Positions 1 to 64,000 of a DNA stretch of 64,000 bases are shown here, in pieces. The translations under genes were made by a program, and so were the position numbers. Under the pieces are notes generated by a model. That model ran no database searches, had not been told where the DNA came from, and saw only the letters and a program-made list of their open reading frames with translations. The first letter of the stretch is position 1. The number at the start of each line of letters is the position of its first letter. The stretch lies in IMG/VR virus record IMGVR_UViG_3300023184_000042, positions 62,001 through 126,000 of that record; one strand, given 5' to 3'. The DNA comes from a virus.

Positions 1-3000
1 AAAACTTTATACAAGATTGAAAACAATGATACTACCTCTCAAAAGGTAGCATATCAACATTTATCAATAGACAATGTAAAAGAGTTAGATGCTTTAGGAA
101 TTTCTAGAGGTCAGTATAAAATTGTATATAATTTATTTGATAACCTTTTAGGTTCATATGAAGGGCAAAAAGCTTTTATAAAAGAAATATCTCCTTCTAG
201 AAGAGAATTAAGAGTTCAGCTATCACAATCAAGTCCAGGTCTTTTATCTCAATTAAAATCTTTTAAAAATAGATGGGAGCAATTAACTAATGATGATATT
301 TTTGATTCATTTGTTATTAACTTTGGATTTAACGAAACTTATCAAATTATTAATTTAAGATTTGATACAGATTCTGACATACCTGAAATTGTCGTAAAAC
401 TTTACGAGCCACTTACTTCTAAATTTGGAGAAAAATCTAAAATTTGGTTTTCGGAAGAAATTTTAGTACCTATAATAGAGTCTGTATCTATTGTACCAAA
501 ACATATAGGAGACCCTGTTAATACATTAGCTGCTCCTAATTTTGAATTAGAAGGAACTGACGGAGGTTCAATTGCTACTAATTTTAAATCTTGGAATGAT
601 TTACTATCTGAAAATATGTCTACTTCTCAACAGCTAGTAGATAACTATTTTTCAGGGTCTTTATCTGGAATTAAATTACATATAAATTACAGAGACTTTT
701 CTAGCTTTATTCATTATGGGTCAGCAGTAGAAAGAGTTAAGAATTTCAAATATAAATTAGAGTTAATTGAATATTTTACAGGACAATTAGATTCTTTAAA
801 ATCTATAGGAGATACTGAAGTCGTTAATGTTAATATACAAGACACTTATCAAAAACGAAACCGAGTAGTTTCAGGATTCGATGATTTTGAAAAATATTTA
901 TTTTTTGAAAATTCAGGAAGTGCATTATATTCTCATGTAGATAATACTTCAGGTTCTATTAATCCATGGCCTAAAAAAGGAATTTCAAATACTACTTATA
1001 CTTGGGCAGCTGCTTTTGAATATTGGAGTCAAGCTTACACGACATGGAATACATATGCTTCATATGATCCTTATAGTTATTTCGCAGACATAGCAGAAAC
1101 AACATCTACTGCGGGTACAGACTATTACTATAATTTGCTAGAACAAGCTGAAATCTACGATAAATTTAATGTGCATGCCTTAACAAATACAGTGCCAATG
1201 CAAATTCAAAATTCGTCTGATGGTGAAGATTATGCATTGTTTGTAAACATGATATCGCAGCATTTTGATATTTTATGGACTTACATTAATAATTTAACTT
1301 CTATAAAATATAGAGAAGAACACCCTAAAGATGGTATGCCTGATGATTTACTTTATCACGTTGCAAACTCAATGGGATTCAGTCTATTAAATGGTAAATC
1401 TACTTCTGAATTATGGAAATATTCGTTAGGTACAAATTCAGACGGAACTTTAAATTCAGATTCAATAGCAAATGTTAATACTTTATCTGACGAATCTAAT
1501 ACCAAAGAAGTTTGGAGAAGAATTGTAAATAATTTACCTTATATATTAAAAACAAAAGGAACGTCTAGAGCAATTAAAGCTTTAATGACCTGTTTTGGTA
1601 TACCACAATCCGTATTAACTATTAAAGAATATGGCGGGCCTTCTACATTCACAGACAATGACCATTTTCCAGAATATGTTCATGATGTGTATCATAAAGC
1701 ATGGAATGCAAATGGATTAACTAATTTACGTCTCCCAGGAAATAATTTAGATAACGGGACTGGAACTTTAGTAACTCCTAATACATTAGAATTTAGATTT
1801 AAAACAGATAATAATTATACATATGACTATGGCAATTCATATACAATATTACAAACACAAAATAGTGTCGTAACATTACAACGTCAAAATAATTACAATA
1901 ATTTAGGTTCAATAATTTATACTGATAGTACTAATACTATTCAAGTTAATAATCTAGAAATATTTGATAACAGCTGGCATTTGTTAACAATAGATCAAAC
2001 TAACGGTACTATCACTGTAAAAGTAGCTAAATCATTATACGGTAAAACGATCTATATAAATTCAGGTTCATGCCTTCAATTCTTACCAGTTTTTAGTAAT
2101 GCAAATCCAATTGAATTTGGGTATGCATTTAAAGGTCATATACATGAAATTAGATTATGGTCTGGTTCGTTAGATGATAATACTCTTATTGAACATGCAC
2201 AATCTCCTGCATCTTATACATATGATGTTAATAGACATACTCGAGCAACGGGTGAAGAATCTTTAAACCCATATAAACATTTATTGCAAAGATTTACATT
2301 ATCAGATTCTAATTTTACAAATGGAAATTATTTTTATTCCACTCATCCAAATCAAACTATAAACATAAGTGGGTCAGGAGCACATCTTTATGTAACCTCA
2401 CCTAGTAATTTTGTTTTAGAAGGATTTGAAGAAACGTATCATACGCCATCTCCTTCGCTAGGAGGTTCAAGTTTATATACAAACAAAGTACGAATTGAAT
2501 CTTCTTCATTAGACCCTAATAAAAGATTAAATACTAAAACAAGGGTAGAAAAATCTTCATACGACAGATATTCTGTAGATTCAAATAGAGTAGGCGTTTA
2601 CTTTTCTCCTCAGACTGCAATTAATGAAGATATATTCAATCAATTAGGATATTTTGAAATTGACGATTATATTGGAGATCCAGGAGATACTTACAATGAA
2701 TCATACAGTGAGTTAACTACCTTTGCTAAAGACTATTGGTTAAAATATGAAAATCGAAATGACTTTGAAGCTTATTTCCGAGCTTTAGAAATTTATGATT
2801 TTACTTTGTTTAAGTACATTAAAAAATTACTTCCACAAAGGTCAAATGCAGTGGTAGGTTTAGTTGTAGAACCTAACGTTTTAGAACGAAGTAGAGTAAG
2901 ATTAAATAGAAAACCTACCATTGAAGATTTAACTCATGAGACAGTCGTTGCTGAATTCAATCTTCCGATGGGTATGGAATATGAAGATTTATTAGGAGCT

Positions 3001-3726
3001 GTTGAAGAAACAATTTTACCTCCTAATTTTGATTATGATGCTGATAAACAAGCTGTATTAAATGGCATTCAATTAGATACTAATATAGATTATGATAATA
3101 TAGGCCAAGCAGAATTGTCTGGAATTGCGTTAGAATACTTAATGGATTATGATGCTAATAAACAAGGATTGATATTAAATGCAGGAGTGCCTGTATTAAC
3201 CGACTCTAAAATAGATAAAGCTAAAAACGGAACAATTTCTAGAAAATTAACATCTACAGGAACAGTATCTAATATACCTAAAACTACAATATCAACTAAA
3301 ATTGATACTATTAATAAAACGGGTAATTCATGGATTCAAAATAGATATGTTGGTCAATATAAATTGACACAATCTGGTTCATATAGCCCAATACAAAAAT
3401 TCGTGTCTGGTTCTAGACAATCGAACACATTACAAAAATTGAATTATTTTTATAGCACAGCTGCTTCAGCCTCAGCACAAAAACCATATTCAGCTTCATA
3501 TTCATATGCTGATGTACATAGAGAACCATCAGCCGGTTGGAGAAACGCTAGATACTCTGGATGCAAATTATCAGCAGCTGCAATTAACGTTAATTCAGCA
3601 GAAACTGTAGACGGTGGACCTGTAGTTAAAGTAACTAAAGTTAATCCAAATAAAATTGTATTTGCAAATGGTCAGTTAACAACCGTCGACGAGGCAAACA
3701 CAGGAATTAAAAAGAAATCAATTTAA
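1..3726 (+). CDS. Large tail/baseplate structural protein with LamG-like domain (5' partial)
   Basis: The reading frame is open from the first base, so the true start lies upstream; at least 1241 residues are present. An ATG at 616 is in frame, but the 205 codons before it read as normal protein, so it is not the start. Around residues 590-740 there is a beta-rich stretch with the pattern of a concanavalin A/LamG jelly roll, ending in 'HIHEIRLWSGSLDD'. A helical, aromatic-rich segment follows near residues 910-950, and the C-terminus is Ser/Thr-rich. Proteins of this size before fibre genes are usually baseplate or tail structural proteins of marine T4-like phages. The exact role is unknown. 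The next gene has its own promoter-like element. Confidence 0.7.
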   Translation, partial: KTLYKIENNDTTSQKVAYQHLSIDNVKELDALGISRGQYKIVYNLFDNLLGSYEGQKAFIKEISPSRRELRVQLSQSSPGLLSQLKSFKNRWEQLTNDDIFDSFVINFGFNETYQIINLRFDTDSDIPEIVVKLYEPLTSKFGEKSKIWFSEEILVPIIESVSIVPKHIGDPVNTLAAPNFELEGTDGGSIATNFKSWNDLLSENMSTSQQLVDNYFSGSLSGIKLHINYRDFSSFIHYGSAVERVKNFKYKLELIEYFTGQLDSLKSIGDTEVVNVNIQDTYQKRNRVVSGFDDFEKYLFFENSGSALYSHVDNTSGSINPWPKKGISNTTYTWAAAFEYWSQAYTTWNTYASYDPYSYFADIAETTSTAGTDYYYNLLEQAEIYDKFNVHALTNTVPMQIQNSSDGEDYALFVNMISQHFDILWTYINNLTSIKYREEHPKDGMPDDLLYHVANSMGFSLLNGKSTSELWKYSLGTNSDGTLNSDSIANVNTLSDESNTKEVWRRIVNNLPYILKTKGTSRAIKALMTCFGIPQSVLTIKEYGGPSTFTDNDHFPEYVHDVYHKAWNANGLTNLRLPGNNLDNGTGTLVTPNTLEFRFKTDNNYTYDYGNSYTILQTQNSVVTLQRQNNYNNLGSIIYTDSTNTIQVNNLEIFDNSWHLLTIDQTNGTITVKVAKSLYGKTIYINSGSCLQFLPVFSNANPIEFGYAFKGHIHEIRLWSGSLDDNTLIEHAQSPASYTYDVNRHTRATGEESLNPYKHLLQRFTLSDSNFTNGNYFYSTHPNQTINISGSGAHLYVTSPSNFVLEGFEETYHTPSPSLGGSSLYTNKVRIESSSLDPNKRLNTKTRVEKSSYDRYSVDSNRVGVYFSPQTAINEDIFNQLGYFEIDDYIGDPGDTYNESYSELTTFAKDYWLKYENRNDFEAYFRALEIYDFTLFKYIKKLLPQRSNAVVGLVVEPNVLERSRVRLNRKPTIEDLTHETVVAEFNLPMGMEYEDLLGAVEETILPPNFDYDADKQAVLNGIQLDTNIDYDNIGQAELSGIALEYLMDYDANKQGLILNAGVPVLTDSKIDKAKNGTISRKLTSTGTVSNIPKTTISTKIDTINKTGNSWIQNRYVGQYKLTQSGSYSPIQKFVSGSRQSNTLQKLNYFYSTAASASAQKPYSASYSYADVHREPSAGWRNARYSGCKLSAAAINVNSAETVDGGPVVKVTKVNPNKIVFANGQLTTVDEANTGIKKKSI

Positions 3727-3754
3727 AATAAAAACTTAGATTTTTAAACATTAC

Positions 3755-3769
3755 ATATTTATTTAAAAG
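3755..3769 (+). promoter_or_regulatory. Putative late promoter element
   Basis: ATATTTATTTAAAAG, preceded by C; starts 25 nt before the ATG at 3780. Member of the window-wide ATATTTAT family. Confidence 0.55.
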
Positions 3770-3779
3770 AAATTATATT

Positions 3780-4457
3780 ATGGGATACTTAAATAATAGC
3801 ACGATTACTGTCGACGCAATTCTAACAAAAAAGGGTAGAGAATTGCTAGCACGCGGTAAAGATGAATTTAAAATTACTCAATTTGCGTTAGCTGATGACG
3901 AAATTGATTACGATTTGTGGAACCCTGCACATCCATTAGGAACTAATTACTATGGAATTATTATTGAAAATATGCCGTTGGTAGAAGCAACAGCTGACGA
4001 ATCAAATATTATGCGTTATAAATTGGTAACATTACCAAAGAAAACTGCAAGAATACCTGTTATTTCAGTATCACAAACTTCTGCGACACTAACTTCTCCA
4101 GGTCAAGTATTCTCAATTGTTCCAACTACAACTAACTTTACTTCAGGTAATGCAACTTTAGGATATACTGCAATTTTATCTAATTCAGATGTATGTTCAT
4201 TACAAGTTGTTAGTCCAGTAATGGCAGGTGTTAGCCCAACAGTACCTAGATTTATTGGGGATGCAGAAGCTGCGACATCAGTATCAGCAGTTGGATTTAG
4301 CTTTAATATTATTGCAAAACAACAATTAGTTTCAGACGTAAGTGCAACAATTACATTAATTGGAAACGAAACAGGAGGAAGAACTACAGTAACAGTAACA
4401 GTTAAGAAAACATCATTAGCAACCTCAACAGGTACGCCAATTACTAATGCTAGATAA
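3780..4457 (+). CDS. Tail/fibre-associated structural protein
   Basis: 225 residues. The first ~90 residues ('MGYLNNSTITVDAILTKKGR', then 'KITQFALADDEIDYDLWNP') match a conserved N-terminal type that I recognise from marine T4-like phages, where it sits among tail-fibre and baseplate genes. The remaining two thirds is Ser/Thr/Val-rich and looks like one or two beta-sandwich domains. It is the first gene after a promoter-like element and is followed 31 nt later by a pair of paralogous structural genes, so the three probably form one late transcript. No enzyme motif is visible. The specific position in the virion cannot be told from sequence. Confidence 0.6.
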   Translation: MGYLNNSTITVDAILTKKGRELLARGKDEFKITQFALADDEIDYDLWNPAHPLGTNYYGIIIENMPLVEATADESNIMRYKLVTLPKKTARIPVISVSQTSATLTSPGQVFSIVPTTTNFTSGNATLGYTAILSNSDVCSLQVVSPVMAGVSPTVPRFIGDAEAATSVSAVGFSFNIIAKQQLVSDVSATITLIGNETGGRTTVTVTVKKTSLATSTGTPITNAR

Positions 4458-4488
4458 ATTAATAATTTTAATTAAATAAAATACTAGT

Positions 4489-5919
4489 ATGATAAATATA
4501 GCAGCCTTAGAAGGTAAAGCAATAGGAACTAAAGAATCTGCAACAGTTTTTATAGTTCAAAACGGCAGAAAATTCGGATTTAATAGTCAAAATGGATATG
4601 ATACATATGCAAAACTAAACCCGGGTTTAGGTCTAGGTCCTACATTCGGGCCAGGCTCAACAGTTTTAATTGTTACTGCAACAGATGCCGCGTCAATACC
4701 TGATGGAGGATTTGTTAATGATCAAGGTATACTAATACCTAATGACCCTGTGCCAACAGAAAAAATGCAAAATGAGTTAGAGCAAAGAGCTTTTGGAATG
4801 GCAAATGAAATGGTAAAACAGATCAGAATGCAGCAGCAAGTAGCCGCTTCAGGAAGAGTATTTACTAGATTTGAACCAGTATCTGATATATTAGAAAACC
4901 AACAAGTTCAAGTAACTTCTGGATTGTTTTCTTCTAACGCCGCTACATTATCCGCTGTATTTACATCATCACTGCAATCAACCACTTCAAAAAATTATTA
5001 TTACGAGGCCTGGAACGGAATTGCAACTACATCAGAAGCTCAATTTTCAGTAGCTTATGGACATAGAAAAGGTTCAGGCTCTTCAGCAGCTGGAACACAA
5101 AATGACTCTCCATCAAGAGCAATATATTCACAATATAGATTGTTGCTATTGAATCCAGGAGACACTGTCTTTACATTTAAAGATGGTACATCATCAGATT
5201 CAATTTATGCAATTAATTATAACAGATCAAGAGTAAAAGATAGATTAGACCCAGGTAACTGGCAAATGACATTAGCTCAATTATCAGGTTCGACTGTACC
5301 AAACGCTTCACATACCGGTTCAAATGTTAAAGTACAAACATTGAATCCTAATTTTATTACATTAATTGATGATTCAGGAGATTTATATAATTTAGGTACT
5401 GCCGGAACAGGTAATGTATACAATATTGTATCAGGGTCGCTAGCAAATGGAATTTTTAATCCAACTGCGCCAGTATATTATGGATTAATGTATCCAACTT
5501 TTGGAGTAGCTATTCTTAACGACGTCGTATTAAATGCATCAGCTTCATTTAACTCAGTAACAGGTTCAAATATAGCAGGAGATAATGCATGGAAATTGTT
5601 TACTTCTATTTCCGGAGCATTTAGTGCAAATGCTACCAATTTTGCAATGCAAGCTAGAAATATTGAAACGATTACATCAACTCATTATTTCGTTCGTGTA
5701 AAAAATGGAGAATATAATTTTTCTAATAACCCAACATTTACGACAGGGTCTGTAGGAGAATTTGCTCAAGCTACATTTATTGGAGATCCTAAAACATATT
5801 TAACGACAATTGGTATGTATAATGATCGACAAGAACTGCTAGCAGTTGCTAAATTGTCTCAGCCAATTCAAAAATCATTTTCAGTTGAAACCTTAATTAA
5901 GGTTAAATTGGATTTCTAA
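4489..5919 (+). CDS. Tail structural protein, paralogue A of a tandem pair
   Basis: 476 residues. The N-terminal ~90 residues are unique ('FIVQNGRKFGFNSQNGYDTY' resembles a small beta domain that binds or displays a peptide). From about residue 100 the protein aligns almost throughout with the next gene: 'GRVFTRFEPVSDILENQQV', 'YYYEAW', 'QFSVAYGHRKGSGSSAAGT', 'DPGNWQMTLAQLSGS', and a C-terminal cap 'MYNDRQELLAVAKLSQPIQK' ending in KVKLDF. The cap recurs, diverged, at the end of 7513-9279. These are most likely virion tail or fibre-base proteins. Start chosen at the ATG at 4489, 31 nt after the previous stop; no Shine-Dalgarno sequence. Confidence 0.6.
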   Translation: MINIAALEGKAIGTKESATVFIVQNGRKFGFNSQNGYDTYAKLNPGLGLGPTFGPGSTVLIVTATDAASIPDGGFVNDQGILIPNDPVPTEKMQNELEQRAFGMANEMVKQIRMQQQVAASGRVFTRFEPVSDILENQQVQVTSGLFSSNAATLSAVFTSSLQSTTSKNYYYEAWNGIATTSEAQFSVAYGHRKGSGSSAAGTQNDSPSRAIYSQYRLLLLNPGDTVFTFKDGTSSDSIYAINYNRSRVKDRLDPGNWQMTLAQLSGSTVPNASHTGSNVKVQTLNPNFITLIDDSGDLYNLGTAGTGNVYNIVSGSLANGIFNPTAPVYYGLMYPTFGVAILNDVVLNASASFNSVTGSNIAGDNAWKLFTSISGAFSANATNFAMQARNIETITSTHYFVRVKNGEYNFSNNPTFTTGSVGEFAQATFIGDPKTYLTTIGMYNDRQELLAVAKLSQPIQKSFSVETLIKVKLDF

Positions 5920-5945
5920 TAACAATTAATTAATACAATATTAAT

Positions 5946-7445
5946 ATGATAAGGTACGTAGATAACAGTCTAGATAATTTAAACGACGGCTCTTATAACC
6001 CTGGAGGAGACAATTTAGGAGGAGGGTATGGAGGCGGACGTTCGTCTAATGGCTTCGGAGGATTTTTTGGAGGCTCGACACGTGGCGGCGGTTTAGGAGG
6101 TTCTTTCATTCCACCTAGACCAGTAGCCACTCCACCAAGACCAATGCCGGTACCTGTAGTAGTAACTCCAACGCCTACTCCAACTAATCCAACGCCTACT
6201 CCAGTAGTAGTTCAGCTACCACCGCCACCGCCGGCGCCAGTAGATATTATAGTTAAACCGGAAGTTAGAGCAGAAATTGAAGCTTCAGCAGCGCAGTTAG
6301 CTAATGATATAGTTAAGCAAATAGTTGATCAACAAAAACCAGCAGAAGGAGGCAGAGTATTTTCTAGATTTGATCCTACAACAGATATAGTTGAAAATCA
6401 AAAAGTATTTTTAACGACAGGATTGTTTTCAAATACCACATACGGAGTTTCAGTTAATGCAGCAACAATGTCTGTAATGTTTACTGGGTCAATTCAAAGC
6501 GCAGCATCTAAACAATATTATTACGAAGCTTGGAATAAGAATTTTAATATTTCAGAAGATGCTGAACCACAATTTTCAGTAGCTTATGGTCATAGAAAAG
6601 GTTCAGGTTCATCAGCTGCGGGTACTGCAAACGACTCACCGAATAGAGCAGTATATTCACAATATAGGCTATTAACACTAAACCCTGAAGATACTCAATT
6701 TACATTAAAAGACGGAACTTCGACAGATTCTATATATGCTATTAACTTTCAAAGAGCTAGAATTTTAGAAAAAGTAGATCCAGGTAACTGGCAGTTAACT
6801 TTAGGGCAACTTTCAGGTTCGTCAGTAGCAAATAATGTGCATACCGGTTCAAATGTTAAACTAGCAAATAGTCCTGGTTTCGTTTCATTAATTGACGATT
6901 CTGGAGATACTGAACAAGACAATGTAACGACAGTAGGAAGAGTAGTTAATGTAGTTTCAGGCTCTATATTAAATGGAATTTATAATCCTTCATCACCTGT
7001 TTATTATGGTTTAATGTACCCAGATATGGGTATTATTATTTTAGACGGAAATAAATTAAATACAAATCTTTCATTTAATACCGTTACTGGATCTAATATA
7101 GCTGGTGATAATGCATGGAAATTGTATACTTCTATTTCAGGAGCATTTAGTGCAGATCCACTTAATTATTCATTTCAATCAAGAAATTCTGTAGTTAGAA
7201 CATCAGCGCATTATTTTGTAAGAGTAAAAAATACGGAATATAATTTTTCTAATAATCCTACTTTTGTTACTGGTTCTGAAGGAGCTTTTATGCAACCAAC
7301 TTTTTTAGGAGACCCGACAGTGTATATCACTACGGTAGGTATGTATAATGATCGACAAGAACTGCTAGCAGTAGGAAAATTATCTAAACCAATTCAAAAA
7401 TCATTCTCAAAAGAATCTTTGATAAAAGTTAGATTAGATTTCTAA
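5946..7445 (+). CDS. Tail structural protein, paralogue B with Gly/Pro-rich head
   Basis: 499 residues. Residues ~15-60 are Gly-rich (GGGYGGG-type runs) and ~60-105 are Pro/Val/Thr-rich, including a PPPPPP run. This low-complexity arm replaces the folded N-terminal domain of the preceding paralogue. The rest is collinear with 4489-5919, including the 'YYYEAW', 'FSVAYGHRKGSGSSAAGT' and 'MYNDRQELLAVGKLSKPIQK' blocks. A 35-nt tract (7338-7372) is identical to 5812-5846, which suggests recent duplication or gene conversion. The flexible arm could act as a linker or attachment tether between virion parts (inference). 26 nt separate it from the upstream gene, so they are likely cotranscribed. Confidence 0.6.
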   Translation: MIRYVDNSLDNLNDGSYNPGGDNLGGGYGGGRSSNGFGGFFGGSTRGGGLGGSFIPPRPVATPPRPMPVPVVVTPTPTPTNPTPTPVVVQLPPPPPAPVDIIVKPEVRAEIEASAAQLANDIVKQIVDQQKPAEGGRVFSRFDPTTDIVENQKVFLTTGLFSNTTYGVSVNAATMSVMFTGSIQSAASKQYYYEAWNKNFNISEDAEPQFSVAYGHRKGSGSSAAGTANDSPNRAVYSQYRLLTLNPEDTQFTLKDGTSTDSIYAINFQRARILEKVDPGNWQLTLGQLSGSSVANNVHTGSNVKLANSPGFVSLIDDSGDTEQDNVTTVGRVVNVVSGSILNGIYNPSSPVYYGLMYPDMGIIILDGNKLNTNLSFNTVTGSNIAGDNAWKLYTSISGAFSADPLNYSFQSRNSVVRTSAHYFVRVKNTEYNFSNNPTFVTGSEGAFMQPTFLGDPTVYITTVGMYNDRQELLAVGKLSKPIQKSFSKESLIKVRLDF

Positions 7446-7469
7446 AAATTTATAAAATATACCATTAAG

Positions 7470-7504
7470 TAGACTCTTTGATATTTATATTAAAGAGTCT
7501 ATTT
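7470..7504 (+). terminator. Perfect 10-bp hairpin enclosing a promoter core
   Basis: TAGACTCTTT (7470-7479) pairs perfectly with AAAGAGTCTA (7492-7501) and TTT follows. The 12-nt loop, GATATTTATATT, is the late promoter core. The element may both terminate the 3780-7445 unit and start the next one. Confidence 0.55.
7481..7495 (+). promoter_or_regulatory. Putative late promoter element
   Basis: ATATTTATATTAAAG in the loop and 3' arm of a 10-bp hairpin; starts 32 nt before the ATG at 7513. Confidence 0.55.
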
Positions 7505-7512
7505 TACTATAT

Positions 7513-9279
7513 ATGGGAAAACCAGGAGTATTTAAAAAAATAAATGATCAAGATAAAACGATCACACCATTCAAGGTTCACAGATCTTGGAGTTATGAAA
7601 CTACAGCATCTTTAGAACAAGACAGTATACGAAGATTAGTAGCTATTAAACCTAATCATGCAGTTTATGACGGAGGAAAAGTTACATTAGATTCATGGCA
7701 AACTCAAGCAGAATCAGCATCACTATTAATTAACCGATCTTTAGATTCTGAGGCGTCAATGGTTTGGTATAGCTTAAATCATTTATATTATAAGCGAGCA
7801 GGCCGGCCGTTTGAAACTTTTGGATATTCAGATCCAGCAGCTATAGAAAGAACTATATTTGACGAAGCTTCTGTAATTTCAATACCTCAAGTAAAATTTG
7901 GAGAAGCAATTCAACCAGGTTCAGTAATATTAAATATACAAAATGCAGTTTCTAAAACAACAATGTCATTAGTAGATGACGGAAAAGGCAATTTAATAGA
8001 TACTGCATTAAGCAGTTCTATATCTAATGAATTGTTATATTTAGGATTTAATGCAATGACTTATTCTCCATTTTGGAATGGAAACCCAACTTCAACTTGG
8101 TATAATGAATTTCCTGAAGTTGTAGCTCCTGTTCAAAATGACACTACAATTCAAGAATTAGAAGTTATTGGTAAAAATCTTTTAATTGTACCTGCAGATA
8201 AAGGATATAATATAATAGGTAAGGCAACTTCATTTCCATATGGAAACACTGTATTATTCAATCAAAATTCATATATACGAATTCCTAATAATGACACTTT
8301 AAATTTTAAACGAAGTGAAGATTTTGCTATTGGAATGTGGTTAGGTCATAACAGTATAGCTTCTGCTCCGAAAACTGGCAGTATCTTAACTAAACGAACT
8401 ACTACAAAGAAAAATATAAAAACTGCTAAAGGAATAAATCAATTAGCTGATTATAATTTTCCAATAAGTCAATATCCATATGACATTAGAGTTTTCAGTG
8501 GATCTACATTAGAATGTAGAACATCTGACGGCTCACAAATAACTTCAATTACTAGTTCATTACCTCCTAATAATCTTAATCATATACTATTACAAAAAAC
8601 AGGTTCTAATTTTCAATTGTATGTTAATGGAGCTTTACAAGGATCTAAAACAATGTCTAATGAAAATATTCATAATGAAGCTGATATATTTATAGGTTCG
8701 TTAGGATTAACAAATACAGGAGCTGTAAATCAAGGATATAATGGTTCTTTAGATGAAGTTATAGTATTTAGTAAAGGATTAAATCAAACAGAAATCAGTC
8801 AATTATGTTATACAGGATCTTTAAATTTAATGACTACTAATACAAATGCAGTTGGTAATGTATTTTACGAACATGGAATGGTAGTAATTTCAGATCCTAG
8901 AACAAAATATACTTCAGGCTCATTTAAGTTATTTAATGATGCTTTATATAATTACAAAACAGGTCAGCAGCAATCTGGATGTTTAGATCAATTTTATTTT
9001 GAATATAATTCAACAGTAACTTTATATGAACATGAATATGTATGCAGAGCAAAAGAAGATGAATTTAATTTTACTTCTAACGCTACTATAAGACAAAATA
9101 ACGATGAAAATTCAGAAATTCCTAAAGATTTTGTATCTAACGAACATTTTGCTCCTTATATAACGACAGTAGGATTATATGACAAATATGGTAGATTATT
9201 AGCAATAGGAAAATTAGGAACACCAATTCACAAACGAGATGATGTCGATCTTAACTTAATTGTTAGATTTGATATGTAA
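7513..9279 (+). CDS. Tail structural protein with LamG-like insert
   Basis: 588 residues. Residues ~1-200 are an N-terminal domain typical of T4-like marine phage structural proteins ('ESASMVWYSLNHLYYKR'-type region). Residues ~250-430 form a LamG/concanavalin-like domain: 'SYIRIPNNDTLNF', 'LYVNGALQGS' and 'YNGSLDEVIVFSKGL' are characteristic strands. The C-terminus ('TTVGLYDKYGRLLAIGKLG', ending IVRFDM) is a diverged copy of the cap shared by the two preceding genes. LamG domains commonly bind carbohydrate, so a receptor-binding or glycan-contact role is plausible but not shown. It is first in a transcription unit that continues into endonuclease, primase and nuclease-ATPase genes. Confidence 0.6.
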   Translation: MGKPGVFKKINDQDKTITPFKVHRSWSYETTASLEQDSIRRLVAIKPNHAVYDGGKVTLDSWQTQAESASLLINRSLDSEASMVWYSLNHLYYKRAGRPFETFGYSDPAAIERTIFDEASVISIPQVKFGEAIQPGSVILNIQNAVSKTTMSLVDDGKGNLIDTALSSSISNELLYLGFNAMTYSPFWNGNPTSTWYNEFPEVVAPVQNDTTIQELEVIGKNLLIVPADKGYNIIGKATSFPYGNTVLFNQNSYIRIPNNDTLNFKRSEDFAIGMWLGHNSIASAPKTGSILTKRTTTKKNIKTAKGINQLADYNFPISQYPYDIRVFSGSTLECRTSDGSQITSITSSLPPNNLNHILLQKTGSNFQLYVNGALQGSKTMSNENIHNEADIFIGSLGLTNTGAVNQGYNGSLDEVIVFSKGLNQTEISQLCYTGSLNLMTTNTNAVGNVFYEHGMVVISDPRTKYTSGSFKLFNDALYNYKTGQQQSGCLDQFYFEYNSTVTLYEHEYVCRAKEDEFNFTSNATIRQNNDENSEIPKDFVSNEHFAPYITTVGLYDKYGRLLAIGKLGTPIHKRDDVDLNLIVRFDM

Positions 9280-9293
9280 TAAAAATAAATGTT

Positions 9294-9701
9294 ATGGCAA
9301 AAAGAAGAGCACCTTACAGCGTAAAAGCAGTAGCAGCAAAATATGGATTCAGAAGTGGTTTAGAAATGACTATCGACGAATCTTTAAAATCAAGGGGTGT
9401 AGACGGAGAATATGAAAAGCATATTATTCAATATACTAAACCTGAAACAAAGCACAAATATCATCCTGACTTTAAATTGCCAAATGGCATTTTTGTTGAA
9501 ACAAAGGGTAGATTTTTGACTGCTGATAGAAAGAAGCATTTACTAATCAAAGAACAAAATCCAAATTTAGATATTAGATTTTTATTTCAAAATTCTAAAA
9601 CTAAAATATCTAAAGCCTCTAAAACTACATATGCAGATTGGTGCATCAAGTACGGGTTTAAATTTGCAGATAAAGAAATTCCAGATGATTGGTTAGTTTA
9701 A
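9294..9701 (+). CDS. T7-type endonuclease I (Holliday junction resolvase)
   Basis: 135 residues, close to the 149 of T7 gp3. The family's catalytic set is visible with exact T7 spacing: E24 (in 'FRSGLE'), D59 (in 'YHPDF'), E69 and K71 (in 'FVETKG'); in T7 these are E20, D55, E65 and K67. The C-terminal 'SKTTYADWCIKYGFKFADKE' is also typical. The enzyme cleaves four-way junctions and branched DNA, which resolves recombination intermediates before packaging; T4 itself uses the unrelated gp49 for this. It lies 14 nt after a structural gene and just before the primase, so it is apparently expressed with late genes. Identification is confident. Confidence 0.9.
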   Translation: MAKRRAPYSVKAVAAKYGFRSGLEMTIDESLKSRGVDGEYEKHIIQYTKPETKHKYHPDFKLPNGIFVETKGRFLTADRKKHLLIKEQNPNLDIRFLFQNSKTKISKASKTTYADWCIKYGFKFADKEIPDDWLV

Positions 9702-9738
9702 TTTTGATTATGCGAAAGATTATTATATATTAGTCTTG

Positions 9739-10683
9739 ATGGTAAATACAAAGTTAATTCATTTAATAGATTCGGTTTTAGGAAAGGGTAAAGTTACTAA
9801 TAAAGGTAACCAAGCTCACTCCTGCCCGTTTTGTCACTCTACTAGACGTAAATTAGAAGTGCAGACAGTAACTAATGATAAAGGAGAAAATCCATGGCAT
9901 TGTTGGGTTTGCAATAAGTCTGGAAAAAAGATATCTACACTGTTTAAAGCGCTAAATGTAAGCAGAGATAAAATAGCAGAATTATATAAGTTACTTAACA
10001 CCCAACCCAAATATAGCTCATCTACAAACTCCGCTTATACAGCATCTACGACGGCCCTAGACCTGCCTAAAGAGTATATTCCATTATATAAACATTCTGA
10101 GACAACCGAGTACAAAAATGCTATTCATTACTTAAGATCAAAGCGAAAAATAACTTTATCTGAAATAGTAAAATATGGCATAGGTTATTGTGAGTCAGGA
10201 GAATATGCTAAAAAGATAATCATTCCTTCTTACAACACTGAAGGCAAATTAAATTATTTTGTGGGAAGAGCTTATTATGATGTAGACTTTAAACACAAAA
10301 ATCCAGACGTATCTAAAGATTGTGTTGGATTTGAATTGTTTATAAATTGGGCACTTCCTTTAGTTTTAGTAGAAGGCTCGTTTGATGCTATTGCAGTTAG
10401 AAGAAATGCAATACCATTATTTGGAAAGACGATATCAGAAGACTTACGTAAGAAAATTATTGAAAATAAAGTAAGTCAATTGTATATTTGTTTAGATAAA
10501 GATGCTCAAAAGCAAGCATTGCAGCATGCAGAATATTTCATGAATAATGGAGTTCAAGTTTATTTTGTAGATTTGCAAGAAAAAGATCCTGCTGAAATAG
10601 GATTTGAAAAAATGTGTAGTTTAATAAAACAAACGCCTCCATTAACCTTTGAAAAATTCATTGAATATAAATTATTCGGATAA
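9739..10683 (+). CDS. T4 gp61-like DNA primase
   Basis: 314 residues from the ATG at 9739; a TTG three bases earlier is less likely as start. The N-terminal zinc finger is C29-P-F-C32 and C55-W-V-C58, the CHC2-type binding site that reads template DNA. A TOPRIM-like catalytic region follows: 'LVLVEGSFDAIAV' with E212, 'YICLDKDA' with D253 and D255, and a downstream 'DPAEIG'. Length and order resemble T4 gp61 (342 residues), which synthesises RNA primers with the gp41 helicase. No helicase is in the window. The stop codon abuts the ATG of the nuclease-ATPase gene, so the two are probably translationally coupled. Confidence 0.85.
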   Translation: MVNTKLIHLIDSVLGKGKVTNKGNQAHSCPFCHSTRRKLEVQTVTNDKGENPWHCWVCNKSGKKISTLFKALNVSRDKIAELYKLLNTQPKYSSSTNSAYTASTTALDLPKEYIPLYKHSETTEYKNAIHYLRSKRKITLSEIVKYGIGYCESGEYAKKIIIPSYNTEGKLNYFVGRAYYDVDFKHKNPDVSKDCVGFELFINWALPLVLVEGSFDAIAVRRNAIPLFGKTISEDLRKKIIENKVSQLYICLDKDAQKQALQHAEYFMNNGVQVYFVDLQEKDPAEIGFEKMCSLIKQTPPLTFEKFIEYKLFG

Positions 10684-13600
10684 ATGTATATAGAAAATTT
10701 AGTTACCAACATAGATAAGATAGATAAAATATATCACATAGCTGATATTCACATTAGAAATCTTAAACGGCATGAAGAATATCTTACGGTATTTAATAGA
10801 ACTGTAGATAAAATTAAAAAAACAATAGGTCCAAATGATATTATCTTTTTAGGAGGAGATATTGTACACGCAAAAACGGATATGACGCCTGAATTAGTTC
10901 AATCAGTTCAAGAATTTCTTAAGATGTTTGCTGATTTAGCTCCTACAATATTAATTACAGGAAACCACGATTGTAATCTAAATAATAAATCTAGATTAGA
11001 TGCTCTTACTCCTATCGTAAATGCACTTAATCATCCTAATTTATATTATTTAAAAGAGTCTGGAGTTTACAAATTAGCTGATAAACATTTTACAGTAATG
11101 TCAGTTTTTGATAAACCTAAAGATTTTATTAAATCAGATGAATTTGAAGGAGATTTTAAAATTGCATTACATCACGGAGCAGTAAATAACGCTTTAACTG
11201 ATATAGGATTTAGATTGGTAAATGATCATGTTGATATTGATACATTTAAAGGGTATGATTTAACACTTTTAGGAGATATTCATAAACCTAATCAGTACTT
11301 AAACGAAGAAAAAACTATTGCATATCCAGGTTCACTTATTCAACAAAATTATGCAGAAGCTTTAATTCATGGAATGTTAGTTTGGGATACGAATACATCT
11401 CAAGCAGAATTTATGGAAATTGAAAATGATATGTGCTATTATACTTTAGAAGTTAATGATAGTAAATACGATCCAATTCCAAATGAATTGTCAGACAAAT
11501 TAATTAGATTAAGAATCAAGTCTCAAAACACAGAATCTGCAGATTTAAAATCTATAATAGGAAGTATAAAATCTAAATTCAATGTAGAAGAATATACAGT
11601 ACAAAAAATTAATGATTTAACTCAAAACAAATCTAGGGTACAAAAAATTAATATTGGAGATGTAAGAGATGTAGAGTATCAAAATACGTTAATTACTAAA
11701 TATTTAGAAAATAAATTTACTTTAGAAGATGATGTGTTAGACGGCGTTCGTCATGTTAATAGAACTGTAAATTCAGGATTGCCTACATTAGAAATAAATC
11801 GAAATGTATCTTGGATTCCAAAAAGCTTTGAGTTTGCTAATATGTTTAGCTACGGAAAAGGAAACTCTATAGATTTTACTAACATGAAAGGAGTGTATGG
11901 ATTATTTGCTCCAAACGCAGCAGGTAAATCTACGCTATTAGATGCAATTACATATTGTATATTTGACAAATGTGGAAGAACCTCAAAAGCAGTTGCTGTT
12001 CTAAATAATAGATCTGCTTCATTTACATGTAAATTCAATTTTGAATTAGATGGTAAAAATTACTTTATTGAAAAAATAGGAACAAGAGGAAGAGGTAATC
12101 ACGTACGAGTTGATGTTAATTTTTACTCCGTGGATGATTTAGGTCAAATAACTTCATTAAATGGAAAAGAAAGAAGTGAAACAAACGATCATATTCGAGG
12201 TCTATTAGGAACCTATGAAGATTTTGTGCTAACTGCATTGTCAGTACAGAATAACAATTCAGGGTTTATTGATATGGCTCAAAAAGATAGAAAAGATTTG
12301 CTAGCTCAATTTTTGGATATTAATATCTTTGAAGATTTATATAGAATTGCTAACGATGACATTAAAGAAGTTGCTACGTTAGTAAAGGAATATCAGCGTC
12401 AAGACTTTGGTTCGCAGCTAGCACAAGCAGTTAATGACATTGAGGCATACACAAAAGAGCATAAAGATTATCAAATAGACAAAAGTGAATTAGAAAATAA
12501 AATAGATACGCTAAATCAAGAAATTCTATCTTTAACTTCTAATTTAGTTCCTGTTGATACTTCAATTACAAACAAAGATAGATTAGATGAATTAAAAGAT
12601 CAAGCTATTTTATTTTTAAGTCAATTAGAAAAAAGCGAATCGGATAAGTTAGGTGAATTAAAAGTATATAAAGAATCTTTAGATGAATTGAAAGAAAGTA
12701 TAAAAGCGTTTAACATCAATGAAATTCAAGCTCGAATTGATGTTCTTGACGGATTACATACCACTGAAAAGAATTTATATGGTCAGGTAGCAAAACTTAA
12801 AGCTGAAGTCAGTAATAAGTTAGACAAAATGAAAAAACTTGATGATTTAAAATATGATGAGAATTGTTCTTTTTGTATGGATAATGTATTTGTTAAAGAT
12901 GCTATTGCTACAAAAGCTTCAATTGAAGAAGATAAAAAACATGCTCAAACTATAGTAGATAATTTACAAATTATCAAAGATAAAATAACTCAACTAAAAC
13001 CTTCTATACAAGAAAAAGAAGATTATAACAAATTAAATCAAGATATTCACAAAAAATCATCTTTGAAATCTTCAATTGAATCTGAATTGCATCAAATTGC
13101 AACTAAACATCATCAAGGTGTTTCTAAATTAAGAGAAGTTGAAACTAAAATTGCAGAATATTTCAAACAGGAAGAAGTTATCAAAGAAAACATGATTATA
13201 AATAGTCAGATAGATTCTTTGAATAAAAAAGTAACTGATTTAAAAGATGAATTAAGTATACTTAATGATGATATTTTAACCTGTCATTCAAAATTATTAC
13301 TATCTGACAAATTAAAAGAAAAAGCTGAAGAGTCTATTTCTAAATTAAAAGACTTAGCACAGCAGTATAAATTTTATCAATACTACTTAGAGGCTGTTAA
13401 TCGAGATGGAATACCTTACGATTTAATTACTTCAGCAGTTCCATATATTGAGCAAGAAATAAATAATATCTTAAGTCAATTAGTTGAATTTAATTTGATG
13501 CTTGAAATGGATGGTAAAAATATTAATTGTTATATTGTGTATGATGATGATAATTTCTGGCCAATAGAATTAACTTCTGGAATGGAAAAGTTTGTTTCTT

Positions 13601-13848
13601 CATTAGCAATTAGAACTGCATTGATAAATGTATCTTCATTGCCTAGACCAAACTTCTTAGCTATTGATGAAGGGTTTGGTGTTCTAGATTCAGAAAACTT
13701 AAATTCAATGTTCAACATGTTTGATTATTTAAAAACTCAATTTTCATTTATGTTAGTAATATCACATATTGATTCAATGAGAGATGTAGTAGACAAATTA
13801 ATTGAAATAACAAAAACCAACGGATCTTCAAAGATCTATTACATTTAG
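10684..13848 (+). CDS. Single-chain Mre11/SbcD-Rad50/SbcC (gp47-gp46) fusion
   Basis: 1054 residues in one uninterrupted frame. Residues 1-~380 are a metallophosphoesterase of the SbcD/Mre11/gp47 type: D21-x-H23, GGD59, GNH95D, 'LHHGAVN' and 'LLGDIH' supply the metal ligands. Residues ~385-1054 are an SbcC/Rad50/gp46-type ATPase: Walker A 'APNAAGKST' near 407-416, a long coiled coil with a zinc-hook C-S-F-C near 728-731, a signature 'LTSGMEKFVSSLA' and Walker B 'FLAIDEGFGVLD' near 991-1002. In T4 and in bacteria the two parts are separate subunits that together process DNA ends. Here they are fused in nuclease-ATPase order, with no internal stop or obvious restart. Confidence 0.9.
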   Translation: MYIENLVTNIDKIDKIYHIADIHIRNLKRHEEYLTVFNRTVDKIKKTIGPNDIIFLGGDIVHAKTDMTPELVQSVQEFLKMFADLAPTILITGNHDCNLNNKSRLDALTPIVNALNHPNLYYLKESGVYKLADKHFTVMSVFDKPKDFIKSDEFEGDFKIALHHGAVNNALTDIGFRLVNDHVDIDTFKGYDLTLLGDIHKPNQYLNEEKTIAYPGSLIQQNYAEALIHGMLVWDTNTSQAEFMEIENDMCYYTLEVNDSKYDPIPNELSDKLIRLRIKSQNTESADLKSIIGSIKSKFNVEEYTVQKINDLTQNKSRVQKINIGDVRDVEYQNTLITKYLENKFTLEDDVLDGVRHVNRTVNSGLPTLEINRNVSWIPKSFEFANMFSYGKGNSIDFTNMKGVYGLFAPNAAGKSTLLDAITYCIFDKCGRTSKAVAVLNNRSASFTCKFNFELDGKNYFIEKIGTRGRGNHVRVDVNFYSVDDLGQITSLNGKERSETNDHIRGLLGTYEDFVLTALSVQNNNSGFIDMAQKDRKDLLAQFLDINIFEDLYRIANDDIKEVATLVKEYQRQDFGSQLAQAVNDIEAYTKEHKDYQIDKSELENKIDTLNQEILSLTSNLVPVDTSITNKDRLDELKDQAILFLSQLEKSESDKLGELKVYKESLDELKESIKAFNINEIQARIDVLDGLHTTEKNLYGQVAKLKAEVSNKLDKMKKLDDLKYDENCSFCMDNVFVKDAIATKASIEEDKKHAQTIVDNLQIIKDKITQLKPSIQEKEDYNKLNQDIHKKSSLKSSIESELHQIATKHHQGVSKLREVETKIAEYFKQEEVIKENMIINSQIDSLNKKVTDLKDELSILNDDILTCHSKLLLSDKLKEKAEESISKLKDLAQQYKFYQYYLEAVNRDGIPYDLITSAVPYIEQEINNILSQLVEFNLMLEMDGKNINCYIVYDDDNFWPIELTSGMEKFVSSLAIRTALINVSSLPRPNFLAIDEGFGVLDSENLNSMFNMFDYLKTQFSFMLVISHIDSMRDVVDKLIEITKTNGSSKIYYI

Positions 13849-13884
13849 ATATTTATTTAAAATAGATATTTAATAAAATGTAAT
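13838..13884 (+). promoter_or_regulatory. Inverted repeat around promoter and start codon
   Basis: ATTACATTT (13838-13846) and AAATGTAAT (13876-13884) form a 9-bp perfect inverted repeat. The promoter core lies in the 29-nt loop, and the first two bases of the ATG at 13883 lie in the 3' arm. Confidence 0.35.
13849..13863 (+). promoter_or_regulatory. Putative late promoter element
   Basis: ATATTTATTTAAAAT, preceded by G; starts 34 nt before the ATG at 13883. A near copy, ATATTTAA, follows at 13866. Confidence 0.55.
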
Positions 13885-16800
13885 GGCTAAAAAAGAAATA
13901 TTTTACCAAGGGTTAGACGCAATTCCAGTTATAATTGAAGATACTTCATTAACTTCTCCTGATTATTTTAGAGTTACAGACCTACCTACACAATTAAATG
14001 CAGGTACTAATGTGTTTAAATTTAAAGGAAATGTATCTTTATTTCCTGAAAATTCTGCTGTCTATATAGAAATATTAGATGCAAATGGATTACCTGTTTA
14101 TTATGAAGTAGGTATTGATTTAGAATCTCAAGAACAGTTAGCAATTGTTACAGTATTTATAAATCAAGATACTACACCAGGAAATGGAAGTATAATAATT
14201 TGTAGTACATTAAATCAATCTGCTGAAGGTCAAATTTTAGACCCATCTGAAATCAATTTAAGATGGCAAGTTCCAATATATATTGATATATCTAAAAGGA
14301 ATGACGGCGAAATAATATTCAGTGAAATTCCAACTGTAACTGTATCTAGTAATTATAGTCAAGTTTCTGAAATTGAATATAGAGATTTAACTTATAACGG
14401 TAGTTTAGCATCATTAAGAAGTAAAGAGCAAACTCAAACCGTAAAAATGCAGTATGGTGTTGGTAACGCAGCTACGTATTATTATAACAATGATACTCCA
14501 ATGCTTGTACTTAACAATGACAAAGGCCCGTTTGTATTAAATGAGCCAAATAGAGGATTCGTAACTTCTTCTTTAGCTGCTGTCATTAACGTGTCTTCAA
14601 GCTACATAGTCAGTTTAACGCCTAGCACAGCGAGTGTTGATGTAATACCACAGCAAGTATCTTCAAGTGTTATTTCATTTACTGGGTCTGCTATATTTGC
14701 TCAATCATATGCAACTCCTGGAACAGGTAGTCACATAGCTATTTTAAAAGATCCAATGTCATTTGCTATTAATAATAGTAATGACAGATATTATCCTAGC
14801 TCTGCTACAATTAGTAATTTACATGTAACGTATACATTATCTAAAAAAGCTGATAATATATATACATTTGAAAATAAAACTCAAAATACATACAATTCAG
14901 TTAATGTTAATTTTTCTAAATTAACGCCATTAGTAGGTACAGTAGCCAAGATAAGATCTTATTATAAATCTTCAGGTGTAGGTGAATATATGTTATTAAA
15001 TGAAACTGATATCACTCAATATGATACGGAATTCGGATTTAATACAGGTTCATTATCAGCTACATTTGCATTACCAACTACACATAAAGGAGAGAAAATA
15101 GATTTTAAATTTGAATTTATATCTCCTACAGGATTTGTTTCAAAGCAATATGCTGAAATAAAAAATACTACATTTACAGGAGGAAATAGTTATATTGCCG
15201 GCGATGATAATTTAATTACAGGCTCTTTATATGTTGCTGGTTCAACAGGATCTGGAGTTCATATTTCTGGAAAAGGTAATGCTGCTATGATTCGCAGCAT
15301 AGGGTATGAAGGATTTGCAAAAGCAGTTGCAGGTACAGGAAGAGGTGGATTCGTAATTTATTCAGGTTCAGTTCAGCCTATATTAAACGCTTCTGAAAAT
15401 TATTCAGGAGTAGGAATTGAATTGTTTGCAAATACTTCATCATATTTCAAATACACAACTTCAGGTTCAGGATTGTTAGATATTAGAACAGATAAATTCT
15501 TTTTAGGTAGCACTAATCAATTTATTTCCGGAGCAAATGGTAATATTGAAATTTCATCTTCAAATTTTCATTTAGATGCAAATGGAAATGTTAATATGTC
15601 TGGAGATATCAATGCAGTAAATGGTATATTTGAAAATGTATCTATTATTGGGCAAGTGCCTTCAAGCTCTATTGCATCATCTATAAGTAAACAATGGTTA
15701 TTAGAATCATGGGTCACGTCATCTAGCGACAGATTCAATATTCAATTTGCAATTACTTCATCTGGTAAGCCATATAGTTTTACTGCAGGAGGCACATTTA
15801 AAACTGGAATGTTAACATGGACAGCATCTATAGAATCAGGTTCAAAAAATACTTATATAGGATCTTTAGATTCTTCTAAAGTATATGATCCATTTCCTAA
15901 ATCAAGTTATTTGATTGGAGGAAATCCAGATTTAGTAACCCTTGAACCTTATACATCAGCTTCTGTACATGTAAAAAATACATATCCATATTCAGCTTCA
16001 TTCACTTCAATGCTAAATTTTGGATTTACTGGGTCTGCATATAAAGGAGGATATGGGTTTGACTGTAAACCAACACCTCCAACTGGATTTAAAAAATGGG
16101 CCGAAGTTCATGGAACTTATAACTTAAGTTCATATAATGGTATTGGAATGGAAACGACTTCAAGCACCAGCCATAGTATTGTTAATAATCCATTTTATCC
16201 AAATATAGGTACTGCGGATGGTATAGTATTCCCAACCCCACGCGTTAGTTACATACCAAGCTCTTCTTTATATTCTGAATCCAGTTTGCCGTCTTATTTC
16301 AATTCCGGTAGTAGAAATGCAGGAAGAATTCAAACAGATGATGCAGTATATGACGGTGCATATACTTTTTGTATAACTAGCGAAATTATAACTTTAGATT
16401 CGTCATTAATAGGATTAGATTCATATGGAAGATTAATTAATGAACCGCTAGGTATTCAATTTGCTGCTAAATATTGTGCGTTAAGCACATATACAAAACT
16501 ATGGGGAGGATATGTAAGACCTGGAGGTGACCCTTCCTCCTATTCCACCACCAGTAAAACCAGCGGAGCTAGTTATAGACCTATAGGAGCTACATGGCCT
16601 GAATATTGGAAGCGAGATATTAGATGTGAATTAATTGGAATTGACCCAGTCGACGCATCTGAAAGTGTAATACTATCACAAACTCAATCTACAACGGGTA
16701 CCATTAATTGGTCTATGTTTAATATACCTTTATCATTAGCTTTAACAACAGAGACTGAAGATGATATTGGGTCTCAAGTTATTTATAATAAATTTAGAAT

Positions 16801-17980
16801 TAAATTATCTTGGAGAAAAGGATGGAGAGCAGATACAGAAGATGACAAAACTTCAGGGCTTATAAGATTTTCTGAAATTAGAGTAATTAATTATCCATCA
16901 TCTGAAGGGCTGCATGTACCAACTTTACAATTAGAAGACAGTGCATTTTTATCGGATAAACATTCTACGCAACATTACGGAAATTTTAAGCCATCAGAAT
17001 TAAATGCATATGATTTAGGAAGTGATTTACTTAGTTGGAAAGATATATATACTTCAGGAGTAATTCAAATATCAAATAAGTTTGATCAAATTAAAGTTGG
17101 AAATAAAGCAGGTTACGGAAATGATGGAGAAAATTCAACATTTATAGGCTTTTATGCGGGAGCTAATTCGTATGCTAATGATAATTCTATATTAATAGGA
17201 AATGAAGCTGGTAGATATGCTAACAGTTCCGCTTCAGATGTAGTGTATATAGGAAAGGCAGCTGGTAAATACGCTTCTGACACTTCAGCTTCTATTTTTA
17301 TTGGAACTGAAGCTGGAAATAATTCTGAATACGGAGCTTCATTTTCTGAGTATAGTGTTGCAATTGGGGAACAGGCAGGTAAATTTGCATTTAATGCACC
17401 ACAATCTATTATGATAGGAAGCTCTGCTGGATTCAGTGCTAGTATGGCAAGTAATTCAGTTATAATAGGAACCAAAGCTGGGTATGCTGCGGATACAGCT
17501 CAATATTCTATATTATTAGGTTATCGATCTGGTTATGCTATGACTACCGCTAATTCTATTGGATATAATAATATAATCATAGGAAATAATATTTCGCTAC
17601 CAAGTTCAACAAATAACTCATTGAATATTGGAGGAGTGTTATTTGGAACTGGATTATATGACGATTCAGCCAATCAGTTTGCCGCTAATCCGCCATTAAC
17701 AGGTTCAGTAGCAAATGGTAAAATAGGTATTAATACACGAAATCCAGCATATAATTTAGATGTTTCTGGTTCAGGAAGATTTACAAATACATTAACTGTA
17801 ACAGGTTCTTTGTCTGTAAAAGATTTATTGATACTTACACCAAGAACAACTACCCCAACAAGTCCAGCAACAGGCTCTCTTATAATGTCTGCTTCGGGCG
17901 CATCTGGAATGTCTTTATTTGCATTTACAGGTAACGGCACAGCTGGAGGCGGCTGGGGACGAGTAGTATTGTCTTCTTAA
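13883..17980 (+). CDS. Large tail fibre/adhesin protein
   Basis: 1365 residues. The N-terminal ~200 residues ('MAKKEIFYQGLDAIPVIIED'; beta-rich) resemble a conserved attachment domain of marine T4-like phage structural proteins. A long Ser/Thr/Gly-rich body with 'TGS' turns follows. Residues ~1084-1224 hold about eight copies of a ~17-residue repeat with I-G-x-x-A-G ('ILIGNEAG', 'VYIGKAAG', 'IMIGSSAG'), which resembles YadA-head-like beta rolls in trimeric adhesins. The C-terminal region has 'IGINTRNPAYNLDVSGSG', common in fibres of phages of Bacteroidota. Likely a trimeric fibre touching the cell surface. It has its own promoter-like element and a hairpin just after the stop. Confidence 0.65.
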   Translation: MAKKEIFYQGLDAIPVIIEDTSLTSPDYFRVTDLPTQLNAGTNVFKFKGNVSLFPENSAVYIEILDANGLPVYYEVGIDLESQEQLAIVTVFINQDTTPGNGSIIICSTLNQSAEGQILDPSEINLRWQVPIYIDISKRNDGEIIFSEIPTVTVSSNYSQVSEIEYRDLTYNGSLASLRSKEQTQTVKMQYGVGNAATYYYNNDTPMLVLNNDKGPFVLNEPNRGFVTSSLAAVINVSSSYIVSLTPSTASVDVIPQQVSSSVISFTGSAIFAQSYATPGTGSHIAILKDPMSFAINNSNDRYYPSSATISNLHVTYTLSKKADNIYTFENKTQNTYNSVNVNFSKLTPLVGTVAKIRSYYKSSGVGEYMLLNETDITQYDTEFGFNTGSLSATFALPTTHKGEKIDFKFEFISPTGFVSKQYAEIKNTTFTGGNSYIAGDDNLITGSLYVAGSTGSGVHISGKGNAAMIRSIGYEGFAKAVAGTGRGGFVIYSGSVQPILNASENYSGVGIELFANTSSYFKYTTSGSGLLDIRTDKFFLGSTNQFISGANGNIEISSSNFHLDANGNVNMSGDINAVNGIFENVSIIGQVPSSSIASSISKQWLLESWVTSSSDRFNIQFAITSSGKPYSFTAGGTFKTGMLTWTASIESGSKNTYIGSLDSSKVYDPFPKSSYLIGGNPDLVTLEPYTSASVHVKNTYPYSASFTSMLNFGFTGSAYKGGYGFDCKPTPPTGFKKWAEVHGTYNLSSYNGIGMETTSSTSHSIVNNPFYPNIGTADGIVFPTPRVSYIPSSSLYSESSLPSYFNSGSRNAGRIQTDDAVYDGAYTFCITSEIITLDSSLIGLDSYGRLINEPLGIQFAAKYCALSTYTKLWGGYVRPGGDPSSYSTTSKTSGASYRPIGATWPEYWKRDIRCELIGIDPVDASESVILSQTQSTTGTINWSMFNIPLSLALTTETEDDIGSQVIYNKFRIKLSWRKGWRADTEDDKTSGLIRFSEIRVINYPSSEGLHVPTLQLEDSAFLSDKHSTQHYGNFKPSELNAYDLGSDLLSWKDIYTSGVIQISNKFDQIKVGNKAGYGNDGENSTFIGFYAGANSYANDNSILIGNEAGRYANSSASDVVYIGKAAGKYASDTSASIFIGTEAGNNSEYGASFSEYSVAIGEQAGKFAFNAPQSIMIGSSAGFSASMASNSVIIGTKAGYAADTAQYSILLGYRSGYAMTTANSIGYNNIIIGNNISLPSSTNNSLNIGGVLFGTGLYDDSANQFAANPPLTGSVANGKIGINTRNPAYNLDVSGSGRFTNTLTVTGSLSVKDLLILTPRTTTPTSPATGSLIMSASGASGMSLFAFTGNGTAGGGWGRVVLSS
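17132..17554 (+). repeat. Coding tandem repeats, ~17-residue I-G-x-x-A-G units
   Basis: About eight imperfect units inside the fibre gene, each with I/L-G-x-x-A/S-G; the repetition is at protein level more than DNA level. Similar units recur in the next two large fibre genes. Confidence 0.6.
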
Positions 17981-17996
17981 ATCATCAAATGATTTT
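17979..17996 (+). terminator. Small hairpin after the fibre gene
   Basis: AAATCAT-CAA-ATGATTT, a 7-bp stem overlapping the end of the stop codon and followed by TCCC. The U-tract is weak, so terminator function is tentative. Confidence 0.35.
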
Positions 17997-18005
17997 CCCT
18001 TTGCG

Positions 18006-18020
18006 ATATTTATTACAAAG
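18006..18020 (+). promoter_or_regulatory. Putative late promoter element
   Basis: ATATTTATTACAAAG, preceded by CG; starts 26 nt before the ATG at 18032. CTTTG (17999-18003) and CAAAG (18016-18020) place it in a 12-nt loop. Confidence 0.5.
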
Positions 18021-18031
18021 AGAAAGATCAA

Positions 18032-20998
18032 ATGGCAATATCTAATTTAACAGGTCAAAAACCATATCAATCATTTCGGAATTTGATGCAAATATCATCT
18101 TCCGGGCAAGTTTATGATGGTCTAGGAAATTTAGTTACGTCTTTACAATTAACAGCATCTTTTGTATCAGGCTCTTCTAATAGCGGAGGCACTGGAGCAG
18201 GATTTCCGTTTTCAGGATCTGCAGTAATTACAGGCTCTCTTTTAGTATCAAGTTCACTTACAGTAACAGGATCTTTAAATGTAAGTGGATCAATAACTGC
18301 AAATTCAGCAATAATAGGAATTGGAACAACTGCAATAACAACTCCTAGTTATGGATTCACTCCAAACATATCGATAGCTATGAATACCGGATCTTCAGGA
18401 GCGGTATTAGGTTTAAGAAATACTTCATCAAGTTTACAACCAGGAGATGCTTTAGGGACTATTCAATTTGCAGGTACAGGAGATACAACAAATATGTATG
18501 CTTCTTCTCAAATTAAAGCAACAGTTACACAAACTCCAAGTACTGGTAATTCAGGAGGAGGTAATATTGCAATACTAACTAGCCAAGCAAGTAGTGGAGC
18601 CATTCTATTAGAGAGAATGCGAGTTAATTCTAGCGGACAAGTATTAGTAGGACTAACTTCTTCACTAGATACTACTTCTAAACTTATAGTAAGTGGGTCA
18701 ACTTCTCTATTAGCTTTACTAGTAGGATCAGGTTCATCAAATAGTACACCAATTTATGGAGCTGCACCAAATGCCGTGATAGGTATGAATACCGGATCTT
18801 CAGGAGCTGTATTAGAGCTAAGAAATACATCCCAAAGTATATCAGCAGGAAGTATTCTAGGTACTATACAATTTACCGCAGCCGGAAGTGGGGGGACATA
18901 CTCTTCTACTCAAATTTGTTCAACGGTTACAACTAGTCCTGGTTCAGGTAACTCAGGAGGAGGGAATCTCTCACTTTGGACTACTCCATCTTCGGCAGGA
19001 AGCCTAGCAGAACGTATGAGAATTAATTCCTTAGGTAACGTAGGTATTAACACAACATCCCCAAATGCAAAACTAGATGTAAACGGTAATGCAATCATAA
19101 CAGGATCACTAAACGTAACTCAAGGAATAACAGGTTCTTTATTTGGAACAGCATCTTATGCAATTCAAGCATTAAGTGCTTCTTTTGCACAAACAGCTTC
19201 TTTTGCACCTCTATACCTTCCTCTAACCGGAGGAACCATAGACGGTAACTTAACAGTAGCAGGAACAGCTTCAATTTCATACCTAAACGTAACTTTTGAA
19301 TCAGCATCAGTGATTTATTCCTCAGGTTCAAATCAATTTGGAGATGCAACTAATGATGTTCAAACATTAAATGGTACAGTAATTGTTTCTGGTTCACAAC
19401 AAATAACTGGATCACTTACAATAGCAGGTTCAATTACATCATCAGGAAATATTGTACCTTCGACAACTGCAACCTATGATTTAGGAACAACTAGTATAAA
19501 ATTCAGAGATGGTTGGTTTAGTAGAAATTTACACTCTAGTACAACTTGGACAAATAATATAGCTTTTGAAACAACAGATCTAACTGTATATAATTCAAGT
19601 GGAACTCAAATTACTGGAAAATGGTTTGGTGCAACAGGAAATCTAGCACTACAATCAGGAAGTGTAACTGCACCAGTAGACGACGGTGTAAACAGACTAC
19701 AAGTCTCAGGTTCAGCTAGAATAACAAATGGATTAACATTAACAGGATCTTTAACAGTATCAGGTTCAAATACTACTCAACTTGTAGTAGGAACTAATTC
19801 ACTATTTGTTTCATCAAGTGGCAATATTGGTATAGGAACAACAAATCCAAGCACAACCTTACAAGTTTCATCAGCTACAAATCAAGGTGTTGTTATTGGT
19901 ACAACATCATACCCTAATTGGATGGGTACAGATGGACTTTATGTAGATGGTCAATTTCGTGCAAATGCTTATCTTGTAGGCAGTGGTGGTACTATAAATT
20001 GGGGCGCAAGTCAAGCACGAATCATGGGATATAACCCCTACACAAACTCCGACACCTATCTTTCTTTCTTTACTGGTGGGACTGCTTATGGTGAACGTAT
20101 GCGTATTATTGATAATGGTAACGTAGGAATAGGTAAAACAAATCCAAGTACAACCCTAGATGTAAGTGGTAGTGTAAGTGTAACAGGTTCTTTATTAGTA
20201 TCAGGTTCAGCCAGAATAACAAATGGATTAACAGTAACAGGATCTTTATTAATATCAAGTTCAGCAGGTATGACTGTTGATGGAATTAATATTGGTAGAG
20301 GTAGTGGATACATAGAAAGTAATACTGCAATAGGTTCTTCTGCATTATATAATAATACTATAGGTACTAATAATTGTGCATTAGGAAGTAGTGCTTTATA
20401 TACTAATACAATAGGAAATAATAATGTTGCAATAGGTTCCGCTGTTTTGAATAGTAATCTAAATGGATCTCAAAATATAGGAATAGGACAAGGAGCTTTA
20501 CAAAATAGTTTAGGTAGTAATAATAATTCAATAGGACAAAGCTCATTACCTGAAATTATTTATGGAGAAAACAACATAGCATTTGGAAGATTTGCAGGTA
20601 GATATATTGCTGATAAAGCAACACTACTTACATCATCAATTGACAATAGTATCTTATTAGGACATCAAACATCCCCATTAGGACAAGGGCAAACCAACCA
20701 AATAGTAATTGGATATAATAGTACAGGTCTAGGTTCAAATACAACAGTATTAGGAAATTCATCTACAGTTACTACTGCTATATATGGTAATCTATTATTA
20801 GGAACAACAACAGATATTGCAAGTTCTAAATTAACAGTATCAAGTACCACACAAGGTGTGTTACTACCAAGAATGACAACAGTACAAGTAAATGCGATTG
20901 TTTCACCAGTACAAGGTTTAACGGTTTTCAATACAGATTTAAACACACTCTGCTTTTACACAACATCATGGCAAAAAGTAACTAGTACAGCAATGTAA
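18032..20998 (+). CDS. Tail fibre/adhesin protein with repeated modules
   Basis: 988 residues. The N-terminus 'MAISNLTGQKPYQSF' then 'SGQVYDGLGNLVTSL' is paralogous to the starts of 22355-24547 and 25381-26370, so this is probably a shared attachment segment. The body has two copies of a ~120-residue module (NTGSSGAVL-x-LRNTS ... GNSGGGN ... ERMR-x-NS), several 'TGSL-V-GS' linkers, and six 17-residue repeats of the type N-x-A-I-G-S-x-A-L at residues ~764-865. The C-terminal 'GVLLPRMTTVQVNAI' is a common ending in fibre proteins of Bacteroidota phages. A host-recognition role is inferred from architecture and location. Confidence 0.65.
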   Translation: MAISNLTGQKPYQSFRNLMQISSSGQVYDGLGNLVTSLQLTASFVSGSSNSGGTGAGFPFSGSAVITGSLLVSSSLTVTGSLNVSGSITANSAIIGIGTTAITTPSYGFTPNISIAMNTGSSGAVLGLRNTSSSLQPGDALGTIQFAGTGDTTNMYASSQIKATVTQTPSTGNSGGGNIAILTSQASSGAILLERMRVNSSGQVLVGLTSSLDTTSKLIVSGSTSLLALLVGSGSSNSTPIYGAAPNAVIGMNTGSSGAVLELRNTSQSISAGSILGTIQFTAAGSGGTYSSTQICSTVTTSPGSGNSGGGNLSLWTTPSSAGSLAERMRINSLGNVGINTTSPNAKLDVNGNAIITGSLNVTQGITGSLFGTASYAIQALSASFAQTASFAPLYLPLTGGTIDGNLTVAGTASISYLNVTFESASVIYSSGSNQFGDATNDVQTLNGTVIVSGSQQITGSLTIAGSITSSGNIVPSTTATYDLGTTSIKFRDGWFSRNLHSSTTWTNNIAFETTDLTVYNSSGTQITGKWFGATGNLALQSGSVTAPVDDGVNRLQVSGSARITNGLTLTGSLTVSGSNTTQLVVGTNSLFVSSSGNIGIGTTNPSTTLQVSSATNQGVVIGTTSYPNWMGTDGLYVDGQFRANAYLVGSGGTINWGASQARIMGYNPYTNSDTYLSFFTGGTAYGERMRIIDNGNVGIGKTNPSTTLDVSGSVSVTGSLLVSGSARITNGLTVTGSLLISSSAGMTVDGINIGRGSGYIESNTAIGSSALYNNTIGTNNCALGSSALYTNTIGNNNVAIGSAVLNSNLNGSQNIGIGQGALQNSLGSNNNSIGQSSLPEIIYGENNIAFGRFAGRYIADKATLLTSSIDNSILLGHQTSPLGQGQTNQIVIGYNSTGLGSNTTVLGNSSTVTTAIYGNLLLGTTTDIASSKLTVSSTTQGVLLPRMTTVQVNAIVSPVQGLTVFNTDLNTLCFYTTSWQKVTSTAM
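19121..19149 (+). repeat. 29-nt repeat shared with a second fibre gene (copy 1)
   Basis: Identical over 29 nt to 22565-22593 in the fibre gene 22355-24547. Both copies encode QGITGSLFG in the same frame. A likely site of recombination between fibre genes. Confidence 0.7.
20321..20626 (+). repeat. Six 51-nt coding repeats
   Basis: Six 17-residue units beginning N-T-A-I-G, N-C-A-L-G, N-V-A-I-G and so on. Period exactly 17 residues; DNA copies are imperfect. Confidence 0.65.
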
Positions 20999-21011
20999 TA
21001 AATAAAAACAA

Positions 21012-21341
21012 ATGATAAATTACACATGGACCTTTAGTGCTTTTGACTGCACACCAGAAAAAGTAGTAACTTCAATACATTGGAGATACAAAGGAGTAAA
21101 TGAAAATAATACTTCTCACGAGATTTACGGAGTAATAGCAGTAGGAGAACCTGACTATGAAAATTTTACAGATTTTGAAAATCTATCTTTTGAACAATCA
21201 ACAGGTTGGATTGAAAATATTTACTCACAACCAAACGAAGAACAAGAACTTACCCAATTACAAATAATGCAAAAATGTATTGCAGAACAAATTGAACTAA
21301 TAGAGAAGCCTCTATCAATAACGTTACAACCACCATTCTAA
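21012..21341 (+). CDS. Small conserved phage protein downstream of fibre gene
   Basis: 109 residues. The pattern 'FSAFDCTPEKVVTSIHWRYKG' ... 'SHEIYGVIAVGEP' ... 'FENLSFEQSTGWIENIY' ... 'SITLQPPF' resembles a small family seen in many marine phages beside tail-fibre genes, with a short beta sheet followed by a helix and a Pro-rich end. Function is unknown; a fibre assembly or structural role is suggested only by position. It starts 13 nt after the fibre stop codon and is likely on the same transcript. The downstream gap of 90 nt carries the next promoter-like element. Confidence 0.55.
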   Translation: MINYTWTFSAFDCTPEKVVTSIHWRYKGVNENNTSHEIYGVIAVGEPDYENFTDFENLSFEQSTGWIENIYSQPNEEQELTQLQIMQKCIAEQIELIEKPLSITLQPPF

Positions 21342-21396
21342 AAAACAATTTGTATATAATGGAACAAGATATATGAGTGCTAGTTTCTTCTAGTAT

Positions 21397-21418
21397 TTAT
21401 CAAGTTACATATTTATAT
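21397..21418 (+). repeat. 22-nt direct repeat including promoter core (copy 1)
   Basis: TTATCAAGTTACATATTTAT plus AT, identical to 25343-25364. The two copies bracket the 21432-25305 fibre module. Confidence 0.65.
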
Positions 21419-21423
21419 TAAAT
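21409..21423 (+). promoter_or_regulatory. Putative late promoter element
   Basis: ATATTTATATTAAAT within TTACATATTTATATTAAATA; starts 23 nt before the ATG at 21432. The 23-nt context recurs at 52076 and 53935. Confidence 0.6.
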
Positions 21424-21431
21424 AAAATTAA

Positions 21432-21761
21432 ATGATTAGAACTGCATTCAATTGGGACAATGCAACTTTTGCTTGGGATGCAAATCCGTTTGGAGCATTA
21501 CAAAGCTCTAATCCATTTAAGTGGGATGACATTGCATTACTTCAAGAGTTAGCTGGTATAATTCAAACGGGAGGGCATATAGATGATGTAAATCATCATT
21601 TAAAAAATAAAAACAAAAAACAACAATTTGTAACTCTTTGGTGTAAAGTGCAAGGCATTGAAACTAAAAGTGCAAAAGAAATAAAAAACTTCAAAGTTAA
21701 AATTTCTGACGTGGAAATGGTAATTAAAGAAGTATTTAATTCAATTAAAATAGAACTATAA
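21432..21761 (+). CDS. Hypothetical small protein
   Basis: 109 residues. The first ~35 residues are Trp/Phe/Asp/Asn-rich ('FNWDNATFAWDANPFG', 'SNPFKWDDIALL'). The rest is lysine-rich and helical. I do not recognise the family. It directly follows a strong promoter-like element, and its TAA overlaps the ATG of the next gene by one base (TAATG), which suggests coupled translation and a shared function. Its place in a fibre module makes a structural or assembly role possible, but nothing in the sequence shows it. Confidence 0.6.
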   Translation: MIRTAFNWDNATFAWDANPFGALQSSNPFKWDDIALLQELAGIIQTGGHIDDVNHHLKNKNKKQQFVTLWCKVQGIETKSAKEIKNFKVKISDVEMVIKEVFNSIKIEL

Positions 21762-22333
21762 TGTATAAACTATTCACTGATAAAACTGAAAATTTTGAAT
21801 GCAACGTCAAATTAGAGGGAGCTTCATTAAAAAACAGTGTAGCTAGAATAATAATAGAATCTGAAGATGTTAATTTATTATTCAATGGCACAATCGATTC
21901 TAAAGGAAAATGTACTATTCCAATTAAAAAACTAAAAGGACTACTTGGAGAAAATACCAAAGGTACATTGAAATTAGAAGTAATAGCAGAAGATACATAT
22001 TTTGTACCTTGGACATCTAAATTTTCAGTTGAAGCTGCTCGTAAAGTAACAGTAGAAGTAAAATCACAAAATGCTGATTTAATAGCAGAGTCTGCTCCGA
22101 AAGTTCAAATTTCCAATGTAAGAAATTCAAATCAAAACATACCACTTTCTGTTCAAAATCATGTTGTGCGATTAGTGTCTTTGCTAATAAAAGAAAATAT
22201 CAATTTAGATAATTTACGTTATAAAAAAGACAAACTTAATAACATTGTAGCAACATACCTGCAAAAAAATACAATAAAAGAAGCTCAAAAACCAGAATTG
22301 ATTCAAGGAATAATTAATAAGTTACCTAAATAA
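21761..22333 (+). CDS. Conserved T4-like phage protein, beta-sandwich plus helical tail
   Basis: 190 residues. Residues 1-~100 look like a beta sandwich ('CNVKLEGASLKNSVARIII', 'LEVIAEDTYFVPWTSKFSV'), a pattern I recognise from hypothetical structural proteins of marine T4-like phages. The C-terminal ~70 residues are helical and basic ('NHVVRLVSLLIKENINLDNL'). It overlaps the previous gene by one base (TAATG). Function is unknown; virion or fibre assembly is inferred from its neighbours. Confidence 0.6.
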   Translation: MYKLFTDKTENFECNVKLEGASLKNSVARIIIESEDVNLLFNGTIDSKGKCTIPIKKLKGLLGENTKGTLKLEVIAEDTYFVPWTSKFSVEAARKVTVEVKSQNADLIAESAPKVQISNVRNSNQNIPLSVQNHVVRLVSLLIKENINLDNLRYKKDKLNNIVATYLQKNTIKEAQKPELIQGIINKLPK

Positions 22334-22354
22334 TAAGTACTTAAATAACTAGTT

Positions 22355-24547
22355 ATGGCATTACCTAATTTAGCAGGGCAGAATATTGAAACAACCTATC
22401 AAAGGATTGTTCATACAGACGGTACTAATTACTACAATGGAGAAGGAACTTTATTAAATATAGGAGGTGGAGGCTCTACTTTTCCATACACCGGTGACGC
22501 AGTTATAACTGGGTCTCTTCTTGTATCAAGTTCACTTACAGTTTCTGGTTCGTTAAATGTATCACAAGGAATAACAGGTTCTTTATTTGGAACTTCATCA
22601 TGGGCACAAAACTCAATAAGTTCCTCATATCCTTTAACAGTAACAGGTAGTACTTTAAGGTCTACATATGTAGGAGGCAACTATGCCGCCAACATTACTA
22701 ACAGTATCTTTATAGGTAATGCCGCAGGTGCTAATGCAACGCTAGCTTCTAGCTCAGTCTTTTTAGGATTTCAAGCTGGTACAAACGCACCAAGATCTTC
22801 TAATTCAAACTTTATAGGTTATCAAGCAGGTTATCAAGCAACAAGTGCTAGTAACTCAAACTTCTTAGGTGAAAAGGCCGGTCTAAGTGCCCAATACGCT
22901 AATAATTCAAATTTTTTAGGAAATAATGCAGGTTGGTTTGCACCTTCTGCTAACAACTCAAACTTCTTTGGTCAAAGTGCAGGTTACAATGCCCAATACG
23001 CTAATAATTCAAATTTTCTTGGTTCAGGTTCAGGGTATAGTGCGAATTTTGCTAACAACTCAAACTTTTTAGGTCAAAATGCAGGTGCAAACGCAACCAA
23101 TGCTTACTATTCAAACTTTTTAGGGTTGAAAGCTGGTGCAGATGCAACTAATGCTTCATATTCAAACTTTTTAGGTCTTCAAGCTGGTTATCAAGCAACA
23201 GCTGTAAATAGTTCAAACTTTATTGGTACAAGTGCTGGTTATCAAGCAGCTAGTGCTAGTTATTCAAATTTCTTTGGATTAGGAGCTGGAACAAGTGCAA
23301 TAAGCGCTAGTTATTCAAACTTCTTAGGGTACAATGTTGGTAATGTAGCTACATCAGCCTCATACTCAACTTTAATAGGATACCAAGTAGGGTATGCGAC
23401 GCTATACCAAAATAGTATAGGACCAAATAATATTATAATAGGTACTAATATAACCCTAGCACCACAACAAAAAGATTCTATTAACATAGGAGGAATTATA
23501 TTTGCAACTGGCTCTTATTTCTCAAACGCAGTATTCTCCACTCCATTCTCAGGTTCGGTATCAGGAGCTAAAGTAGGTATAGGTACCTCAACTCCACAAT
23601 ATACGTTTGACGTGTCCGGTTCCGGAAGATATACAAATGCACTAACTGTATCAGGTTCAATAACATCTACATCTGGATTTATTAAACCAGGAGCTGGTTC
23701 TCAATACCTATTAGCGGACGGTACCACAACATCAGGAGGTGGAGGAGGTGGAGGATCAACTTTTCCATACACAGGTTCAGCTTTAATAACAGGATCTTTA
23801 GGAATAACAGGTTCACTATCAACCCTAGGTTTTGATGCTACGATAAACGGAGTAACTGTTGGTAGAGGGCAAGGTAATATAGGAACTAATACAGCAGTAG
23901 GTAATAGTGCACTTATAGTAAATACAACAGGAAGAAGTAATGTAGCTTTAGGAAAGGATACTTTAAGGCACAACAGTATAGGAGAGAATAATACAGCAGT
24001 TGGATTTTCTGCTGGATCAGAAATTACTGAAGGATCTAATAACCTACTTATAGGATTTAGTGCCGGAAACAGCATTACTACCGGAACTAAAAATATACTA
24101 ATAGGAGATGATAATAGTACTTATCCGGACCTTGGTACAGCATTTAACGGTCAAAATACTCTAAGTATATCCAAAGGTGATACCGCTTTAGGAACAGGAC
24201 TACCCCATATATGGGCACCAGATACCGTTAGCATTGAGTCAAATAGTTCAATGTTTGTAATTACAGTAAAAGCTGCTAACTATAGTTCAATGTTTGTTGA
24301 ATATACTATTGAAGATACAAATGGAAGTTTACGAGCAGGGTATATAAAAGGTGTTTGGAAACGAGACCTTTCTAAAATAAAATGGACAGAAGATACAACA
24401 GACAGTATTGGGGATACTTCAAAGTACGTATTTGACATTTATGATGCTGGAAGTGAAAATATTGGATTAAGATTAACAAACACTGATGCGTATTACGTTT
24501 ACTGTAACGTAACATCAAGATTGTTAGCAAGACCTGAAATCCCTTAA
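22355..24547 (+). CDS. Tail fibre/adhesin protein with 17-residue repeats
   Basis: 730 residues. The N-terminus 'MALPNLAGQNIETTYQ' is paralogous to those of 18032 and 25381. Residues 116-353 hold about fourteen near-perfect 17-residue units with consensus N/Y-S-N-F-L-G-x-x-A-G-x-x-A-x-x-A-x. A second run of four N-x-A-V-G-type units lies at residues ~512-580. Such units build YadA-like beta-roll heads in trimeric adhesins. The last ~115 residues are unrelated to the other fibres and have a compact mixed fold, possibly the receptor-binding tip (inference). The segment 22501-22593 is nearly the same DNA as parts of 18032-20998, so the genes look recombined. Confidence 0.65.
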   Translation: MALPNLAGQNIETTYQRIVHTDGTNYYNGEGTLLNIGGGGSTFPYTGDAVITGSLLVSSSLTVSGSLNVSQGITGSLFGTSSWAQNSISSSYPLTVTGSTLRSTYVGGNYAANITNSIFIGNAAGANATLASSSVFLGFQAGTNAPRSSNSNFIGYQAGYQATSASNSNFLGEKAGLSAQYANNSNFLGNNAGWFAPSANNSNFFGQSAGYNAQYANNSNFLGSGSGYSANFANNSNFLGQNAGANATNAYYSNFLGLKAGADATNASYSNFLGLQAGYQATAVNSSNFIGTSAGYQAASASYSNFFGLGAGTSAISASYSNFLGYNVGNVATSASYSTLIGYQVGYATLYQNSIGPNNIIIGTNITLAPQQKDSINIGGIIFATGSYFSNAVFSTPFSGSVSGAKVGIGTSTPQYTFDVSGSGRYTNALTVSGSITSTSGFIKPGAGSQYLLADGTTTSGGGGGGGSTFPYTGSALITGSLGITGSLSTLGFDATINGVTVGRGQGNIGTNTAVGNSALIVNTTGRSNVALGKDTLRHNSIGENNTAVGFSAGSEITEGSNNLLIGFSAGNSITTGTKNILIGDDNSTYPDLGTAFNGQNTLSISKGDTALGTGLPHIWAPDTVSIESNSSMFVITVKAANYSSMFVEYTIEDTNGSLRAGYIKGVWKRDLSKIKWTEDTTDSIGDTSKYVFDIYDAGSENIGLRLTNTDAYYVYCNVTSRLLARPEIP
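22565..22593 (+). repeat. 29-nt repeat shared with a second fibre gene (copy 2)
   Basis: Identical to 19121-19149; encodes QGITGSLFG in both genes. Confidence 0.7.
22700..23413 (+). repeat. Fourteen 51-nt coding tandem repeats
   Basis: Period 51 nt (17 residues), consensus S-N-F-L-G-x-x-A-G. Many copies share long DNA identity (for example the AATTCAAACTTTTTAGG type), so copy number could change by slippage or recombination. Confidence 0.75.
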
Positions 24548-24566
24548 CAATTTAAAAATATAAAAT

Positions 24567-25169
24567 ATGCCAACAAGTCCTAATACACATTGGAAAGCGA
24601 CTCCAAATAAAACAGACCACTTAACATCAGGTTTTACAAGTAAAGTAATATACAATTTCCAATTTACAACAGGAGTAGAAGTTCCAGACCACGCGGATGT
24701 TTTTGGTTCTATACAAGGTTATGATATAAACACAAAAGGCGACTTTCATCTTCCAAACAGCTATTTTGCCGGAGATAATGGTCAAGGATTTAGAATAACT
24801 ATGTATTTTTTAAAACTAGTAGATGGAAATAATATGTCACTCAATCAATCACTTTGGAATAGGTCAGGGCTGAGTGAAGTTGTAATAGCATCACCAATTG
24901 ATTCACCCGGAATAAACTCAAATGGGGGAGAAACATTAGCCAAATACGAATGCTACCTTACTAAATTTACGGTACCAGCAGATGCTACATACATACAAGC
25001 TACAGGAAATATTATATATTCTGTAAAAGGAGATGGAAGTGGTATAGCTATGACCCCTTTCAACAACTATGTAGCTATAGATGTAAACGGAGGATATGAT
25101 TTGTATATAAAAAATGGATGTGCAGATACAATTAGAGTAGTAAGTTTAATGGTAGAAGAAATAAGTTAA
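24567..25169 (+). CDS. Hypothetical beta-rich protein, possible fibre tip
   Basis: 200 residues, rich in Gly, Asn, Thr and aromatic residues. It has an even alternation of polar and hydrophobic residues that suggests a beta sandwich, with no signal peptide or membrane segment. I do not recognise the family. It lies 19 nt after the fibre gene that precedes it, so a cap, tip or chaperone of that fibre is a reasonable guess. Immediately downstream lies a decayed fragment of another gene. Confidence 0.55.
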   Translation: MPTSPNTHWKATPNKTDHLTSGFTSKVIYNFQFTTGVEVPDHADVFGSIQGYDINTKGDFHLPNSYFAGDNGQGFRITMYFLKLVDGNNMSLNQSLWNRSGLSEVVIASPIDSPGINSNGGETLAKYECYLTKFTVPADATYIQATGNIIYSVKGDGSGIAMTPFNNYVAIDVNGGYDLYIKNGCADTIRVVSLMVEEIS

Positions 25170-25171
25170 CA

Positions 25172-25305
25172 ATGGAAACAAAACAGTTATCACAACAAGA
25201 GTTACAGTTACAATTGGAGGAGCTTTGAAACTTGGTAGATTTACTAATTTTCCTGATAATCCTGTAAATGGAATGTTAATAATGTATGGGGACAGATTAC
25301 AATAA
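25172..25305 (+). pseudogene. Remnant of a short fibre-type gene
   Basis: An ATG at 25172 opens only 18 codons (METKQLSQQELQLQLEEL) before TGA. In the +2 frame of the same stretch, codons ending at TAA 25303-25305 read as a normal protein end ('TIGGALKLGRFTNFPDNPVN', then 'GMLIMYGDRLQ'). That frame has no ATG upstream of this segment. The simplest reading is a C-terminal scrap of a fibre or adhesin gene left by recombination, with or without a frameshift. Confidence 0.4.
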
Positions 25306-25342
25306 AGTAGTCTAAATGTAAATTACATAAATTCATTAAGAG

Positions 25343-25364
25343 TTATCAAGTTACATATTTATAT
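25343..25364 (+). repeat. 22-nt direct repeat including promoter core (copy 2)
   Basis: Identical to 21397-21418; copy 2 lies just before the gene at 25381. Confidence 0.65.
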
Positions 25365-25369
25365 ATAAA
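25355..25369 (+). promoter_or_regulatory. Putative late promoter element
   Basis: ATATTTATATATAAA, preceded by TTAC; starts 26 nt before the ATG at 25381. Confidence 0.55.
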
Positions 25370-25380
25370 ATAAAACTCAA

Positions 25381-26370
25381 ATGGCTATAACGAATTTATC
25401 AACCCAGCATATATCTGCTTCATATCAATATTTAGCTCAGATATCACCGTCTGGAGACATTTACGATGGTTTAGGTAACCAAATTACTTCATTAAATTTA
25501 GCGAATGCAACATTTAATTCAATAAAAAATGCAGATTCAGCTTCATATGTCAATACATTAAATCAAACATTAATATTATCTGGCTCATTAAGAGTATCAG
25601 GCTCACAAAATTTTGTAGGAACTAAAACACTTTCAGGATCTATTTTTATAACAGGTTCTAAATTTATAGTAGGCGATAATTACATAACAGGTTCACATAA
25701 CGTGTCAGGTTCAATAACACTGACAGGGCCTTCTATACAAAATTCAGCTTCATTAGGGTCAACATTAATTTCCGGTTCAATGGAATTTGACGGTTCAACA
25801 TTTTATAGAACAGTTGATTCTTCAGGAAGAACTTTAAATGCAAATCATCATTTATTTTATTTACCTACATCGATAGCTCATACAGCATCTATTCAAACAG
25901 ACGCATTTTCAGGTTCGTTAAACGTATTCCAAATGCAAGCTAATTCATTGTATGAAGTACAATATAATTTATTTTATACTAAAACAGGAAACGGGGCAGT
26001 AACTTGGAATATTTTCAGTGTTGATCAAACTATGCAAAATATACACGCTACTATAGATGCTTCGGCAGCTGGAGGAACCAGTCATTATTATGCTACAGAT
26101 GCATTAGCAACTGGGGGCTCTCCGATTACATCGGCAGTAATTAACAAAGTAAATACAGTTAACGCTTCAATTACGCTTCCATCGTTAACGAACGCCACTA
26201 ATCATAAAGCAATTATCAAAGCTTTAATTTGGAGTCATTCAAGTTTACCATCTAAATTAAAACTTCAAATTACTCAAGCAGGAACGAATACAACTATATG
26301 GCCAGGTTCATATTATACAATTAAAAAATTGCCAGTAGCATCAGTAGGAACATTTACGTTATCACCATAA
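25381..26370 (+). CDS. Short tail fibre/adhesin paralogue
   Basis: 329 residues. The N-terminus 'MAITNLSTQHISASYQ' followed by 'SGDIYDGLGNQITSL' matches that of 18032-20998 closely and 22355-24547 more weakly. A short run of 'SGS' and 'TGS' strands follows, then a distinct C-terminal domain of ~170 residues ('FQMQANSLYEVQYNLFYTKT' onward) with the pattern of a beta sandwich and no 17-residue repeats. It is the shortest of the three fibres with this N-terminus. It shares a promoter-like element with the gene 4 nt downstream. Confidence 0.6.
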   Translation: MAITNLSTQHISASYQYLAQISPSGDIYDGLGNQITSLNLANATFNSIKNADSASYVNTLNQTLILSGSLRVSGSQNFVGTKTLSGSIFITGSKFIVGDNYITGSHNVSGSITLTGPSIQNSASLGSTLISGSMEFDGSTFYRTVDSSGRTLNANHHLFYLPTSIAHTASIQTDAFSGSLNVFQMQANSLYEVQYNLFYTKTGNGAVTWNIFSVDQTMQNIHATIDASAAGGTSHYYATDALATGGSPITSAVINKVNTVNASITLPSLTNATNHKAIIKALIWSHSSLPSKLKLQITQAGTNTTIWPGSYYTIKKLPVASVGTFTLSP

Positions 26371-26374
26371 AATC

Positions 26375-29110
26375 ATGATAAAAAACATCATAGCAATTTA
26401 TCCAGGAAGGTTTCAGCCTTTTGGAAAACATCACGCAGCTGCTTTCAAGTGGTTACAAACTCAATTCGGAGCTCCAAATTGTTACATAGCAACTTCAAAC
26501 GTCGTAGACCCCCCAAAGTCGCCTTTTTCTTTCGTAGAAAAGGCAGATATAATAAGCCACTATGGTTTCAATGGCCAAGCAGTACAGACGAAGAATCCGT
26601 ATAAAGCGGAGGAGATTTTATCTAACATGAATCCACAAGATACAGCAGTGGTATTTTTAGTAGGTCAAAAAGATATGCAAGACGATCCTAGATTTGCAAT
26701 GAAGCCTAGAAAAGACGGAAACCCCTCATATTTTCAACCTTACGATAAAAATAAACAAGCACTACAAGGATTTGATAAACATGGATATTTAGTAGTAGCT
26801 CCACACGTTTCAATTGCAATACCAGGATTTGGAGAAATGTCAGGAACTACCTTAAGACAAGTGTTAGGAGATAAAAAACCAAGAGCACAAAAAGAAAAAA
26901 TATTCAAAGACATATTTGGATGGTATGATAAAAACACTGCAAATATGATTTTTGATAAACTTGAAGCGCTACAAGAAACTAAAAAATCAGCAATAGCTGA
27001 AATTATGAAAAAAAAGAATCAGATAACTTCCCGTTCTATTTCTGAAAATCAAACTCCTGTATTTTCAAAACAATGGTGGAATGAATCTTTAGATTTAAAT
27101 GAAGCAGTATCTATTGACGAGCTTAAATCTAAATTTAAAAAATTCATAACTGCACTTAAACAAGAAGGCAAAGAAACCAAACAAGCTTTTACTTTACTAG
27201 CTCAAGCAGCTCAAGGTAAAAAGAATTTGTCTGACGCGGAAAAGAAACAAATAGGAGATCAAATGAAAGATGTCCTTAAGACAATTGGCTTAACTGCAAT
27301 TGCATTAATGCCAGGAGGGCTTATAGCAGGATTGTTAATTAAATTCTTAAAAGCAGAACATTACATTACTCCTTCAGCATTTATGACTGAAGCTTCATTG
27401 AAACCTAATGTATGGAAAGATTTCAATTTAGCTGCGCTAACGCCTGAAGATATGGATACTGTATGGAACATGTATTCAGATACTTATTCCAAAGCAGGAT
27501 TAGATTTTTCAGCAAATAATGCAGGAGAACTTCAATCCAAATACAAAGCAGTTTATTTAGAAGATGTCGACGGAGATTCAATTGCAGATGCTTTTATTAT
27601 TTATAAGCCTACTCAATTTGGAAATAAAATTGCATTGTTAGGTACTAATGATAAGAGAGAAGCAAAGAAAGAAATGCTTACTCAATTATTTAAACTTTTA
27701 AAAACTCAAGGATGGTTTATAGAAGCTTCTATGAAAATGGAAGAAATTCTAGCTGCTAAATCTGATATTCCAGTAGTAACAGACGAAAAAGTTATTCAAG
27801 GGCTAGTAGGAGATAAAGGTTTAGAAATGATGGAAGACGGTTATTATAAACGTAAATTATCTAAAGTAAACAAAATAATTGTTAAGCGTTTATATGGTAA
27901 ACCAAAAACAAGCTCTTTGAAAGAAGGCGCTATGTCAGCAGCACAGCAGAAAAAGCACAATGAAAAAATTGAAAGATTAAAAAGATTTTTAGATAATAAT
28001 GTAGGTCGTCCATTTGTATATGACTTCAATGACTTTCCTAAAACAGTAGCTGGAGTTAAGATTCAAGAATCTCTTTTACGAGAAGGAGGAGCTGGAGGTC
28101 ATATGGCACATCCATTTAATATTAATTGGGTTAATACAGGAAAAGATTTAATCAAAGCATTTCAAATGTCAATTGATTATTTGAAAAAAGGTCCTGCTGC
28201 AGTGAAAATTGATGGTGTGAATGCTTCAATTCGATTTGTTGAGTTAGACGGTAAAAAGCAATTTGTAATGGATAGAGGTTCAATGAAACCTTTAGATGTT
28301 AAAGGAATTACCAAAGCAGAGTTAACTGATAGATTTGGAGAAGGTCATGGAATGATTAAAGTAGGAGGAACTGTTTTAGATATTTTTAATGAATCAATTC
28401 CTAAAATTCAAAATGAACTTAAAAAATTAAAATTGTGGGACAATCCAAATATAATGTTCAATATTGAATATGTAGCTGGGTCTACTAATGTTTTAGCTTA
28501 CGATAAAAATTTCCTAGCTATTCATGGTTTATTAGAATTAGAACAAGTAACTCCTAAACGAAGAGGTACTAATGAAATTGAGTATGATAAAGCAGCATTG
28601 CAAGAGCTATTAAATAAATTAGCACCTGCAGCTACTAAAAAAGGATATGAAGTAGTAGGATCTATTCCAACTAAATTAGATAGTAATCCAGATTTAAATT
28701 CAGAACTAAATAAAAAATATACAGTTAATTACAATGCTACTAAAAAAGAAACTAAAACTTTAGGGCAATGGCTAAATGACGCAAAAGTACCTAACACAGA
28801 ATTTAAAACAAAAGAAGGAAAAACTATATCTGCATTGTCTAAAGATGTGCTAATTAAAATTTCAGAAGGTACTAATTTAGAAGATTATGTTGCAGATGCA
28901 AAAGATTATCAAACTGTAATAGACGGGTTTGTAATTTATATGGCTACTATGAAGTTAGGAGATGCTGTGTTATCTAAATTATCTTCTCCACTTGGACCAG
29001 TGTCAGATCATGAAGGAATAGTAATTAGAGATGAAAGAATCAGCAATGCGCCTTTTAAAATTACTGGAAAATTTATTTTGGGAGGTTTAGCGAGCTCTTT
29101 TAAAAAATAA
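26375..29110 (+). CDS. Multidomain nucleotidyltransferase / ligase-like protein
   Basis: 911 residues. Residues 1-~200 are a NadM/NadR-like adenylyltransferase: 'PGRFQPFGKHH' carries the (H/T)-x-x-H type motif and 'MSGTTLR' the ISGTxxR type. Residues ~300-335 include a hydrophobic helix. Residues ~345-510 have a mixed fold, possibly GNAT-like (weak). Residues ~570-911 carry the order of a covalent nucleotidyltransferase (RNA/DNA ligase type): K611-I-D-G, 'FNIEYVAG', 'HEGIVIRDE' and 'FKITGKF'. (L/I)-x-E sites lie at the domain borders ('LDLNE' near 245, 'SSLKE' near 516, 'SLLRE' near 571), so the prohead protease might cut it. NAD or RNA repair is plausible; function is unproven. Confidence 0.65.
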   Translation: MIKNIIAIYPGRFQPFGKHHAAAFKWLQTQFGAPNCYIATSNVVDPPKSPFSFVEKADIISHYGFNGQAVQTKNPYKAEEILSNMNPQDTAVVFLVGQKDMQDDPRFAMKPRKDGNPSYFQPYDKNKQALQGFDKHGYLVVAPHVSIAIPGFGEMSGTTLRQVLGDKKPRAQKEKIFKDIFGWYDKNTANMIFDKLEALQETKKSAIAEIMKKKNQITSRSISENQTPVFSKQWWNESLDLNEAVSIDELKSKFKKFITALKQEGKETKQAFTLLAQAAQGKKNLSDAEKKQIGDQMKDVLKTIGLTAIALMPGGLIAGLLIKFLKAEHYITPSAFMTEASLKPNVWKDFNLAALTPEDMDTVWNMYSDTYSKAGLDFSANNAGELQSKYKAVYLEDVDGDSIADAFIIYKPTQFGNKIALLGTNDKREAKKEMLTQLFKLLKTQGWFIEASMKMEEILAAKSDIPVVTDEKVIQGLVGDKGLEMMEDGYYKRKLSKVNKIIVKRLYGKPKTSSLKEGAMSAAQQKKHNEKIERLKRFLDNNVGRPFVYDFNDFPKTVAGVKIQESLLREGGAGGHMAHPFNINWVNTGKDLIKAFQMSIDYLKKGPAAVKIDGVNASIRFVELDGKKQFVMDRGSMKPLDVKGITKAELTDRFGEGHGMIKVGGTVLDIFNESIPKIQNELKKLKLWDNPNIMFNIEYVAGSTNVLAYDKNFLAIHGLLELEQVTPKRRGTNEIEYDKAALQELLNKLAPAATKKGYEVVGSIPTKLDSNPDLNSELNKKYTVNYNATKKETKTLGQWLNDAKVPNTEFKTKEGKTISALSKDVLIKISEGTNLEDYVADAKDYQTVIDGFVIYMATMKLGDAVLSKLSSPLGPVSDHEGIVIRDERISNAPFKITGKFILGGLASSFKK

Positions 29111-29111
29111 G

Positions 29112-29126
29112 ATATTTATTATTAAA
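29112..29126 (+). promoter_or_regulatory. Putative late promoter element
   Basis: ATATTTATTATTAAA, preceded by G; starts 25 nt before the ATG at 29137, just after the previous stop. Confidence 0.55.
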
Positions 29127-29136
29127 ATTAGAAAAT

Positions 29137-29733
29137 ATGTCTACAAAGTTACGTAATATAGATGCTATCAAAAAAATGTTAGATGGCACACATAAGTCTC
29201 AGAATACAACGACAGTTGGAATGAATACAGGAATTGTTTCTGACGATCAAAAAAGAGAAGTAGGTGAAATATGGAAAGATTCTCAAGGTGTTGAATGGGA
29301 ACAAAGGGCTGGATTTAAAATACAAAAAGGTAAAATGGATACCATTCGTGAGTTAATTAATGCTCAAAAAATGCCATCTCATTGTCCTAAATGTAATCAG
29401 CCAATGACAAAAAAATTAGATAAAAAGTTTTGGAAATTAGATAAACAATGTTTTGATTGTCAAATAGATTTTGAACATAATTTAAAAATTGAAGGCAAAT
29501 ATGAACAATATGAAAAGGATAGAATTTTAAAAAATGCAGAAGCTTGGTTAGTAGAAGCTGAACAAGAAGCTATGGAAATTATAGAAGCATTTAGAAATCC
29601 AGTTGCATATACAAATGCCGACGGTACTACCGAGGAATGGTCAGGTCAATTAACACCTGAAGAAGTTGCGGATAAAATAGAAACACAATTTAAAGAATTC
29701 AAAGAAGATTTTTTAGAAAAATTAAAAAGCTAA
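29137..29733 (+). CDS. Zinc-ribbon protein
   Basis: 198 residues. C83-P-K-C86 and C105-F-D-C108 form a clear zinc ribbon, preceded by a helical arm and a Trp/Glu-containing segment ('EIWKDSQGVEWEQRAGF'). The C-terminal ~80 residues are acidic and helical, probably a coiled coil. Similar zinc-ribbon proteins of unknown function occur in marine T4-like phages near the terminase and head genes. No nuclease or helicase motif is visible. Its TAA overlaps the ATG of the next gene (TAATG), so the two are probably translationally coupled. Confidence 0.6.
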   Translation: MSTKLRNIDAIKKMLDGTHKSQNTTTVGMNTGIVSDDQKREVGEIWKDSQGVEWEQRAGFKIQKGKMDTIRELINAQKMPSHCPKCNQPMTKKLDKKFWKLDKQCFDCQIDFEHNLKIEGKYEQYEKDRILKNAEAWLVEAEQEAMEIIEAFRNPVAYTNADGTTEEWSGQLTPEEVADKIETQFKEFKEDFLEKLKS

Positions 29734-30344
29734 TGACAGAACAAGCAACTATTGTAGCAGCATTTTTAACAGGTATTGCTGGCCCGTTAATAATAATATT
29801 TGTAAAAAATTATTTAGACAGTAGGAAAAAACCTGACGATATGGTTAAAGAAGCTATAGAAGTTTCTACATTAGTGTCAGCAAAAATTGAACACATAAAA
29901 GAAGAATTTGGAGCTGATCGAGTTTGGGTTTCACAATTTCATAATGGAGGTCATTTTTATCCGACAGGCAAATCAATAGCAAAATTTAGTTTATTTTACG
30001 AAACAGTTAAACCAGGTATAACATCTATTCAAGGATTTTTTCAAAATATCCCAGTAGCACTTTTTTCAAAATCAGTAAATGAATTGTTAGAAAATGACAT
30101 TGTTAGTATTACAGATTTCAAAGATGAGAAAGTAGCTACTTTTGGATTAAAATACATAGCAGAAGATTACGGATGCAAATCAGTATATTTATTTGCAATC
30201 AAATCAATTGACGGTAAGTTTATAGGTACACTAGGATTGGATTTCACAAAAAGAAAAACAACTTTAAGTATTGAAGATTCTAACCATTTATTAAACTATG
30301 CTACTTCAATTGGAGGAGTATTAATGAACCATTTACAAAATTAA
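29733..30344 (+). CDS. Membrane-anchored GAF-like domain protein
   Basis: 203 residues. Residues ~5-24 are a hydrophobic N-terminal anchor ('IVAAFLTGIAGPLIIIFV'), followed by a short charged linker. From about residue 50 to the end the pattern 'DRVWVSQFHNGGHFYPTG', 'KFSLFYETV', 'CKSVYLFAIKSIDGKFIGTL' and a final helix resembles a GAF sensor domain. The protein would sit in the host inner membrane with the GAF-like domain probably in the cytoplasm. GAF domains bind small ligands or regulate partners, and no output domain is attached here. The ligand and role are unknown; the GAF call is from pattern only. Confidence 0.5.
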   Translation: MTEQATIVAAFLTGIAGPLIIIFVKNYLDSRKKPDDMVKEAIEVSTLVSAKIEHIKEEFGADRVWVSQFHNGGHFYPTGKSIAKFSLFYETVKPGITSIQGFFQNIPVALFSKSVNELLENDIVSITDFKDEKVATFGLKYIAEDYGCKSVYLFAIKSIDGKFIGTLGLDFTKRKTTLSIEDSNHLLNYATSIGGVLMNHLQN

Positions 30345-30349
30345 TAATC

Positions 30350-31267
30350 ATGATAAAATTAAAAAGTCTTTTAAACTTAAAAGAAGAGGAAGATAAAGCA
30401 GGAGAGTCGTTAATATCAACTCAAGATGCTGTTAATGCTTTTTTCAAAAAAAATAAATCTGCATTAGAAAAATTATCTGATGATGATGACTGGGACGCAT
30501 TTTACGATTTAGGATTTGATGCATTTCCAGACATCGATCAAGATGATATTGCTCAAGCTTTAAATAGTGCAATGTTAAATTCTGGCTGGGTAGAAAATGA
30601 AGACGTTTCTGTAATGCCAACTGAAAAGGATTTAGAATTAGCAGCATTTGGAGATAAAAAACTTCAAAAAGGAATAGACATTGCTGCATATGATAAACTA
30701 GCAAAACTACCTAAAAACCCAGAAAACATTAAAGAGTCTTTAAAAAAAAAAGGTAAGGTAACAGAAATGGCTAACACAGAGTCTACAAAAGTAGATTCGT
30801 TTTTAGGTACTATTAAATCTTCAGTTAAAAGTGCAAGAGTTGTACAACAAGTAACTGATTTTATTAATATCGCAAGATTAGATCCATACGCCTCTTATAA
30901 AAGCCTTTTAAAAGATTTACTTTTATTTTACAAAGGTAATAATGAAGTATATAATATAGTGCAGTCTGGCCTTCAAGAATCTAAAAAAAAAGAAGCACTC
31001 TGCGAAATTGATCAAATAGAAGAAGCAGAGTATAAAGGAAGAAAAGTAAAATTAGGGAAACCTTTTTATACTCCCGGAGGTCCTAGAAAGCGAGCAGTAT
31101 ACGTCAGAAATGACAAAGGTAATGTCGTTAAAGTAGGGTTCGGAGAGCCTGGAATGAAAATTAAAAAAAATAATCCTGCTCGAAGAAAATCTTTTAGAGC
31201 AAGACATAATTGTGAAACCCCTGGACCTAGATGGAAAGCTAGATATTGGTCCTGCAGAGCATGGTAA
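30350..31267 (+). CDS. Putative packaged internal protein with basic C-terminal domain
   Basis: 305 residues. The N-terminus 'MIKLKSLLNLKE' matches the window's putative capsid-targeting peptide, with an L10-K-E12 cut site. The middle is acidic then helical. The last ~80 residues are strongly basic and Cys/Trp-containing ('KGRKVKLGKPFYTPGGPRKR', ending 'RYWSCRAW'), a conserved C-terminal block I recognise from other viral proteins without a firm name. An I-E-E-A site lies directly before this block, so cleavage could release it as a separate nucleic-acid-binding piece (inference). It is cotranscribed with the genes on both sides. Confidence 0.5.
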   Translation: MIKLKSLLNLKEEEDKAGESLISTQDAVNAFFKKNKSALEKLSDDDDWDAFYDLGFDAFPDIDQDDIAQALNSAMLNSGWVENEDVSVMPTEKDLELAAFGDKKLQKGIDIAAYDKLAKLPKNPENIKESLKKKGKVTEMANTESTKVDSFLGTIKSSVKSARVVQQVTDFINIARLDPYASYKSLLKDLLLFYKGNNEVYNIVQSGLQESKKKEALCEIDQIEEAEYKGRKVKLGKPFYTPGGPRKRAVYVRNDKGNVVKVGFGEPGMKIKKNNPARRKSFRARHNCETPGPRWKARYWSCRAW

Positions 31268-31271
31268 TAAT

Positions 31272-32189
31272 ATGAAAACAAATTTAATTATAGAAGCAGC
31301 TAGATTACAAAAATTAGCTGGTATAAAATTAGCTGAAGATTTTAAAGATGACGTTGAAGATATTAAAAAAGCGCCATTAGCAACAGCAGTAGATAAAATT
31401 AGAGATTTAATTAAAGATCCGGATTTTATTGATAAAGCAACTTCAGGAGAAAAAGACGGTGCTAACAAAGACGAATCAATTAGTTTTTCAGAAGGAAATC
31501 CGTCATGTTTAGATATGTTACCAAGTCAAGCAGAAATTGGATTTGGTAATAGTTTAGCTGACATTTGCAATGACAAATTTGGAGCAATCGATTCTGCATT
31601 TTCTAATCCTGTTCTAATGCCGTCTAAAGCTGGTAAAATACCAGTATTAACTGCTAGAATTGGAAGTGATATAGTAATATTAGATGGACATCATAGATGG
31701 TCATTATGTTTTATGATCAATCCAGATGCTAAAATGAAATGCGATATTATGGAAACTCCAACAGGTTTCAAAGCTGCTGATGCTTTAAAAATTATGCAAT
31801 TAGCTATTGGCGTTGAAGCTGGCAAAGTAGTTACTAACCCATTTGAAGGTAAAGATTTAATGGCTGTATCTACAAAAGAAGTAATTAAATATGTTACTGA
31901 AAATATAGGAGAAAAGGAAATAGCTACATTTACAAAATATAAACAGGAATTGAATAGCAAAGAATCAATAGCAAAATATATTGGCGAATCACATAAAAAA
32001 ATAGTAGCCAAGAAAGGACCTTTTCCTAGAATTATAATGCCTCAAGCAGGAGATTCAGGAGCTTCACAAGATTCCGTAAATACTGCTTTGGAAAAAGGAG
32101 AAATCAATTTCAATGACCCATATAAAAAAGAATCTGTCAATAAAAGATTAGACTCCATGCTTAAAGAATCTTTTATAAAAATAAAATAA
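31272..32189 (+). CDS. ParB/sulfiredoxin-fold-like protein, putative packaged protein
   Basis: 305 residues from the ATG at 31272; an in-frame ATG at 31212 would overlap the previous gene by 56 nt and lacks the conserved N-terminus. The start 'MKTNLIIEAARLQKLAGI' carries an I-I-E8 cut site before A and shares R-x-Q-K-L-A-G-I/L with the scaffold's C-terminus. Residues ~115-170 have the ParB-like signature 'DIVILDGHHRWSLCF' (D-G-H-H-R). ParB-fold proteins bind CTP or DNA, or act as nucleases, and the version here is undetermined. If targeted to the prohead it could be ejected with the DNA (inference). Confidence 0.55.
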   Translation: MKTNLIIEAARLQKLAGIKLAEDFKDDVEDIKKAPLATAVDKIRDLIKDPDFIDKATSGEKDGANKDESISFSEGNPSCLDMLPSQAEIGFGNSLADICNDKFGAIDSAFSNPVLMPSKAGKIPVLTARIGSDIVILDGHHRWSLCFMINPDAKMKCDIMETPTGFKAADALKIMQLAIGVEAGKVVTNPFEGKDLMAVSTKEVIKYVTENIGEKEIATFTKYKQELNSKESIAKYIGESHKKIVAKKGPFPRIIMPQAGDSGASQDSVNTALEKGEINFNDPYKKESVNKRLDSMLKESFIKIK

Positions 32190-32190
32190 A

Positions 32191-32703
32191 ATGATCAAAT
32201 TAAAAGACATATTAAAAGAAGCTGAAGGAGAAGCTCCAAAGTGCCCAGTTGCTACTCAAAATGTAGAAGTAAATTTAGAGCACCGACAAATAGCTATTGA
32301 AAAGTATGGATATGGTCCTTTGAATCCTAATAATCCAAATGTAAAATTTTGGAAAGCAAAACAAGCTTTATGGAAAGAAGATACTATAGAAGGAGCTAAA
32401 TCTGCAAGATGTAATTCATGTGCTGCTTTTAATGTAACTTCTAGAATATTAAGCTGTATTGAAAAATCATTAGCTTCAGATGTAGTTCCGGAAGAAGAGC
32501 CAGTTGAGGAAGGAGAAGATATTCAAACTCAAACACCTGCTCCAGATCCGGAATTAGACGACACTGAAGGAGCTGATAAAGACGCTTGGGACACAATAGA
32601 AGCAGGTAAATTAGGATATTGTATGATGCATAAATTCAAATGTGCAGGTTCTAGAACATGTAATGCTTGGGTAACAGGTGGTCCAATTAAAGATAAAAAG
32701 TAA
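32191..32703 (+). CDS. Conserved Cys-rich phage protein with capsid-targeting-like N-terminus
   Basis: 170 residues. It begins 'MIKLKDILKEAEGEAPKCPV', with an L8-K-E10 site before A. Cysteines at 18, 74, 77 and 89 and a C-terminal cluster ('GYCMMHKFKCAGSRTCNAW') suggest metal binding. An acidic linker (~95-140) separates the halves. The 'GYGPLNPNNPN' and 'RCNSCAAF' blocks match a family common in marine T4-like phages, usually annotated as a structural or hypothetical protein. Retention of the targeting peptide suggests it is an internal head protein; function is unknown. Confidence 0.6.
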   Translation: MIKLKDILKEAEGEAPKCPVATQNVEVNLEHRQIAIEKYGYGPLNPNNPNVKFWKAKQALWKEDTIEGAKSARCNSCAAFNVTSRILSCIEKSLASDVVPEEEPVEEGEDIQTQTPAPDPELDDTEGADKDAWDTIEAGKLGYCMMHKFKCAGSRTCNAWVTGGPIKDKK

Positions 32704-32706
32704 ATT

Positions 32707-32946
32707 ATGCCATTACAAAAACCAGTTTTGCAAGCTGCAATATTAGCAGCATTTCAAAAGCAATCAGCGCCATCAGCAAATTTAGCCGCTGCACAAGCAC
32801 AGCTAGCTGCTGATTTAGCAACAGCTATTGATGAATACATTAAATCTGCTAAAGTAACTATTCCGCCAGGTCAATTAGTAATAGCCGGGTCTCCTCCAGG
32901 TCCAGGAGCGTGTGTAGCACCTTCTCCGAACGCACTTATATCTTAG
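32707..32946 (+). CDS. Small Ala-rich conserved phage protein
   Basis: 79 residues. An Ala/Gln/Leu-rich helical part (residues 5-50) is followed by a Pro/Gly-rich tail ('TIPPGQLVIAGSPPGPGACV'). The layout resembles short phage structural proteins whose tail region contains a 'VxxP-x-G-xxV' turn, but I cannot name the family. It starts 3 nt after the Cys-rich gene and ends the transcription unit, just before a 14-bp hairpin that also carries the next promoter core. Confidence 0.5.
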   Translation: MPLQKPVLQAAILAAFQKQSAPSANLAAAQAQLAADLATAIDEYIKSAKVTIPPGQLVIAGSPPGPGACVAPSPNALIS

Positions 32947-32949
32947 TAA

Positions 32950-32988
32950 TTACTGTCTTTTATATTTATATTAAATAAAAGGCAGTAA
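32950..32988 (+). terminator. 14-bp hairpin enclosing a promoter core
   Basis: 32950-32963 (TTACTGTCTTTTAT) pairs with 32975-32988 (ATAAAAGGCAGTAA) with one G-U pair. The 11-nt loop, ATTTATATTAA, overlaps the promoter element. Possible terminator of the 29137-32946 unit and start of the next. Confidence 0.5.
32962..32976 (+). promoter_or_regulatory. Putative late promoter element
   Basis: ATATTTATATTAAAT; starts 30 nt before the ATG at 32992 and sits at the tip of a long hairpin. Confidence 0.55.
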
Positions 32989-32991
32989 ACT

Positions 32992-33351
32992 ATGAACACA
33001 ACATTCAACAAACAAAATATACTGTTAGGTATTGCTATCCTATTAATAGGGTACAATATCTTTACAACTAACAGTATAAAGACAGATGTCAAAGGCTATA
33101 AAGATAAAATTGAATTGCTACAGACTAAAGTAGATTCGGCTAAGACAGTAAATACTCAAATCGATACTAAAATTGATTCAGTAAAAGAAAATGTAATTTC
33201 TATTACCAAAGAAATACATCATATAGACAATACAATAACAATCGTAAAAAATCAAACAAATGAAAAAGTTAATAATGCTAGTAAGTTTTCTAATGCTGAG
33301 CTTGAGCAGTTTTTCGCAGCAAGATACAACCAAAGTTTGCATACCAACTAA
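32992..33351 (+). CDS. Putative inner-membrane spanin-like protein
   Basis: 119 residues. One N-terminal transmembrane segment at ~10-27 ('ILLGIAILLIGYNIF') is followed by a long charged heptad-rich coil ('KTDVKGYKDKIELLQTKVDS' onward), with no other domain. This is the layout of an i-spanin (Rz type): a type II membrane protein with a periplasmic coiled coil that helps fuse inner and outer membranes at lysis. Its 3' end overlaps the next gene by 92 nt in another frame, as in Rz/Rz1 pairs. The identification rests on architecture, not homology. Confidence 0.45.
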   Translation: MNTTFNKQNILLGIAILLIGYNIFTTNSIKTDVKGYKDKIELLQTKVDSAKTVNTQIDTKIDSVKENVISITKEIHHIDNTITIVKNQTNEKVNNASKFSNAELEQFFAARYNQSLHTN

Positions 33352-33661
33352 AACTGCTAGATTAATTGCTAAAGATTTAATCAGGTATGACGGGTGTGTG
33401 CAAGAGTTAAAACTTACTCAACAAAAAGTTACTAAGTTAGAAGAAAGAGAAGTGCAAAAAGACACTATTATCAAACTTCTAAACGATAAAGATGATAATA
33501 ACAAATACATTATCCATCAACAAGAATTGCAGATTGGGCAGTATGAACATTTAACTGACGATCTTCAATCTGAAATAAAAGGCCAAAGAATGAAAACTTT
33601 TCTATGGAAAGTGGGTACATTTTTAGGCGTAATTACTTCAGGTTACTTGTTAATTAAATAA
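33260..33661 (+). CDS. Putative spanin partner with signal peptide and C-terminal membrane segment
   Basis: 133 residues. The start, 'MKKLIMLVSFLMLSLSSFSQ', is a textbook export signal; there is no lipobox cysteine after it (the cut region is S-F-S-Q). A charged coiled coil follows and a C-terminal hydrophobic segment ends the protein ('VGTFLGVITSGYLLIK'). It starts inside the preceding membrane protein's gene, 92 nt before its stop. An o-spanin would normally be a lipoprotein; here a C-terminal membrane segment may replace it, as in unimolecular spanins. Alternatively the two are holin or antiholin-like. The terminase gene follows after 6 nt. Confidence 0.45.
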   Translation: MKKLIMLVSFLMLSLSSFSQQDTTKVCIPTKTARLIAKDLIRYDGCVQELKLTQQKVTKLEEREVQKDTIIKLLNDKDDNNKYIIHQQELQIGQYEHLTDDLQSEIKGQRMKTFLWKVGTFLGVITSGYLLIK

Positions 33662-33667
33662 AAATTT

Positions 33668-35260
33668 ATGTCAAATACAAATATGTCCTTAAAGGATATT
33701 ATTAAGGAAGAATACAAAAAATGTTTGTTAGATCCTGTTCACTTCATGAAGAAGTACTGTCAGATTCAACATCCACAAAAAGGTAAAATTCCATTTCACT
33801 TATATCCATTTCAAGAAAGAGCGTTACGTGATTTAAGAGACCATGATTATAATGTAATTTTAAAATCTAGACAGTTAGGTATTTCAACTTTATCTGCGGG
33901 ATATGCTTTATGGTTAATGACTTTCTTTAACGATAAAAATATTTTAGTTATTGCAACTAAACAAGAGGTTGCTAAAAACTTAGTTTTAAAGGTAAAGGTA
34001 ATGTATGAAAATTTACCTTCATGGCTGAAATTACCGGCTACAGAAGATAATAAATTATCATTAAGATTAAATAACGGTTCGCAAATTAAAGCAACGTCAT
34101 CGTCAGGGGACTCAGGTCGTTCTGAAGCATTGTCTTTATTAATAATAGATGAGGCAGCATTTATTTCCAATGTAGAAGAAATTTGGATATCAGCACAACA
34201 AACTCTAGCAACTGGAGGAGGAGCTATTATTTTATCAACGCCTAACGGTACTGGTAATTTCTTTCATCAAACATGGGTAGGGGCTGAAGAAGGAACTAAT
34301 CAATTTAACACAATTAGACTGCATTGGTCTGTGCATCCTGACAGAGATCAAGCTTGGAGAGATAAACAAGATGTTCTTTTAGGATCTAAAGGAGCCGCTC
34401 AAGAATGTGATTGTGACTTTATATCGTCTGGTCAAACTGTAATTGAAGGAGCATTATTGCAATGGTATGAACAAACTTCTGTTCAAGATCCTATAGAAAA
34501 ACGTGGTATAGACGGTAATTTATGGATTTGGGAACAGCCTGATTACACAAGAGATTACATTGTAGTAGCTGACGTTGCTCGTGGAGATGGAGGAGATTAT
34601 TCTGCATTCCACGTATTAGATGTAGAGTCAATAACTCAAGTAGCAGAATACAAAGGACAAATGAGTACTAAGGATTATGGTAATCTTTTAGTAAATATAG
34701 CTACAGAATATAATGATGCATTACTAGTAATTGAAAATGCAAATGTGGGCTGGGCTTCAATTCAAGTAGCAATAGATAGGCAATACAAAAATATTTACTA
34801 TTCTCCTAAAGATGGTGGTATATCAGATGTCTCCCAACAACTAGCACGATATGTAGATTTAAAAGATACTTCTCAAATGACTCCTGGATTTACAACTTCT
34901 TCTAGAACAAGGCCATTAGTGATATCAAAATTAGATACTTATATGAGAGAGCGAATTCCAGTAATTCGCAGTAAACGACTCATAGCAGAACTTTTTGTAT
35001 TTATTTGGAATGGTTCCAGAGCAGAAGCACAACGAGGGTATAATGACGATTTAACTATGGCATTTTGTATTACACTATGGATTAGAGATACGGCATTGAA
35101 ACTTCGTCAACAAGGAATGGAATTGAATAGAAAAACTTTAGAACACTTTGGAAAAGGTGCCGGAGCATATTCAGCAGGATACCGAAGTGATGTAGGATGG
35201 TCAATGAATACAGGTCACAATGGTCAAGGTCATGATGAAGATTTACGCTGGTTATTATAA
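33668..35260 (+). CDS. Terminase large subunit (T4 gp17-like)
   Basis: 530 residues (T4 gp17 is 610). The ATPase half has the terminase-type Walker A R68-Q-L-G-I-S-T74 and a Walker B with catalytic Glu, 'LLIIDEAAFI', near residues 156-165. The nuclease half has the RNase H-like 'VVADVARGDGGDYSAF' near residue 298 and 'VIENANVGW' downstream, which supply the metal-binding acids. The motor packages DNA through the portal encoded next and cuts concatemers. No small subunit is recognisable in the window. The N-terminal 'MSLKDIIKEEYKK' resembles the targeting peptides of neighbouring genes, but that is probably coincidence of a helical start. Confidence 0.95.
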   Translation: MSNTNMSLKDIIKEEYKKCLLDPVHFMKKYCQIQHPQKGKIPFHLYPFQERALRDLRDHDYNVILKSRQLGISTLSAGYALWLMTFFNDKNILVIATKQEVAKNLVLKVKVMYENLPSWLKLPATEDNKLSLRLNNGSQIKATSSSGDSGRSEALSLLIIDEAAFISNVEEIWISAQQTLATGGGAIILSTPNGTGNFFHQTWVGAEEGTNQFNTIRLHWSVHPDRDQAWRDKQDVLLGSKGAAQECDCDFISSGQTVIEGALLQWYEQTSVQDPIEKRGIDGNLWIWEQPDYTRDYIVVADVARGDGGDYSAFHVLDVESITQVAEYKGQMSTKDYGNLLVNIATEYNDALLVIENANVGWASIQVAIDRQYKNIYYSPKDGGISDVSQQLARYVDLKDTSQMTPGFTTSSRTRPLVISKLDTYMRERIPVIRSKRLIAELFVFIWNGSRAEAQRGYNDDLTMAFCITLWIRDTALKLRQQGMELNRKTLEHFGKGAGAYSAGYRSDVGWSMNTGHNGQGHDEDLRWLL

Positions 35261-35266
35261 AGATTG

Positions 35267-35281
35267 ATATTTATTTAAAAT
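35267..35281 (+). promoter_or_regulatory. Putative late promoter element
   Basis: ATATTTATTTAAAAT, preceded by G; starts 29 nt before the ATG at 35296. Confidence 0.55.
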
Positions 35282-35295
35282 CACTTAATTAAATT

Positions 35296-37182
35296 ATGGC
35301 AGAAAAAACATTATTTGGTCGTCTTAAACGTCTCTTTAACAACAACGTAATTGTGCGTAAAGTTGGTAAAGATAAACTACGCGTTATTGACAATGACCAT
35401 TTACAGTCAATGGGTAATCCGCACAATTCAAGATATACCGACAGATTTACTCGTTTGCATGGAGTTCGTCCATACTCATCAAATACATACAATCCTAATT
35501 ACAATTACTTTTCTTCAAAGGTAGAGTTGTATACAGATTACGAAACAATGGATCAAGATGCTATTATCAATTCAACACTAGACATTTATGCTGATGAAGC
35601 TGTAATGAAAGATGACTTTGGTGATGTGTTAAGAATTACTAGTAATGACGAAAATACAAAAAAGATACTTCATAACTTATTCTATGACATTTTAAATATT
35701 GAATTTAATTTATGGCCATGGGTTAGAAATATGTGTAAGTATGGAGATTTCTATTTGAAATTAGACGTAGCTGAAGAAATAGGAGTTATCAATGTAGTTC
35801 CTTTATCAGCATATGAAATTATTCGTGAGGAAGGTATGGACCCTAATAATCCATACGCTGTACAATTCAAGCAGCAAGGAGAAGGAAATATAATATATGA
35901 AAACTTTGAAATAGCTCATTTTAGATTGTTAACAGATTCAAACTTCTTACCTTATGGTAGGTCAATGATTGAAGGAGGTAGAAAAGTTTGGAAGCAATTA
36001 ACGCTAATGGAAGATGCTATGTTAATTCATAGAATCATGAGAGCTCCTGAAAAAAGAATTTTCAAAATAGACGTTGGTAATATTCCGCCTAATGAAGTTG
36101 ATTCATACATGCAGAAAATTGTCAATAATATGAAAAAGACTCCATTCGTTGATCAAAACACAGGAGATTATAATCTTAAATTTAATATGCAAAACATGTT
36201 AGAAGATTATTTCTTACCTGTAAGGGGTGGAGCTTCTGGTACTGAAATTGACACTTTAGCTGGAATGGAATTTACAGGTATTGATGATATTGAGTACTTA
36301 AGAAATAAAATGATGGCAGCTTTAAAAGTGCCAAAAGCATTTTTAGGATATGAAGAAGGAGTAGGAGGAAAAGCAACTCTTGCTGCTGAAGATGTTCGAT
36401 TTGCAAGAACTATTGAAAGACTTCAAAGAATTGTAATTTCAGAATTGTATAAAATAGCTATTGTACATTTATCTGCACAAGGTTATGAAAACTCAGAGTT
36501 AGCTGACTTTGAATTAACAATGACTTCTCCGTCGACAGTATATGAGCAAGAAAAATTAGTTCTTTATAATACCAAAGTTGATTTAGCTAAATCAATGTTA
36601 GAAGGTAAAATAATTTCCAAAGACTGGATTTTCAGAAATATATTTAATTTTGCAGATGACGAGATTGAAGAAATTGCTCAAGGTATTATTCAAGATCAAA
36701 AAGAAACTTTTAGAATGACTAAAATTTCTGAAGAAGGGGAAGATCCTTTAGATGAATTTAATAAAAAGAAAGAAGATCAAGAATCTGGTGAAGAAGGAGG
36801 CGAAGAAAGTGGTGAAGAAAAAGGTCCTGAGGGTGAAGGAGGCGAAGCTGAAGAAAAAGGAGCTAATCCATTTGGAGAAGGAATTGATGAGGACCTAGAA
36901 AAAAAATATGATAAACGTTCTAAAAATAGAAAAACACCTAAGGTACCTGAAGGAGGATGGCCAGGGGCTGGTAGGCCTAAAGAAGGAATGAAATACAATA
37001 CTCATGAACATCCTAGAGGATATGATCCAATTGGTAGAGTTGCTTGGAAAAACGCAAGAAATGAATCTGTAAATTTAATTAAAAAATACGGATTAGAAAA
37101 ATTTGTAAATAAAAAAGCGACTTTATTATCAGAACATACTAGTATAGATGATGAGTCAAGTATTTTGCCAGAAGGAAATTAA
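35296..37182 (+). CDS. Portal protein (T4 gp20-like)
   Basis: 628 residues (T4 gp20 is 524). The core 'YADEAVMKDDFGDVLRI', 'RAPEKRIFKIDVGNIPP' and 'KVPKAFLGYEEGVGGKATL' with the following Glu/Arg helix are characteristic of gp20 proteins, which form the dodecameric DNA channel at the capsid vertex. A C-terminal extension of ~130 residues is unusual. It holds a Glu/Gly-rich stretch (~490-530) and then a basic, Pro/Gly-rich segment ('GGWPGAGRPKEGMKYNTHEH'), and an L-S-E site lies ~15 residues from the end. The extension could be disordered or trimmed by the prohead protease (inference). Confidence 0.92.
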   Translation: MAEKTLFGRLKRLFNNNVIVRKVGKDKLRVIDNDHLQSMGNPHNSRYTDRFTRLHGVRPYSSNTYNPNYNYFSSKVELYTDYETMDQDAIINSTLDIYADEAVMKDDFGDVLRITSNDENTKKILHNLFYDILNIEFNLWPWVRNMCKYGDFYLKLDVAEEIGVINVVPLSAYEIIREEGMDPNNPYAVQFKQQGEGNIIYENFEIAHFRLLTDSNFLPYGRSMIEGGRKVWKQLTLMEDAMLIHRIMRAPEKRIFKIDVGNIPPNEVDSYMQKIVNNMKKTPFVDQNTGDYNLKFNMQNMLEDYFLPVRGGASGTEIDTLAGMEFTGIDDIEYLRNKMMAALKVPKAFLGYEEGVGGKATLAAEDVRFARTIERLQRIVISELYKIAIVHLSAQGYENSELADFELTMTSPSTVYEQEKLVLYNTKVDLAKSMLEGKIISKDWIFRNIFNFADDEIEEIAQGIIQDQKETFRMTKISEEGEDPLDEFNKKKEDQESGEEGGEESGEEKGPEGEGGEAEEKGANPFGEGIDEDLEKKYDKRSKNRKTPKVPEGGWPGAGRPKEGMKYNTHEHPRGYDPIGRVAWKNARNESVNLIKKYGLEKFVNKKATLLSEHTSIDDESSILPEGN

Positions 37183-37197
37183 AACATTAGAAAGTTC

Positions 37198-37212
37198 ATA
37201 TTTATTATTAAA
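37198..37212 (+). promoter_or_regulatory. Putative late promoter element
   Basis: ATATTTATTATTAAA, preceded by C; starts 33 nt before the ATG at 37231. Confidence 0.55.
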
Positions 37213-37230
37213 AAGAAACACATAGCCTGA

Positions 37231-38076
37231 ATGAAAAATTTAAAGCACTCAAAGTTTAAAAACACCGGCGTACTATTCGAATTACTTGTTCGCCAAGTTG
37301 CGTCCGATACTTTGAACAATAATGATTCAAAGGCGATACCGCTTATCAAGAAGTATTTTGCTAAATCAACAACTTTAGCAAAAGAACTTAACTTGTATCA
37401 AACTTTAGTTAAAGAGCATTTCACAAAAGAAGAAAAAGCTAATCATTTAATTGAAGCAGTGTTAGTGGCTAAATCGCAAATTAATCAAGCAACGTTGAAC
37501 AGACAAAAATATAACTTGATTAAAGAAATTCGAGATACATATAATATTGAAGATTTTTTCAAATCAAAAGTTAATAACTATAAAACTCTAGCAGCAATTT
37601 ATAAATTATTTGAATTTACCATTGCTGATAACCCTACAGAGTCTGTTAATAACAGGTACACTATTATTGAGCATATAACTCGTAAAGAAGTAAAAGTTAA
37701 AGCAGAGTTAAATGAAATGGCTGCGTTTGTTAAACAAGACAAAGATGTTAGATTGTTATCTTATAAAATTTTAGTTGATAAATTCAATGACAAATATTCA
37801 AATTTGAATGAAGGTCAAAAATCAATTTTAAGAAACTATATTAATACAGTTTCAGACGGTCCAGATTTAAAAGATTTTGTTGTTAAAGAGTCCGCTAAAC
37901 TGCAAAAAGACTTAAAGTCGTTAACTTCAAAAGTTGATGATGCTGTCGTAAAAATTAAATTAGCTGAAGTAACTAATTTGCTAAATGAGCTAGCTTCTGT
38001 TAAGACAATTAAAGACAATCATATTTTGAATTTGTTACGTTATCATGAATTAATTAAAGAACTTAAAAAAGTATAA
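37231..38076 (+). CDS. Conserved head-locus protein, helical
   Basis: 281 residues, almost entirely charged helix, with no enzyme motif. The start 'KHSKFKNTGVLFELLVRQV' and the 'NNRYTIIEHITRKEV' block belong to a family I recognise in marine T4-like phages between the portal and the prohead protease, where T4 has the prohead core genes 67 and 68. A role in prohead core assembly is therefore plausible but not proven. The next gene starts 2 nt after its stop, within a seven-gene unit running to 41336. Confidence 0.6.
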   Translation: MKNLKHSKFKNTGVLFELLVRQVASDTLNNNDSKAIPLIKKYFAKSTTLAKELNLYQTLVKEHFTKEEKANHLIEAVLVAKSQINQATLNRQKYNLIKEIRDTYNIEDFFKSKVNNYKTLAAIYKLFEFTIADNPTESVNNRYTIIEHITRKEVKVKAELNEMAAFVKQDKDVRLLSYKILVDKFNDKYSNLNEGQKSILRNYINTVSDGPDLKDFVVKESAKLQKDLKSLTSKVDDAVVKIKLAEVTNLLNELASVKTIKDNHILNLLRYHELIKELKKV

Positions 38077-38078
38077 CA

Positions 38079-38429
38079 ATGGCAAAATTCGGAGGTAATC
38101 CAGTAAACCCAGTATATGTAAACACAAGCGGTAACAATGTTGCCGGTTATTCTGGAGTATATCATCAAAGTGATGCAAACGGTTCATTTTCTAAAACTAT
38201 TAGAGTAACTGGCTCTTTAAACAATCCTTTAACACTAACAGGAAGCTTCGCAAACAATGCAGGGTTTATAGTAATGAACACCGCAAGTTTAAATTTATCA
38301 GCATCTAATGGTACTCAATATGTTGGAGCAGATTTTCATATGCCAGGGCAAAATCATACTATATATCCAATTCAATTATCATACGTTTCTGCATCTGCAG
38401 GAGGTGATATAACCGTATTATACTATTAA
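38079..38429 (+). CDS. Small beta-rich structural protein
   Basis: 116 residues, rich in Asn, Ser, Gly and Thr ('NTSGNNVAGYSGVYHQSDAN', 'TGSLNNPLTLTGSFANNAGF'), ending in hydrophobic strands 'GGDITVLYY'. The pattern is that of a small all-beta domain such as a capsid decoration or fibre-like protein. It starts 2 nt after the preceding gene and lies inside the head module, which favours a head-surface or internal role. No family is recognised with confidence. Confidence 0.5.
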   Translation: MAKFGGNPVNPVYVNTSGNNVAGYSGVYHQSDANGSFSKTIRVTGSLNNPLTLTGSFANNAGFIVMNTASLNLSASNGTQYVGADFHMPGQNHTIYPIQLSYVSASAGGDITVLYY

Positions 38430-38438
38430 AAATAATTT

Positions 38439-38867
38439 ATGTCATATTCAGATTCATTTAAAAAATTCCTTTTAAAGGAAGCAGCTTTAGATACCGGGGA
38501 GCCTAATAGATATATGTTTTTTAGTAATATTAAACAAATACATAGACAATGTGAAATTTTATTAAAAATGGATCAGGCTCAACTTGAAACTATTTTAGAT
38601 TCTGGGCATGACTGGGCTGAAGATCATATGACAGCTGCAACTACTCAAATAGACGATGTGTTTGATTTTTTAATGAATGAAACTAAGTCAGAAGTTACTG
38701 AAATGTCTGATTCAGGCGGAGCAGGACCTTACAGCACCCCTAACGCTTTTGGAGATTTAGGAAATGACACTATTGAAATGTTAGGATATAAAAAAGTCAA
38801 AAAGAAAAAATCAAATGTAGCGGAATCTACTTTTATGAGGTTGTCGTCTCAATTACATTTAAAATAA
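38439..38867 (+). CDS. Putative internal head protein with targeting peptide
   Basis: 142 residues. The N-terminus 'MSYSDSFKKFLLKEAALDTG' has the basic amphipathic form plus an L12-K-E14 site before A. The body ('FFSNIKQIHRQCEILLKMD', 'HDWAEDHMTAATTQIDDVF') is a small helical family that I recognise as common in T4-like marine phages just before the prohead protease. The C-terminus is Lys-rich ('KKVKKKK'). A prohead core or internal protein role is likely from position and peptide; biochemical function is unknown. Confidence 0.6.
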   Translation: MSYSDSFKKFLLKEAALDTGEPNRYMFFSNIKQIHRQCEILLKMDQAQLETILDSGHDWAEDHMTAATTQIDDVFDFLMNETKSEVTEMSDSGGAGPYSTPNAFGDLGNDTIEMLGYKKVKKKKSNVAESTFMRLSSQLHLK

Positions 38868-38871
38868 TATC

Positions 38872-39483
38872 ATGGAAAATAAAAAATTATTAGTAGACTA
38901 TATCACCTTTGAAGTTTCGCCAGAGAAGATAAACGAGTCTATAGAGAAAAACGGAGGCCGCTTAATGGTTAAAGGTACATTGCAAAGAGCAGACGCTTTA
39001 AATCAGAATGGACGTAAATATCCTAAAGATATATTAATGCGTGAAGCTAAAAAGTATTCTGATATTAATATCAAAGAAAGAAGAGCGTTAGGAGAATTAG
39101 ATCATCCAGATTCTTCAGTTGTCAATTTAAACAATGTATCTCATAACATTACTGAAATGCATTGGGAAGGCAATGATTTATGTGGAACTGTAGAAGTTTT
39201 ATCAACACCTTCAGGAAACATCTTAAAAGAATTATTCAAATGCGGTATTAAATTGGGCATCTCGAGCCGTGGTTTAGGGTCTGTCAAACAGCTTGGAGAA
39301 TCTGAAGTTGAAGTGCAAAATGACTTTGAATTAATTGCTTTTGATTTTGTATCTAATCCATCAACTCAAGGAGCGTTTTTAGCGCCAATGCATGAATCTG
39401 TTAATCACAATCAAACACATCAGTCATCTAAATATGGCAATGTAAATAGATTGATAACTGATATCTTAACTGACACTAAATAA
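38872..39483 (+). CDS. Prohead core protease (T4 gp21-like)
   Basis: 203 residues (T4 gp21 is 212). The family blocks are clear: 'LNQNGRKYPKDILMREAKKY', 'RRALGELDHP' with the catalytic H78, and 'KLGISSRGLGSV' with the nucleophile S131 or S132; an Asp near 158 may complete the site. The enzyme sits in the prohead core, cuts scaffold, capsid and internal proteins after (L/I)-x-E, and is then degraded, allowing capsid expansion and DNA packaging. The abundance of such sites near the N-termini of neighbouring products suggests a large substrate set in this phage. Its stop overlaps the next ATG (TAATG). Confidence 0.93.
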   Translation: MENKKLLVDYITFEVSPEKINESIEKNGGRLMVKGTLQRADALNQNGRKYPKDILMREAKKYSDINIKERRALGELDHPDSSVVNLNNVSHNITEMHWEGNDLCGTVEVLSTPSGNILKELFKCGIKLGISSRGLGSVKQLGESEVEVQNDFELIAFDFVSNPSTQGAFLAPMHESVNHNQTHQSSKYGNVNRLITDILTDTK

Positions 39484-39872
39484 TGAAAGCTGAATTGAAA
39501 AGACTTATAGAGTCAGAAGTTAGAAAAGCTTTAACTGAATCTATTACAGAACCTTCAGAGCAAATTTTAAAAGGAGCTGTAGATGTATTTAGACAACAAA
39601 CAGGTATTAATCCTGCTACTCCTACTTTAACTAAAAAAGGTAATAATGTTGTTGTTTATTCTACTTCTTTAGAAAAAGAAATTAGAACAAATATAATGAA
39701 GGCAATGTTTAATTCTTTAGCTCTAGAAGTTGTAGTAACTCCATTACCAAATATAATAGGAGGATATACATTTTTATTCAGATTTAAGTTTGTTCATCCA
39801 TTTGGTAAACAAGAAACTTTAGAGTCTGGAACAGTATTATTTAAAAATAATAAATTCTCAGCACAATTTTAA
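39483..39872 (+). CDS. Putative internal head protein
   Basis: 129 residues. The N-terminus 'MKAELKRLIESEVRKALTES' is the helical targeting type, with an L17-T-E19 site before S; the same 'EVRKAL' block occurs in the peptide of 52726-52950. The rest is a compact alpha/beta domain ('NVVVYSTSLEKEIRTNIMKA', 'FKFVHPFGKQETLESGTVLF') that I do not recognise. It is coupled to the protease gene by a one-base overlap, as expected for a protease substrate or core component. Confidence 0.55.
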   Translation: MKAELKRLIESEVRKALTESITEPSEQILKGAVDVFRQQTGINPATPTLTKKGNNVVVYSTSLEKEIRTNIMKAMFNSLALEVVVTPLPNIIGGYTFLFRFKFVHPFGKQETLESGTVLFKNNKFSAQF

Positions 39873-39873
39873 T

Positions 39874-40617
39874 ATGCCATATTCAGTAAGAAAAGAAGAT
39901 GGAAAATATGCTGTATATAAAAAAGACTCTGGCAAATTAGTTGGCAGAACAAAAGGAACAAAAGAAGCATTACGAAAATATCTAGCAGCGTTACATTTAA
40001 ACGCCGAAAACATAAATAACGAATCTATGAGTAAGAATCCTATTAAACTTGCATCACTTATTAAACTTAAGGAAAATAAGTCTGCGACCGATGGAATGTC
40101 ATCGAAACAGAAAAAAGCTTTTTTAGAAGCAGTATATAAATTTGCAGAACATTCTAAATCTATTTACAGAACTCACAATTTAAGAGAGACCTCTAAATAT
40201 TTAGGAGAAATGATCAACGCTGCAAATCATTTAACTTTATCAGAGACTGAAGAATGGTTTGATCATCAGACTGTAGGACGTCATATGAAGCATTTAGGGG
40301 AGGCTCACAAAATATTTGAAAAGACTGCTCAAGAAATGTCAACGCTTCAACAACGTCTAGAAGCTTGTTATGAAGACATAGGATCTACATTGAACAAATA
40401 TTATGATGTAGGTGGTATGGTAAACGAAGCTTCAGCAGTAGCAGGAGCAGGTCAAGATTATCAAAAGTTCTTTACAAAAGCAATGAAGAAATTTAAAATT
40501 CAAGAGCCTTCAGATTTAGAAGACGATAAATCAAAGAAAAAATTCTTTAATTGGATTGACGCTAATTATCAAGCACCTGAAGAGCCTAAAGAAGATAACG
40601 AAGAAAAAGAAGAGTAA
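39874..40617 (+). CDS. Putative internal head protein with YSVRK-type N-terminal domain
   Basis: 247 residues. Residues 1-45 ('MPYSVRKEDGKYAVYKKDSG', 'GTKEALRKYLAALHL') form a short domain that I recognise at protein ends in many phages. A second, internal targeting-like peptide follows ('SKNPIKLASLIKLKE' with L65-K-E67), and then a helical body and an acidic tail. A V-N-E-A site lies near residue 184. The layout suggests fusion of the short domain to a peptide-tagged internal protein; an internal ATG (residue 52) could also be used. Function is unknown. Confidence 0.55.
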   Translation: MPYSVRKEDGKYAVYKKDSGKLVGRTKGTKEALRKYLAALHLNAENINNESMSKNPIKLASLIKLKENKSATDGMSSKQKKAFLEAVYKFAEHSKSIYRTHNLRETSKYLGEMINAANHLTLSETEEWFDHQTVGRHMKHLGEAHKIFEKTAQEMSTLQQRLEACYEDIGSTLNKYYDVGGMVNEASAVAGAGQDYQKFFTKAMKKFKIQEPSDLEDDKSKKKFFNWIDANYQAPEEPKEDNEEKEE

Positions 40618-41336
40618 TGAGATTAGCCCCTATAGCACAAAATATTGTAATACGTTCATATATGAGAACGTTGTTAGAAAATATATCAGGCGATGCAGCT
40701 GCTGTGCAAAAACAAGTAGTTTCATTAGCTAATGAACTAAAAGCAGATGGGGAAGATATTACAGATGAAGAAGTTCAAGCTGCAATGCTTAAAGCATTAA
40801 TTGACGCAGATGGTAAATTAGACCAGGTTGATGTTTCAGATATTGAATCAATTAAAACTGAAATTAAAGAATCAAGAAGTTATTTAACCGAAGAGGGAGG
40901 CGCGCTTCATGCTATTGAGTTAGTAGGTACTATTTTAGGAAATGCCGCATTAATACATTTAATGGCAGGTGGATTTAAGAAAGTGGGTATTAATATGGAC
41001 GAATCTAAATTTAAAAAAAATATAGAAAGAGTTATTGGCTGGGTAAAAACAATAACAGGATTTCCAGCTAAAATGATGGAAAAGGCATTTACTTGGATAG
41101 CAAAAAAATTAGGGCTTGGCTTGACAGGTCAAAAAATAGCAGGATTAGCAGGTACGCTAGTTGTAACCGCTGCCTTTTTAGCATTAGCAATTTATTTATT
41201 TCCATCCATAACTTCAGGGGTTGCTTTAATGTTCGCATTATCAGGCATGATAGGAAAGTCTTTAGAAATTAAAAAAATCCTAGCTGAAATTTGGGAGCAT
41301 ATCAAAGAACATCAAGCAGAACTTAAAGCTGCTTAA
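40617..41336 (+). CDS. Putative packaged membrane protein
   Basis: 239 residues; an in-frame ATG at 40662 would give an N-terminus 'MRTLLENISGD' of the targeting type, with an L-L-E site. An acidic helical region (to ~85) precedes 'SYLTEEGGALHAIELVGTIL', containing another L-T-E site and a hydrophobic helix. Two further hydrophobic segments follow ('IAGLAGTLVVTAAFLALAIY' and 'SGVALMFALSGMIG'), separated by an amphipathic basic stretch. A membrane protein inside the head-core operon could be carried in the capsid and inserted in the host membrane after ejection (inference). The stop lies before the structured scaffold leader. Confidence 0.5.
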   Translation: MRLAPIAQNIVIRSYMRTLLENISGDAAAVQKQVVSLANELKADGEDITDEEVQAAMLKALIDADGKLDQVDVSDIESIKTEIKESRSYLTEEGGALHAIELVGTILGNAALIHLMAGGFKKVGINMDESKFKKNIERVIGWVKTITGFPAKMMEKAFTWIAKKLGLGLTGQKIAGLAGTLVVTAAFLALAIYLFPSITSGVALMFALSGMIGKSLEIKKILAEIWEHIKEHQAELKAA

Positions 41337-41386
41337 ACTTTTTATAAAAAAATAACTCAAATGGGCGTGTTTTTGTAGACACGTCC

Positions 41387-41401
41387 ATATTTATTGTTAT
41401 A
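41387..41401 (+). promoter_or_regulatory. Putative late promoter element
   Basis: ATATTTATTGTTATA, preceded by C, immediately after the first hairpin of the leader; 128 nt before the scaffold ATG. Confidence 0.45.
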
Positions 41402-41447
41402 ACGCACAATACCTTGCTCATATTACTTCTATGCAAGGTGCATGATA

Positions 41448-41462
41448 GTATTTATTCTATTA
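41448..41462 (+). promoter_or_regulatory. Second, one-mismatch late promoter element
   Basis: GTATTTATTCTATTA; 67 nt before the scaffold ATG, directly upstream of the third hairpin. Confidence 0.35.
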
Positions 41463-41514
41463 AGATTCCTAATAATCTTATTTCCGATTTTTAAAAAAAT
41501 AAGAGGACAAACAC

Positions 41515-42393
41515 ATGAAAGATTTATTGAAAGAAGCAATTGCTGATGCAAAAGCTGTAAAACAAACTGCCCTTGCTAATGCTAAATTAGCTTTAGAAGA
41601 AGCGTTTACTCCAAGACTTCAATCTATGTTATCTGCGAAATTAGCTGAAGAACTTTCTGAAGAGGAAGAAGAAGTTGAAGACACATATACAGAAGATGAA
41701 AATTACGAGGATGACACGACTTCAGAAGCTCCAGTAGAAGAAGGCGAAGAAGAAACCACTCCAGAAGACGTTCCAGCTCAAGACGAAATGGAAGAAGGAG
41801 AAGAAGATGATGATTTAGATTTAGAAGAAATCATCAGAGAATTAGAAGGCGAAGATTCAGAAGAAGAAGTAACAGAAGCAGATGATTTTAACGATTATGA
41901 TGACAATGGAGCTATTTCTGATGAAATGTCTGAAGGAGAAGACGAAGAAGATGAAGACATCGACATCAATGAAATTATTCGTTCTTTAAGAGAAGAAGAT
42001 GAAGAAGAAGAAATGACTGAAGGTGAAGAAGAAGATTCTGAGGAATTAGAAGAAGCTTATAACGTAATTCGTTTCTTAAAAGGTAAAATCAATGAAGTTA
42101 ATTTATTGAATGCTAAACTTCTTTACTCAAACAAATTGTTCCGTAATTTTGCATTGAATGAAGGTCAAAAAATGAAAGTAATTGAAAACTTTGACAGAGC
42201 TCATAATTTACGTGAAGTGAAATTAGTTTTCTCAACATTAGCTGAAGGATTCAAATCTCCATCAATTAAAAAGTCAATTAAAGAATCATACGCATCGAAG
42301 CCAGTTGCTTCAACTAAACCAGCAAAGCGTATTTTATCTGAAGGAGCTGATTTAGCATCAAGATTCCAAAAATTAGCAGGTTTAAAAAAATAA
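41515..42393 (+). CDS. Prohead scaffold core protein (T4 gp22-like)
   Basis: 292 residues (T4 gp22 is 269). Extremely acidic from ~45 to ~180, with runs of Glu/Asp, then a helical C-terminal third ('VIRFLKGKINEVNLLNAKLL', 'IENFDRAHNLREVKLVFSTL') that matches the gp22 family. It starts 'MKDLLKEAIADAK' with an L5-K-E7 site. Two C-terminal L-x-E sites precede GFK and GADLASRFQKLAGLKK. Scaffold forms the prohead core around which capsid assembles and is cut to peptides by the gp21-type protease. It lies 28 nt before the capsid gene, behind a long leader. Confidence 0.88.
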   Translation: MKDLLKEAIADAKAVKQTALANAKLALEEAFTPRLQSMLSAKLAEELSEEEEEVEDTYTEDENYEDDTTSEAPVEEGEEETTPEDVPAQDEMEEGEEDDDLDLEEIIRELEGEDSEEEVTEADDFNDYDDNGAISDEMSEGEDEEDEDIDINEIIRSLREEDEEEEMTEGEEEDSEELEEAYNVIRFLKGKINEVNLLNAKLLYSNKLFRNFALNEGQKMKVIENFDRAHNLREVKLVFSTLAEGFKSPSIKKSIKESYASKPVASTKPAKRILSEGADLASRFQKLAGLKK

Positions 42394-42421
42394 TTAAAAA
42401 CAACAAAAAACACAAAACAAT

Positions 42422-44095
42422 ATGTCATTAAAATCAATCTTAAACGACAGTAACTCTCAAGTACGTCGTCAAATGGATGAGACCAAAGGCCTAGTAGGTA
42501 AATGGTCAAAGACTGGTTTATTAGAAGGTATTGATAGCGAATACGACAAACATGGTATGGCTATTATGCTTGAAAACCAAGCTAAACAATTAGTAACTGA
42601 AGCTAACTCGACTGGGCAAAACAGTAACTCTGAGCAATGGTCAGGTGTTGCTTTACCATTAGTAAGAAGAGTATTTGCTGAAATTGCAGCAAAAGATTTC
42701 GTTTCTGTTCAACCAATGAATTTACCATCAGGACTTGTGTTCTATATGGATTTCAAATACGGTACGGCTGCAGGTGGTTTCACAACTACTAACAATGCTG
42801 TAGGTGGTTTATCAACTACGGATTCAGGTTATCAAACTAACTCTGTATTTGGTGTAACTAATACAGTAGGTGACCCAACAGGTGGTTTATATGGTGCAGG
42901 TAGATTTGGATATGCAATTAATGATGCAAAAGTTAATGCTTATGTTTCTGCGTCTTTAACTCCAGGTGCTACTTCTGCGTCTATCGCTTCTGTAATTCCA
43001 GCAGTAGGTGCAGATGATGATTCATTTAACTATGATACAAAATTCATCAATACTTATTCAGGTTCAACTGCATTCAAAAAAATAACTATTTCTTCTTCAT
43101 TATTAACTAATGCAGATTTAAATGGAGCTAGAGCTTTCGCTATCACAGGATCAGGAATCTCTGCTTACTTCCCACAATTCACAGCAATTAATAACACTGC
43201 GTCTGGAACGACAATTTCATTCATTGTTTCTGGATCTATTCCATTAACAGCTACTGCAGCTCACGTTATTTATCAAACTCAGCCAACTGCTAATGGTAGA
43301 GGTGACTTTGAAGATACGACAGGAAACATGACAGACATCAATATTCCAGAAATCAACGTAGAGTTGAAATCAGAGCCAATTGTTGCTAAAACAAGAAAAT
43401 TAAAAGCTATTTGGTCTCCAGAGTTTGCTCAAGATTTAAATGCATACCACTCAATCGATGCTGAAGCTGAATTAACTTCTATGTTATCTGAATATATCTC
43501 TCAAGAGATTGATTTAGAAATTTTAGATATGTTAATCCAAAATGCAGTAACGACTGAAAGATGGTCTGCTCAAGTAGGATTTGAATATGCTTCAGCAACT
43601 GATCAATTTGCTCAATCTGGTTTCACAGGAACTGCTTATACTCAAGGAACTTGGTTCCAAACTTTAGGAACTAAAATCCAAAAAGTATCTAACAAAATTC
43701 ACCAAAAAACCATGAGAGGTGGAGCAAACTTCTTAGTATGTTCTCCAGACGTTGCTACTATATTAGAGTCTATCCCAGGATATGCTGCTGATACAGACGG
43801 AACTAAAATGCAATTTGCAATGGGAGTTCAAAAAGTAGGTATGTTGAATTCAAGATTTACAGTATACAAAAACCCTTATATGACTGATAACGTAATATTA
43901 TTAGGATATAGAGGTGCTCAATTCCTTGAGACTGGTGCTGTATATGCTCCATATATTCCACTTATCATGACTCCATTAGTATACGATCCAACAAACTTTA
44001 CTCCACGTAAAGGTGTTATGACTCGTTACGCTAAGAAAATGGTAAGACCAGAATTCTATGGTACTATTAAAGTACACGGATTGCATTTAGTATAA
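42422..44095 (+). CDS. Major capsid protein (T4 gp23-like)
   Basis: 557 residues (T4 gp23 is 521). The HK97-fold gp23 signatures are clear: 'GVALPLVRRVFAEIAAKDFV', 'MDFKYGTAAGG', 'AKTRKLKAIWSPEFAQDLNA', 'EYISQEIDLEILDMLI' and a C-terminal 'YAPYIPLIMTPLVYDPTNF'. An N-terminal propeptide of 60 residues ends at 'KQLVTE' before ANST, close to the position of the T4 cut after residue 65. The propeptide begins 'MSLKSILND', similar to the targeting peptides of internal proteins here. A strong terminator follows the gene, as expected for a highly expressed product. No gp24-type vertex paralogue is in the window. Confidence 0.97.
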   Translation: MSLKSILNDSNSQVRRQMDETKGLVGKWSKTGLLEGIDSEYDKHGMAIMLENQAKQLVTEANSTGQNSNSEQWSGVALPLVRRVFAEIAAKDFVSVQPMNLPSGLVFYMDFKYGTAAGGFTTTNNAVGGLSTTDSGYQTNSVFGVTNTVGDPTGGLYGAGRFGYAINDAKVNAYVSASLTPGATSASIASVIPAVGADDDSFNYDTKFINTYSGSTAFKKITISSSLLTNADLNGARAFAITGSGISAYFPQFTAINNTASGTTISFIVSGSIPLTATAAHVIYQTQPTANGRGDFEDTTGNMTDINIPEINVELKSEPIVAKTRKLKAIWSPEFAQDLNAYHSIDAEAELTSMLSEYISQEIDLEILDMLIQNAVTTERWSAQVGFEYASATDQFAQSGFTGTAYTQGTWFQTLGTKIQKVSNKIHQKTMRGGANFLVCSPDVATILESIPGYAADTDGTKMQFAMGVQKVGMLNSRFTVYKNPYMTDNVILLGYRGAQFLETGAVYAPYIPLIMTPLVYDPTNFTPRKGVMTRYAKKMVRPEFYGTIKVHGLHLV

Positions 44096-44120
44096 TCTAA
44101 ACGCATTCTAAATTAAGTTT

Positions 44121-44149
44121 AAAAGGGGTTAGAAATAGCCCCTTTTCTA
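44121..44149 (+). terminator. Rho-independent terminator after the capsid gene
   Basis: AAAAGGGGTTA (44121-44131) pairs with TAGCCCCTTTT (44136-44146) around a GAAA tetraloop. The TTTTCT run continues after the stem. An 11-bp stem with one G-U pair. Confidence 0.85.
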
Positions 44150-44171
44150 CTGATTAAAAGGCACTTGTTTG

Positions 44172-44186
44172 ATATTTATTATAAAT
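44172..44186 (+). promoter_or_regulatory. Putative late promoter element
   Basis: ATATTTATTATAAAT, preceded by G; starts 24 nt before the ATG at 44196, following the capsid terminator. Confidence 0.6.
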
Positions 44187-44195
44187 TTAGTTATT

Positions 44196-44843
44196 ATGAA
44201 AGAACCTAATAGAGTTAGAAAAAATGATATTAAGTACAATATCGTTTTAAATGAAGAACAAAAACAAGCAAAGCAATTAATAATAGACAATCAAATTGTT
44301 ATTATTACGGGCAGAGCAGGGTCAGGAAAATCGTTAGTAGGAGCTCAAGCAGCTCTTGATTTTTTAAATAAAAAACAATGCGATAAAATTTTAGTGACTC
44401 GAAGTGCTATTGAAGTTGGTCGATCGTTAGGATTTCTTCCTGGAGCTTTAGAAGACAAATTCAATCCATATATGGAAGCTCTTATTGAGAATTTGTATAA
44501 GTGTATGGACAAAATTAAAATAGATGATTTTGTAAAAACTGAAAGAGTTCAAGCACTTCCGGTGCAATTTATCAGAGGTAAAACAATAGACGATGTGTTG
44601 ATTGTAGAAGAAGCACAGAACCTTACGAAGCCTGAGATGCTTGCCATCTTAACACGCCTTGGAAAGACCGGTAAAATCATTATAAACGGGGATAATGAAC
44701 AGCAGGACACAAACGAATCTATTTCAGGTTTAACCTATGCAATAGAGCTCTCTAAAAAGATAGATGGCATTGAATGGATTAAATTAAAAGAGAATCACAG
44801 AAGTGATTTAGTAGGTAAGATACTAGATTATGAATATAATTAA
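44196..44843 (+). CDS. phoH: PhoH-like P-loop ATPase
   Basis: 215 residues from the ATG at 44196; an upstream TTG at 44169 would place the promoter-like element inside the gene. Walker A 'GRAGSGKS', 'LVTRSAIEVGRSLGFLPGAL', Walker B 'VLIVEEAQNL' and 'IINGDNEQQD' are all diagnostic of PhoH, a RecA-like/SF1-related ATPase. PhoH genes are frequent in marine T4-like phages; the role is uncertain, with links to phosphate stress and RNA metabolism proposed. It heads a unit with a kinase and the endolysin. Confidence 0.9.
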   Translation: MKEPNRVRKNDIKYNIVLNEEQKQAKQLIIDNQIVIITGRAGSGKSLVGAQAALDFLNKKQCDKILVTRSAIEVGRSLGFLPGALEDKFNPYMEALIENLYKCMDKIKIDDFVKTERVQALPVQFIRGKTIDDVLIVEEAQNLTKPEMLAILTRLGKTGKIIINGDNEQQDTNESISGLTYAIELSKKIDGIEWIKLKENHRSDLVGKILDYEYN

Positions 44844-44846
44844 ATT

Positions 44847-45413
44847 ATGAAATTAAAAGATATATTAGATACAGTTTTAGAAGATATTGAAAAAGGATGG
44901 CAAAAACAATTTGTACAAGGTCAAGTATATTCTAATCCATTTGCTAATTCATTTAATCAAATAAATGAAGGAGTAGTTAAAACTGTAATTATAATGATAG
45001 GATTGCCTGGCTCAGGAAAATCTACATTTATTAAAAAACTACCTAGCGCTCCTGTAATTTGCTCTGCAGATAATTATTTTGAATCACCTGATGGTAAATA
45101 CAATTTTGATGCTACTCAATTAGGTAATGCTCACAACCAATGTAGAAACAAAGCTGCATTGGCAATGCATCAACAAAAACCTACTATTGTAATAGATAAT
45201 ACAAATTTAACAGACAAAGAAAGAGCTCCATATGAACAGCTAGCAGAAGAAAATGGCTATAAAATTTTATATGTAGTATTTGAACCAAATAAACAAAATA
45301 TTAAGAAACTAGCACAGCGTAATCTTCATGGCGTAGAAGCAGCTAAACTAGAAGTTATGATGAAAAGATTTCGACCACCTAGTGGCGAAAAAGGAAAAAT
45401 AATCTTTAAATAA
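44847..45413 (+). CDS. P-loop polynucleotide-kinase-like protein with targeting peptide
   Basis: 188 residues. The N-terminus 'MKLKDILDTVLEDIEKGW' is of the capsid-targeting type. An I39-N-E41 site before G lies just before the catalytic domain, so cleavage would leave an intact kinase. The P-loop is G52-L-P-G-S-G-K-S-T60. 'VICSADNYFE', 'TIVIDNTNLTDKE' and 'ILYVVFEPN' fit the AAA_33/T4 PNK-like zeta-kinase family. T4 Pnk repairs RNA or DNA 5' ends; here no phosphatase domain is present. Packaging and ejection into the host is inferred from the peptide and cut site; the substrate is unknown. Confidence 0.75.
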   Translation: MKLKDILDTVLEDIEKGWQKQFVQGQVYSNPFANSFNQINEGVVKTVIIMIGLPGSGKSTFIKKLPSAPVICSADNYFESPDGKYNFDATQLGNAHNQCRNKAALAMHQQKPTIVIDNTNLTDKERAPYEQLAEENGYKILYVVFEPNKQNIKKLAQRNLHGVEAAKLEVMMKRFRPPSGEKGKIIFK

Positions 45414-45427
45414 CTTAATTAATTACT

Positions 45428-46234
45428 ATGTTACTAAAAAACGGGTCATCTGGAGAAGATGTAAAAAAATTACAAGCTAAATTAGGTTTAACTGCAGACG
45501 GTGCATTTGGACCTGGAACAGAAGCTAAAGTAAAAGAATGGCAAACTGCTAATGGTTTAACTGCAGATGGAATTGTAGGGGATGGAACTTGGACAAAAAT
45601 GTTTGGAGCCCCAGCTGCTGCAATACCAAATTCAAATTTTAAATTAGATAAATTAAAAGGACACGTGCCTGATTCAGTAATAGCTCAAATTCCTTCAACT
45701 GCAGCTAAATTCGGAATTACTACGTCTTTAAGACTTGCTCATTTCTTAGCTCAATGCGGTCATGAGTCTGGAGGATTCAAAGCAGTTTCTGAAAATGTAA
45801 ATTATTCGGCAGACGGCCTTAAAAAAATATTTGGAAAATACTTTCCTGGCAATCTATCAGACTTATATGCAAGACAACCTGAGAAAATAGCTTCTAGAGT
45901 TTATGCTTCTAGAATGGGTAATGGAGATGAAGCTTCAAAAGAAGGATTCAAATTCAGAGGAAGAGGCTTTATTCAATTGACAGGTAAATCTAATTACACT
46001 AATTTTACTAAATTTATTGGAGAAGATTGTGTTGGAAATCCTGATTTAGTAGCTACTAAATATCCATTAGCTTCAGCTGCATTCTTCTTTGACTCAAATA
46101 AACTATGGGCTATCTGTGATAAAGGTGCGGATGATGCGACAATAACGGCAGTAACTAAAAGAGTGAATGGAGGTACTATTGGATTAGCTGATAGAATCAA
46201 GCACTTTAAAGAATTTTATAGTTTATTATCTTAA
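45428..46234 (+). CDS. Endolysin: peptidoglycan-binding domain plus GH19 glycosidase
   Basis: 268 residues. Residues 1-60 are a PG_binding_1 domain ('GSSGEDVKKLQAKLGL', 'ADGIVGDGTWTKMFG'). Residues ~75-268 are a GH19 chitinase/lysozyme-like domain: 'LAHFLAQCGHESGGF' with catalytic E113, 'GFKFRGRGFIQLTGKSNYT' and a C-terminal 'VTKRVNGGTIGLADR'. It would cleave the glycan strand of peptidoglycan at lysis. No signal peptide, so a holin or similar is needed. It stands between PhoH/kinase and the neck genes, away from the spanin-like pair. Confidence 0.92.
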   Translation: MLLKNGSSGEDVKKLQAKLGLTADGAFGPGTEAKVKEWQTANGLTADGIVGDGTWTKMFGAPAAAIPNSNFKLDKLKGHVPDSVIAQIPSTAAKFGITTSLRLAHFLAQCGHESGGFKAVSENVNYSADGLKKIFGKYFPGNLSDLYARQPEKIASRVYASRMGNGDEASKEGFKFRGRGFIQLTGKSNYTNFTKFIGEDCVGNPDLVATKYPLASAAFFFDSNKLWAICDKGADDATITAVTKRVNGGTIGLADRIKHFKEFYSLLS

Positions 46235-46237
46235 AAG

Positions 46238-46252
46238 ATATTTATTAATAAA
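46238..46252 (+). promoter_or_regulatory. Putative late promoter element
   Basis: ATATTTATTAATAAA, preceded by G; starts 25 nt before the ATG at 46263 and only 3 nt after the endolysin stop. AAAGGA 3 nt before the ATG gives this gene a weak Shine-Dalgarno sequence. Confidence 0.55.
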
Positions 46253-46262
46253 GTAAAGGAAC

Positions 46263-47417
46263 ATGGCAGTAACAATACCAATTTGGACAGGCTCAAGTAC
46301 ATTTGTAGCAGGGTCAACTGGATCATTTGGATTTTTTGATACAGATACAACATATCAATCACACGCTGATAAAGTAGCGGCATGGTGTGCTGGTAGATTA
46401 GGATATCCAATTAACGACGTTGAGCTTCAGCCAGTACATTTTTACGCTTGTTTTGAAGAGGCATCTTTAGAATATTCTAATCAAGTTAATCAATTCTCTA
46501 TTAGAGATAACATGTTTCAATTGCAAGGTTCTCCGACAGGAGGTAATTTAACAGGGAAACCAGTAAATACCAATTTAGGAAGATTAATAGGTATTGCAAA
46601 AAATTACGGTACAGAAGCAGGTTCAGGAGGTTATTTAGCTTACAAATCTGCTTCTATACAAGTAACGACAAATCAACAAGTATATGACTTAAATGATTTT
46701 AGTTTTGAAGTAGCTAGCGACTCGAATAAACACATTGAAATTAAAAAAATATTTCATGACACTCCTCCAGCTATTACAAGATACTTTGACCCGTTTGTAG
46801 GAACTGGTTTAGGGTCTCAAACAATGTTAGAAAACTTTGGATGGGGTAATTATTCTCCAGGAGTATCATTTTTAATGATGCCTATGTATGCGGATTTATT
46901 AAGACTTCAAGCAATTGAAATGAATGATATGATTCGTAAATCAGCATTTAGTTTTTCAGTAACAGGAGATAGATTAACTTTGTTTCCAGTACCAACATAC
47001 GATTATACATTATTTATAAATTACATTACAGAAGAAGATCGTTCAGCTTTACAAGTTATAACAGGTTCAAATGTAGTAGGAGATTTTTCAAATGCTCCTT
47101 ATGAATTGCATAAATATAATCAAATCAACCCAGCTGGAAAGCAATGGATATTCAAATATACATTGGCTCTAGCAAAAGAAGTTTTAGGTAATATTAGAGG
47201 TAAGTATTCTTCTATTCCAATTCCAGGTTCTGAAACGACTTTAAACGGAGCTGATTTAGTATCTCAAGGCCAAACAGAAAAAGAAGCTTTGATTACTCAA
47301 TTAAGAGAAAATCTAGAAGCAGTTTCTAGACAATCTCAATTAGCTAAAATGACTGAAGAAGCAGACAATATACAATCTCAATTAAACAAGGTACCTATGC
47401 CTATTTATATAGGTTAA
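46263..47417 (+). CDS. Neck protein (T4 gp13-like)
   Basis: 384 residues (T4 gp13 is 309). The blocks 'WCAGRLGYPINDVELQPVHF', 'YACFEEASLEYSNQVNQFSI' and 'YDFSFEV'-type strands follow the gp13-like neck/head-completion proteins of marine T4-like phages. Neck proteins close the packaged head beneath the portal and form the joining surface for the tail. A helical C-terminal tail ('GQTEKEALITQLRENLEAVS') is present. It is followed 4 nt later by the gp14-like gene and then the tail terminator, a conserved 13-14-15 order. Confidence 0.8.
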   Translation: MAVTIPIWTGSSTFVAGSTGSFGFFDTDTTYQSHADKVAAWCAGRLGYPINDVELQPVHFYACFEEASLEYSNQVNQFSIRDNMFQLQGSPTGGNLTGKPVNTNLGRLIGIAKNYGTEAGSGGYLAYKSASIQVTTNQQVYDLNDFSFEVASDSNKHIEIKKIFHDTPPAITRYFDPFVGTGLGSQTMLENFGWGNYSPGVSFLMMPMYADLLRLQAIEMNDMIRKSAFSFSVTGDRLTLFPVPTYDYTLFINYITEEDRSALQVITGSNVVGDFSNAPYELHKYNQINPAGKQWIFKYTLALAKEVLGNIRGKYSSIPIPGSETTLNGADLVSQGQTEKEALITQLRENLEAVSRQSQLAKMTEEADNIQSQLNKVPMPIYIG

Positions 47418-47421
47418 TGAT

Positions 47422-47949
47422 ATGGCATTATTTGGCGGTCAAAGAGACGCTTCTTTAATTAGAAGTTTAAATAGAGAGTTAATTCACAGATGGATAGATA
47501 CAGAAGTGTTGTTTTACAAGACACAGTTAAGCTCTATTACTAGCAATATCTATGACGAAACAAATAATAAAGTATATCAACAACCTGTTTTAATTCCATG
47601 CATCGTAACTTTTGAAGATGAAGTTTGGACTACTGAAGATTATGGTTCTGACGTAAACCAAAATTGTACTTTTTCATTTTTAAAAGATGATTTAATAGAT
47701 AGCGACTATCATCCTGAAATTGGAGATATTATTGAATATCGTTCAAGATTTTTTGAAATAGATTCCACAGTAGATAACCAAAATTTTGTAGGTAAAGATC
47801 CAGACAGCTGGTTTGGAGGCACAGACCATGGATATTCACTTTCTTATATTGTTCAAGCTCATATGACTCGTCAGTCTAAAGTAAATGTAGTACAAACAAG
47901 ATTTGGAGTACCTCCAACGGCAAAATCAATATTACCAAGTAATCTATAA
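47422..47949 (+). CDS. Neck protein (T4 gp14-like)
   Basis: 175 residues (T4 gp14 is 256). 'MALFGGQRDASLIRSLNREL', 'VEVLFYKTQLSSI'-type helix, 'PCIVTFEDEVWTTEDYG' and 'YHPEIGDIIEYRSRFFEID' correspond to gp14-like connector proteins, which with gp13 complete the neck. It is shorter than the T4 protein, and no other domain is fused. Its stop overlaps the following ATG by one base (TAATG), so synthesis with the tail-completion protein is probably coupled. Confidence 0.78.
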   Translation: MALFGGQRDASLIRSLNRELIHRWIDTEVLFYKTQLSSITSNIYDETNNKVYQQPVLIPCIVTFEDEVWTTEDYGSDVNQNCTFSFLKDDLIDSDYHPEIGDIIEYRSRFFEIDSTVDNQNFVGKDPDSWFGGTDHGYSLSYIVQAHMTRQSKVNVVQTRFGVPPTAKSILPSNL

Positions 47950-49154
47950 TGAGACCAGATAAAATAACTAAAAGTGAAGCAGCGTTTGCATCTGATAAAG
48001 AAGTAAAACGTAATTTAGGATATACTGACATTAAGCGAGATGGCCTAGTTAAAGACATTTCAACTTCATTATATGATGTAGACTATGCAATTAAATGGCA
48101 TTTAGAAAATATAATTACTCCTACAATTGTAGAAGAGAATACAGTTATATCAGTGCCAATAATGTTTGCAGCAGGAGAGAAATGGGCTTCTGTACAAAAG
48201 CATGGATTTCTTCGTGACTCGCAAGGAAAACTTCTTACTCCACTTATAATGATAAGAAGAAATTCGGTTACTAAAAGAGAAGACATTCAAGATTTAAAAG
48301 TGTTAGATACTTCAGACAATAGAATTACTTTTGAAAGAAAATATACTCAAAGAAATAGATATTCTAGATTTGATATATCACAAAGACCAAAAGAAAAAGA
48401 ATATTATTCTATGAGCGTGCCTAAATTTATGCAAGTAGAATATGAAATTTTATGTTGGACTAATAATACTGTACAATTAAATGAAATTGTAGAGCAATTA
48501 ATATGGTTTGATGGCAAAGCCTTTGGCGATGCTCATAAATTTATCACTCATATAGATCCGCCAGCATTTGAAAATATAAATGATACGGGAACTGACAGAG
48601 TGGTTAGAGCTACATTGTCAATGAGAACTAAAGCTCATATATTAAATACTCATGGACCAAATGCACCTTCATTTTATAAACTTAATCCAGTTAATAAAAT
48701 TATTGCTGGAATTGAAATAGATGGAGTCACTGAATCAGTTTCTGCATTAGCAGATACTACACCTAGAGAATCAAGCACTTCGTTATTAAATGGCTTCGGC
48801 TCAAGATCTAGCGGAGGAAGTAGTATAGGCACGGCAGCATTGTCTTATTTAAACATGAACAGGCAATTAACAGGCACTGTTGTAAATTCAACTACTGTAA
48901 CATTTGCTTCAGGATGGGAAGATGCTCCACAAGGAATGTCAGCTACTAGTATAGATAATTTTACATTTTTACATAAACAATCAAATTGGGAACAAGCTGC
49001 TTCATTTATACCTAGATCTGCAATTGTATCATTTACACAATCAAATGGAATTTCCACGCTTGTAGTAAATACAGCCAATTTAGATTATAGTTTAGTTGCT
49101 GGCGATTATATAATAGGAATTGGAAAATTCCTAGTACAAGACTCCTTAGCATAG
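47949..49154 (+). CDS. Tail completion / sheath stabiliser-like protein (gp15-like)
   Basis: 401 residues. The N-terminal ~250 residues ('VDYAIKWHLENIITPTIVEE', 'EKWASVQKHGFLRDSQGKL', 'YSRFDISQRPKEKEYYSMSV', 'RATLSMRTKAHIL') match the gp15-like tail completion proteins of marine T4-like phages, larger than T4 gp15 (272). The C-terminal ~130 residues are a Ser/Gly/Thr-rich extension with a small beta domain. gp15 caps the sheath and binds the neck. Assignment uses both pattern and the conserved gene order gp13-gp14-gp15-gp18-gp19. Confidence 0.7.
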   Translation: MRPDKITKSEAAFASDKEVKRNLGYTDIKRDGLVKDISTSLYDVDYAIKWHLENIITPTIVEENTVISVPIMFAAGEKWASVQKHGFLRDSQGKLLTPLIMIRRNSVTKREDIQDLKVLDTSDNRITFERKYTQRNRYSRFDISQRPKEKEYYSMSVPKFMQVEYEILCWTNNTVQLNEIVEQLIWFDGKAFGDAHKFITHIDPPAFENINDTGTDRVVRATLSMRTKAHILNTHGPNAPSFYKLNPVNKIIAGIEIDGVTESVSALADTTPRESSTSLLNGFGSRSSGGSSIGTAALSYLNMNRQLTGTVVNSTTVTFASGWEDAPQGMSATSIDNFTFLHKQSNWEQAASFIPRSAIVSFTQSNGISTLVVNTANLDYSLVAGDYIIGIGKFLVQDSLA

Positions 49155-49172
49155 GTTTCAAATGGTTGCTCC

Positions 49173-49187
49173 ATATTTATAATAAAT
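49173..49187 (+). promoter_or_regulatory. Putative late promoter element
   Basis: ATATTTATAATAAAT, preceded by CC; starts 30 nt before the ATG at 49203. Confidence 0.55.
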
Positions 49188-49202
49188 TAAAATAATCAAG
49201 TT

Positions 49203-49484
49203 ATGACAGAACAAACTGCAATCACACTTACAGAGTCAGAGTTAAATGCACTCAAAGAATTGCGTGAACAATACGCTTTATCAACCACTCAATTTGGTCA
49301 ACTTAAAATTGAAAAACGTTTAGTAGAAAAAGAGCTAGATAAATTAGCTCGTTTAGAAGAAGAATTTGAAAGACAATATGACGCTATAATAGAGTCTGAA
49401 GTTGCTTTAGTTAAGCAAATTGAAGATACCTATGGACAAGGAAATGTCGACTTAGAGACTGGAATATTCACTCCGGTACAATAA
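49203..49484 (+). CDS. Small coiled-coil protein
   Basis: 93 residues. A single predicted coiled coil spans ~10-75 ('ALKELREQYALSTTQFGQLK', 'KELDKLARLEEEFERQYDAI'), and then a short 'YGQGNVDLETGIFTP' ending. Short coil proteins with this ending occur widely in T4-like marine phages next to the sheath gene, with no known function. It forms its own transcription unit, with promoter-like elements on both sides, which suggests separate control of dosage. Confidence 0.6.
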   Translation: MTEQTAITLTESELNALKELREQYALSTTQFGQLKIEKRLVEKELDKLARLEEEFERQYDAIIESEVALVKQIEDTYGQGNVDLETGIFTPVQ

Positions 49485-49504
49485 CTGTTTGAGTTTAGAT
49501 AATC

Positions 49505-49519
49505 ATATTTATTAATGAT
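49505..49519 (+). promoter_or_regulatory. Putative late promoter element
   Basis: ATATTTATTAATGAT, preceded by C; starts 52 nt before the ATG at 49557, the longest leader among single elements. ATCAT (49502-49506) and ATGAT form a small inverted repeat around it. Confidence 0.5.
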
Positions 49520-49556
49520 AATTAACTTAAATTAAACCTTTAACACATAAAACACA

Positions 49557-52016
49557 ATGGCAGAAAAAATAGTAAGTGCTGGTGTCTTTACCGCTGAAAA
49601 GGATTTGTCTTTCTTACCTCAAGGAATATCTGAAATAGGAGCTGCATTTGTAGGCCCTACATTGAAAGGACCAGCAATGGTTCCGACGACAGTTTCTTCT
49701 TACGGTGAGTTTGTTCAAACTTTTGGTGACACCAACCCTAATTTATACTTACCTTACACAGCTAAGGAGTATTTAAACTCTTCAGGACAATTAACAGTTG
49801 TTCGTACTTTACATGACGATGGATATAAAGTAGTAAACCCAATAGCAATAGTTGCTACAGGATCTTTTGGAAAAAGACACATTGCATTCATTCACCCTTC
49901 TCAAGTAGTTAGTGACTCGGGGCCAACCTTTACAATTGCAACGGCTACTGCAATGTTTGAGAAAACAGCATATGATCCGTCAAGAACTTTATCAAATCAA
50001 TCTGGTTCAGTTGTAATTAAATTGTCAGGTTCATATGGTATCGATACTGCGTTTAACGTTAATCAAGGATCAGTAGGTTCTTCATTTAGTGCTTCAATTA
50101 ATGCAACAGCTGCAAACTATATATCAAAAGTATTTAGTAAAATACCTACTACTAGCACTCAAGCAGGATACTTATATACGATGTTTGATCAAGCAGCATC
50201 TTCTTCGCTAGCGGCAGATCCAGCAGTATCATTTATTTTAGAGTCAGGTTCATATACTTCAAGATCTACATTCCAAAATGCAGAAACTCCTTGGCTTATA
50301 TCTCAAACGGTAAATAATACAAATTATAATTTATTCAAATTTCACACTATCAGTGATGGTAGTACTGCAAATTATGAAACTAAAATTACAATTTCTAATA
50401 TTAAAGCTGCAGGTACTGTTCCAGGTTCTGTATATGGAGCATTTACAGTAACTGTAAGAGCAGTAGATCAAACTTATTTAAAAGCACTTGGGTCTCCATA
50501 TGACACTCAAGATACTGACGTTCGACCAAACATTTTAGAATCTTTTGACAATGTAAATTTAGATCCTAACTCTCCTAGATATATTGCTAGAGTGATTGGA
50601 GATAGATATAGAACATTTACCAATGGTAAAGTTGTATTATATGGAGATTATGCAAATAAATCTAAATATGTATATGTTGAAGTAGATTCAAACGTTGCTA
50701 AAGCTTCGCTATCTGAAGAGTTAGTTCCTTTTGGTCACGCTGCATTATATAGTACAATACCTTCTACATACACTGCTCCACAAGCTGCAGCATTAGTTGT
50801 ATCTCAATCTATTTCAGGTATTTACAATAAAAGAGTTCATTATGGATTTAATTATGATTTTGGTACTACAGATAATGACAATTATCTAAAACCACTTCCA
50901 GACAGTGCAGTAGTAGGTAATAATGCTACGTTCTTATTGTCAAACTATTCTCAACATCCTAGTGCAAATTACCCATCAGCTGCTTTAGCTTATTCAGGGT
51001 CAATTGACTTGACTACTAACACTTCAGCTGATACTCGTAAATTTGTTGTACCTTTTCAAGGTGGATTCAATGGATGTCAACCAAATAGAAGATCATTATC
51101 AGGAGCAGACATTGTAGCTTCTAATACTCAAGGATATGATTTAGCAGGATTGTCTAGTAAAGATTATTCAGTATATACTAATGCTATTGATGCTGTATCT
51201 AACCCAGATGAATTAGATATTAATATGTTAGTTCTTCCAGGCGTTATTCAAACATTGCACCCTGCAATTATTGACTATGCAGCTAATATGTGTTTAGACA
51301 GAGGAGATACTTTCTTAGTATTTGATTGTGTTGGATTAACAGATAATATTGCGACAGCAGTAGGCGCAGTTCAAACAATTGATAACAATTACGCTGCAAC
51401 TTACTACCCATGGGTGAAAATATTAGACGTAGGTATTAACAAACCAGTTTGGGTTCCTCCGACAGTTGTTATTCCTGGTGTTCTTTCATTCAATGATAAA
51501 GTAGCTGCTGAATGGTATGCTCCAGCAGGTTTAAATAGAGGTGGATTATCAACAGTAATCGACGCTTATACTCGTTTAACTCACGCTGAAAGAGATACAT
51601 TATATGAAGGAAGAATTAACCCAATTGCAACATTCCCTGCTCAAGGTGTATGTGTATGGGGTCAAAAAACTCTTCAAGCTAAACCATCAGCTCTTGATAG
51701 AATCAACGTAAGAAGATTGTTAATTGCTGTTAAGAAATTTATTGCGTCTGCAACAAAGTATTTGGTTTTTGAAAACAATACAGCTGCAACTCGTAACCGT
51801 TTCTTAAATATCTGTAATCCATATTTAGAGTCAGTTCAACAAAGACAAGGACTTTATGGATTTAAAGTTATTATGGATGAAACAAATAACACTCCAGACT
51901 TAATCGATAGAAATATTATGTATGGTCAAATTTATTTACAACCTGCGAAAACCGCAGAATTTATTATAATTGACTTTAACATTTTACCTACCGGTGCTGC
52001 ATTTCCAGGAGCATAA
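49557..52016 (+). CDS. Tail sheath protein (T4 gp18-like)
   Basis: 819 residues (T4 gp18 is 659). The N-terminus 'SAGVFTAEKDLSFLPQGIS', then 'GAAFVGPTLKGPAMVPTTV' is the sheath handshake region. The C-terminal third is typical of contractile sheaths: 'PWVKILDVGINKPVWVPPTV', 'RINPIATFPAQGVCVWGQKT', 'RINVRRLLIAVKKFIASATK' and 'EFIIIDFNILPTGAAFPG'. The middle has variable, Ser/Thr-rich insertions, which explains the extra length. Sheath subunits stack around the tube and contract to drive it into the cell. A strong terminator follows the gene. Confidence 0.95.
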   Translation: MAEKIVSAGVFTAEKDLSFLPQGISEIGAAFVGPTLKGPAMVPTTVSSYGEFVQTFGDTNPNLYLPYTAKEYLNSSGQLTVVRTLHDDGYKVVNPIAIVATGSFGKRHIAFIHPSQVVSDSGPTFTIATATAMFEKTAYDPSRTLSNQSGSVVIKLSGSYGIDTAFNVNQGSVGSSFSASINATAANYISKVFSKIPTTSTQAGYLYTMFDQAASSSLAADPAVSFILESGSYTSRSTFQNAETPWLISQTVNNTNYNLFKFHTISDGSTANYETKITISNIKAAGTVPGSVYGAFTVTVRAVDQTYLKALGSPYDTQDTDVRPNILESFDNVNLDPNSPRYIARVIGDRYRTFTNGKVVLYGDYANKSKYVYVEVDSNVAKASLSEELVPFGHAALYSTIPSTYTAPQAAALVVSQSISGIYNKRVHYGFNYDFGTTDNDNYLKPLPDSAVVGNNATFLLSNYSQHPSANYPSAALAYSGSIDLTTNTSADTRKFVVPFQGGFNGCQPNRRSLSGADIVASNTQGYDLAGLSSKDYSVYTNAIDAVSNPDELDINMLVLPGVIQTLHPAIIDYAANMCLDRGDTFLVFDCVGLTDNIATAVGAVQTIDNNYAATYYPWVKILDVGINKPVWVPPTVVIPGVLSFNDKVAAEWYAPAGLNRGGLSTVIDAYTRLTHAERDTLYEGRINPIATFPAQGVCVWGQKTLQAKPSALDRINVRRLLIAVKKFIASATKYLVFENNTAATRNRFLNICNPYLESVQQRQGLYGFKVIMDETNNTPDLIDRNIMYGQIYLQPAKTAEFIIIDFNILPTGAAFPGA

Positions 52017-52031
52017 TAATTAGTAAAGATC

Positions 52032-52069
52032 AAAGGGGCTATAATATAGTCCCTTTTCTTTTGTTTTTT
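52032..52069 (+). terminator. Rho-independent terminator after the sheath gene
   Basis: AAAGGGGCTAT (52032-52042) pairs with ATAGTCCCTTT (52046-52056) with one G-U pair and a 3-nt loop, followed by T-rich TCTTTTGTTTTTT. Confidence 0.85.
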
Positions 52070-52079
52070 CGATACTTAC

Positions 52080-52094
52080 ATATTTATATTAAAT
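52080..52094 (+). promoter_or_regulatory. Putative late promoter element (distal of two)
   Basis: ATATTTATATTAAAT within TTACATATTTATATTAAATA; 87 nt before the tube ATG but 28 nt before a 24-codon ORF at 52108. Confidence 0.55.
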
Positions 52095-52107
52095 AAAAGA
52101 AACGGTT

Positions 52108-52182
52108 ATGTTTTTCCGAAAGGATGATATTTATATTAAAAAAGAACTTAAACAAATTATACAAAAATGGCTGAATTATTAG
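52108..52182 (+). CDS. Possible 24-codon leader ORF upstream of the tail tube gene
   Basis: ATG at 52108, TAG at 52180-52182; peptide MFFRKDDIYIKKELKQIIQK then WLNY. It starts 28 nt after the distal promoter element, the same spacing as annotated genes, and its end overlaps the tube gene's start by 16 nt in another frame. The proximal promoter element lies inside it. It may be chance, or a leader whose translation affects tube initiation from the longer transcript. Confidence 0.25.
   Translation: MFFRKDDIYIKKELKQIIQKWLNY
52127..52141 (+). promoter_or_regulatory. Putative late promoter element (proximal of two)
   Basis: ATATTTATATTAAAA, preceded by G; 40 nt before the tail tube ATG. Tandem promoters fit high expression of the tube. 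Confidence 0.55.
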
Positions 52183-52655
52183 ACCCAACGGAAATCATGT
52201 TTACTGCTTTTGAGCCAAAGGTAGCTAACCGTTTCATCATGTACATTGAAGGTATCCCTGCTTACCTAATAAAAGCATCAAATAGACCTGGAATCACTTT
52301 TGGAGACGTAGTATTAGATCATATCAACGTTGAGAGAAAATTAAAAGGTAAAGGAAGATGGAACGACGTTTCTATCACTCTTTATGATCCTGTAGTTCCT
52401 TCTGCATCTCAAGCAGTAATGGAATGGGTTCGTTTATCTCATGAGTCTGTAACAGGTAGAGATGGATATTCTGACTTTTACAAGAAAGACATTACTTTCA
52501 ACGCGTTAGGACCAGTAGGTGATAAAGTTGAAGAATGGACGCTAAAAGGAGCTTATATTGGAGACGCTAACTTTGGTGACTTTGATTGGGCAACAGAAGA
52601 CGCTATCAACATTGCATTGACTATCAAATACGATTACGCTATACTTCAATTCTAA
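52167..52655 (+). CDS. Tail tube protein (T4 gp19-like)
   Basis: 162 residues, almost the same as T4 gp19 (163). 'FEPKVANRFIMYIEGIPAYL', 'ASNRPGITFGDVVLDHINVE', 'KGRWNDVSITLYDPVVPSAS' and 'EWTLKGAYIGDANFGDFDWA' are family hallmarks. Hexamer rings of this beta-sandwich protein form the inner tube through which DNA passes. It follows the sheath, a terminator and two tandem promoter-like elements, which probably allow tube and sheath to be made at independently set high levels. Confidence 0.95.
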   Translation: MAELLDPTEIMFTAFEPKVANRFIMYIEGIPAYLIKASNRPGITFGDVVLDHINVERKLKGKGRWNDVSITLYDPVVPSASQAVMEWVRLSHESVTGRDGYSDFYKKDITFNALGPVGDKVEEWTLKGAYIGDANFGDFDWATEDAINIALTIKYDYAILQF

Positions 52656-52725
52656 TTAAAAATTTATTAAAAAAGATTTGGTAGATTGAAAAATTATACT
52701 TATCTTTATATATAGAAAATAAATT

Positions 52726-52950
52726 ATGACAAAGACATTATTAAAACAAATAATTAGAGAAGAAGTTCGTAAAGCATTAAATGAAGACCCTCAAACTTCA
52801 GTAATGCGTTCACATCCTGGCATGGTTGAAGAAATTATTGAAATGCTTAAACACATTGATGTAGATGGAGAAACAATGGAATATATCCTAGACAAAGTGG
52901 GAATGACCGAGCAAATGCAACATCAATTGACTCCAGGCGGAATTAGATAA
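52726..52950 (+). CDS. Small putative internal head protein
   Basis: 74 residues. The N-terminus 'MTKTLLKQIIREEVRKALNE' is the clearest example of the amphipathic targeting peptide, with an L18-N-E20 site before D (and an I-R-E site at 10-12). Only ~54 residues would remain after cleavage: a small helical acidic domain ('GMVEEIIEMLKHIDVDGETM'). A weaker promoter-like TCTTTATATATAG lies ~37 nt before the ATG, and a strong terminator follows, so the gene may be its own unit. Function is unknown. Confidence 0.55.
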   Translation: MTKTLLKQIIREEVRKALNEDPQTSVMRSHPGMVEEIIEMLKHIDVDGETMEYILDKVGMTEQMQHQLTPGGIR

Positions 52951-52970
52951 TAAAAAATATGAAATAAACT

Positions 52971-52997
52971 AAAGCCTCTAGAAATAGGGGCTTTTTT
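52971..52997 (+). terminator. Rho-independent terminator
   Basis: AAAGCCTCTA (52971-52980) pairs with TAGGGGCTTT (52985-52994) around a GAAA tetraloop with one U-G pair, followed by TTT. Confidence 0.85.
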
Positions 52998-53006
52998 ACT
53001 GATTAG

Positions 53007-53021
53007 ATATTTATATTAAAA
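53007..53021 (+). promoter_or_regulatory. Putative late promoter element
   Basis: ATATTTATATTAAAA, preceded by G; starts 23 nt before the ATG at 53030, just after a terminator. Confidence 0.6.
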
Positions 53022-53029
53022 TATAACTA

Positions 53030-53383
53030 ATGACACCAGATAAATTCAAACAACTTTTAAAGGAATTTGCTCCACAAAGACAACTTCAAGAAGCAGATGT
53101 AATTCCTGTAGGGCCAGATGGTAATGAAATCACAGATAAAAGAGTCATAGCCAACTTGAACCTAGCAGTAAAGGCAGTAGATGCAAGTCTACGACCTAAG
53201 TTAGTGCAGATACTTCAAGATCCGGATGCAGCAAAAGCATTGAAAAATCCTGCACAAAGAGCAGCGTTGGTAGGGGCAATTGCAATTGCTTTTGGAATGA
53301 CAGAGCAAGAATTTTCTCAAATAGTAGGAAAGATAAAAGGAATGTTAAAAACCACAACTGCTCCTGAAAATGATCAAGCTTAA
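53030..53383 (+). CDS. Putative internal head protein
   Basis: 117 residues. It begins 'MTPDKFKQLLKEFAPQRQLQ' with an L19-Q-E21 site before A. The mature part would be helical ('RVIANLNLAVKAVDASLRPK', 'AQRAALVGAIAIAFGMTEQE') with an Ala-rich hydrophobic helix. No family is recognised. The gene overlaps the next, also peptide-tagged, gene by 14 nt; the two form a two-gene unit between the tube and hub genes, away from the head locus. Confidence 0.55.
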   Translation: MTPDKFKQLLKEFAPQRQLQEADVIPVGPDGNEITDKRVIANLNLAVKAVDASLRPKLVQILQDPDAAKALKNPAQRAALVGAIAIAFGMTEQEFSQIVGKIKGMLKTTTAPENDQA

Positions 53384-53912
53384 ACCTATAGCAGAGCAAG
53401 TACTCAATGAAGCTGAAGAAACTATTACGTGGGGAGAAGTTTCTAAATTACTAAATGCAATTAAAGGAAAGCAAAACAAAACTGAAGTTGCTGGAGTATT
53501 AAAAACAGCGGGTAAATGGGGTGCTTCACTTCTTCCTGGGTTATCAATTATATCTACAGTATTAGATACTTATGATAATATATCAGATATCAAAGACGTT
53601 GCTAAGTCATTATTGACAATTGGTAAAAATGTATCTAATAACGAAATGAAAAATCCTAAAGGTTCAGATTTTAAAAATTTAACAGGTCCATTTTGGGATG
53701 CACTTAAATTATCTCCAGAGGTATCAACTTTACTAGATGATAAAGTAGAAGCTATGTTCATCAATCAAGTAATTATACCAGAGTTAGGAAAGCCAGGAAA
53801 TGAAAATCAACCAATACCAAACATGGATATTGAATTAGGTAAATGGTTAAACAAATCAGGATTAGAAGACAAAGCTGAAATTCACTTTACAGGTAAATCA
53901 GGAAACCTTTAA
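53370..53912 (+). CDS. Putative internal head protein with hydrophobic segment
   Basis: 180 residues. It begins 'MIKLKPIAEQVLNEAEETI' with an L12-N-E14 site before A. A moderately hydrophobic stretch ('WGASLLPGLSIISTVLD') at ~50-67 could associate with membrane; the rest is mixed helix with an acidic, Pro-containing C-terminus. No family is recognised. Overlap of 14 nt with the previous gene suggests coupled translation. A possible virion or ejected protein by its peptide (inference). Confidence 0.5.
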   Translation: MIKLKPIAEQVLNEAEETITWGEVSKLLNAIKGKQNKTEVAGVLKTAGKWGASLLPGLSIISTVLDTYDNISDIKDVAKSLLTIGKNVSNNEMKNPKGSDFKNLTGPFWDALKLSPEVSTLLDDKVEAMFINQVIIPELGKPGNENQPIPNMDIELGKWLNKSGLEDKAEIHFTGKSGNL

Positions 53913-53938
53913 AAATCCTAAATAAATTCAACAATTAC

Positions 53939-53953
53939 ATATTTATATTAAAT
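53939..53953 (+). promoter_or_regulatory. Putative late promoter element
   Basis: ATATTTATATTAAAT within TTACATATTTATATTAAATA; starts 31 nt before the ATG at 53970. Confidence 0.6.
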
Positions 53954-53969
53954 AAAACTTATATTAGTT

Positions 53970-54839
53970 ATGGCACAAGTTAATGACAACTACCCGAAGT
54001 CGAATAACACTGAACTTACTGATGCTCAATTAAAAGATTTAGCATTATCAAATTTAGCTCGGCAAGAAGTAAAAGCTTCTAATTTTCCAACTGAAATAAT
54101 TTCATTGCCATCTAAAGGATTAGTATATCCTGAAGGTAATCCTTTGCGAGAAGGAACTATTGAAATGAAATACATGACAGCGCGAGAAGAAGATATTCTT
54201 ACTTCACAAAATTTAATTAAACAAGGAATTGTATTAGATAAACTAATGCAGTCAATGATTGTATCTCCTATTAGATATGAAGATTTAGTAATAGGCGATA
54301 AAAATGCAATAATGATATCTTCTCGTATTTTAGGATACGGAAAAGATTATCAAGTAGAAGTTGCATGTCCAAATTGCCAAGAAAAAAATAAAATTAATAT
54401 TGATTTAACTCAATTACCTGAAACTAATATTCCAGAAAATGCTGTAATGGTAGCTCCGGGAATATTTGAATTTATATTACCACAATCTAAACGAGTAATA
54501 CATTTTAGATTATTGACAACTGGAGATGATAAAAGAATTAGTAAAGAAATTGAGCTAGCTAAAAAAGCAAGTAAAAACAACCAAGGTATAGACAGAGAAT
54601 TAACAACTAGATTAAAAAATCTAATAGTATCTGTAGATGGAGATGCTGATAGCAGATTAGTTGCTAATTTTGTAGATAATGAATTATTTGCAATAGACTC
54701 TAGAGCTTTAAGAACTTATATTAGAGATATATCTCCAGACATTAAATTTGAACAATATTTCGCTTGTACCGAGTGCGACCACGAAGAGGAGGCGTTGGGA
54801 TTCGGTATTGACACCAACTTTTTTTGGCCTAAGTCCTAA
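53970..54839 (+). CDS. Baseplate hub assembly protein (T4 gp26-like) with zinc ribbon
   Basis: 289 residues. 'FPTEIISLPSKGLVYPEGNP', 'GTIEMKYMTAREEDILTSQN' and 'GIVLDKLMQSMI' are the N-terminal signature of the gp26-like family. C-P-N-C (~133-136) and C-T-E-C (~266-269) form a split zinc ribbon, and the protein ends 'TNFFWPKS', the usual F-W-P end of this family. It takes part in baseplate hub assembly. It overlaps a protein-coding frame in +1 that has no ATG and continues past its stop; a T7 run at 54819-54825 lies at the crossover, five codons before the stop codon. Confidence 0.8.
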   Translation: MAQVNDNYPKSNNTELTDAQLKDLALSNLARQEVKASNFPTEIISLPSKGLVYPEGNPLREGTIEMKYMTAREEDILTSQNLIKQGIVLDKLMQSMIVSPIRYEDLVIGDKNAIMISSRILGYGKDYQVEVACPNCQEKNKINIDLTQLPETNIPENAVMVAPGIFEFILPQSKRVIHFRLLTTGDDKRISKEIELAKKASKNNQGIDRELTTRLKNLIVSVDGDADSRLVANFVDNELFAIDSRALRTYIRDISPDIKFEQYFACTECDHEEEALGFGIDTNFFWPKS

Positions 54840-55044
54840 AGATAAACCAATATTACACGCTCAGTTATTCGATTTAGTATATCACGGAAAAGGATTTACT
54901 TGGACGGAAATATATAATATGCCAGTATGGCTTCGAAAATTTTATTATAAAAAGACAGAAGAAGCTATTACAGCAGCAAACAAAGCTACTCCTACTAAAA
55001 AAATTAATAAGCCTAGAATATCAAGACCGGGAATAGGACCTTAA
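54808..55044 (+). CDS. Overlapping +1-frame hub/tail assembly protein lacking an ATG
   Basis: Coding frame from the T-run to 55044 encodes 'FFGLSPKDKPILHAQLFDLV', 'YHGKGFTWTEIYNMPVWLRK' and a basic tail. It is clearly protein-like and resembles the short helical protein that often follows gp26 in T4-like phages. There is no ATG or GTG in frame between 54748 and the T-run; TTG at 54808 or 54748 are the only candidates. It could be made by a +1 shift on the T7 run, giving a ~357-residue fusion, by a TTG start, or a T may be miscounted. A tail assembly chaperone role is inferred from its place upstream of the tape measure gene. Confidence 0.55.
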   Translation: MTPTFFGLSPKDKPILHAQLFDLVYHGKGFTWTEIYNMPVWLRKFYYKKTEEAITAANKATPTKKINKPRISRPGIGP

Positions 55045-55058
55045 TTGGTTCTATTTTC
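55032..55058 (+). terminator. Hairpin with U-tract overlapping a stop codon
   Basis: AATAGGACC (55032-55040) pairs with GGTTCTATT (55047-55055) with one G-U pair, followed by TTC. It lies over the TAA at 55042-55044. Confidence 0.55.
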
Positions 55059-55087
55059 ATGTTCGGTACCAACTAGTTATTAATTAG

Positions 55088-55102
55088 ATATTTATTATTA
55101 AA
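55088..55102 (+). promoter_or_regulatory. Putative late promoter element
   Basis: ATATTTATTATTAAA, preceded by G; starts 26 nt before the ATG at 55114. No later copy is found up to 64000, so the whole tape measure-baseplate block probably depends on it. Confidence 0.6.
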
Positions 55103-55113
55103 ATAGAATACTC

Positions 55114-55482
55114 ATGAAAATTTCGGAATTTAAAAACCTTATCAGAGAAGAAATTAACAATGTTGCTGGAAAGCAGCAATTGCGAGAAGGCGTAGTTGAT
55201 AAAATTATAGCTGCTATCATCGACAAAGTTGTTAAAGTAAAATATGGTAAATATTTTGATAGCCTGCATAAAGATCCTGAATATATAGAAGCTCTTAAAG
55301 GTGTTAAAACAGCTGCGGATAGAATTAACATGGCAGGAGAAAGAGCTGTAAAAGCAAAGATGCAATGGCAAAAAACATATGATGCATATGCTAAGCAATA
55401 TGGAAGAAAGGCAGCTGACAGGATTGTATCTCAAGCTAAGGCAGGTACATATGACCCTTTTAAGATATCTTCTAAAAAATAA
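55114..55482 (+). CDS. Putative internal head protein upstream of the tape measure gene
   Basis: 122 residues. It begins 'MKISEFKNLIREEINNVAGK' with an L23-R-E25 site before G. The remainder is basic and helical ('VVDKIIAAIIDKVVKVKYGK', 'YGRKAADRIVSQAKAGTYDP'), which would suit DNA or membrane contact. No family is recognised. It is the first gene after a promoter-like element and leads into the tape measure gene 8 nt later. Carriage in the virion is inferred from the peptide; it could instead be a tape measure chaperone. Confidence 0.5.
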   Translation: MKISEFKNLIREEINNVAGKQQLREGVVDKIIAAIIDKVVKVKYGKYFDSLHKDPEYIEALKGVKTAADRINMAGERAVKAKMQWQKTYDAYAKQYGRKAADRIVSQAKAGTYDPFKISSKK

Positions 55483-55490
55483 TTTAACTA

Positions 55491-58400
55491 ATGGCTAAAC
55501 AACAACCTAAATCTAGCGCTCCAAAAACGCCGCCTAAAGCTCCGCCTAAAGCACCGCCAAAGTCACCTCCAGGGTTGCCGAAACCGGATACTAAAGGATA
55601 TAAAGACATTGCAGATTTTTCTAAAAAATTTCTAGAAGATCAAAAGCAACAAGCTATTAATTCAGCTGACTTAAATAAATTAGCAGAGGAATTAGCAGGA
55701 TCATGGGGAGATGTTTCAAATGCTATTAAAGCAGTTAGTAAATATTCAAGTAAATTAGGGGATGAATTTAGTGATGTCGAAGATCTAACTAAAACGTTAG
55801 TTAGGAATTTAGAAAATGTTGGCGGAGAGTTGTATGAACAGTTAAATGTTACTGATAAAATAAAAGAACTTCAAGAAAGTCAAAATAAAAAATTAGCTCA
55901 ATATAGCAAAATTAAAGCAGGTACCAACAAGGCACTCAAAGAAAATTTAAGTTCAGAACAAGAATTGTCTAATTTAATTGCTGAAAGAACTAAAGAACAA
56001 AAAGGGTTCGGAGTTTTTGAAGATGAGGCGTTTAAAAATTCAAAAAAGAAAATTGAAGACTCTATTGCATTAAACAACCAATTGATTGAAAATAATAAAC
56101 TAGCATATGAAACTCTTCGTGCTGAACAATCAATAAATGCATCTAGAATTATATCACTTAAAGCTATAGAAGATATAGGCCAAGCTCTAGATGTAGCAAA
56201 TAAAAAAGCAAAAGAGCAAGGAATAGATATTGAAGCGCTATCTAAAGATATCTCAGCTCCATTTGAAAAAGTTTTAGGATTTTTAGATTCAATGCCAGGA
56301 GGTGGCGTTCTTAAAAACTTCTTAGGAGTAGATAAAAAATTAGAAGGGGTTACGACTGCAATTACTCAATCATTTATTACTGGTTTAGCATCTACAGGTT
56401 CAGTTGGAACAGCCGCATTCGGAGCATTAAGTGCAGGAGCCAGTACATTTATGGCAACGCTAGGACCTTTATTAGTTCCATTATTAGCTATAGCAGCTGT
56501 AGTAGCAGGCTTAAAAAGAGGTTTGGAAATTGATCAAGAAGTTTCTGACTTTGGTAAAGCTATGGGAATGTCTCGTGAAGAAGCAGCTGGAGTTCATGAA
56601 GAAATGGAATCTATTGCTATTGAAACTAAAGTAATAGGCGCTAACACAAAAGAATTATATGGTGCTTATCAAGAGCTAGCTAAATCAATAGGAGTGACTA
56701 AATTAGCAAATGCTGATATGGCAGAATCTCAAGTTTTATTAAAAAACCAAATGGGAATGACAGCGGATGAAGCAAGTGAGTTTCAAAAACTTTCAATGAT
56801 GACAGGTAAAACATCAGAGCAAAATTTAGCAATTATTCAAGCAGGAGTTCAAGCTTCGACAGGAGGTTTAATGAATTATAAAGATGCTGCAAAAGATATT
56901 GCAGGATCTTCTAAAAAAATGCAAGCCGGATATCATAATGATATTAAGGCATTGACAAAAGCAGTAGTTCAAGCTAAAAAGTTAGGAATGACTTTGGATG
57001 AAACTGGCGATATATCTAAAAATTTATTAGATATTGAATCTAGTTTAGAAAATGAAATGAAAGCAAATGTGCTGACAGGTAAACATATGAATATGAATAC
57101 TGCTAGACAATTAGCACTTCAAGGAAAATCTGCAGAAGCCGCTGCTGAAGCGGTGAAACAAGCTGGAGATTATAATGACATTATTGCAATGGCTCCATAT
57201 CAATTGGAAGCAACGGCAGCAGCCGCTGGAATGACTGCAGACCAATTATTAAAGTCTGCAGAAACCTCAAAAATGTTTAATGACATAGCTGCTGAAACTG
57301 GAGTTCAATTAGATGAAAATGGTTCTTTAACTGACGAGCAATTGGAAAAAGCCGCGAGTTTAGGAAATGAAGCTGCAAAGAAATTAGTAACTGATAAACA
57401 ATCAGCTTCTGCTCAAGAAAAATTAGCAGCGCTAGGAGATAAATTGCTAGCTTTATTTGACGAGCTTATGTCAGGTCCATTAGGTGAAATGATGAGTGTG
57501 TTAGGTGATATGGCAACAAAAGTATTTCCTGTATTAGGGTTTGCATTGGAAAATGCATTTGCTCCATTAAAATGGACTTGGAAATTATTATCTGCAATAT
57601 GGGATATAATTGGAGGTCCTTTAATGGAATCATTTGATGCAATAGGAGAAGCAATTGAAGAAATTAAAAAACCATTTACAGAGTTATTTTCAACATTTAG
57701 TAGTGGCGAAGGAGCTGGATTTATGAAAGTGTTAAAAGATATCGGTTCTATTATTATAGACAATATATTTATGCCTATAAAAATAACTTTAGGATTTATA
57801 ACAGGCGCTATAAAAGCAATTGGTCAAGTAGTAAGTCATTTTATAGAAGATCAATTAGGCGGTCTAATGGATATCTTTGGAGGTATTAAAAAAATATTTT
57901 CCGGAGATATTATGGATGGATTAAAACAATTAGGAGGAGGAATTATGGATTTTTTACTAGCTCCCTTTAAAGCAGCTGGCAATTTAATTATAGGACTTTT
58001 AAACGCTATTATATCCGGAGTAAACGCTATTTCAGTAAAAGTGCCAGATTGGGTACCTGGACTAGGTGGGCAGACTTTTGGATTTGACATTTCAGAAATT
58101 CCTTATTTAGCAAAAGGAGGTACTATTGGCAAAAGCGGAATGGCAGTTGTAGGTGAAAAAGGCCCTGAAATTGCATCGTTACCGGCAGGAGCTACAGTAT
58201 CGTCAAATTCAGATTCAGGAGGAATTTTATCTAAATTAGGAGAAGCCGCAAATTCAATGACAGGAGGTGTTTCCGGAGGATTAGGCGAACTTACTAACTC
58301 GTTAATGAATGCATTGATGCCAGGTTCTGAGAGTGGAGGTTCAGCACCGGCGCAAGACAATTCGGAAATGGTTAGTATATTAAAACAAATATTAGCAGCT

Positions 58401-58517
58401 ACTTCTCAGCCAGTGTCTGTTAATATAGGAGGTAAAGTAATTGATGAAATTGAAAAACAAACTACCTTAAGAAAAACATATAATACTAAAATGGATAGTG
58501 CTCACGGAGCATTTTAA
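55491..58517 (+). CDS. Tape measure protein
   Basis: 1008 residues (T4 gp29 is 590). The N-terminus is Pro/Lys-rich ('KAPPKAPPKSPPGLP'). Long coiled-coil helices occupy ~40-260, and hydrophobic segments occur at ~300-345 ('FMATLGPLLVPLLAIAAVV') and ~680-850. Near residues 874-905 is 'AKGGTIGKSGMAVVGEKGPE' followed by a Pro-Ala-Gly-Ala turn, a C-terminal motif common to tape measure proteins of siphophages and myophages. The protein sets tail length and probably forms a membrane channel on injection. The motif is more typical of non-T4 tape measures. Confidence 0.85.
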   Translation: MAKQQPKSSAPKTPPKAPPKAPPKSPPGLPKPDTKGYKDIADFSKKFLEDQKQQAINSADLNKLAEELAGSWGDVSNAIKAVSKYSSKLGDEFSDVEDLTKTLVRNLENVGGELYEQLNVTDKIKELQESQNKKLAQYSKIKAGTNKALKENLSSEQELSNLIAERTKEQKGFGVFEDEAFKNSKKKIEDSIALNNQLIENNKLAYETLRAEQSINASRIISLKAIEDIGQALDVANKKAKEQGIDIEALSKDISAPFEKVLGFLDSMPGGGVLKNFLGVDKKLEGVTTAITQSFITGLASTGSVGTAAFGALSAGASTFMATLGPLLVPLLAIAAVVAGLKRGLEIDQEVSDFGKAMGMSREEAAGVHEEMESIAIETKVIGANTKELYGAYQELAKSIGVTKLANADMAESQVLLKNQMGMTADEASEFQKLSMMTGKTSEQNLAIIQAGVQASTGGLMNYKDAAKDIAGSSKKMQAGYHNDIKALTKAVVQAKKLGMTLDETGDISKNLLDIESSLENEMKANVLTGKHMNMNTARQLALQGKSAEAAAEAVKQAGDYNDIIAMAPYQLEATAAAAGMTADQLLKSAETSKMFNDIAAETGVQLDENGSLTDEQLEKAASLGNEAAKKLVTDKQSASAQEKLAALGDKLLALFDELMSGPLGEMMSVLGDMATKVFPVLGFALENAFAPLKWTWKLLSAIWDIIGGPLMESFDAIGEAIEEIKKPFTELFSTFSSGEGAGFMKVLKDIGSIIIDNIFMPIKITLGFITGAIKAIGQVVSHFIEDQLGGLMDIFGGIKKIFSGDIMDGLKQLGGGIMDFLLAPFKAAGNLIIGLLNAIISGVNAISVKVPDWVPGLGGQTFGFDISEIPYLAKGGTIGKSGMAVVGEKGPEIASLPAGATVSSNSDSGGILSKLGEAANSMTGGVSGGLGELTNSLMNALMPGSESGGSAPAQDNSEMVSILKQILAATSQPVSVNIGGKVIDEIEKQTTLRKTYNTKMDSAHGAF

Positions 58518-58527
58518 TATATAAAAT

Positions 58528-61272
58528 ATGGCATTAGTCGACTTAAAATCTAATTTAGCAAACTTTCGAGCAGATTTCTCTCATGAAAGTAAATTGAAAT
58601 CACCGGGAAATACGCCAGGTTCAATGCCTATAGATATTCAAAAGAAATCTCCTAATAACGTGCCTACTCAAAGATATATCAATGAGATAAAAGTAGATCC
58701 TGTTATTAAGCCAAAGATATCGACAGTAAACCCTATTAAGACTCAATTAAAAGATAAGGTATCTAATATTGTTACTATCACAACTTCAGTAAAAGATAAA
58801 AAATCAACAATAGCTCCTTTACAAACAGTATTAAATGACAAGACTTCTCAAGTAGATCCTTTAAAGACTGAAGTAAAAATTAAAGCTTCACAAATTGCTC
58901 CTTTAAAGGCTTTGTTAAAAGATAAGATTTCTCAAGTAGCTCCTTTAAAAACTGAAGTAAAAGATAAAACTTCAAACATTGCTACTATTCAAACTTTGTT
59001 AAAAGATAAAAATTCAGCTATTACTACCACAAAAACTGAAGTAAAAGATAAGGAGTCTAAAATTGTAACTATTAATACTGTAATAAAAGCTAAAGAATCT
59101 TCTATAAAAGCTTCAGCATTTAGTACTCCCGATATATCAAAACAGCATCATGAAGTTAAACCTAAATACAATAAAAATGTATTAGAGATTGGCACATATA
59201 AAATAGATAATCAATTAGGATCAACAGGCTCGCCTTTTAAATATTTAAAAAGCGGAGCTTTAACAACAAAGAAATTTTCAGATAAAGGATATTCAGACAA
59301 AAGAAGATATGACGATTCAGTTAAGTCCGTAAAAGGGCAACCAGGTAAAAGTCTTTTATATGCAAAAGGAATGGAACAAAATTCTCCTTCTGCAATAGAT
59401 GCTGAATACGCTAAATACAATTTGCAAGACGATTCATTCAACCCTACTTACATGAAACAACCTTTCATAGTAAGACCTATAGGAAAAAGATGGGGCTTTA
59501 AAAACTCTCCAGGTGCATTTGATGATGGATTGATTAGAGGTGGTATGACAACTGCTATTGAACGTTCAGCATTAGATACTGCTAGAATTGCAAAATGGAT
59601 GGCATCTCCTAAAGGTTTATTATGGGTAGTTAAACAGATAGGTTTAGGATTAACCAATCCAAAAGTTGAAGCTATTGGAGGTGCATTAACAAGACAAACA
59701 AGAATACATTCAGGATTAGCTTCTTTATTATCTGTGCCAACCACTGCATTTGGAATACATTTCACTCGCCATGGAGTACCGTTTTTAAACGCCACATCTA
59801 GCTATGGAAATGTCATTGACTCATTAAGTTCCAAAGGCAATACTACTTACAGTCGTTTAATTAATTTAAAATCTGAATTATTTGCTAAAGATATACCAGG
59901 GACTCCAACTCAAAGTAAATTCGTTACAGATTTAATTCAAAAAGTCGGGCCTCTTCGTAAAGCAATAGGATTTACTGGAATGCCAATTGTATCCTTATCA
60001 GGATTAGCAGGTCCAGGCTCAGTATATGGTATAGGATTAACTACTATTAAAAGACATTATAACAGTAGAAATTTACCTAATGACAAAACTGAAGCTCCAG
60101 CAGAAAACAAAACTTCTTTTATTAATCCTAGCTCTTTAAGTAAACCTTACGCCTCGGATAAAATAGGGTTTTCGGGAACTGCTGAAAGTGGAGGTACTTA
60201 CGAATCGAAATTAAAAAATATTGGTGAGAGTAAGAACTTTGGTAAAACTCAAACACCAGGTGCAAGTTCTAATGGAATTAAACCTAGTATTGAAACTGCT
60301 GATAATAGAAATTCGTCATACCCAGAGGCAAAAGCTTTTGGAATTAATAATTACGTAACGACTGCATATAACAAAATTAAAAAATCTTCAGACATTGCTG
60401 CAATACCAAATGATTTTAGAAATGATTTAGAAATTACAAATCAAAAATTTTCTGGAAAGGCTGAAGATACTAAGTACTATGAAAAATATGATATCCAAAA
60501 TAAAACATCGGGATATGGGTTAGGCACTCCTGGTAGGGTAGGAAAGGATAGATCAAAACCAAATACATTTATTAAAAAAGGAAATGATTTTTCATTTAAA
60601 ACTGCTGATAATAGAAATATATTAACTTCAAATGCTGCATTTGAAGGAGATATGATTACCGGTTTGGATATAGGAGGGGGTGATGATTATCCAACTAATC
60701 ACAAAGATTTTATAAAATTTTATTTTGAAGATGCTACTCAAGGTAAAAATATAATGGCATTTCGAGCAACACTTAATGGATTTACAGATTCATTTTCGCC
60801 GGGTTGGGATGCAATTGCTATTATGGGTCGTCCAGATAGTGCTTATTTATATTCATCTTTTGAACGAAGTGTTTCTTTTAATTTTACAGTAGCAGCAACT
60901 ACTCGGTCTGAAATGATTCCTATGTGGAGAAAATTAAATTATTTATCTACATACACAATGCCTGATTTAGTAGGAGGTTCAAAACCTTCAGGTCCTATGA
61001 TGCGATTTACAATAGGAGATTTATTTCATAGAACTGCTGGATTTATATCTTCATTATCATATACAATTCCGGATGATGCGACATGGGACATTGCTGAAGA
61101 TTCAAAAGACCAAGTTGCAAAACAACTTCCTATGATGATGGAAGTATCGATGGCTTTAACAGTAATAGGTGATTATAGACCACAAAAAATGGGAAGAGCA
61201 TATAGTTTATCTCCAAAAGGAGGAGTAGCAGAAGGCCCAGGAAATTGGATTGGCGATGCTGATACAAAATAA
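58528..61272 (+). CDS. Baseplate/tube-initiator-like protein with N-terminal 14-residue repeats
   Basis: 914 residues. Residues 63-202 are ten tandem 14-residue repeats of the pattern K-x-S-x-I/V-x-P-L-K-T-x-L/V-K-D. The middle is a large, mostly polar region. The C-terminal ~200 residues ('FIKFYFEDATQGKNIMAFRA', 'SPGWDAIAIMGRPDSAYLYS', 'GPMMRFTIGDLFHRTAGFIS', 'LSYTIPDDATWDI') match a family of baseplate proteins that cap or start the tail tube in marine T4-like phages (gp48/gp54-like; assignment uncertain). Location between tape measure and gp53-like genes supports a baseplate role. Confidence 0.6.
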   Translation: MALVDLKSNLANFRADFSHESKLKSPGNTPGSMPIDIQKKSPNNVPTQRYINEIKVDPVIKPKISTVNPIKTQLKDKVSNIVTITTSVKDKKSTIAPLQTVLNDKTSQVDPLKTEVKIKASQIAPLKALLKDKISQVAPLKTEVKDKTSNIATIQTLLKDKNSAITTTKTEVKDKESKIVTINTVIKAKESSIKASAFSTPDISKQHHEVKPKYNKNVLEIGTYKIDNQLGSTGSPFKYLKSGALTTKKFSDKGYSDKRRYDDSVKSVKGQPGKSLLYAKGMEQNSPSAIDAEYAKYNLQDDSFNPTYMKQPFIVRPIGKRWGFKNSPGAFDDGLIRGGMTTAIERSALDTARIAKWMASPKGLLWVVKQIGLGLTNPKVEAIGGALTRQTRIHSGLASLLSVPTTAFGIHFTRHGVPFLNATSSYGNVIDSLSSKGNTTYSRLINLKSELFAKDIPGTPTQSKFVTDLIQKVGPLRKAIGFTGMPIVSLSGLAGPGSVYGIGLTTIKRHYNSRNLPNDKTEAPAENKTSFINPSSLSKPYASDKIGFSGTAESGGTYESKLKNIGESKNFGKTQTPGASSNGIKPSIETADNRNSSYPEAKAFGINNYVTTAYNKIKKSSDIAAIPNDFRNDLEITNQKFSGKAEDTKYYEKYDIQNKTSGYGLGTPGRVGKDRSKPNTFIKKGNDFSFKTADNRNILTSNAAFEGDMITGLDIGGGDDYPTNHKDFIKFYFEDATQGKNIMAFRATLNGFTDSFSPGWDAIAIMGRPDSAYLYSSFERSVSFNFTVAATTRSEMIPMWRKLNYLSTYTMPDLVGGSKPSGPMMRFTIGDLFHRTAGFISSLSYTIPDDATWDIAEDSKDQVAKQLPMMMEVSMALTVIGDYRPQKMGRAYSLSPKGGVAEGPGNWIGDADTK
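58714..59133 (+). repeat. Ten 42-nt coding tandem repeats
   Basis: Exact 14-codon period, consensus K-x-S-x-I-x-P-L-K-T-x-V-K-D; DNA copies are imperfect, with recurrent AAAGATAA and CCTTTAAA blocks. Confidence 0.75.
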
Positions 61273-61283
61273 ATTTAATTATT

Positions 61284-61604
61284 ATGGCAAGATACGACAA
61301 TTATTCATTTAAACAAAAAACAAAACTAGATGAAGACAATAAACGAAGATATTACGATTCGTTGCTAGATCCAACAATTCCATTAAGTTATTCAGACATT
61401 TATGTTATAACTACAATTGGAGATAGATTAGATTCATTAGCATGGAAGTACTATGCTAACGCAGAATTTTGGTGGATGATAGCAGCTGCTAATCCTGATT
61501 TGCGAAAGGATTCCTTATATTTAGAACCTGGGATTCAATTAAGAATACCTCAAGACTATAATGAAGTGTTAATGTTATATAAAGATCAAAACCAATCTAG
61601 ATAA
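61284..61604 (+). CDS. Baseplate wedge protein (T4 gp53-like)
   Basis: 106 residues. 'YSDIYVITTIGDRLDSLAWK', 'FWWMIAAANPDLRKDSLYLE' and 'PGIQLRIP' form a LysM-like fold typical of gp53-type baseplate wedge proteins, shorter than T4 gp53 (196). Wedge proteins hold the baseplate wedges together around the hub. Its stop (TAA at 61602-61604) overlaps the ATG of the hub gene by one base, and the preceding gene ends 11 nt upstream, so the baseplate genes are tightly packed. Confidence 0.8.
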   Translation: MARYDNYSFKQKTKLDEDNKRRYYDSLLDPTIPLSYSDIYVITTIGDRLDSLAWKYYANAEFWWMIAAANPDLRKDSLYLEPGIQLRIPQDYNEVLMLYKDQNQSR

Positions 61605-63424
61605 TGGCAGATACTATTTTTTATACTGCAGTAGACGGAGGAGTTACAGGAGCATTAAATGCTCGTAAAAACATATACTCAGCTGCAGTAAGAGATTCCG
61701 GAGCTCATGCATGGCTTAATCAAAAAATGGCTTATGCATCTGCAACTGCGTTTCATAAAAAAGCTGGAAGGTCAGCATCACTTCAATTAGTTGTTGGAGG
61801 AGGTATTGGAGGAAAAGGATTATATGAACCAGGTCAATCTTCAGCAGGTACTTTCAATCCAAAGCCACATATTACTTCAGTTAAAATATCTAGTGCAGGA
61901 GATTTTGGGTCTGTATTAAAATGCGACATATCTTTTACAGTTTACAACTTAAACGATTTAGATGGTAAGCAAGCATTTTTTGATTTAGGAGCTGAAGTAA
62001 ACGTAAAATATGGATGGCATAAAGATGGCGGTGCTGGCGGATCGGCCGGCAATTTCAAAGGATTTGTATATAATTTTAGTTTTCAAGTTAATTCTGTAGG
62101 TGGATTTGATTGTGTATGCAATGCAATGGGAGAAGGAATGGCTATTTTAGGAGCCTCTGCTAATCCTGCTTCAGACGCTAAAGGAAAAGAAATTGCAGAT
62201 GCTTTAGGTAACAAAGTACATGGAGATACTGTAATGGGAGCTTTAGAAGTTATAGTTGATGGGTTAGAAGGTCAGGCAGATCAAATTGTTGGGCCTGACG
62301 GAGTAGGAAATGTTAAATTTCCAGATTCATGGGGTACGGGAGCAGGAGAAGATGGCGAAGAAGCTACTCCACATTATTACGTATCTCTAGAAGCGTTTGT
62401 TAAATTAGCAGTTGAAAAAATACATGATACTTCAGCTAAGCTTAAAGACATATCTATCAAATGTGATGGAACTGTAACAAAAGGAAATGTTCCGGCAGGA
62501 GGATCTAATATGCTAGTATCAGGAAATCCAAAAGAAATTTTATTGCCAGAGCCTTACGCTTATTATGGAGGTAAAATGAAATTAGGATTTAATACATATC
62601 AAGGAGAATTTGGCGCCGGCGATTTAAGTAAAATCATGATTAGTATAACTCACTTAAATGATATTGTAAGTAAATTAGCAGATGATAAAGGTAACAATGC
62701 AAAATCTGCAGATACGTCAATTGCAAAATTATTTGCTAAGATATTTGATTCTATTAACATAAATACAGGTACAAGATTTAAATTGTCTATGTCACAGAAT
62801 CCTAAAAATCCTATGGAATTTTTAATTGTAGATTCTAATTATATAGACGGCACGATATCGCCATATCCTATAACAGCTGTTACTAGAGATAGTATTTGCA
62901 GAAGCATTTCATTAGTAGCTAAACTACCTTCAGAAATGGCAACAGCAGCTTATGTAGAAAATACATCCACTTCATCTCCTGCAGGCGCTGTAGTAGCTCA
63001 AATTAATGGAGTTACTGAAAAAGACACTCCTACTAAAGGAGACCCAACAACTTCATATGCAGATGCCAGAATAAAAATAGACGCAACTGGGCCTCCTGAT
63101 CCTAAAGATCCAGACGGAATTGGACCTTCACCAAAAAATGTAAATGCGTTAAGAGCTGCAATTAAAAGAATGTATACTTCAGGAGAAACTGCTAATGGCG
63201 TCAAACCTGGAACTGAAGCATTTCCAGTGCCAATTGAATTTTCATGCACTCTAGATGGAGTAAATGGATTTCTATTTGGAAATGCTATTACATGTAATTA
63301 TCTTCCAGCAGCTTATAAAAAAGCTAAAATATGTTTTACTGTTACTAAAGTAGATCATAATATTTCAGGAAATGACTGGACGACAACTTTAAACACTGTT
63401 TGTAGAGTGCAACCAACATATTAA
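61604..63424 (+). CDS. Baseplate hub protein
   Basis: 606 residues. The N-terminal ~200 residues ('HITSVKISSAGDFGSVLKCD', 'FFDLGAEVNVKYGWHKDGG') are beta-rich and resemble the hub domain of gp27/gpD-type proteins. The C-terminus 'PIEFSCTLDGVNGFLFGNAI', then 'KICFTVTKVDHNISGNDWTT' is a typical hub ending. No lysozyme domain is present, so this is the hub rather than a gp5-type spike. Gene order (tape measure, tube cap, wedge, hub) agrees. It has a Gly-rich N-terminal loop and a central Asp/Pro-rich linker. Confidence 0.7.
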   Translation: MADTIFYTAVDGGVTGALNARKNIYSAAVRDSGAHAWLNQKMAYASATAFHKKAGRSASLQLVVGGGIGGKGLYEPGQSSAGTFNPKPHITSVKISSAGDFGSVLKCDISFTVYNLNDLDGKQAFFDLGAEVNVKYGWHKDGGAGGSAGNFKGFVYNFSFQVNSVGGFDCVCNAMGEGMAILGASANPASDAKGKEIADALGNKVHGDTVMGALEVIVDGLEGQADQIVGPDGVGNVKFPDSWGTGAGEDGEEATPHYYVSLEAFVKLAVEKIHDTSAKLKDISIKCDGTVTKGNVPAGGSNMLVSGNPKEILLPEPYAYYGGKMKLGFNTYQGEFGAGDLSKIMISITHLNDIVSKLADDKGNNAKSADTSIAKLFAKIFDSININTGTRFKLSMSQNPKNPMEFLIVDSNYIDGTISPYPITAVTRDSICRSISLVAKLPSEMATAAYVENTSTSSPAGAVVAQINGVTEKDTPTKGDPTTSYADARIKIDATGPPDPKDPDGIGPSPKNVNALRAAIKRMYTSGETANGVKPGTEAFPVPIEFSCTLDGVNGFLFGNAITCNYLPAAYKKAKICFTVTKVDHNISGNDWTTTLNTVCRVQPTY

Positions 63425-63426
63425 AA

Positions 63427-64000
63427 ATGTATATAAGAAATAAATTATATTATCCAGCTTCTCATATTGTAACTAATCTTCGAACAGATGGGTTAGAATG
63501 GATGCTTGAAAACGGTACTGAATTCAAAGGATTTTATCATAAATACATAGATGGTACTGTATTGACAGGAGCTGTATTTCATAAATCAGATTCTAAAAAA
63601 TTAATACCTTATATTAATAAATTAGATCAGCCTAATAACTTTGAATATGATTCTATAGTCAAAAAGACAGCTATATTAGCTCCTCATTATATATTTCCAA
63701 TTCCTAAATTAGATGATTATAAATCAGGCAAACTAACTAGATATTTTCTTAAAAGAAGAAATTTTTCTAGCTATCAAGATATAATTGAAATTAATAAAGA
63801 TCAATGGCTATCTTGGAAAAAACATTCAGGAGGTATAGATAATAAGTTATATACAGCTACTGAAGTTGATTGGAAATTAACAGGCCCACTTCATGATGAT
63901 AAAACATCACAAAATATTGTTTATGGTGTGTATGATACCAATCAAAGAATTGTGCTTTTAAAAGATCATGAATTTACAGGACTCAAAGATTTCCTAACTG
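63427..64000 (+). CDS. Conserved baseplate/tail structural protein (3' partial)
   Basis: 191 complete codons are present and the frame is still open at the end of the window. It starts 'MYIRNKLYYPASHIVTNLRT', followed by 'EFKGFYHKYIDGTVLTGAVF', 'LAPHYIFPIPKLDDYKSGKL' and 'KRRNFSSYQDIIEINKDQW'. I recognise this pattern from conserved structural proteins downstream of the hub gene in marine T4-like phages, but not with a known function. It begins 2 nt after the hub stop, so it belongs to the same transcript. Confidence 0.55.
   Translation, partial: MYIRNKLYYPASHIVTNLRTDGLEWMLENGTEFKGFYHKYIDGTVLTGAVFHKSDSKKLIPYINKLDQPNNFEYDSIVKKTAILAPHYIFPIPKLDDYKSGKLTRYFLKRRNFSSYQDIIEINKDQWLSWKKHSGGIDNKLYTATEVDWKLTGPLHDDKTSQNIVYGVYDTNQRIVLLKDHEFTGLKDFLT

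What the first reader, a model, noticed from the sequence alone, without database searches (positions are those of the whole stretch)
26375..29110. 911-residue protein linking a NadM-like nucleotidyltransferase to a ligase-like domain, with protease sites at domain borders
An adenylyltransferase N-domain (GRFQPFGKHH, SGTTLR) and a C-domain with the ordered motifs of covalent nucleotidyltransferases (K611-I-D-G, E-Y, EGIVIR, K-x-T-G-K) are joined by a hydrophobic helix and a further mixed-fold domain. (L/I)-x-E sites before A or G occur near residues 245, 516 and 571, just between the domains. It may be a polyprotein cut by the prohead protease into separate enzymes, perhaps for NAD use or RNA repair.
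Basis: partly seen in the sequence, partly recalled or inferred. Interest (0 to 1): 0.75.

Follow-up and report, generated by a model that had tools for sequence, protein, structure and literature searches.

The report
Protease-cut cargo polyprotein of a phage
This phage gene appears to encode a string of enzymes (a nucleotide-transferring enzyme, two small domains and an RNA-ligase-like enzyme) joined by cutting sites for the phage's own head protease, and in related phages the pieces between the sites are swapped, once for a protein of a known family of immunity blockers, which suggests a modular payload packed into the head and injected into bacteria.

Summary
ORF 26375-29110 (911 aa) joins a NadM/NaMN-adenylyltransferase-fold domain (1-200) to a covalent-nucleotidyltransferase, RNA-ligase-like domain (571-911), with a helical and a GNAT-like module between. 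(L/I)xE sites sit at E243, E517, E565 and E570, with a weaker MxE at 339. All lie in segments predicted disordered.

Relatives from about 340 IMG/VR matches make the cleavage reading strong. At the ligase junction, 45 of 48 distinct sequences keep Glu before GG and 42 keep [LI]xE, while residues upstream drift. The slot between the enzymes holds different cassettes in different phages, including one Tad3-family (Thoeris inhibitor) cassette whose homology starts exactly after an LxE site. In some phages the ligase is a separate gene with a short propeptide ending LxE|GG. The phage encodes a T4-type S77 prohead protease. A T4-Pnk-like kinase and about 17 of 20 genes in one block carry similar N-terminal propeptides. 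In cyanophage S-CREM2, published virion proteins include a nucleotidyltransferase starting MKNFSSFLTE|A.

Most likely this is a head-packaged, protease-cut cargo polyprotein for RNA repair and counter-defence. Cleavage, packaging and enzyme activity are inferred, not shown. NAD synthesis is the weakest part.

The parts
26375..29110 (+). 911-aa polyprotein ORF
   Evidence: ORF and translation; single full-length match in own genome; relatives in IMG/VR
26375..26974 (+). HIGH-superfamily nucleotidyltransferase domain (residues 1-200), NadM/NadD fold, motif GRFQPFGKHH
   Evidence: Foldseek 1yul, 2qjo prob 1.0; phrog_395 4.9e-4; PF01467 below cut-off
27095..27106 (+). predicted cleavage site LNE243|A
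   Evidence: disordered in AF2; same kind of site before the helical module in relatives
27104..27391 (+). helical module with hydrophobic hairpin (residues 244-339), optional cassette
   Evidence: AF2 confident 247-327; absent from many relatives
27383..27394 (+). weaker site MTE339|A between helical and GNAT-like modules (ITE|A in L001, MKE|A in L053)
27392..27925 (+). GNAT-like module (residues 340-517), optional cassette; fold assignment by inspection only
   Evidence: homologue is a free-standing gene in the same genome, MLKLADLLKE..., 32% identity, E 1e-15
27917..27928 (+). predicted cleavage site LKE517|G
   Evidence: disordered; same site in L001
27926..28084 (+). short module GAMSAAQQ...FPKTVAGVKI (residues 518-570), optional cassette
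   Evidence: preceded by a hydrophobic-x-E in 13 of 14 distinct contexts
28061..28087 (+). double site IQE565|SLLRE570|GGAGG, the conserved ligase release site
   Evidence: 45 of 48 distinct junctions keep E, 42 keep [LI]xE
28085..29107 (+). RNA-ligase-like covalent nucleotidyltransferase domain (residues 571-911)
   Evidence: AF2 pLDDT 90.6, pTM 0.85; T4 Rnl1 best in PDB, E 0.014
28205..28207 (+). K611, predicted AMP-accepting lysine (KIDG)
   Evidence: invariant in 45 sequences
38872..39483 (+). prohead protease, Peptidase_S77 (T4 gp21 family), predicted processing enzyme
   Evidence: PF03420 1e-29, phrog_207 4e-55
42422..44095 (+). major capsid protein with candidate LLE35|G maturation site
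   Evidence: phrog_138 1e-75; site
44847..45413 (+). T4-Pnk-like 5' kinase with 41-residue N-terminal extension ending NQINE|GVVK; probable co-cargo
   Evidence: best PDB match T4 polynucleotide kinase 1ly1 8e-7; phrog_505
32191..32703 (+). probable separate cargo protein, MIKLKDILKE|A
   Evidence: N-terminal motif
31272..32189 (+). probable separate cargo protein, MKTNLIIE|A
   Evidence: N-terminal motif
53370..53912 (+). probable separate cargo protein, MIKLKPIAEQVLNE|A
   Evidence: N-terminal motif

Best explanation
The gene encodes a precursor that is built into the prohead and cut there by the phage's S77 protease after (L/I)xE. This would release a NadM-fold nucleotidyltransferase, two small optional cassettes and an RNA-ligase-like enzyme whose mature N-terminus is GGAGGHM. 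The pieces would be injected with the DNA. The ligase, with a T4-Pnk-like kinase that has a similar N-terminal extension, would repair host or phage RNA (most likely tRNA) cut by defence nucleases. The other pieces would serve early takeover or counter-defence, and phages exchange them as cassettes between cleavage sites. Shown by computation: the fold classes, conservation of the sites, the cassette exchange, the separate ligase genes with propeptides, and the encoded protease. Inferred: packaging, cleavage, injection, RNA repair and the role of the nucleotidyltransferase.
For: Junction conservation: 45 of 48 distinct sequences keep E, 42 keep [LI]xE, and the upstream residues vary. Cassette exchange with sites at the borders. 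Separate ligase genes: L032 and L034 begin MIKLKSLI..., ending KSLLLE|GGAGG or KSLLYE|GGAGG; L095 begins MNLIKILLSE|GGTGG directly after a separate nucleotidyltransferase gene; L080, L084 and L091 keep internal MKLKSLINE, MRFKDLIIE and MKLKDLIVE just before the ligase. Tad3-family cassette in L020 (Pfam 2.6e-30): homologues from other phages align from residue 288, directly after AVLTE287|S. All border sites lie in disordered linkers. T4-type protease. About 17 of 20 genes in L109:3072-16264 start with similar propeptide-like sequences. Cassettes also exist as separate propeptide-bearing genes in this genome. Ligase fold. T4-Pnk-like kinase. The virion proteome of S-CREM2 contains gp154 (nucleotidyltransferase starting MKNFSSFLTE|A), gp156 (Pol-beta motif) and gp160 (Cys-Trp module) (PMC10665884). 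T4 precedent for targeted, cleaved, injected head proteins (PMC3012670, PMC5694885).
Against: No direct evidence of cleavage, packaging or activity. The window protein has no N-terminal targeting sequence, so how its N-domain enters the head is unclear. Junctions next to HNH cassettes and one related junction have Cys instead of Glu (4 of 48 junctions, 3 of 48). No Foldseek PDB match of the ligase has E below 0.001 and Pfam does not recognise it. Several cassette borders have V or M rather than L or I at P3, and the Cys-Trp module start shows a site in only 4 of 11 contexts. The S-CREM2 gp154 domain is only remotely similar to the window N-domain.
Confidence: 0.72

Rival explanations
1. It stays one multifunctional enzyme. 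The two catalytic domains act together (for example the nucleotidyltransferase supplies or consumes NAD for an RNA ligase or RNA-capping reaction), and the LxE tripeptides are just common linker sequence at recombination points.
For: Both end domains are fused in most relatives (88 of 106 distinct nucleotidyltransferase-bearing ORFs continue into this ligase). The site count within this one protein is only mildly above chance.
Against: P3 and P1 are conserved while the linker is not. L095 encodes the two enzymes as separate adjacent genes. Very different cassettes can sit between them.
Confidence: 0.13
2. The precursor is cut, but the N-terminal domain or linker is only a targeting or scaffolding device, and the ligase (or other last cassette) is the sole delivered enzyme.
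For: The ligase alone is kept as a separate gene with propeptide in L032 and L034. The nucleotidyltransferase has a non-canonical GxHH motif.
Against: Nucleotidyltransferase residues including G11-H20 and S156-T158, R161 are invariant in 15 sequences. A related nucleotidyltransferase is itself a virion protein in S-CREM2 (PMC10665884).
Confidence: 0.12
3. The protein is made and used in the infected cell for RNA repair or NAD metabolism and never enters the head.
For: RNA repair and NAD salvage in phages are usually intracellular (PMC7824862, PMC9503650).
Against: It lies about 4.5 kb upstream of terminase in the late structural block, and the following gene and terminase are conserved in Mel-JY01. 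Head-protease-type sites and propeptides recur.
Confidence: 0.1

Closest known systems
T4 internal proteins (IPI and others) and Alt, with capsid-targeting sequences cut by gp21
   Same: (L/I)xE-type sites and an S77-type protease encoded in the same genome; short N-terminal propeptides on separate cargo genes; counter-defence use is established for IPI (PMC3012670)
   Different: T4 cargo are single proteins. Here several enzymes and cassettes are strung in one precursor with internal sites.
Polyvalent proteins of phages and conjugative elements (PMC5512222)
   Same: Large multidomain proteins with exchangeable conflict-related domains, predicted to be packaged and injected
   Different: No built-in peptidase domain found; the borders carry sites for the separate head protease. 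Some family members split into separate genes at those sites.
Cyanophage virion 'cytidylyltransferase' (S-CREM2 gp154, PMC10665884)
   Same: HIGH-type nucleotidyltransferase, starts MKNFSSFLTE|A, found in virions
   Different: Separate gene, very remote in sequence, no ligase fused
Microcystis phage Mel-JY01 WWT39297.1
   Same: Same architecture, nucleotidyltransferase ... NNNIIAE|GGLGGHM ... ligase; same gene order towards terminase
   Different: Diverged (38% and 27% identity), no extra cassettes; its N-terminus MGKLINILLSE looks like a targeting sequence
T4 RNA ligase 1 and T4 polynucleotide kinase tRNA-repair pair
   Same: Best fold match of the ligase; the phage's kinase best matches T4 Pnk
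   Different: Ligase is not in the Rnl1 sequence family; both proteins here appear to be virion cargo

Membership tests
Covalent nucleotidyltransferase superfamily (ATP-dependent RNA/DNA ligases) | Motif I KxDG | tested here: met
   K611-I-D-G invariant in 45 sequences
Covalent nucleotidyltransferase superfamily (ATP-dependent RNA/DNA ligases) | Motifs III, IV and V (E; EGxVxR; K) | tested here: met
   E698 invariant; E880, G881, V883, R885, K895 at least 90% conserved; motif V reads KxTG rather than KxK
Covalent nucleotidyltransferase superfamily (ATP-dependent RNA/DNA ligases) | Ligase fold | tested here: inconclusive
   Confident model; the top ten PDB matches are all RNA ligases led by T4 Rnl1, but best E 0.014, prob 0.63
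Covalent nucleotidyltransferase superfamily (ATP-dependent RNA/DNA ligases) | Enzyme-AMP formation and RNA ligation | not testable with these tools
   needs biochemistry
T4 Rnl1 sequence family | Match to a curated RNA ligase sequence model | tested here: not met
   Ligase domain has no Pfam hit up to E 5 and no PHROG hit; not filed as Rnl1
NadM / NMN adenylyltransferase | Nucleotidyltransferase fold | tested here: met
   1yul and 2qjo, prob 1.0
NadM / NMN adenylyltransferase | HxGH motif | tested here: not met
   GRFQPFGKHH against GRFQPFHKGH in 2qjt; invariant in the family
NadM / NMN adenylyltransferase | Phage NadM has a fused Nudix domain and co-occurs with NadV (PMC9503650) | tested here: not met
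   No Nudix hit in the protein; no NAPRTase match in the 132-kb genome record, which may be incomplete
T4-type head cargo (capsid-targeted internal proteins) | (L/I)xE site at the start of the mature protein | tested here: met
   42 of 48 junctions
T4-type head cargo (capsid-targeted internal proteins) | N-terminal targeting sequence on the gene product | tested here: not met
   Window protein starts directly with the nucleotidyltransferase; present on separate ligase genes L032, L034, L095
T4-type head cargo (capsid-targeted internal proteins) | S77 prohead protease in the same genome | tested here: met
   PF03420 1e-29 at 38872-39483
T4-type head cargo (capsid-targeted internal proteins) | Presence in the virion in cleaved form | not testable with these tools
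   needs virion mass spectrometry
Polyvalent proteins | Several conflict-related domains in one phage polypeptide, virion gene context | tested here: met
Polyvalent proteins | Built-in peptidase domain (common, not universal) | tested here: not met
   no peptidase hit

The most novel reading that the evidence does not exclude
The precursor is a swappable magazine of virion-delivered counter-defence proteins. Cassettes are exchanged between head-protease sites, so that RNA repair, nucleotide chemistry and inhibitors such as a Tad3-family protein are made from one gene, co-packaged and released only inside the maturing head.
Probability: 0.45. Interest if true: 0.87.

Novelty: new variant of a known kind. 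Interest (0 to 1): 0.74.

Why it matters
Protease-cut strings of several enzymes are familiar in RNA viruses but unusual in tailed phages, where head cargo is usually encoded protein by protein. If right, the (L/I)xE borders give a sequence rule for finding virion-delivered counter-defence proteins: anything sitting in the slot between nucleotidyltransferase and ligase, or behind such a propeptide, is a candidate. It would also place RNA repair (kinase plus ligase) in the virion, acting from the first moments of infection. One cultured relative (Mel-JY01) makes the claim directly testable by mass spectrometry.

Tried and rejected
Pfam, PHROGs and PDB sequence searches give nothing useful for the ligase domain; only structure prediction placed it. 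Counting LxE motifs in the single protein was rejected as evidence. The motif at E831 was rejected as a site because it lies in an ordered part of the ligase. Membership in Rnl1 or NadM sequence families was rejected on tested features. A group I intron explanation for the HNH insertions was tested with Rfam and found no match, so they are left as in-frame cassettes of unknown maturation. A PDB search for the Pol-beta-like module gave nothing useful; its assignment rests on the motif GTTGKKxxSGDLDL...QTDF only. The scan of bacterial and archaeal genome contigs gave one fragment, so the family is essentially viral. No paper describing Tad3 was in the library; the name is taken from Pfam PF25185.

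Full report
Observation. The ORF at 26375-29110 encodes 911 residues. The N-terminal part matches NaMN/NMN adenylyltransferases by fold (1yul, 2qjo; prob 1.0) and phrog_395 by sequence. The C-terminal part has no Pfam, PHROG or convincing PDB sequence match. Modelled with 45 relatives it folds confidently (pLDDT 90.6, pTM 0.85), and its best PDB matches are RNA ligases led by T4 Rnl1 (E 0.014). The individual match is weak, but the leading list is uniform and the catalytic motifs are conserved, so I accept a covalent-nucleotidyltransferase ligase.

Sites. (L/I)xE before a small residue occurs at E243, E517, E565 and E570, with MxE at 339. All lie in segments predicted disordered. One more match at E831 is inside the folded ligase. 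By count alone this is only mildly unusual (P about 0.03).

Comparative test. Scans of IMG/VR gave 27 loci with the protein or large parts of it and about 340 matches with the ligase. Among 48 distinct junction sequences, 45 keep Glu immediately before GG and 42 keep [LI]xE, while positions -7 to -12 carry little information. The sequence between the two enzymes differs widely: it can be as short as about 25 residues or hold one to several cassettes. Cassettes seen are the helical module, the GNAT-like module, a short GYMSPEQ...FPKTVYGV module, a Cys-Trp module, a DUF6934-like module, a Pol-beta-motif module, HNH endonuclease cassettes, and in L020 a DUF5661 and a Tad3-family cassette (Pfam 3.4e-14 and 2.6e-30). 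Borders usually carry hydrophobic-x-E before A, G or S: 44 of 48 for the ligase, 13 of 14 for the short module, 5 of 5 for the helical module, but only 4 of 11 for the Cys-Trp module. Homologues of the Tad3-family cassette in unrelated phages align from residue 288 of the L020 protein, exactly after AVLTE287. A homologue in another phage, L161, is a free-standing 124-aa gene.

Splits and alternatives. In L032 and L034 the ligase is a separate gene starting with a short MIKLKSL... leader that ends LLLE|GG or LLYE|GG. In L095 the nucleotidyltransferase and the ligase (MNLIKILLSE|GGTGG) are adjacent separate genes. In L080, L084 and L091 the fused linker still contains such a leader (MKLKSLINE, MRFKDLIIE, MKLKDLIVE) directly before GGAGG. 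In L165, L196, L206 and others the ligase is replaced by a Pol-beta-motif module followed by DUF6267 with its own KWDGSP motif (Pfam 3.7e-36 for L165), again with LxE before each. L182 has the Pol-beta-motif module before the usual ligase.

Genome context. The phage encodes a Peptidase_S77 prohead protease and a T4-like capsid protein with a candidate LLE|G site. In a block outside the window (L109:3072-16264) about 17 of 20 genes start with MIKLKDLL- or MKKSELRxLIRE-type sequences. The GNAT-like and DUF6934-like cassettes have separate homologues with such starts in this same genome. A kinase at 44847-45413 best matches T4 polynucleotide kinase (1ly1, 8e-7) and carries an extension ending NQINE|GVVK. 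The gene following the polyprotein and the terminase are conserved in the cultured Microcystis phage Mel-JY01, whose protein WWT39297.1 has the same architecture with IIAE|GGLGGHM.

Published experiments. In S-CREM2 virions mass spectrometry found gp154, gp156 and gp160 (PMC10665884). Their sequences show, respectively, a nucleotidyltransferase starting MKNFSSFLTE|A, a Pol-beta motif, and a Cys-Trp module. The authors caution that such proteins might be highly expressed carry-over not separated from virions. T4 internal proteins set the precedent for targeting, cleavage and injection (PMC3012670, PMC5694885).

Mechanism. The most economical explanation is a head-packaged precursor, cut by the phage's own protease into cargo enzymes. 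RNA repair is the favoured job of the ligase, because a Pnk-like kinase is present and Pol-beta-type enzymes, proposed partners of phage RNA ligases (PMC7824862), occupy the same slot in relatives. The nucleotidyltransferase's substrate is open: its fold is NadM-like, but the HxGH motif is GxHH and no NadV was found, although phages with NadM are reported always to have NadV (PMC9503650).

Limits. Cleavage, packaging and activity are not shown. Junctions with Cys in place of Glu, seen with HNH cassettes and in L055, are unexplained. The GNAT-like and Pol-beta-like labels rest on inspection of sequence. Function of the Tad3-family cassette is inferred from the Pfam family name only. The novelty claim rests on the papers held in the library, where the nearest concepts are T4 internal proteins and polyvalent proteins (PMC5512222).

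Noticed in passing
L017, L027, L040, L121 (ligase junction): HNH endonuclease cassettes with a Ros/MucR-like zinc finger are inserted in frame just before the conserved GGAGGHM codons in several backgrounds; the residue before GG is then Cys (LLMC, LLLC) instead of Glu. L055 has the Cys without the HNH, perhaps a scar.
   Followed up: partly
L109:3072-16264 (own genome, outside the window): Block of about 20 small genes, about 17 of which begin with MIKLKDLLKE- or MKKSELRSLIREQVK-type sequences; likely a large set of uncharacterised head cargo proteins.
   Followed up: partly
L165, L167, L187, L191, L194, L196, L206, L207, L223: Same nucleotidyltransferase fused to a Pol-beta-motif module and DUF6267; DUF6267 has KWDGSP and GGEGYVV motifs suggesting it is another ligase-like family.
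   Followed up: partly
L074 and L093: The ligase is fused to a different nucleotidyltransferase with GGFKPLTGAH (L074; start cut off in L093), suggesting replacement of the first enzyme by a distant one.
   Followed up: no
BFVD A0A218ML49: A 971-residue viral protein with this ligase domain is annotated as SET domain-containing, a possible further cassette type.
   Followed up: no
L020 residues 217-273: A DUF5661 domain precedes the Tad3-family cassette, giving a second small domain in the same slot.
   Followed up: no
window 44169-44843 and 45428-46234: PhoH-like protein, and a protein with a peptidoglycan-binding domain and a glycoside hydrolase 19 domain, in the late gene block.
   Followed up: no
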